Source: a virus. From it: DNA of 22,252 nt. Positions within the stretch are counted from its first letter, which is position 1; the number at the start of each line of letters is the position of its first letter. Below, piece by piece: positions 1 through 22,252 of this stretch. The notes under the pieces are model-generated. The model worked only from the letters and a program-made list of their open reading frames with translations, was not told the DNA's origin and searched no databases. The translations under genes and the position numbers were made by a program. The stretch is taken from the IMG/VR virus record IMGVR_UViG_3300027976_003597, positions 1 through 22,252 of that record; one strand, 5' to 3'.

Positions 1-1812
1 TTTACATATAGGACATGATTCAACCGGATTTGTTTTACTTTTATGAAATTGACATTCTTTATTCCAAGACAACTTACGATTTTTTTTATGCAAAACATGT
101 TCACAATAATCCTGAGATGTATGAGCTAAATTATGGCAAATAGAACAGCAGGAAAAGTCTACAGAGCAATTATGAACAGCAACACCCTCAACAATAAAAG
201 AATTATCTTTATCTACCTCAAGATTAAAAACAGGCTCCGACAATTCAATCTTTTTGATAGATTTAATTGGCACGACCATATATTTATCAGCTTTACGAAA
301 CGGTCTTTTCCTATAAACTCCCTCTACCTGCTTATGCGCAACTACATATTCATTTAAATCCTGAGATGCAGCAGAGCCAATAGAAATAGTATGATGCTCT
401 TTTTTGCCATCCTGTTTAACAGACCTTAGAGTTGAAGGAATACCTAGTCTAGCGAGAATAAATCGAAGCTGATGAGACATCTTCTCAGAACAAGTAGTTC
501 CAGATAAATTATCGTAAACTTTTTGATTTTTATTGTTCGTTATTCGACGACGTGTTCCGTCACCACTCAACCAAGCACCAATAATTTCAGCTTGAACATT
601 TTTGTTCCAATATAAAACCGATCCCGCTATTTCCTTTTGATCGCAGTACTCTCCACAGTACATAAAAAACCATTGTGCTACACTCTCATTATTAAACTTA
701 ACGACAATATTGTTTCTGTTTTTTCTATAATATACTTTGGCGGTTTTCTCGGTATATTCAAACTTGCGATTTAATCGCTCAATAACTTCGTTGGCAATTG
801 AGTTTTCAGAAATACCAAAAGTAAATTCAATTCCTTTTTTATTCCCTTTATACTTAGTGTAATTTCCTTCTGCCAAAAAATATCCAATCAATCTAGCGCT
901 GTCGATATTAGCATCATCATGAGGGATAACTCGATCTGATATGGGGAAACATACCATATCTTCTTTTTGTAGATCAGATGCCTGCTTCCAATAAAATTCA
1001 AAATCTGGTTTTACGGCAGTTTGAGCAGCAATCGTTTGATATGCCCCTGGTTTCATTCTAGGGAAAAATCGTCGAGAGGTTTTAGGAACATCTATTATAT
1101 CACCAGTTATATAACATGTATTTTGTTCTTTTAGTATTAAAAAAGGATGCTCTTTAGTTGCTTTAATAGCGACAGGATTACCCTCCGCTTTAATTTCAAA
1201 TCCTATATCATTTTCTTTATCTAAATGTCGCTGTACATTTAAAACCTCTCTTGGCTCCCCAGTATGAGAGATAACAAAATTACCAGATCGAACATCCTTA
1301 ATTGGACAATAAGTTCCATCGTTCATAAGAACTCTCATATCGCCCGTAAAACAACCCATGGATGTAGAATTTATATATCCCTCTTCAATACCACGAGCTA
1401 ACTTGGGATAAGCAACCTTATCAACTCTAGCAATAATATAAATACCGCCCTGTTTCTTATCGTACCATGAATGTACACATTCACCTCTAGCTTTTTCTAT
1501 ATCATCATTCTGATGATTACAAAAAATAGGAACCCCAATAAATGTATGAGCTGCCTTTTCTAATTCTGATCCAGAAAATAAATCACCATTATCATTGACT
1601 TCATCTTCTCTTATAGCAAAAACTTTTACAAAAAGATGTTCAGGATATTTATCAACAGCAGCTTTTAAATTGAATCCCCCAATCTCTTCCGGAGTAGACT
1701 TGTTTAAAGATGCAGTCTTAATTTGTTTTGGCATCTGAAATACATCCCAGTTTTTAGGAGTATTCAATGCACGAATATTCATTTTGGAATTTATTATAAT
1801 CTTGTCAGTCAT
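1..1812 (-). CDS. Head maturation (prohead) protease, intein-containing, partial at left edge
   Basis: The reading frame is open from an ATG at 1812 to the window edge (604 codons, no stop), so the C-terminus is missing. GAGG lies about 10 bases before the ATG. The host protein is residues 1-153 joined to 549 onward. It matches the phage head-maturation serine protease pattern: a His in a 'VPIFCNH' segment (H100), then GECVHSWYD, a β-strand stretch with GIYIIARVD, and finally STSMG with S151 as the likely nucleophile. Such proteases process scaffold and head proteins inside the prohead. After the intein the host protein continues with a Cys-rich stretch (CCSICH...YCEHV and later CPIC) that looks zinc-binding. 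A 395-residue intein interrupts it right after SMG. FNLK occurs at residues 47-50. Position downstream of the portal matches T4 gene 21 order. The protease call is by motif and context; which Ser is catalytic is inferred. Confidence 0.78.
   Translation of the reverse strand, partial: MTDKIIINSKMNIRALNTPKNWDVFQMPKQIKTASLNKSTPEEIGGFNLKAAVDKYPEHLFVKVFAIREDEVNDNGDLFSGSELEKAAHTFIGVPIFCNHQNDDIEKARGECVHSWYDKKQGGIYIIARVDKVAYPKLARGIEEGYINSTSMGCFTGDMRVLMNDGTYCPIKDVRSGNFVISHTGEPREVLNVQRHLDKENDIGFEIKAEGNPVAIKATKEHPFLILKEQNTCYITGDIIDVPKTSRRFFPRMKPGAYQTIAAQTAVKPDFEFYWKQASDLQKEDMVCFPISDRVIPHDDANIDSARLIGYFLAEGNYTKYKGNKKGIEFTFGISENSIANEVIERLNRKFEYTEKTAKVYYRKNRNNIVVKFNNESVAQWFFMYCGEYCDQKEIAGSVLYWNKNVQAEIIGAWLSGDGTRRRITNNKNQKVYDNLSGTTCSEKMSHQLRFILARLGIPSTLRSVKQDGKKEHHTISIGSAASQDLNEYVVAHKQVEGVYRKRPFRKADKYMVVPIKSIKKIELSEPVFNLEVDKDNSFIVEGVAVHNCSVDFSCCSICHNLAHTSQDYCEHVLHKKNRKLSWNKECQFHKSKTNPVESCPICK
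169..1353 (-). mobile_element. Intein with LAGLIDADG endonuclease in the protease gene
   Basis: Intein of 395 residues (host codons 154-548). It begins with Cys154 (CFTGDMRVLMNDG, block A), has a T-x-x-H block B (TKEH, T219 and H222), and ends FNLEV...SFIVEGVAVHN followed by Cys549 as the +1 extein nucleophile. All class 1 splicing residues (C1, block B T/H, His-Asn, +1 Cys) are present, so splicing should be active. Two LAGLIDADG-type helices are visible, LIGYFLAEG near residue 308 and IIGAWLSGDG near 410, which implies a homing endonuclease. Removal joins STSMG to CSVDF. Boundaries were checked codon by codon. Confidence 0.93.
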
Positions 1813-1924
1813 AGAATTGAGTCCTCGTACAATAACAAAATAACCCTTATTAGGAGTTTCCTAACTTTCTACATACAGATAGTGTGGGTAAAAACCCTTT
1901 TTTTAGATGAAATATAATCTAAAC
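1813..1924 (-). other. Short intergenic spacer before the protease gene
   Basis: There are 112 bases between the small 76-79-aa gene and the protease ATG. The spacer holds the protease ribosome-binding site (GAGG). Read on the plus strand it also holds a 4-bp GGGT/ACCC stem followed by seven T at 1886-1904. That element points the wrong way for the flanking genes. No convincing promoter was seen. Confidence 0.5.
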
Positions 1925-2155
1925 TTAAGAGAGATAGGCTATGACTTCATACTTACCTGATTGCATCTTACACCAACTAATAATAAGCCGACTATTGATG
2001 GACTGTCTAGTATCAAGATTAACTATATCTATTTGCGCTCTTTGATTAGAAGCTCGATCTGATCCACATTCTGCCCCGCCCGATAATAATCCACTCCAAT
2101 CAGTACCGTCTTCTTGAACTGGAACATATCGCATTCTTTTTAAAATATCAAACAT
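1925..2155 (-). CDS. Small hypothetical protein (76 aa)
   Basis: Unrecognised small protein between the 169-aa gene and the protease. The ATG at 2155 gives 76 residues. A TTG at 2164 would add three. Neither start has a good free ribosome-binding site: the nearest AGGGG lies inside the strong hairpin at 2171-2203. Translation may therefore depend on ribosomes finishing the upstream gene, whose TAG stop lies in the same hairpin. The N-terminal half is charged (FDILKRMRY, QEDGTDW). The middle has a Gly/Ser-rich turn (LLSGGAECGSD). The last 40 residues look β-rich (AQIDIVNLD, RLIISW, YEVIAYLS). No transmembrane segment or signal peptide is visible. Its position in the head operon suggests a small virion or assembly protein, but nothing proves a function. 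Confidence 0.55.
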   Translation of the reverse strand: MFDILKRMRYVPVQEDGTDWSGLLSGGAECGSDRASNQRAQIDIVNLDTRQSINSRLIISWCKMQSGKYEVIAYLS

Positions 2156-2170
2156 ATCATTCAATGGATT

Positions 2171-2203
2171 GAAGTACCCCTACGCTTGTCGTAGGGGTAC
2201 TTC
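2171..2203 (-). promoter_or_regulatory. Perfect 13-bp stem, 7-nt loop hairpin at a gene end
   Basis: GAAGTACCCCTAC and its exact reverse complement GTAGGGGTACTTC flank a 7-base loop. The hairpin contains the last codons and the TAG stop of the 169-aa gene and ends just before the start of the next gene. There is no T-tract on either side, so it is not a canonical intrinsic terminator. It could be an mRNA 3'-end stabiliser or processing signal, or it could sequester the AGGGG that would otherwise serve as ribosome-binding site for the downstream small gene. Confidence 0.7.
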
Positions 2204-2689
2204 AAGTTCATTGAGAGAAATACCAGCAGCACCAATTTTGTCAAGACGATTTGGCTCCGAAGACCCCTTAACGTGACGAGGAATTTTAATACGAGCAAGA
2301 TCATCTAAAGTATAATTATGACGATCTGATGGTTGCTTAACTCCCCACCGATCACGACAAAAACTTAATGCACTTATCATTGTCGAAAAATATTCTCCAC
2401 TAGGAGCATAGTGGTTTTTCTGTTTTGCTTTTTCTCTGGGAAGCTTTTTAATTCCTGCAAAAAATCTCTTTTGCAAAGTTTTTGTCATAGCAGGACCAGC
2501 GACCACAAAATAATCAGAGTTAGTAGTATAGTCGTGACCTGACCAACGGTAATAAGCCCCCTGCCCCAGTTGTTCAGTGAATCTCTTCTTTAATTTGGCA
2601 GATTTTTCAGGATATGCTTCTTTCCAATTTATCCCACGATCTCGAATACGACGAGGACCGGCCTCCTTATATTGATGTAAATTAAACAT
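2180..2689 (-). CDS. Hypothetical protein (169 aa), FNL motif at N-terminus
   Basis: Unrecognised basic protein immediately downstream of the portal gene (15-base gap), with GAGGG upstream of its ATG. It begins MFNL, sharing the FNL motif seen in several other proteins of this region. The body is rich in Lys, Arg and aromatics (INWKEAYPEKSAKLKKRF, GAYYRWSGHDYTT, YFVVAGPAMTKTLQKRFF). A compact soluble α/β protein is plausible. The C-terminal part (SDRHNYTLDDLARIKIPRHV, then GISLNELEVPL) ends within a strong hairpin. No membrane segment or catalytic signature is apparent. Position between portal and protease is where T4-like phages keep small prohead core genes, but no sequence likeness to those was recognised. 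Confidence 0.8.
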   Translation of the reverse strand: MFNLHQYKEAGPRRIRDRGINWKEAYPEKSAKLKKRFTEQLGQGAYYRWSGHDYTTNSDYFVVAGPAMTKTLQKRFFAGIKKLPREKAKQKNHYAPSGEYFSTMISALSFCRDRWGVKQPSDRHNYTLDDLARIKIPRHVKGSSEPNRLDKIGAAGISLNELEVPLRQA

Positions 2690-2704
2690 TACCGACCCTC
2701 ACTT

Positions 2705-5700
2705 TTAATAATAAATATCAAAAACCCAACCGATATCCCCTGTCATCTCTGTCTTGGTAAATTCAAAATATTCTCTATCTCCAACATGAGCTACAAGAAA
2801 ATCATTTACCGAAGCAAACTTTACCATTTCTTCGTCTTGCTCCGCTTTTTTCTTATAATTCTTAGAAGCTTCAAGTATATTCTGCTGTATAATATCTCTT
2901 ACTACATTAGCCTGTTCGTTGATTGCATCCTCTTTGAATCTTAAAATACGCCAACCAACTCTAGATAGCTTTTGATCTCGAATGTTATCTCTTTCCTTAA
3001 GATCAGGCCGCTCATGCCACATCTTCCCGTCAGCTTCAACTCCAACACCAATTTTAGGATACGCAAAATCCAACGAGAATGCTTGCTGTTCAGTAGGTAA
3101 CTTTATTTGATACTGAAAAAATGCAGTATGCGGAGTATCAATCTGCTGAATAGTACGCAAAAGTCTTGATTCTAGCTTGGTTAATCTTTTCTGCTCCATA
3201 ACTAATGGCTGCTGTTTCTCGGAAAATGATTTACCCTTACCTTTCTTGTCTATTCTCATCCCACCAGATGCCGCCATAGGAGCTCCTCCTAGAGCGCCGC
3301 CCATTCCTCCTGGAGCGCCGCCCATTCCACCAGGAGCGCCAGGAGCGCCACCCGGAGCCCCTGGCACCATATCTCCCATTCCCATTGTTCCAGGATTAGC
3401 TCCAGCGCCAGCACCGCCGCCGCCCATCGGCGGCATACCTCCCATACCTCCCATACCTCCACCTCCTGCACCTGGACCTCCCATAGCCCCACCAGGAGCA
3501 ACATTCACACTCTCTTGACGAATCTCTTCAATCTCATAATCATAATCCAAATCTAATTCTTCGCAAATAGTACGACCTGAAACTAGTCCCTTATCTTGAG
3601 CCTGTAACAATATTTGAACTCGTGCCGTATTGTCTCGCAGCTTCATGTCATTCCATTTGATCGTAGGATACCGCCAAACTGTATGACCAAGTTCTTTAGT
3701 CTTTTCTTCATCGATAAATCCCTGCATCTGAGCTAACGGCTTAAATACATATTCCTCGATCCAATCGGATAACTCATTCCGCCATGATTCAAGACGACGA
3801 AGTAAAATTTCAACACCAACCTGCGCCGAATTACCCTGAATGGTAATCTTCCCGTTTCTACGAGTTACAAAATATCCAGTTGAAGTCGATACGCAATACA
3901 CTTTACCGTCATATTTTTGTTTTGATAGATTGTGCTTTCGTATAATAGGGAAAGAGCCGTTTGAGAGACGCCCCTTAGATATATGAATTCTCCAAATTCC
4001 ATTTTCCTTACTAAAGCCTCCTTGTTTTTTCTTCTCATCCCAATACAGTCTACTAGCATAACCACAAGAAAAAACAATATGCTGAAAATCATCAGCTAAT
4101 TCTTTTGAAGATGTTGTATATAAATAAGATTCAGTACTAGATGATCTTTTGTGTCCATCACCCTCAAGCATACTTTTTATTAATATTTCTAAATATTCAG
4201 AAGGCAAAGACTTAATCCAATTTGGCAAATATTTTCGCTTCGCTCCTTTACCAAAATTGTTATTCAAAAATTCTACTAGATCTTTATTATGTAAATCAAA
4301 AACATAAGAATCAGGCTCTCTATATTTTCTTTCAGTAAATTTATAGCCAAACTCATTTAATGAAGATTTTATAGAATTGAAAACCTTTTCTTTTTTGCTG
4401 GATTGATAAATGTGAATTCTATTTTTAGCAGAACATCCTTCGCTAATATAATACCCTAACACTTTCAAAAATATTTTCAAATCTACAATCCGACTTCCTA
4501 AATCAATTTCTAAATCATTATCACCTTCTATGACAGGATACTTAATTTTTCCTTGAACAAAATCACAGACACTTCTAGTCCGCATACCATATTTAAGATT
4601 TTCAGCAAATACGTCTCGCCACTCTTGTTTATCCCATCTAGTAAGCATCTTGTGATTATTTGTAACACAAATATCTAGTCTTTTCCCATTAATGCTTACC
4701 ATTTCTCCAGAAAAATCAAATTCAAAAATATCATGTGGCTGTTCATATTTACAAATATCTGTGTTTTTATCAAATACACAAACTTCATCTTCTTCGTATA
4801 TAAGGTCTTTAAAAAACTTAAATCCACTATCTGTAAGAACTTCTGTTCGTTCATCATGGCAACTATAACCCGCCATTTCCCCGTTCAAAATGGCTTGATT
4901 AAGCATAACGCCGTCTAGAATCTCTTTACCGATTTGTTCCATTTCAGCACTAATATTATGAATCTTACCTGTGTTACCCTGAATAGCAATGCGCCCATTT
5001 CGTTCGGTAACAAAAAATCCAGTAGATGTTTCAAAACACCATACCTTACCCTTATAGCGAAGGGGCTTAATGTGACTATCTTTAACTCTAGAAAATCTCC
5101 CCTTTCCACTTTCACTCAAACTACAGTTAATAACATATTGCTTGTCTTCTTTTTTGAATCTACTTTTTGTAGGAGAATAACCAGCCTTAAACATAATCTC
5201 TAACAAATCATTTGCTAATTGCTCACTATTAGTTCCTATTTGTACGTACTCGGTATTTTTGTGCTCTTGATAGGCACCATCACCATTACAAAAGGCTCGA
5301 ATAAAAATACGCAATTTATCTACTGATAAATTCTTAATAAAATTCGGGACTCTCTTTGTAAAAGAATTTTCTCCAAACCAATCTTTAATTTGTTTAGCAA
5401 CATCTTTTTTAAGAATATTCCAGGTAGTTACTCTTCCTTCATATTCATATTTATGAAACTCAAAACCTGATGCATCCATTGTTATATCAATATCATCGCA
5501 ATAGTCACTGTTTTTTATAGGACATTGAGCAATTGAAACAATATAACGACGTTTATCTTCTTTGTACTCCGTATGTCCCTCAGATACATAATATCCAGCA
5601 AAAGACATAAATTCATCAATAGGAACCTGATATCCCGCAACGTCTACATGCTCTAAACTCTCAGTTGATAAATATTCAGCAATAGCAGTAACATATCTAT

Positions 5701-8254
5701 CGCATTCATTTATTTTAGCAAAATCTCGTGCTTCTAACGTAAAATGACTATCTCTATTCCTACTAAACCCCAACATTGTATGGTTAGGAGTAACAGCCAT
5801 ATCCAATTTGTTTCCTTCAAAACCAACAAGGAACCCGTCATAATTGTATTCATGAAAACCTAATGGTTTTTCATATCTAGACTGTCCGGTATGAGGATCA
5901 TGTACTAATATTTCATATTCAGGTTTAATCTGCTTTTTACCATTAACATCCTCATATATAATGTCAGTATAATTCATAATCCCCTTATTAGTAAGAACAT
6001 GTGTATCCTTATCGTAGCAAGCGCCATACCACTCGTACTCAAAAGCGTGGTGCGTCACTATTGTAAGATTTGGATCATTAGCAACGGCAGCCAATTGAGA
6101 CTGGACATCGGCGATATCATCTGCTGTAGCGGGACGATCTTTATCTCCAATTTTTACAACGCGAACAGGTAGAATCAATCGCTCGGCAACTAACCAATTC
6201 GCTGTCAATAGTTTAGTTTTATATGCAAGAACGGTAAACAGTCTACGAAGCATAGATGTGCCATAGATTGTATACGAGCTTGCATTATGTTTAATATGAC
6301 TTACGCTATGATTAGCAAGAACGATTGGGCGTCCAAGTGCAATTAGTTCTATAATTTTAGACGGAATTCTATCATATATTGCTTTTGGTCTTTTCTTTTG
6401 AACTAAACTTCTAAGTTCTTCGTCGGGAGTTAATGTAATAACAGGTTCACCGGCTAGAACGCTTTGTTGAACATCGATAAAATCAGGATTTAAGATTACT
6501 ATTCTTCTGAACTTTCCGCCGGGGTGATTGCAAGGAGAGCCATCAGACATAAATCCGCTACCATGGCATTCGGGGCAATTAATTTCTAAAAACGGATAAA
6601 CATCACCAAGCAAAAAATATTCATGACTGATTGACTTCAGCCATTTATTCATTTCAATATCTTTACAAAACTCTTCAAAAAATGTACGGATTTTGGAATC
6701 ATGACATTCCAATTTGAAACCGTTCATTGGGAACCCTGCGTAAAAATCTACAGCAGCGGCAACTTTAGGCTCGTTCTCGTAAAAGAATCTGCACTGAAAA
6801 ACGCTAATATTATTAGCTGTAAGGGTATATGACGGAGGAAGTCTTAGATCATATACGAAGATATCTTCTAAAGAACTTTCATTCTTTCTAACTCTTGATA
6901 CTACATTATTTTTCCAAAAAAATCTAAAATGTGATCCAGCTTTTCGAGGACGAACATTTTTTGATTTACCGGGCACATATGCTGATATTTTATCACATTC
7001 AGATGATGGAATATTTAAAATATAACGAAACTTATTATCTGTTCTAAACGTTTTATTTGATTTACTAATTGGTTGCTTATTTGATCTAGCTAAAATTCCG
7101 CATCTAAAACACATCAAAAGCAATTGATTTGATAGATGTGGAGAGTAAGTAGTTATTTCATACACATCATTTTGTTTGTTATAGCATCCATCTGATTGAA
7201 TATACGCACCAATAACGTGTTTTTGAAGTTGAGGATCAAGATAAAAAACTTCTTCAGTAAACTTCTTTTCTGATCCTTTACCAACAACTACCCTGCTAGC
7301 AAATTCATAAGCAGCAGCGATAGATGTTCGTTTCTCTTTAATCGTAGAAACTGCTAATAAATTACAACTAGACCCGAAAGAAGAAAAAACATCATCAACT
7401 GAATCCATTACAAAATTTATTTCATTATCAGCAGCACACACTCTTACGCTTTTACTGCTCTCAGAAACAGAACCATCTGCCGCTAGATGTCCTGCAAACC
7501 TCGCTTTTGACACAGTATCTATAATTCCATTTTTAATTTCAGTAGGAAATGGAATTAAAACATAATCACCCACTTCTATATCTTCAGCATTTAATTCAGA
7601 CACTTTATAGTCTACATCTTTAAATTTACTACAATTATTTCTTTCGCATGTAGGAGAACATACTCCTGAAATACAATTTTTACTACGATGATATTTACAG
7701 CGAATATCTTCCTTTTTGATAACTCTGCACTTATGATCGTGAGTAACAACAAGAGGTTCAGGTAATCCCGTAGAATCTATTGTATTAATTATCTTATGAA
7801 CTTTTCTTTTAGAAATTTTATTCGGAGAACGCATATCTCCAAATCCGTCCTGAACAACAACCATCCCTTCGATATCAAAAACTCCCTCAATATTTCCATA
7901 GACATCTTCATATATTGTCTTTATATCCTTAATAGAACCGTCGTAAAGTATCAAATTACATGGACTTACAAAACTCCATTGATACATTTCTCTTCTCTTA
8001 GAAGCGATCTGCCAATTTTGAGGAGTATGTAATGGAGAGAAAAATGCAGGTTGAGTAAAGATCGCATTTGCAGCCGAACCCATCATTTGTGCTGATTTAG
8101 TTATTGAATGAGTAAATGTGCCGGTATTTGCATAGCTACGAAACGCTGGTCCCTGCTGACCGTTTGTTGTTCCTTGAGAATGACCGCCAGATGCAGCCAC
8201 TAAGCGGCGCTTATTCTGCGGACTATCATCTGGTAAATTAAACTTTAATGGCAT
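2705..8254 (-). CDS. Portal protein with three inteins and a C-terminal DUF559-like nuclease domain
   Basis: This 1849-codon frame encodes a 767-aa protein after removal of three inteins (389, 349 and 344 aa). GGGAG precedes the ATG by 7 bases. The spliced protein reads as a portal, the dodecameric head-tail connector through which TerL packages DNA. Typical stretches are FFYENEPKVAAAVDFYAGFPM (from residue 490), SHEYFLLGDVYPFLEINC, RRIVILNPDFIDV, YGTSMLRRLFTVLAYK, EMEQIGKEILDGVMLNQAILN and VWRYPTIKWNDMK. A C-x2-C-x11-C-x-H cluster (C560, C563, C575, H577) inside the body looks zinc-binding. The tail (1587-1665) is a Gly/Met/Pro/Ala-rich linker leading to a DUF559/Vsr-like domain (about 1690-1795) and a short C-terminal extension. 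KFNL lies at residues 4-7. The frame is intact throughout. Confidence 0.92.
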   Translation of the reverse strand: MPLKFNLPDDSPQNKRRLVAASGGHSQGTTNGQQGPAFRSYANTGTFTHSITKSAQMMGSAANAIFTQPAFFSPLHTPQNWQIASKRREMYQWSFVSPCNLILYDGSIKDIKTIYEDVYGNIEGVFDIEGMVVVQDGFGDMRSPNKISKRKVHKIINTIDSTGLPEPLVVTHDHKCRVIKKEDIRCKYHRSKNCISGVCSPTCERNNCSKFKDVDYKVSELNAEDIEVGDYVLIPFPTEIKNGIIDTVSKARFAGHLAADGSVSESSKSVRVCAADNEINFVMDSVDDVFSSFGSSCNLLAVSTIKEKRTSIAAAYEFASRVVVGKGSEKKFTEEVFYLDPQLQKHVIGAYIQSDGCYNKQNDVYEITTYSPHLSNQLLLMCFRCGILARSNKQPISKSNKTFRTDNKFRYILNIPSSECDKISAYVPGKSKNVRPRKAGSHFRFFWKNNVVSRVRKNESSLEDIFVYDLRLPPSYTLTANNISVFQCRFFYENEPKVAAAVDFYAGFPMNGFKLECHDSKIRTFFEEFCKDIEMNKWLKSISHEYFLLGDVYPFLEINCPECHGSGFMSDGSPCNHPGGKFRRIVILNPDFIDVQQSVLAGEPVITLTPDEELRSLVQKKRPKAIYDRIPSKIIELIALGRPIVLANHSVSHIKHNASSYTIYGTSMLRRLFTVLAYKTKLLTANWLVAERLILPVRVVKIGDKDRPATADDIADVQSQLAAVANDPNLTIVTHHAFEYEWYGACYDKDTHVLTNKGIMNYTDIIYEDVNGKKQIKPEYEILVHDPHTGQSRYEKPLGFHEYNYDGFLVGFEGNKLDMAVTPNHTMLGFSRNRDSHFTLEARDFAKINECDRYVTAIAEYLSTESLEHVDVAGYQVPIDEFMSFAGYYVSEGHTEYKEDKRRYIVSIAQCPIKNSDYCDDIDITMDASGFEFHKYEYEGRVTTWNILKKDVAKQIKDWFGENSFTKRVPNFIKNLSVDKLRIFIRAFCNGDGAYQEHKNTEYVQIGTNSEQLANDLLEIMFKAGYSPTKSRFKKEDKQYVINCSLSESGKGRFSRVKDSHIKPLRYKGKVWCFETSTGFFVTERNGRIAIQGNTGKIHNISAEMEQIGKEILDGVMLNQAILNGEMAGYSCHDERTEVLTDSGFKFFKDLIYEEDEVCVFDKNTDICKYEQPHDIFEFDFSGEMVSINGKRLDICVTNNHKMLTRWDKQEWRDVFAENLKYGMRTRSVCDFVQGKIKYPVIEGDNDLEIDLGSRIVDLKIFLKVLGYYISEGCSAKNRIHIYQSSKKEKVFNSIKSSLNEFGYKFTERKYREPDSYVFDLHNKDLVEFLNNNFGKGAKRKYLPNWIKSLPSEYLEILIKSMLEGDGHKRSSSTESYLYTTSSKELADDFQHIVFSCGYASRLYWDEKKKQGGFSKENGIWRIHISKGRLSNGSFPIIRKHNLSKQKYDGKVYCVSTSTGYFVTRRNGKITIQGNSAQVGVEILLRRLESWRNELSDWIEEYVFKPLAQMQGFIDEEKTKELGHTVWRYPTIKWNDMKLRDNTARVQILLQAQDKGLVSGRTICEELDLDYDYEIEEIRQESVNVAPGGAMGGPGAGGGGMGGMGGMPPMGGGGAGAGANPGTMGMGDMVPGAPGGAPGAPGGMGGAPGGMGGALGGAPMAASGGMRIDKKGKGKSFSEKQQPLVMEQKRLTKLESRLLRTIQQIDTPHTAFFQYQIKLPTEQQAFSLDFAYPKIGVGVEADGKMWHERPDLKERDNIRDQKLSRVGWRILRFKEDAINEQANVVRDIIQQNILEASKNYKKKAEQDEEMVKFASVNDFLVAHVGDREYFEFTKTEMTGDIGWVFDIYY
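2870..3187 (-). other. DUF559/Vsr-like PD-(D/E)xK nuclease domain fused to the portal C-terminus
   Basis: Portal residues about 1690-1795 carry the pattern of DUF559, a Vsr-like restriction-endonuclease fold. SLDFAYP gives the first acidic residue (D1729). It is followed by GVGVEADGKMWHERP (E1740, D1742, K1744, and the W-H pair typical of the family), then an R-D-x2-R-D helix (1755-1760) and VGWRILRFKEDAI, where G-W-R-x-L-R-F is diagnostic. Key residues are retained, so catalysis is possible but not shown. Members of this family are usually free-standing; the fusion to a portal is the unusual point. Confidence 0.82.
3260..3496 (-). repeat. Gly/Met/Pro/Ala-rich low-complexity linker repeats in portal
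   Basis: Codons 1587-1665 of the portal encode imperfect repeats of GGM, GGAP and GAPGG units. They come from DNA repeats such as GGAGCGCCGCCCATTCC, which makes this the most GC-rich stretch of the window. It separates the portal body from the nuclease-like domain and is probably a flexible tether. Confidence 0.85.
3830..4861 (-). mobile_element. Portal intein 3 (344 aa, LAGLIDADG)
   Basis: Host codons 1132-1475. It starts at Cys1132 (CHDERTEVLTDSG, block A), has block B TNNH (T1198, H1201), and ends KVYCVSTSTGYFVTRRNGKI then TIQGN, followed by Ser1476 as +1 nucleophile. The penultimate residue is Gly instead of the usual His. Endonuclease motifs are VLGYYISEG (1265-1273) and LIKSMLEGDG (1358-1367). 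Excision joins AGYS to SAQVGVE. Its C-terminal blocks closely resemble those of intein 2. Confidence 0.93.
4973..6019 (-). mobile_element. Portal intein 2 (349 aa, LAGLIDADG)
   Basis: Host codons 746-1094. It starts at Cys746 (CYDKDTHVLTNKG), has block B TPNH (T822, H825), and ends KVWCFETSTGFFVTERNGRI then AIQGN, followed by Thr1095 as +1 residue. Endonuclease motifs are FAGYYVSEG (885-893) and FIRAFCNGDG (984-993). Excision joins EWYGA to TGKIHNIS. The next intein begins after only 37 extein residues (4862-4972). Confidence 0.93.
6794..7960 (-). mobile_element. Portal intein 1 (389 aa, LAGLIDADG, Cys-rich insert, C-terminal Gln)
   Basis: Host codons 99-487. It starts at Cys99 (CNLILYDGSIKDIKTI) and has block B THDH (T171, H174). 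Endonuclease motifs are FAGHLAADG (253-261) and VIGAYIQSDG (347-356). Block F is FVYDLRLPPSYTLTANNISVFQ, followed by Cys488. The last residue is Gln in place of Asn and the penultimate is Phe in place of His, both rarer variants that remain compatible with splicing in some inteins. A cluster C186, H189, C194, C199, C203, C208 sits between block B and the endonuclease and looks metal-binding. Excision joins FVSP to CRFFYENEP. Confidence 0.88.
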
Positions 8255-8277
8255 ATCTTATCTCCCGATAATAAACA

Positions 8278-8754
8278 TCAGCCGTCAATGCCTAGAGAAT
8301 CAGCGGCATCGGCAACATCTTCTCTATATTGATCGGGAGAAACCGACAAAGGGCTTAAATGCTCATCAGATGGCAATGTACGACGTTGCCTGTGACGTTG
8401 ACGAGATGGAATCATAGGTGTTGGAGTCATTTGTTCGAATTCTTCTGGTTCTGTGTCAAGAAATTCTTCTCTTTTCTCATTTTTAATTCTACGTTCTTTT
8501 TCTATTTTAGAAGCAGCTGTCAATTTTTTATCAGGAACTTTTTTATCGCATAAACCTTTAATGGGAGAATGTCCTTTTTGTGAGTTCCCGCAAGACTGAC
8601 AGCTAGTAGCATCGCCTGCAATTTGAGCGCCGCAAGACCAACAGTGTCTTTCGGCTTTTGCTGATTGTGGTTTTCTATTTTGAGATATACCTAGTGGAGG
8701 TAAATCTTGAAGCGGCTTCAGTGGCTCAAGCGATTTAATTGGAGCTAAATCAGC
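8278..8754 (-). CDS. -1 frameshift extension of the 464-aa gene, zinc-ribbon protein segment (158 codons)
   Basis: The frame is open from a TAA at 8782-8784 to the TGA at 8278. It has no ATG, GTG or TTG before a TTG at 8523, and that TTG lies after the most conserved-looking part. The segment begins ADLAPIKSLEPLKPLQDLPP (Pro-rich), then has a zinc ribbon C-x2-C-x10-C-x2-C (extension residues 38, 41, 52, 55; HCWSCGAQ...CQSCGN), then a basic/acidic helical tail ending DAADSLGIDG. Without a start codon ahead of the ribbon, the natural reading is a -1 shift at AAAAAAG (8754-8760) in the preceding gene, giving a 620-aa fusion. The alternative is a missing A in the 9-A run, which would make one normal gene. 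A separate short gene starting at TTG 8523 (81 aa) is possible but has no visible ribosome-binding site. Confidence 0.65.
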   Translation of the reverse strand, partial: ADLAPIKSLEPLKPLQDLPPLGISQNRKPQSAKAERHCWSCGAQIAGDATSCQSCGNSQKGHSPIKGLCDKKVPDKKLTAASKIEKERRIKNEKREEFLDTEPEEFEQMTPTPMIPSRQRHRQRRTLPSDEHLSPLSVSPDQYREDVADAADSLGIDG

Positions 8755-10139
8755 TTTTTTTTTACATCGGAAGCAACCTTCTTAAAGGTCGATGTAGTAG
8801 TTGCGTCGATCCATTTCGTCGGTTCAGAAGTATTCTGGAAATCATATTCCTTATCATTTTTACTTCTCATTGCTTGAAGGCGAGATTCGGTATTCCCGTA
8901 TTCAGGGAGGATAGGGCGACGAAGTTGACCTGGTTTGATTTGCATATTATTTGTTTCGGGAATATTTTTATCAACTTCGAAACGTTTTTGGATATATCCG
9001 CCGACCCATTCTCCGGTTTTACTATCACGATATGGTCTTGAATATTTATCCATAATATTCCCACGCCAAAAGGCTTCCCAATCCAAATTCCAAACATCAT
9101 CGATATTTTGACCGAAACCTTTATTTCGTTCAACGATATGCCAATCAGATACAGGCTGATGATAAAACGGGTCATATCTCTTTTCGCCTGGTCCCCACAT
9201 GATAACATTGTTATCAGTATGATGTTGGGCATGCTTTTTCAGATTAAAGCCCTGCTTACCGCTTTGCTTGGTCTGCGTTGAGGACTGAGCGTGCTTAATC
9301 GCAAGATTACGAATATCGGATTCTATTTTCTTAATCATTGGCTCGACACTTTCTCTTGGAGCCGTAATAGTGCTTTCCATATCTCCACTCTCATTTTTAG
9401 ATTCAGGATTAAGATATTCCCAAACAGTAATTGCCAGGGCTTCATTACCAGCTCGATCTTGTGGATTTTCAAAAATAGTCTTAACAATATCTACTACAGA
9501 ATCGCCATGAGCTGGATTGACTTTACCTAAAAGACTATCTCTTGCTGCTTCGGCATCCGGTTGACTGGTTATAAACTCAACAATTTCAGATGGAGCTTCA
9601 AACTTCTCGTTACCGGGTTCTAATTCAGCGCCAAAGTCCAATTCACTATCCATAGGATCAGCGATCATTTCTGTATCTTGTCCAGACTCAGGAACATCAA
9701 AAGCATCAAATGGTTGACCTCCCATCTGGTCAACGGCTTGTGCTCTCTTAGTCCTTTTAAGATTAAATGATTTCTTATTATTCATGTTTATTGCTGACCT
9801 CTGAGCTGCTTGTTGTAAAACTGGTTGCGGGATCATTCCTGGAGCTTCGTTAGCACTATTAACTGCATCTTGTGGAGTTTCTGTTACATTTTGTTGTGCT
9901 TGCTGTCCTGAGTTCAAAGCCAATAGTTGCTGATCTATCAAAGCGGTTATTTGAGGCACTTTAGGATTTACTGTATTGGTCATCATATCCTTTGCAGATT
10001 GCAGCCATTGTCCTGATAGTTCTGGATTGTCTTGCATAGCTACTGGAACATTCTGCACACCCGCAGAGAATGCATCCCACAATGCTTGCATTGTTTGCTG
10101 GGGATTTGCCGCCAAATCTTGTTTCTTTCGCAGAGCCAC
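8745..10139 (-). CDS. Hypothetical virion-region protein (464 aa), likely frameshifted into a longer form
   Basis: Unrecognised protein upstream of the portal. It starts at GTG (10139), with GAGGAG about 12 bases before it, and 6 bases after the preceding stop. Two halves are seen. Residues 1-120 are Gln/Ala-rich and helical. After a first FNLK (125-128) comes an acidic, Asp/Glu/Pro-rich stretch. A second FNLK (298-301, FNLKKHAQHH) opens a compact C-terminal domain rich in Trp, Tyr and charged residues (DPFYHQPVSDWHIVERNKGF, DDVWNLDWEAFWRGN, DKYSRPYRD, WVGGYIQKRFEVDKNIP). The last codons GTA AAA AAA AAG CTG ATT TAG contain a dnaX-type slippery heptamer. The short form ends KKKLI; the -1 form would add 158 residues with a zinc ribbon. 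Likely a structural or assembly protein by location only. Confidence 0.8.
   Translation of the reverse strand: MALRKKQDLAANPQQTMQALWDAFSAGVQNVPVAMQDNPELSGQWLQSAKDMMTNTVNPKVPQITALIDQQLLALNSGQQAQQNVTETPQDAVNSANEAPGMIPQPVLQQAAQRSAINMNNKKSFNLKRTKRAQAVDQMGGQPFDAFDVPESGQDTEMIADPMDSELDFGAELEPGNEKFEAPSEIVEFITSQPDAEAARDSLLGKVNPAHGDSVVDIVKTIFENPQDRAGNEALAITVWEYLNPESKNESGDMESTITAPRESVEPMIKKIESDIRNLAIKHAQSSTQTKQSGKQGFNLKKHAQHHTDNNVIMWGPGEKRYDPFYHQPVSDWHIVERNKGFGQNIDDVWNLDWEAFWRGNIMDKYSRPYRDSKTGEWVGGYIQKRFEVDKNIPETNNMQIKPGQLRRPILPEYGNTESRLQAMRSKNDKEYDFQNTSEPTKWIDATTTSTFKKVASDVKKKLI
8754..8760 (-). promoter_or_regulatory. Candidate -1 ribosomal frameshift site A AAA AAG
   Basis: Inside a run of nine A followed by G, the codons AAA AAA AAG place A_AAA_AAG exactly in the zero frame of the 464-aa gene, seven codons or fewer before its TAG. 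This is the heptamer used in E. coli dnaX. An SD-like AAGAAGG lies about 16 bases upstream. A small TGAAG-CCG-CTTCA hairpin lies about 35 bases downstream, farther than usual for a stimulator. The same A-run could also permit transcriptional slippage. Confidence 0.6.
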
Positions 10140-10145
10140 CGCCTA

Positions 10146-10811
10146 TTACTTCTCCTCTTGTTTTTTAACCAATTGTTCCAAAAATCTTTCTGTCAGAGAA
10201 TTAGCCGTTACTGGACGAGATAACTTTTTCCAAGAATCATCTTTTTGTCCTCGACGCTGTTTATTTGAGTCAACAATCTTTTCGCCAGCGGTTTTATCTG
10301 GAACTGTCTCAAAATCCTTATTATCACCAAACATACTAACTGCTCTTGTTGGGGATTTTCTTCTATCCGGTTCGACGGAAGATGACAACGCAGAAACAGA
10401 TGACGCTTTACGAGTATCGACGCCCTTCAAGCTTTTTATCATTTCATCAACCAACTGTGATCCCTGTCGATTATGCATTGCTTTTTGTTCTGCCTTAATT
10501 GCTTTAGATTGCTCATCAGAACGTGGTTGTTGAGATAGTTCCTCTAAGCGATTCGGATTAAGAATAGAATTTTGAGTTTGATTACTACGATGAACAGGAG
10601 TAGCCGAATTATCTGCGATAGCAGAACGTCCAGCCGACATGACCGACGAACGATGCATAGAGCCTGTTGTGCCTATCTCATCAAACTTCTTGGGTTGAGT
10701 CGTCTCAAAACCACGACGTTGTTTACCGGCTTTTTTTTGCTCTTTCTTCTGTTGTTCCTGATCTCCCAGGAATCCAATCTTATCATAATCTGATGCTTTA
10801 TGAACTCTCAT
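10146..10811 (-). CDS. Hypothetical charged low-complexity protein (221 aa)
   Basis: Unrecognised. The frame is open upstream to an ATG at 10862, but those first 17 codons overlap the end of the preceding gene. The ATG at 10811 has AAGGG 8 bases ahead and lies 4 bases past the preceding stop, so it is taken as the start. The product (MRVHKASDYDKIGFLGDQ...) is hydrophilic, rich in Gln, Lys, Arg and Ser, with a QKKEQKKAGKQRR stretch near the N-terminus and a helical C-terminus (LTERFLEQLVKKQEEK). It looks largely disordered, with no membrane segment or enzyme motif. Such proteins in head operons can be scaffold-like or internal virion proteins, but this is inference from location and composition. 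Confidence 0.75.
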   Translation of the reverse strand: MRVHKASDYDKIGFLGDQEQQKKEQKKAGKQRRGFETTQPKKFDEIGTTGSMHRSSVMSAGRSAIADNSATPVHRSNQTQNSILNPNRLEELSQQPRSDEQSKAIKAEQKAMHNRQGSQLVDEMIKSLKGVDTRKASSVSALSSSVEPDRRKSPTRAVSMFGDNKDFETVPDKTAGEKIVDSNKQRRGQKDDSWKKLSRPVTANSLTERFLEQLVKKQEEK

Positions 10812-10815
10812 ATTA

Positions 10816-11544
10816 TTAACCCTTATTTTTTGTTTGTCCCATAAGACGTTCCAGCAATTCATTACGGCTGTATTTTACTAGCTCATGCATACTTCGACTT
10901 GCTGTTCTCGCCTTACTGCGTGGTTTTTTTGATTTGTCATCGACATCGCCGCTACCCTGTCCTAGAAAAGACGCAAGTGGGTCTTCTTCCATTTCTTCGG
11001 CATCTAGCTGGTTTTCAGGCTCTCGTGACGTGAATTCGAATTTCCAAACCTTGCCATCGTCTTTCGCTCCCATAAAAAATAGATCGAATTTTTCTTTGAT
11101 AGTATTAGCGAAACGTGCTACGTCATCTCGATCAAACTCATTACCTGAACCATAGTATTCATTAGGGATAATAATAGAAATCGAGCTTTGCCCTTCAGCA
11201 TCAATATCACGAACGACAATATCTTCTTTGTGTTTCATTACAGAACGAGGAGGAAAATTCATCACATCTGCATAGAAGCTTAAAATAAACTTTCGCAAAG
11301 ATGCCTGTTCCCCGTTTTTAGCAGGTTCAGGAGTCTCATTAGTAATCTTATTTCCAGGTTCTTGATCTTGAGTAGGGTCTTGTGGGTCTTGTATATTTTG
11401 CGCTTCTTGTGGATTTTGCGGCGCAACTACAGACTCAGCCGGGGTCGATCCTGGAGAACCAAAATCTTCTCCAATACCGTACTCTGGCGTTGCCATAGTC
11501 TGCGCGACCATTAATCTGCGCTTGCCGCTTGGAACAATCGCCAT
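10816..11544 (-). CDS. Hypothetical protein (242 aa) with a central α/β domain
   Basis: Unrecognised protein with an excellent ribosome-binding site (AGGAGG, 7 bases before ATG). The N-terminal 80 residues are Pro/Gln/Glu-rich and probably disordered (PQNPQEAQNIQDPQDPTQDQ). A folded domain follows (about 85-180): LRKFILSFYADVMNFPPRSV, DIVVRDIDAEGQSSISIIIP, DRDDVARFANTIKEKFDLFF and GKVWKFEF, consistent with a small α/β fold. The C-terminus is acidic, then basic (KKPRSKARTASRSMHEL). The end of the gene is 4 bases from the next start, so the two are likely co-translated. No catalytic motif is recognised. Confidence 0.8.
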   Translation of the reverse strand: MAIVPSGKRRLMVAQTMATPEYGIGEDFGSPGSTPAESVVAPQNPQEAQNIQDPQDPTQDQEPGNKITNETPEPAKNGEQASLRKFILSFYADVMNFPPRSVMKHKEDIVVRDIDAEGQSSISIIIPNEYYGSGNEFDRDDVARFANTIKEKFDLFFMGAKDDGKVWKFEFTSREPENQLDAEEMEEDPLASFLGQGSGDVDDKSKKPRSKARTASRSMHELVKYSRNELLERLMGQTKNKG

Positions 11545-11574
11545 TACTCAACCTCCTGGTAAGAACAAAATTGA

Positions 11575-12255
11575 TTACTTATCTGACAGCATGGCTTCGA
11601 CAAATTCTGCTGGATACAGATTACGCCAAAAACTGCGCAACCAAGTCTTGCTCTTATCGTCCAAGTTGGCGAAACGAACAAAACGACCTTTAGTAGCAAC
11701 GGCAGCAGTACAAGCCTTTTCATCTTCTTCTTTAGGGCAGTTGACATTTTCCTTCTTGCCTTCCCATTCAGGCTGGCCGCTGGAATCAGCCTCATCTTTA
11801 TCTTCAGCTACCTTGGTTTTACCTTTGGCTTGAGCCTTAACGTCCTTGTCTTTTTTGTCGTCTTTCTTGCTATCTTCTTTGTCGTCTTCTTTATCAGATT
11901 TGCCGTCGTCTTTTTTCTTACCAAAAGGTTCAGCTTTTTTATCGCCAAAGTTATCTATACCGGCAGCTGCCTTAGTTTTACCTTTTTGAGCAGCTTCCTT
12001 ATCATCGCCTTCTACTTTGGCTTTTGGCTTATCTCCCTTACCTTCAGACTTATGAGGCTTTGGGGTTGACTCACCCTTCTGGTGTAACGGTTCAGGATCA
12101 AGCTGACCGCTACTTGGGCCTTCATCTGATTCTGAAGCAGCAGTTTTTACGACTGCTCCTTCTGCGTTGGCTTGCTTGCGCTGCTTATAAGCAGCAACAA
12201 TATCATCAAGCGTTTTTCCGTTTCCCGTTGGAATGTAATTCGAATACAGCTTCAT
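11575..12255 (-). CDS. Lys/Asp/Glu-rich hypothetical protein (226 aa), disordered core
   Basis: Unrecognised. ATG at 12255 with AGGAG 7 bases upstream. A short N-terminal helical segment (KTLDDIVAAYKQRKQANAEG) precedes a roughly 110-residue region dominated by Lys, Asp, Glu and Gly with repeated KDD/KED and KGKTK units, which is certain to be disordered. A compact C-terminus (RFVRFANLDDKSKTWLRSFW then RNLYPAEFVEAML) holds two Cys before it (C in NVNCPKEE and KACTA). The composition recalls internal core or scaffold-type proteins of phage heads. The true scaffold in a T4-like order would lie beyond the left edge, so this remains a guess. A 6-bp hairpin sits just upstream of the ribosome-binding site. 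Confidence 0.8.
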   Translation of the reverse strand: MKLYSNYIPTGNGKTLDDIVAAYKQRKQANAEGAVVKTAASESDEGPSSGQLDPEPLHQKGESTPKPHKSEGKGDKPKAKVEGDDKEAAQKGKTKAAAGIDNFGDKKAEPFGKKKDDGKSDKEDDKEDSKKDDKKDKDVKAQAKGKTKVAEDKDEADSSGQPEWEGKKENVNCPKEEDEKACTAAVATKGRFVRFANLDDKSKTWLRSFWRNLYPAEFVEAMLSDK

Positions 12256-12412
12256 ATCTCTACTCCTATAATGAGAACATTATGGTTAAGTTCTATCTTT
12301 TACTTTGTTTATGATTTTCCTTCTTTATTCTATAACGTATTTAATACTTATTACGATTTTAGTATCATTTCTCTTATCTATATTATTAATATTCTTGATA
12401 TTCTTGATATTT
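12256..12412 (-). other. AT-rich intergenic spacer with small hairpin near the ribosome-binding site
   Basis: This 157-base spacer is extremely AT-rich. It has a tandem ATTCTTGAT repeat at its left part and a perfect 6-bp stem (ATAATG-AGAA-CATTAT on the plus strand, 12268-12283) abutting the AGGAG of the 226-aa gene. AT-richness suits a phage promoter, but no -35/-10 pair could be assigned. The hairpin could modulate translation. Confidence 0.4.
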
Positions 12413-14800
12413 TTACTTTTTTATCTCTTCGTGATCTTTATAATATTGTTCATCTCGTTCATCTTGGCTTGTTTGTCGATCTTGTTGGTCTTGTTGGTCT
12501 TGTTGATTTTTAGTATCCACTAAACTACTTAAAGATGCAGTTAGTTCATCTATATCTGTCTGGGACAACGTTTGCATAATCTGTAATATTTCTTGCCAAG
12601 CCGGATTATTTTGAAGATTTTGCTGATACGGCTGGTGTAGCGCCATCTTAGTCAACCGATCAACTACCGCAGCTCCTACTTCTTGTTTTTCTTTATCTGA
12701 TTGATTTCTTTTATTTTTCTCTAAATCTAATTGCTCGACTAACTTCTTAATAGCACTAGATGGCAATTTGCCTGCATGCTCAAGAATTTTGTCTATCCTT
12801 GTCTTTCTATTCACGCTCGCCCATGGATTCCCGTTACCCGTTTCTGGTGATTTTTTCAACGATGATGGTTCCACTGATTTATCCGCTGTATCATGTGTCG
12901 CCGGTAAAGTCTTCTTAGGATGTCCTTGAATATCATTATGTTTTTGATAAGTAGGACTGAGACGTTGTATTTGTTTTTTAATTTCATCCAATGTTTTTTG
13001 ATTAAGATTTTTAGTCAAATTTTTAAGATTTGTTGCAACACTCTTTTGATAGTCATCTGTTGAGTTTGTTACAATTTGATCTAACATTTGAACTAGTTGA
13101 TTTCTTTGATCTCGATAACTTTGTAATGTTGTTTCAAGCTGACCGACGATAGGCAACATACTATCTACGCCAAAATTTTTAGAATTCAATCTACCCTTCA
13201 AAAAATTGCCAGCTCTATCCATCCAATTCAAAGACTCTTTCATTTGACTAGACAATCTAATCAAATCGGCGGATAACTTTGGGTCTTGACTGGCAATCTT
13301 ATGTGCTAAAACCTCAAAAGCATTTCCTGCTTGCTTAGGAGTCATTTGACTCGTTAGAATACGATTTGTTATTTCATCTACACCGTCAGCGACACGACTC
13401 CAGCCTCTCCGGTCAAAATGACTTGCTAATTTAGTGAGAGATTCAATATTCACCGATGCCTTTATCTTATCCGGTGTCGAGGGTATTTCTGTTGAGTTAA
13501 CTTTCTCTAAACGGTCACTAACGTAATTAAGAATAGCCGTTAAAGTTGATCCGTCATTAATAGAAGATACTAATTCAGCAATTTGATTAGCTACATACTG
13601 TTCGGTATCATCTTCGATATTTTCTGTTTGTGGACTAGTTACCTGTGGAGTGGATGACAGATTAGCGATACCCTGTCGCATATTTGCAGTAAAATTCTGA
13701 GTTAGATTTAGTGCCTGATTAGCATCTTTAACGCCAGCCCATTGCTGAACATAAGTATTGATAGGAGAAAGAGCTCTCTGCAACATGCTGGCAGCATTAT
13801 TATCTCCTTTTTGAGTAAATTGCTGCTGTAAACGAACAAGATAATTCAACTCTTTTGTAAGTTGAGGAATAAATTGATGACTAATCGCCTGCATTACCCC
13901 TTGCGAGTCAGCAGCTTCTTTCTGTATTTTTCCTTTTAAATTAAATGTATTGCCTGCTGCTACTGAGGCTTGCTGTGGCTGTGGCTGTAGCTGTTGCTGT
14001 GCCGGTGCTCTTGTTACTGGTTGGGACATATTACCGGACCCTATTCCCTGAACAGCTTCATTTAATTGTTGATTATAGTTTCCGGCAATATTTAGAATAT
14101 TTTCAAGACGCAAAAGAATATTCTTCATACGTCCGCCCTGTCCTCCAAAAAGTCCTTTCAATCCTTCCCATGCGTTACTTAATGCTCCGCCTGGGTTACC
14201 TGTAAGGGGATTCGTAGCTCCCCATCCCGAAGCTTCTACCACAATAGCATCTGCAACTTCGGCGAGTTTTTTAGCATCTTTATTACGTCCTTTATTCGCC
14301 ATCTTTTCAGCAACACCAGCAATATCTTCAGCTACTTTTAATGCGGCAACTTGATGTCGAGATGAACCTTGTTCCAATGACGCAAAAACAGCATCACCAA
14401 TACTATTCGCCTTTTTAATATTCTTACGAAGTTGCTGATTAAAAAACTTAACTTCATTACCGCCTGTTGCCGAAGCTGTTTTAAGAGTAGTTTCAGATAA
14501 ATCGGCAGCATACTTCTCCCAACCGCTATCAGGATTATTGATAGAAGCAAGATATTCTTTATGGCATTCAAACCAAACCTCTTGAGCTGCTGTACCTGGT
14601 TTACTCGCTCGCTTCTGACGATAGCAATTTTCCCAACAACGACGGTTACGAATCCAATATCCTTGAACTCCAACATATTGTGCTTTCTTAACAAGACTAT
14701 ATCTCTCTGCTAGTTTATCAAGATATCCAGCAGATTTTGTCAAGCCTTCTTTCTCAAGACTCCCAGCTATATCGACAATAGTTTGAATTGGTTCTATCAT
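12413..14800 (-). CDS. Large helical repeat-containing hypothetical protein (795 aa)
   Basis: Unrecognised large protein. ATG at 14800 with AAGG upstream, 4 bases after the preceding stop. Mostly α-helical, Gln/Asn-rich. A helical-hairpin motif of about 28 residues recurs near residues 8-36, 157-185, 319-347 and 454-482, with a core like L-A-x3-[DEN]-[KR]-x-G-x4-A-x2-[LV]-D. The N-terminus has a Cys/aromatic cluster: RRCWENCYRQKR (C55, C59) and EVWFECHKEYL (C79, H80). A Gly-rich stretch (about 195-225) and a Gln/Pro linker (265-280) lead to FNLKGKIQKEA (286-296). The C-terminus has DQQ repeats from a 9-base DNA repeat. It is the largest non-portal protein here, and size and location suggest a virion component. 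Internal-head or tail-associated roles are both possible; no enzyme motif is seen. Confidence 0.85.
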   Translation of the reverse strand: MIEPIQTIVDIAGSLEKEGLTKSAGYLDKLAERYSLVKKAQYVGVQGYWIRNRRCWENCYRQKRASKPGTAAQEVWFECHKEYLASINNPDSGWEKYAADLSETTLKTASATGGNEVKFFNQQLRKNIKKANSIGDAVFASLEQGSSRHQVAALKVAEDIAGVAEKMANKGRNKDAKKLAEVADAIVVEASGWGATNPLTGNPGGALSNAWEGLKGLFGGQGGRMKNILLRLENILNIAGNYNQQLNEAVQGIGSGNMSQPVTRAPAQQQLQPQPQQASVAAGNTFNLKGKIQKEAADSQGVMQAISHQFIPQLTKELNYLVRLQQQFTQKGDNNAASMLQRALSPINTYVQQWAGVKDANQALNLTQNFTANMRQGIANLSSTPQVTSPQTENIEDDTEQYVANQIAELVSSINDGSTLTAILNYVSDRLEKVNSTEIPSTPDKIKASVNIESLTKLASHFDRRGWSRVADGVDEITNRILTSQMTPKQAGNAFEVLAHKIASQDPKLSADLIRLSSQMKESLNWMDRAGNFLKGRLNSKNFGVDSMLPIVGQLETTLQSYRDQRNQLVQMLDQIVTNSTDDYQKSVATNLKNLTKNLNQKTLDEIKKQIQRLSPTYQKHNDIQGHPKKTLPATHDTADKSVEPSSLKKSPETGNGNPWASVNRKTRIDKILEHAGKLPSSAIKKLVEQLDLEKNKRNQSDKEKQEVGAAVVDRLTKMALHQPYQQNLQNNPAWQEILQIMQTLSQTDIDELTASLSSLVDTKNQQDQQDQQDRQTSQDERDEQYYKDHEEIKK

Positions 14801-14804
14801 TTTA

Positions 14805-15347
14805 TTACCTTTGTGAGACTATAAACTTCGGTTCATACTGTTGATCCAAAAAACTATAGTCGAAAATATTAACAATCCTAAATGCTCTAATATTTCCGAC
14901 CGTTTGGTCAAACGTTACTAAAATATCATGATGCGTCGTTTTCGCATGAAATTTACCATGCGGCTCTACATCTCTAGTTATCGATCTACCACCTTTTGTT
15001 CGATATCTGATACGAAGAACTTCTTTATTCTGAGTTGCCCAATCCGTCGCCGCAAATGGGTTAGGAAATTTTGGGTAATCTCTATCAGTTACCTCTTCGC
15101 CTATATATTCCTCATAATCCTGACCGGCATCCTGTCCTGTATTTTGTTCATCTCTCGACTGATCTCCTATTACGTCATCATCGTAGCGATCCTCAAGTAC
15201 CCCAAAAGCTTCTTCAGGACCAACTGTCGGCAGCGGGCGCATTTCAGGATAATCTGAAAGATTGCCAATCCCGTCCTCTTCATCGGGATTAAAAAACTTT
15301 TGTGATACGACAATTTTATCATAATTATCTGTGCAAATAATCCTCAT
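14805..15347 (-). CDS. WYL-like (SH3-fold) domain protein (180 aa)
   Basis: The N-terminal 105 residues are acidic and low-complexity (DRYDDDVIGDQSRDEQ). Residues about 109-176 form a β-rich domain whose order of motifs resembles WYL domains: EVLRIRYRTKGG, SITRDVEPHGKFHAK, HDILVTFDQTVGNIRAFRIV and NIFDYSFLDQQYEPKF. WYL domains usually sense ligands or nucleic acids in regulators; here there is no DNA-binding N-terminal domain. A structural or protein-interaction role in the virion operon is equally possible. ATG at 15347 lacks an obvious ribosome-binding site, and the 40 bases upstream are AT-rich. The domain call is by pattern only. Confidence 0.6.
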   Translation of the reverse strand: MRIICTDNYDKIVVSQKFFNPDEEDGIGNLSDYPEMRPLPTVGPEEAFGVLEDRYDDDVIGDQSRDEQNTGQDAGQDYEEYIGEEVTDRDYPKFPNPFAATDWATQNKEVLRIRYRTKGGRSITRDVEPHGKFHAKTTHHDILVTFDQTVGNIRAFRIVNIFDYSFLDQQYEPKFIVSQR

Positions 15348-15387
15348 AAACTAGTATAACTTTTAATATTGTGGAACTAAATCCTTT

Positions 15388-15747
15388 TTATGAACCAAAA
15401 AAAATAGAGTGACTACCATTTTTGTCTCTCTGTACATCTATTTTAGCTCCTTCTTTTATATTGTGTTTTTTAAAAAATCCTGCATTAGTCTCAATCGCAG
15501 CTATACAATTTGGAGGGCTAGCAATAGCTCTACGAGACAATGTATCAATCTTAGATATTTTCACTATTTTTTCATCATCGGAAACGAAAGCAATATCAAG
15601 AGGTATAAAAGTATTCTCTCCCCAAAACCGCAAAGTTTGAGGCTTGTTAAATATAAACAGCATTCCCTCATCTTCTGGCAGATCATGACGAAACATTAAA
15701 CCCTGTTCTTGTTTAGACGGGGAATCTGCCACTTCTACCTTAAGCAT
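15388..15747 (-). CDS. DUF192 family protein (119 aa)
   Basis: This is a full-length DUF192 domain. The family pattern runs through the whole protein: VEVADSPSKQEQGLMFR (4-20), LPEDEGMLFIF (23-33), FWGENTFIPLDIAFV (41-55), KIVKISKID, then AAIETNAGFFKKHNIKEGAKI (83-103). DUF192 proteins are small β-rich proteins of unknown biochemical role, in bacteria often exported with a signal peptide. This copy starts directly at the domain and has no signal peptide, so it would act in the cytoplasm or be packaged. GAGGTGA lies about 6 bases before the ATG, which overlaps the upstream gene's stop by 8 bases, so the two are co-translated. Its presence in a terminase-portal cluster suggests a virion or assembly task, not established. 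Confidence 0.88.
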   Translation of the reverse strand: MLKVEVADSPSKQEQGLMFRHDLPEDEGMLFIFNKPQTLRFWGENTFIPLDIAFVSDDEKIVKISKIDTLSRRAIASPPNCIAAIETNAGFFKKHNIKEGAKIDVQRDKNGSHSIFFGS

Positions 15748-16210
15748 AATCGTTCACCTCAAAATAAATTCCACTTCTATTTATTTCGTATATAAAATCA
15801 TCAATTTCATTTTCTGCAACCGAAAAAACAACATTATCAGACGATGCCTCTATTGGAACGACAGTATGATTATTATAATTGTCATATGTTTGAAAAAATT
15901 TCAGAACAGCTCCACGATCAACGCTAGCTTTTTTCTTTTTAAGAGTTATTTTTTCAACAATAGGTAGCCATCTCTCTTCTTGTTTATATTCACCATTTTC
16001 TACAGCGTCTTCCATCCATTCCCCAAAATCCTTATCTACTTCAAGATAAAAAGGAACTTCTAACTGTAAACGCATAACCAATCGCCCGCCCTTGAATTTG
16101 CGCATCTTTTTATATTTCATATCATACCAGAGCAAATCTATCTCTAGTGTGTTACTGTCATCTTCTTTTTTGACAGGATGTTTAACTATAACTAGTTTCC
16201 TTTTAGCCAC
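15740..16210 (-). CDS. Hypothetical protein (156 aa)
   Basis: Unrecognised. The start is GTG at 16210, 8 bases after GGAG; a TTG one codon earlier (16213) is also possible. Both overlap the stop of the preceding gene (16203). The protein begins with basic VAKRKLVIVKHPVKK and continues with alternating β-like segments (NTLEIDLLWYDMKYKKMRKF, GGRLVMRLQLEVPFYLEV, HTVVPIEASSDNVVFSVAEN) and a helix at VDRGAVLKFFQTYDNY. It ends DFIYEINRSGIYFEVNDYA, so a compact β-rich fold is likely. It overlaps the DUF192 start by 8 bases, making a tightly coupled trio with its two neighbours. Confidence 0.78.
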   Translation of the reverse strand: MAKRKLVIVKHPVKKEDDSNTLEIDLLWYDMKYKKMRKFKGGRLVMRLQLEVPFYLEVDKDFGEWMEDAVENGEYKQEERWLPIVEKITLKKKKASVDRGAVLKFFQTYDNYNNHTVVPIEASSDNVVFSVAENEIDDFIYEINRSGIYFEVNDYA

Positions 16211-16676
16211 CAAATCTACTCCACCAATCTTGTTCTATTTTTCCCTGAAGCCCTCTCAGTCCTTTAGTTTCTCGTCTCTTTTTAGCCTGTTTTCGTGTCG
16301 GAGCTTTCGTATTTGCTAATGCCACTTCATAATTAATTTGTTTCCCATCATCTTCGAAAGAAGATTTATCATCACCTAAAATCATAATTTTTATGACCTC
16401 GTTTCCTTTTTTAGTAAATTCTATACGATCACCAAAATCTCTAATTAGCCCTTCTTTCTGCATCCCCTTAACTTCTTCAAGCGACATCGTAGAAGGCTTG
16501 TGATAGATTCCATTTGACAAAGGAGAGTCTTGCTGCTTCCAAAGATAGAATAGCTTATCGGCGGCCTTACGAGATACAATACTACCATTAAGCATTCTCT
16601 TTTTGCCGAAATCAGTACTAGGAAGAATATTTAACAAAGTATCTATTACGGATTGTTGATTTTTTCTAAATGGCAT
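16203..16676 (-). CDS. Hypothetical protein (157 aa) with winged-helix-like segment
   Basis: Unrecognised overall. The N-terminal two thirds look like a small helical fold (SVIDTLLNILPSTDFGKKR, SRKAADKLFYLWKQQ). It is followed by TMSLEEVKGMQKEGLIRDFG and DRIEFTKKGNEVIKIMIL, which has the helix - 'EGLI' - β-wing pattern of winged-helix domains. The C-terminus is strongly basic (APTRKQAKKRRETKGLRG) and ends DWWSRFGG. This could bind DNA, in a regulatory or packaging role (inference). The ATG at 16676 lies 2 bases past the previous stop with only a weak GAG upstream, consistent with translational coupling. Confidence 0.75.
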   Translation of the reverse strand: MPFRKNQQSVIDTLLNILPSTDFGKKRMLNGSIVSRKAADKLFYLWKQQDSPLSNGIYHKPSTMSLEEVKGMQKEGLIRDFGDRIEFTKKGNEVIKIMILGDDKSSFEDDGKQINYEVALANTKAPTRKQAKKRRETKGLRGLQGKIEQDWWSRFGG

Positions 16677-16678
16677 AT

Positions 16679-17452
16679 TTATGATCTCATTGTATTTGGT
16701 GCTGGAGAATAAGGACTTTCACTATCTCTATCCGTCCATAAGAACGGCTCATTCCTCTGTTCTCTCCAAACAAACCCTTCCTTAAACTGGTCGTCATTAT
16801 AATTTTCAAGTCCCATACGATAACGTCTCTGTCCTCGAATATCTTTATCTCTTCCTCTAACTTCAGGATCGATTTCAGACCATTCGAATACACGCTCCTG
16901 CATAGGAACATCTAAACGAGACCACGGACCCTGCACGCCTCTAGCTAGTCTAACTATCTTCTCTGATACAAACTGCTCTCCCTTAATCGCTGCTCGAAGA
17001 AGTCTATAGACATATTCCTGCTGAGAAATCAATCGATAAATCCAATCTATTGACATTTTGATCTCAGGAAATTTGACAACAGTTTCTTGAGTAAAGCTAT
17101 CGCAATCTCTATCTAGGAAAGACTGCAACTTACCATAAATATGAGACTTTCTCATATCCGGAAAACATTCTGCAAATCTAGTTAATTCTTTTACTGAATA
17201 GACAAAAAGATCAACCATTTTTTGTTCGTATACATGTTTCCCGGTATATTCAAGAACATTAACTGCTTCCTGCCAAAGATCAATAAAAAGCTCTTTATTA
17301 TCATCTATCTGTGATTTCAGCGCTTTTATAGCAGAAGGGATAGGTTTACGAACAACCTTACCATCAGAAATAATATCACATACATTCTGGTCTACAAGGC
17401 GAACACCATGAAAAGCAAGCTCTTGTTGTAGTATTTCCCAGTTTTTTGTCAT
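16679..17452 (-). CDS. Hypothetical helical protein (257 aa)
   Basis: Unrecognised. ATG at 17452 with a weak GAG 5-8 bases upstream; a stronger AAGGAG lies too far away at about 17484. Residues 1-190 are α-helical with many aromatic and charged residues (KNWEILQQELAFHGVRLVDQ, KELFIDLWQEAVNVLEYTGK, IDWIYRLISQQEYVYRLLRA). The last 70 residues are hydrophilic, rich in Arg, Asp, Trp and Pro (GRDKDIRGQRRYRMG, FLWTDRDSESPYSPAPN), and probably form an extended arm. No membrane segment or catalytic motif. It is the first gene after a 144-base spacer, so it may begin a sub-operon. Confidence 0.78.
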   Translation of the reverse strand: MTKNWEILQQELAFHGVRLVDQNVCDIISDGKVVRKPIPSAIKALKSQIDDNKELFIDLWQEAVNVLEYTGKHVYEQKMVDLFVYSVKELTRFAECFPDMRKSHIYGKLQSFLDRDCDSFTQETVVKFPEIKMSIDWIYRLISQQEYVYRLLRAAIKGEQFVSEKIVRLARGVQGPWSRLDVPMQERVFEWSEIDPEVRGRDKDIRGQRRYRMGLENYNDDQFKEGFVWREQRNEPFLWTDRDSESPYSPAPNTMRS

Positions 17453-17596
17453 GACTACTCTATATTTAATTTTTGGGCTTATTCTCCTTGTTAGAAAATG
17501 TCAAAGCACAAACACAAGAAGCAATATAGAGTGCAGAATAGCACTAATACATCACTTTCTTACCGTTTTTTCTTCTTTGCTTCGCCGTCCCAAAAA
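17453..17596 (-). other. 144-base intergenic spacer
   Basis: Contains a TTGACA hexamer (17499-17504 on the minus strand), but its expected -10 positions read TAAGCC, ATAAGC or AAGCCC, so no promoter is claimed. It also has an AAGGAG with no start codon at a usable distance, and a 5-bp AGTGC/GCACT stem at 17530-17545 without a T-tract. It is one of only two larger gaps in this block and thus a plausible site for transcription signals. Confidence 0.35.
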
Positions 17597-18418
17597 TTAT
17601 GAAACTTCGCCATTCTGTTCAACCACGCTCTTAACAGATTTAGATAACTTATCTGGTTTTCTTTTTCGGGTATTTTCGGTTTTCTGGATATCATCAGAAA
17701 AGTCGATATCAGACGGACCTCCATCAGGGTTATCTACAAAAATTATATCTGGTGTTTCTGTAGTGACAAGAGGATCGTTATTAGGATTGACCATTACGGC
17801 ATTTGGTCCGCCAGGAAACTTCTTTTTAGTGATTTGAATTTTCGTTCGAGATCGCTGATCTTCTATATCAGCTTCATCTAAATCTACATTCTCTTTAATT
17901 ATTTCTTTAGCTCTTGCTGTTTGAAGAATTTTCTTAGAATCACTTTTTATTTTTATTTTATTTGGTTTCTTGTTTGTCTTTTTGCGCGATTTTGATTGAG
18001 ATTCTTCCTCTTCAATTTCTTCTTCGTCTATTTCTTCAGATACTTCTTTCTTGGACAAAAGTTCTGCCTGCAAAACTTCAACTGCCCCTACTTTTATTGC
18101 AGCCTGAAATTCAGGAGAAAGAAAATTATCCCTCGATGCATCAAATATAGCCTTGGGAGCAATCCTTAATCCAGTACTACCAATAGCTAGCGAATTTGAC
18201 GTAGTATTACCACATCTTATTCGCATAAGACCATCTGGTAATGTTTTAGTATCGTCTGTTTCATAGAGCAAATAACCCTGCTTAATAGCTGCTTGTACGT
18301 CAGCCTGCTGTAATTGCATTTCACTTAAATGAATCATTTCATTCGCTTTAAGATTTTTATCAACAGAAGAAAGTCGCATGATGTTTGTCAGGTTTTTGGA
18401 TACTCTAAATATTTTCAT
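17597..18418 (-). CDS. Hypothetical protein (273 aa) with charged middle region
   Basis: Unrecognised. ATG at 18418, 6 bases past the preceding stop, with little Shine-Dalgarno. The N-terminal 120 residues look folded (EMIHLSEMQLQQADVQAAIK then QGYLLYETD; LPDGLMRIRCGNTTSNSLAI; FLSPEFQAAIKVGAVEVLQA). The 'I-x-LS-x2-x-L...V-x-x-AIK-x-GYL' arrangement recalls short segments seen in small phage head proteins, but no family name is offered. An acidic run (EEIDEEEIEEEE) turns abruptly into a Lys-rich run (RKKTNKKPNKIKIKSDSKK) near residues 128-160, and the C-terminal 90 residues are hydrophilic. Likely a soluble, partly disordered virion-region protein. Confidence 0.78.
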   Translation of the reverse strand: MKIFRVSKNLTNIMRLSSVDKNLKANEMIHLSEMQLQQADVQAAIKQGYLLYETDDTKTLPDGLMRIRCGNTTSNSLAIGSTGLRIAPKAIFDASRDNFLSPEFQAAIKVGAVEVLQAELLSKKEVSEEIDEEEIEEEESQSKSRKKTNKKPNKIKIKSDSKKILQTARAKEIIKENVDLDEADIEDQRSRTKIQITKKKFPGGPNAVMVNPNNDPLVTTETPDIIFVDNPDGGPSDIDFSDDIQKTENTRKRKPDKLSKSVKSVVEQNGEVS

Positions 18419-18424
18419 AATTCT

Positions 18425-19105
18425 TTAAACTCGCATACGTTTACATGTTGAATCGAATACATCCTGTGTATCGACATTTTCTCCCCTAAAGCTTTGAGCA
18501 GCTCGAAGTCGAGGAGATAAACCTCCTTGTTGACGCTTACGGTTTAAGAGTTCACCTAGAGTTCCTTTGTCTCGCCCAATCTGTTTTCTTTCAATTACAC
18601 TTTCTCTATTAAATGGAGCTTCATCGTACCAACCTTCAACTGACGGCTCAGAATCCATCTTATTTTCGCCCATTAAAGCAAAATCATGACCAGGTAAATT
18701 TCTTTCATCTTCATCTTGTTCTTTTGCCGGCAACTCAGACGGCTCTCCCTGTCTCTGTCGAGAACTTCCAACAGAATCATACCTAGCATCGCCAGGCATC
18801 ATAATAGTATTACGATTAACACTATCTCCTGGTTGCGGTGTAACATTTTCATCAAAAGCCCGGTAAGGATTCTTTCTTGGGTCAAGATGAAACGATTCTG
18901 GCATGCCAGTGCCACGATCAGCTGTAATAATTGCAGCATCTACAGCAGCATCGATAATACTTTTCACTAATATTATACTTTTGACATTAGAAAGTGATTT
19001 TTTAGCATATTTGTACGCAGCAGTATACACGGGAGTTCCTTCAGTTAACCCCGATGCTGTAAGCGCAATACGCAGAAACCGTGAATCATATTTTTTCATC
19101 AGCAT
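18425..19105 (-). CDS. Hypothetical protein (226 aa), C-terminal disordered
   Basis: Unrecognised. Candidate starts are GTG 19108, ATG 19105 and ATG 19099, all inside the end of the previous gene; GGTGAT before 19099 could serve as a partial ribosome-binding site. ATG 19105 is taken by default. The first 65 residues are helical and hydrophobic (SRFLRIALTASGLTEGTPVY, SIILVKSIIDAAVDAAIITA). The rest is hydrophilic and Pro/Gly/Arg/Asp-rich (DPRKNPYRAFDENVTPQPGD, EQDEDERNLPGHDF, LGELLNRKRQQGGLSPRLRA) and probably disordered. The 20-base overlap suggests translational coupling with the 249-aa gene. No function is assigned. Confidence 0.75.
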   Translation of the reverse strand: MLMKKYDSRFLRIALTASGLTEGTPVYTAAYKYAKKSLSNVKSIILVKSIIDAAVDAAIITADRGTGMPESFHLDPRKNPYRAFDENVTPQPGDSVNRNTIMMPGDARYDSVGSSRQRQGEPSELPAKEQDEDERNLPGHDFALMGENKMDSEPSVEGWYDEAPFNRESVIERKQIGRDKGTLGELLNRKRQQGGLSPRLRAAQSFRGENVDTQDVFDSTCKRMRV

Positions 19106-19835
19106 CACCGTCGAAAGCTGCTGTAGTCAGCATTTCACTTTTAGATGCATTTATATCTATTGCAATCTGCTGCTCATCTTTATTCAATTCTCTACCCTCT
19201 TGAGCAGCCGTCAAATGAAGATGAAATAACATAGCATCAGCATCTTTTAAGGATGCCATTACCATTTCATCTACTTTATCGTTCCTACGGAGACGACCCC
19301 GATTTATTTTCTGGTCAGTTTCAACCGGCACAGTATCATCTAATTTGCCGAAACGGTCAGGATGATTATGAAGCTGACTAGGCTGAGTGTTCCCTTTAAT
19401 CTTAGTAATACGATCCTCATCGATCTGGGCGTGCAGATACTTATCCCAAAAACTCGTATCTGTATCAATGGTTTTTTCTTGTGCCTTGAACGCCTCTACC
19501 TTTTTTTGGTGAGTAGCTTCTTCAAGCAAATTAGTAGGAACCAATGGATGCTGTCTCGCCTTTCTAGAACGATGTAGATTGTAAAGATTTTCACCGTCAT
19601 TCATACGTCCTTCGACTAACTTAGACTCAGAACCAGTATGAACGTCAGCTAGACGCCGTTCAGTATGCGACTCAGCATCATCATCTTTATGTCCGTTATC
19701 TTCTAATTGACGTTCCCAAATTCCCTTATCTGGCGGGGTAAGTCCGTGCTCTTCGTTATTATCTCGCAACATTTCATCGTAATGTCTTGTTGAGTTGCCT
19801 TTAGCGGCACTTTTATTAAGATTAAACATAGCCAT
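19086..19835 (-). CDS. Hypothetical protein (249 aa), FNL motif at N-terminus
   Basis: Unrecognised. ATG at 19835 with GGAG 7 bases upstream, 29 bases after TerL. It begins MAMFNLNKSAAKG, carrying the FNL motif of the region at the extreme N-terminus. The rest is hydrophilic and His/Asp/Lys-rich (DEMLRDNNEEHGLTPPDKGI, GHKDDDAESHTERRLADVHT, FWDKYLHAQIDEDRITKIKG), with a helical C-terminal part (DKVDEMVMASLKDADAMLFH, HLTAAQEGRELNKDEQQIAI). No membrane segment or enzyme motif. Directly following TerL, it would be made with the terminase, and its end overlaps the next gene. Confidence 0.8.
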   Translation of the reverse strand: MAMFNLNKSAAKGNSTRHYDEMLRDNNEEHGLTPPDKGIWERQLEDNGHKDDDAESHTERRLADVHTGSESKLVEGRMNDGENLYNLHRSRKARQHPLVPTNLLEEATHQKKVEAFKAQEKTIDTDTSFWDKYLHAQIDEDRITKIKGNTQPSQLHNHPDRFGKLDDTVPVETDQKINRGRLRRNDKVDEMVMASLKDADAMLFHLHLTAAQEGRELNKDEQQIAIDINASKSEMLTTAAFDGDADEKI

Positions 19836-19864
19836 AATATAGCTCCGTAATTTTCACCTATAAA

Positions 19865-21760
19865 TCATTTTCGATAGAAAGGCATTGAGTCCCTTTTTTC
19901 TAGTTCATTAGATACATTTTGTCCTGTTCCGTACCCTATTGGACCTGACATACTCTGCCAAAGCCTTTCGTTTGATTGTGGAGATATTCCAGTGTTAACT
20001 AGACGAGATGCTGGTAACTTATGCATATGGCTAGAAACAGCCGTATATGCAGCACCAGCAAGTGCGTCACATAAATCATCAGTATGAACCTCACCGGCAG
20101 ATGGAGCAAACACTTTATATCCAATCTCTGTAAATCTACGCTGTAAATGAATCATCTCATTCTTTAATAGTTTATGAGGTGGAATCCATATTCTATCAGA
20201 TACAATTAAATTGTATAACTCATCATAAATCTGAGTTTTGTAATTCTTGGTAAATCTTGTTTCCTTAGCAGCGATACCGTGTTTTCGGAGCTTTAAAATA
20301 CTAGACTGAGAGTTCCAGTGATCATACGTTACGAGTCCAAAATGAAAACGATGCTTCATTTGAATCATATACTCATCTATTTCTGATACTTTAATTGGCT
20401 GATCTGGCATGGGTTGCCAATATTTAATATGGTCTACAATAACTCGGAAATCAGTCTTTTTGGTATCCCTGTTTAGGAACAATTCCCTATGAACAACAAC
20501 CAAAGCATAATTATGACTAGTTGATGCCGGATCTAAATGGGCAAAATAAATTCGTCCAGGTTCTCCGATAGCCTTGATTTGCAATACATGATTAAAACAT
20601 TTTTCAACCGCATCTCTAGGAAACATATTCTCACCTGCGGTACCAGAGAATTGTGCCCCAAACTCCATAGCAAATTCTTCCTCCGACATTGCTGATTCTT
20701 CTTCTCTTAAGCTTTCCTCTGTATGATTTGGATTCACCACCCACGTTGGAAGCCGACAAATCAATGATGCTTTCTTTTCATGTCCTTGCGAATAAAGTTT
20801 ATAAAACAATCCCTCTTCACCGCGAGGAGTAGAAATGGCAACAATTTTGGCATCATACACTGGTTTTGTTACAGGATGCCCTTCGTCGTCTAAAATTAAA
20901 TTACCATCCTCATCCATCTGTTCTTCTTGGCGAACAAAACTTCGCATAGAAGGACGAAGAGATTGATAAATAACATCACCTGAGCCTGAGCCGCCAGACT
21001 GCTTAAACATAGCAACTTCATCAAGCAACAGAACAAAACAACTTTTACCTCTTAATGTATCAGAGTTACTATGACCAACTTCTATAACAACACTACCAGG
21101 AGTAAAAGTAAGTTTTTTCGCCTTTCTTTTTTTGTTCTCTGCCTTATCCGCTGCGGTCATTAATCTCATAGAAGCTTTTTGAAATCCATCAGGAATAAAT
21201 TTGTCAGCAAAATACGGACTAGATAACATCTTCTCTTTAATTTGGTCAAACGCCACAGTAGCCTGATCTTGAGAATTAGCTACAGTCAAAATTACAATAT
21301 CACCACCTGGAGCAACGCTATAGTAAGCATGAGGGTTTCCGCCAGGAGATTCGATCAATTTCAAAGCTTCGTACAAAGCTATAATAGAACCTAAAAAATC
21401 TTTACCTGAACGACGCCCCCAAACCAAAACCAATTCTTTGAATAAATTCCCAGAATTCCATTTCGATATTAGATCACCTTTATCTGCCGTATTTAATCCC
21501 AATTTCTCACAAAAATTAATATCATCTTGGGTTAGTTCTAAATGTTCATTACCTATTGACCCTCTATAAAACACCTTCAAAATCAATTCCTGAACAGGAT
21601 ATAATTTCAAAGATGGATTTCTATCAGCAAATCCCAAATATGCCTCATTATATACAAATGTAAAAATATCAGGGATATAACCTGAAGAAGTGCCCATAAG
21701 AGCAATATCATCTTTAATAACTTGTACTAGATCGCTAACTGTCTGTCCTTTTTTTGCCAT
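19865..21760 (-). CDS. terL: Terminase large subunit (TerL)
   Basis: The 631-aa packaging motor, complete and intein-free. The N-terminal ATPase has Walker A GRRSGKD (115-121), Walker B LLLDE (244-248, with D247 and catalytic E248) and the coupling motif STPRG (310-314). The C-terminal RNase H-like nuclease has acidic residues in IYFAHLDP (D410), LVTYDHW (D480) and EVHTDDLCDAL (D561), as in phage terminases that cut concatemeric DNA. It docks on the portal and pumps DNA into the prohead using ATP. A charged insert (EDGNLILDDEGH, about 284-295) lies between Walker B and the coupling motif. The ATG lies 2 bases after the preceding gene, with a weak CGAG upstream, so coupling is likely. The portal lies 13 genes downstream instead of adjacent. 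Confidence 0.97.
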   Translation of the reverse strand: MAKKGQTVSDLVQVIKDDIALMGTSSGYIPDIFTFVYNEAYLGFADRNPSLKLYPVQELILKVFYRGSIGNEHLELTQDDINFCEKLGLNTADKGDLISKWNSGNLFKELVLVWGRRSGKDFLGSIIALYEALKLIESPGGNPHAYYSVAPGGDIVILTVANSQDQATVAFDQIKEKMLSSPYFADKFIPDGFQKASMRLMTAADKAENKKRKAKKLTFTPGSVVIEVGHSNSDTLRGKSCFVLLLDEVAMFKQSGGSGSGDVIYQSLRPSMRSFVRQEEQMDEDGNLILDDEGHPVTKPVYDAKIVAISTPRGEEGLFYKLYSQGHEKKASLICRLPTWVVNPNHTEESLREEESAMSEEEFAMEFGAQFSGTAGENMFPRDAVEKCFNHVLQIKAIGEPGRIYFAHLDPASTSHNYALVVVHRELFLNRDTKKTDFRVIVDHIKYWQPMPDQPIKVSEIDEYMIQMKHRFHFGLVTYDHWNSQSSILKLRKHGIAAKETRFTKNYKTQIYDELYNLIVSDRIWIPPHKLLKNEMIHLQRRFTEIGYKVFAPSAGEVHTDDLCDALAGAAYTAVSSHMHKLPASRLVNTGISPQSNERLWQSMSGPIGYGTGQNVSNELEKRDSMPFYRK

Positions 21761-21762
21761 TA

Positions 21763-22134
21763 TTACTCGATATTGCTAGACGAGATACTATACCCGGCGG
21801 CGGCAGACAAAGCAGCAAAAGCAGATTTAACTTTAACTCCGTTGTCGTTCAAAAATTCATCCACGGAGCTATATGACCTCAAAATATGCCGTTGCAAAGC
21901 ACTAACTAAATCTACTTCCAATGTTTGTTCTGGAGTACTATATCTACTGGCTACTAGAAAATAAACCTCTGAAATACGAGACAATAAATCAACTCTGTTG
22001 GAGTCTCTGAAAAAAACGTCAGAATCTAACATCGCCGACTCCATCGAAGTCAAACTAGAAATCATACCTGATTCTGTATCAAATAGATCAGCAATATCGT
22101 CAGAAATCTCTTTATAATCACTTGAGTTAATCAT
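21763..22134 (-). CDS. Small hypothetical helical protein (123 aa) preceding TerL
   Basis: Unrecognised. ATG at 22134, 2 bases after the stop of the previous gene and with poor Shine-Dalgarno, and it ends 2 bases before TerL. Its sequence is helical and acidic (SSDYKEISDDIADLFDTESG, DLLSRISEVYFLVASRYSTP, EQTLEVDLVSALQRHILRSY). It ends in an Ala/Ser-rich segment (KSAFAALSAAAGYSISSSNIE). The position just ahead of TerL is where small terminase subunits often lie and the size would fit, but no helix-turn-helix or other TerS signature is visible. Tail- or neck-completion proteins are other options. Confidence 0.75.
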   Translation of the reverse strand: MINSSDYKEISDDIADLFDTESGMISSLTSMESAMLDSDVFFRDSNRVDLLSRISEVYFLVASRYSTPEQTLEVDLVSALQRHILRSYSSVDEFLNDNGVKVKSAFAALSAAAGYSISSSNIE

Positions 22135-22136
22135 AA

Positions 22137-22252
22137 TTAACGAAACACCACATCACTAGATTCGAAATACCCATAATCGGCCACCTGATCGGTTTGTCTA
22201 ATCCTGTAATAGAATTTAGTAGCATGATCTATAGATTGACTACTTATACTAT
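22137..22252 (-). CDS. C-terminal end of an unidentified gene (37 codons visible)
   Basis: The frame is open from the right edge to a TAA at 22137-22139. The visible residues end HATKFYYRIRQTDQVADYGY then FESSDVVFR. The FYYRIR...YGYFESSDVV pattern resembles the last strands of a fibronectin type III-like β-sandwich, common in virion proteins, but 37 residues are too few to name it. The tight 2-base spacing to the next ATG shows it is part of the same operon. Confidence 0.65.
   Translation of the reverse strand, partial: SISSQSIDHATKFYYRIRQTDQVADYGYFESSDVVFR

Follow-up and report, generated by a model that had tools for sequence, protein, structure and literature searches.

What is a nuclease domain doing at the end of a phage portal protein? 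Portals are among the most constrained of phage proteins, and the nucleases that assist packaging are normally separate proteins. In the window analyzed here (the whole stretch of 22,252 nucleotides, positions 1 to 22,252 of the IMG/VR virus record IMGVR_UViG_3300027976_003597), the portal gene continues through a Gly-rich tether into a domain which a preliminary description, made from the sequence, had called a DUF559/Vsr-like nuclease that might trim packaged ends, degrade host or rival DNA at ejection, or clamp DNA. A comparison of this domain with its relatives in other viral contigs and with known systems leads us to favor, tentatively and at slightly less than an even chance, a homing-type nuclease that was domesticated and turned into a part of the packaging machine.

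Architecture of the portal gene

The intein-free sequence of the gene product from residue 488 on matches the portal family PHROG 16240 (E 6e-47), and matches to LAGLIDADG_3 are found within the same open reading frame. Intein boundaries were taken from the sequence and from comparison with relatives; since the residue numbering used throughout counts all three inteins, the predicted spliced portal has 767 residues. The parts of the gene are as follows:

2705..8254, minus strand: portal protein gene encoding 1849 aa, interrupted by three inteins and carrying the nuclease domain in its C-terminal part
6794..7960, minus strand: intein 1, aa 99-487, uninterrupted in intein-free relatives
4973..6019, minus strand: intein 2, aa 746-1094, uninterrupted in intein-free relatives
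3830..4861, minus strand: intein 3, aa 1132-1475, uninterrupted in intein-free relatives
3221..3499, minus strand: Gly/Met/Pro/Ala-rich tether, aa 1586-1678 (from the sequence)
3230..3259, minus strand: basic motif MRIDKKGKGK at the end of the tether (from the sequence)
2840..3184, minus strand: DUF559/Vsr-like nuclease domain, aa 1691-1805 (Pfam profile, AlphaFold model and structure matches)
2708..2839, minus strand: C-terminal tail past the nuclease, aa 1806-1849, of low conservation, with a predicted beta hairpin and including VKFAS

The basic motif between tether and nuclease is conserved, reading roughly [VI][YT]K[KR]GK.PK in relatives. A frameshift, or a separate gene misread as a fusion, was rejected, the frame being single and open here as well as in 73 contigs. 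The span originally given for the fused region, 2870-3496, covers the tether and most of the nuclease core. The residue numbers attached to it include the inteins, and a further invariant glutamate, E1695, is located upstream of the residues named there.

Identity and fold of the nuclease domain

The DUF559 profile (PF04480) is matched at 35.3 bits by the whole portal protein (residues 1724-1791) and at 39.3 bits by the isolated domain, with a curated cut-off of 20.6 bits, and all seven members of nuclease set A1 match it as well. Together with the single open reading frame, this bears out the initial identification of a DUF559/Vsr-like domain fused to the portal behind a Gly-rich tether. With a profile made from a distant sister clade only, the window domain scores 92.8 bits; a chance match to a nuclease family was rejected, the best of 1000 shuffles reaching 7.3 bits. 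The MTES_1575 REase profile (PF18741, curated cut-off 38.2 bits) gave 34.6 bits for the whole protein and 38.7 bits for the isolated domain.

An AlphaFold model of the domain (pLDDT 84, pTM 0.78) was compared with solved structures. The best fold match is the DUF559 protein NGO0050 (3hrl; Z 13.0, rmsd 1.6 over 92 residues), and the model also matches the homing endonuclease I-Bth0305I (3r3p; Z 11.9, rmsd 2.6 over 97) and the Vsr mismatch endonuclease (1cw0, also solved as 1vsr; Z 10.1, rmsd 3.0 over 115). A sequence profile independently recovers 3hrl and I-Bth0305I (the latter with E 1.3e-5). As modeled, the core of the domain is a restriction-endonuclease-like (PD-(D/E)xK) fold, in agreement with the structure that had been expected. 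The likeness to Vsr is one of fold, whereas the Pfam Vsr profile (PF03852) was not matched by the window domain and was reached by one of the seven set members weakly (E 0.001). The DUF559 family, which offers the closest likeness by both profile and fold, is not known there on a phage portal, unlike the DUF559 domain of this lineage, which is tethered to one.

Conservation of the active site

All residues named in the preliminary description are present (D1729, E1740-A-D1742-G-K1744, W1746-H1747, R1759-D1760 and G-W-R-I-L-R-F). Because the wider nuclease-alignment search was seeded with the active-site motif [IV]E[AV]DGxxWH, residue conservation was assessed instead on a portal-based set of 58 distinct nuclease sequences. 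Alignment of these relatives places the principal acidic and histidine positions in the window as follows:

3170..3172, minus strand: E1695, invariant acidic residue in the first helix
3068..3070, minus strand: D1729, invariant
3035..3037, minus strand: E1740, invariant
3029..3031, minus strand: D1742, invariant
3014..3016, minus strand: H1747, invariant

In this set, these five residues and D1756 are essentially invariant, as are R1759, D1760, G1767, W1768 and R1772, the main exception being one sequence (L122) interrupted by an intein. The assignment of K1744 as the catalytic lysine of a PD-(D/E)xK site did not hold, since relatives carry K, A, Q, N or E at this position. I-Bth0305I, a member of the EDxHD family that shares the fold, differs in having N and A at the positions of D1742 and H1747, and no equivalent of its long-site DNA-binding region is seen in the portal nuclease. 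As a separate observation, both L122 (5677-10152) and the truncated L009 (8516-12562) carry an intein immediately after E1740, inside the ExDG motif of the nuclease.

Distribution of the fusion

A search with the nuclease sequence yielded one locus (L002), and a search with the portal core seven. Portal, tether and nuclease form one open reading frame in L002, L003 and L005-L008; L009 terminates within the nuclease and L004 upstream of it. The wider nuclease-alignment search yielded 80 loci, almost all of them portal fusions. As a nuclease-seeded search is biased by its motif, it was repeated with the portal core alone, the nuclease being ignored: the nuclease is in frame in all 73 viral contigs with a complete portal gene, and in the remaining 7 contigs the portal gene runs off the contig end. 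The survey of portal homologues that had been suggested at the outset thus finds the fusion widespread with its catalytic-type residues retained; neither a structure unlike the expected fold nor a consistent loss of these residues was encountered. The largest contigs of the fusion lineage, which may be incomplete as IMG/VR records, measure 494, 370, 358, 347, 333, 316 and 301 kb, which makes at least some members of the lineage jumbo phages. In the contigs examined whole, DUF559 occurs once per contig and always on the portal (13/13).

Among cultured or named phages, homologous portals that lack the nuclease are found in Bacillus phage G (gp14, 34% identity, with a Gly/Pro-rich tail), LR745208, Tunturi_5, Rctr197k, Vibrio phage D69 and Mycobacterium phage Tonenili. 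The portal-nuclease fusion was not found in any record of the phage collection searched, a nuclease search of cultured phages returned two Meiothermus phages only, and no relatives of the portal were found in the bacterial and archaeal genomes searched. A portal with DUF559 is likewise not described in the open-access literature searched, a body of text that leaves most subscription journals outside its coverage. The earlier statement that such a domain is not a usual portal part is therefore correct for the cultured phages searched but not for its own lineage, where it is fixed. The nuclease is a fixed portal part of a whole lineage of large uncultivated phages and was seen in none of the portals of the cultured phages searched.

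On the portal tree, where the outgroup branches are very long, the fusion trait requires one or two changes, and the fusion may have a single origin. The portals of Rctr197k (L173 4638-7022) and Tonenili (L012 3641-6280) have a Gly/Pro-rich stretch followed by different C-terminal regions, as if the portal tail were a general attachment point. In Meiothermus phage MMP7 (L175 2890-3336), DUF559 is a stand-alone gene located a few genes from the terminase and adjoining a DNA adenine methylase.

Selection and probable origin

Among relatives, the nuclease has a median dN/dS of 0.109, compared with 0.078 in the portal core and 0.32 in the tether, and pairwise portal and nuclease distances are closely correlated (Mantel r 0.93, with none of 2000 permutations as high). 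The nuclease domain is under purifying selection, and it is maintained and co-inherited with the portal.

Non-portal relatives recovered in the nuclease search include zinc-finger nucleases (L079, L080). In L090-L092, a DUF559 nuclease was read from the sequence within the intein of a MuF-like minor head protein, and it is apparently the homing enzyme of that intein. The fold match to I-Bth0305I, taken together with the non-portal relatives, suggests a homing-type ancestor, and the portal nuclease was probably derived from a homing-type endonuclease. How homing nucleases may be domesticated into packaging factors that process ends has been discussed, with the HK97 HNH protein as an example (PMC10448857).

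Location on the portal

To place the domain, we rely on an intein-free homologue (L031) that was folded whole. Its portal core matches solved portals with Z 16-20 and aligns with T4 gp20 over gp20 residues 70-516, a match reaching almost to the C-terminus, and its tether is predicted to be disordered (pLDDT < 50 at residues 500-609). The stem, wing and crown of the T4 portal are located inside the capsid (PMC9958956). From this alignment and from the position of the T4 crown, the tether of the window portal would start at the crown and face the head lumen, as judged by the monomer model of a relative.

A possible role in packaging

The reading that we tentatively favor, and for which we infer the activity, stoichiometry, lumenal location, origin and packaging role, can be outlined as follows. 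The domain is predicted to be a DNA nuclease of the DUF559/Vsr-like group of restriction-endonuclease folds that is able to cleave with the help of metal ions; the portal of a large-phage lineage would have acquired it and kept it, domesticated, as a permanent part. Should this portal form a 12-mer, as known portals do, it would hold twelve nucleases, each hanging by a long flexible tether from the ring's crown, on the side of the head lumen. Their likeliest job would be DNA processing at packaging: at the portal, aberrant DNA, whether branched, damaged or badly terminated, would be nicked or cut.

Processing of DNA during packaging is favored by the existence of known nucleases at or near the packaging machine. 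In T4, endonuclease VII (gp49) is bound to the portal protein gp20 (PMC3012670, PMC9958956), which likewise brings a nuclease to the portal during packaging; unlike the portal nuclease, it is a separate protein of another family that is attached non-covalently and resolves branches. The head-completion nuclease gp4 of T4 (PMC7824862) and the packaging nuclease of HK97, an HNH protein (PMC10448857), also serve head filling or packaging, but they are separate proteins of other families and are located off the portal. The role of the portal nuclease would be comparable to that of these three proteins, while its ancestry would not.

The window also encodes the large terminase subunit:

19865..21760, minus strand: large terminase subunit, with motifs GRRSGKD, LLLDE, HLDPAST, YDHWNS and DDLCDALAGA

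A sequence search of this terminase against solved structures gave no match; by inspection, its ATPase and nuclease motifs appear intact. The portal nuclease would thus be an addition to the terminase nuclease, and its role as a substitute for it was rejected.

Several considerations stand against a packaging role. A lumenal tether would place the nuclease beyond the point at which branched DNA stalls, making it a poor fit to the comparison with T4 endonuclease VII, and a nuclease enclosed with the packaged genome would need to leave it uncut, for which we found no explanation. Moreover, there are phages, phage G among them, that lack the domain and yet package very large genomes. Compensation for lost resolvases does not explain the nuclease, since RusA accompanies it in some of the 13 contigs (two matches above cut-off and two further weak ones). 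Searches for RuvC, endonuclease VII, VRR_NUC, Hjc and RecU gave no match in these contigs, which may be incomplete, as the RecA-like positive control was recovered from 9 of the 13. Replacement of a Holliday-junction resolvase is accordingly unsupported as a general rule.

A covalent and fixed portal-nuclease fusion across an entire lineage, with contigs of up to 494 kb, points to DNA cleavage at the head pore being important for these phages. It provides a candidate case of a homing-type nuclease converted to a virion part, and it poses the question of how a packaged genome survives next to a nuclease.

Alternative explanations

The main rival to a packaging role is delivery at ejection: as portal fusions, twelve nucleases would be loaded into the head, freed when the head protease cuts the tether, and ejected with the genome to attack host or competing DNA. 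Two neighboring genes bear on this possibility:

1..1812, minus strand: head maturation protease-like gene with one intein, interrupted by the window edge
2180..2689, minus strand: 169-aa gene immediately after the portal gene, without known family

Delivery would fit a position in the lumen, as the portal model implies, and a head protease encoded in the vicinity, and MuF toxins with nuclease domains, encoded beside portal genes, have been proposed as a precedent (PMC5576092). Like the portal nuclease, MuF polymorphic toxins place nuclease domains on phage head-module proteins; they differ in being built on MuF proteins, in swapping domains between types and in having immunity genes, whereas the portal carries one fixed type of C-terminal domain. 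A conserved neighbor resembling an immunity gene was not found in both clades. The 169-aa gene is a conserved portal neighbor in the Gly-tether clade, but no homologue of it was found in the second clade, and it was rejected as an obligate immunity partner of the nuclease. A further point in favor is the motif [KR]-x-A-[QS], possibly a head-protease site, which recurs more often than in shuffles at the N-termini of portals and, within one large clade, also in the tether, although this enrichment is overstated, the sequences being related; the motif is absent in the tether of the window portal and of most close relatives. Occurrences of this motif were noted at residues 53-56 and 1812-1815 of the window portal, in the tethers of L038-L087 and in other head proteins. 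On balance, we regard delivery as unlikely.

Restriction at the time of packaging, in which the nuclease would cut entering DNA that lacks the modification of the phage and thereby exclude host or satellite DNA, appears quite improbable. The fold matches include PvuRts1I and AbaSI, both modification-dependent nucleases, and strong N6/N4 DNA methyltransferase matches are present in 6 of the 13 contigs, with up to six in one of them. However, several large contigs, among them ones of 300 and 347 kb, gave no match to methyltransferases of that family, and two control phages without the nuclease domain also have them. Very improbable, by our estimate, is the broader notion of the portal as a DNA checkpoint, with nucleases in the head inspecting incoming DNA and destroying what is unmodified or damaged; if true, the packaging pore would itself contain a restriction system.

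It is also highly doubtful that the domain is a selfish homing endonuclease that was joined in frame to the portal gene's end and spreads this gene by cutting alleles that lack the domain. The fold shared with I-Bth0305I, the intein-rich portal gene and the non-portal phage relatives that resemble homing enzymes (one of them within the intein of a MuF-like protein) would fit such an origin. With the nuclease in all 73 complete portals, though, no empty allele is left to invade, and the mobility signs of EDxHD homing endonucleases (sporadic presence, empty alleles) are missing. Inheritance of the domain follows the portal (r 0.93), unlike that of sporadic homing elements, and it would be unusual for such an element to travel on a virion protein whose end domain is fixed.

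Least likely among the roles originally proposed, and hardly probable in itself, is a structural or DNA-binding clamp whose nuclease fold would serve only to hold DNA or to pack the portal and would not cleave: restriction-endonuclease folds without activity occur elsewhere and a basic motif precedes the domain, but the catalytic-type residues E1695, D1729, E1740, D1742, H1747 and D1756 are strictly conserved across divergent sequences under strong purifying selection.

Other features of the head module

Inteins are dense in this one head module, with three in the portal gene and one in the nearby head protease gene; homologues of the latter gene are found in 150 loci. A DUF192 gene lies inside the module (15388-15747), with homologues in 64 related loci. 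In addition, a short motif, FNL[KPHN], is repeated near the start of, or within, several head-module proteins:

starts 2180, 2705, 8745, 12413 and 19086, and gene 1-1812, all minus strand: genes bearing FNL[KPHN]
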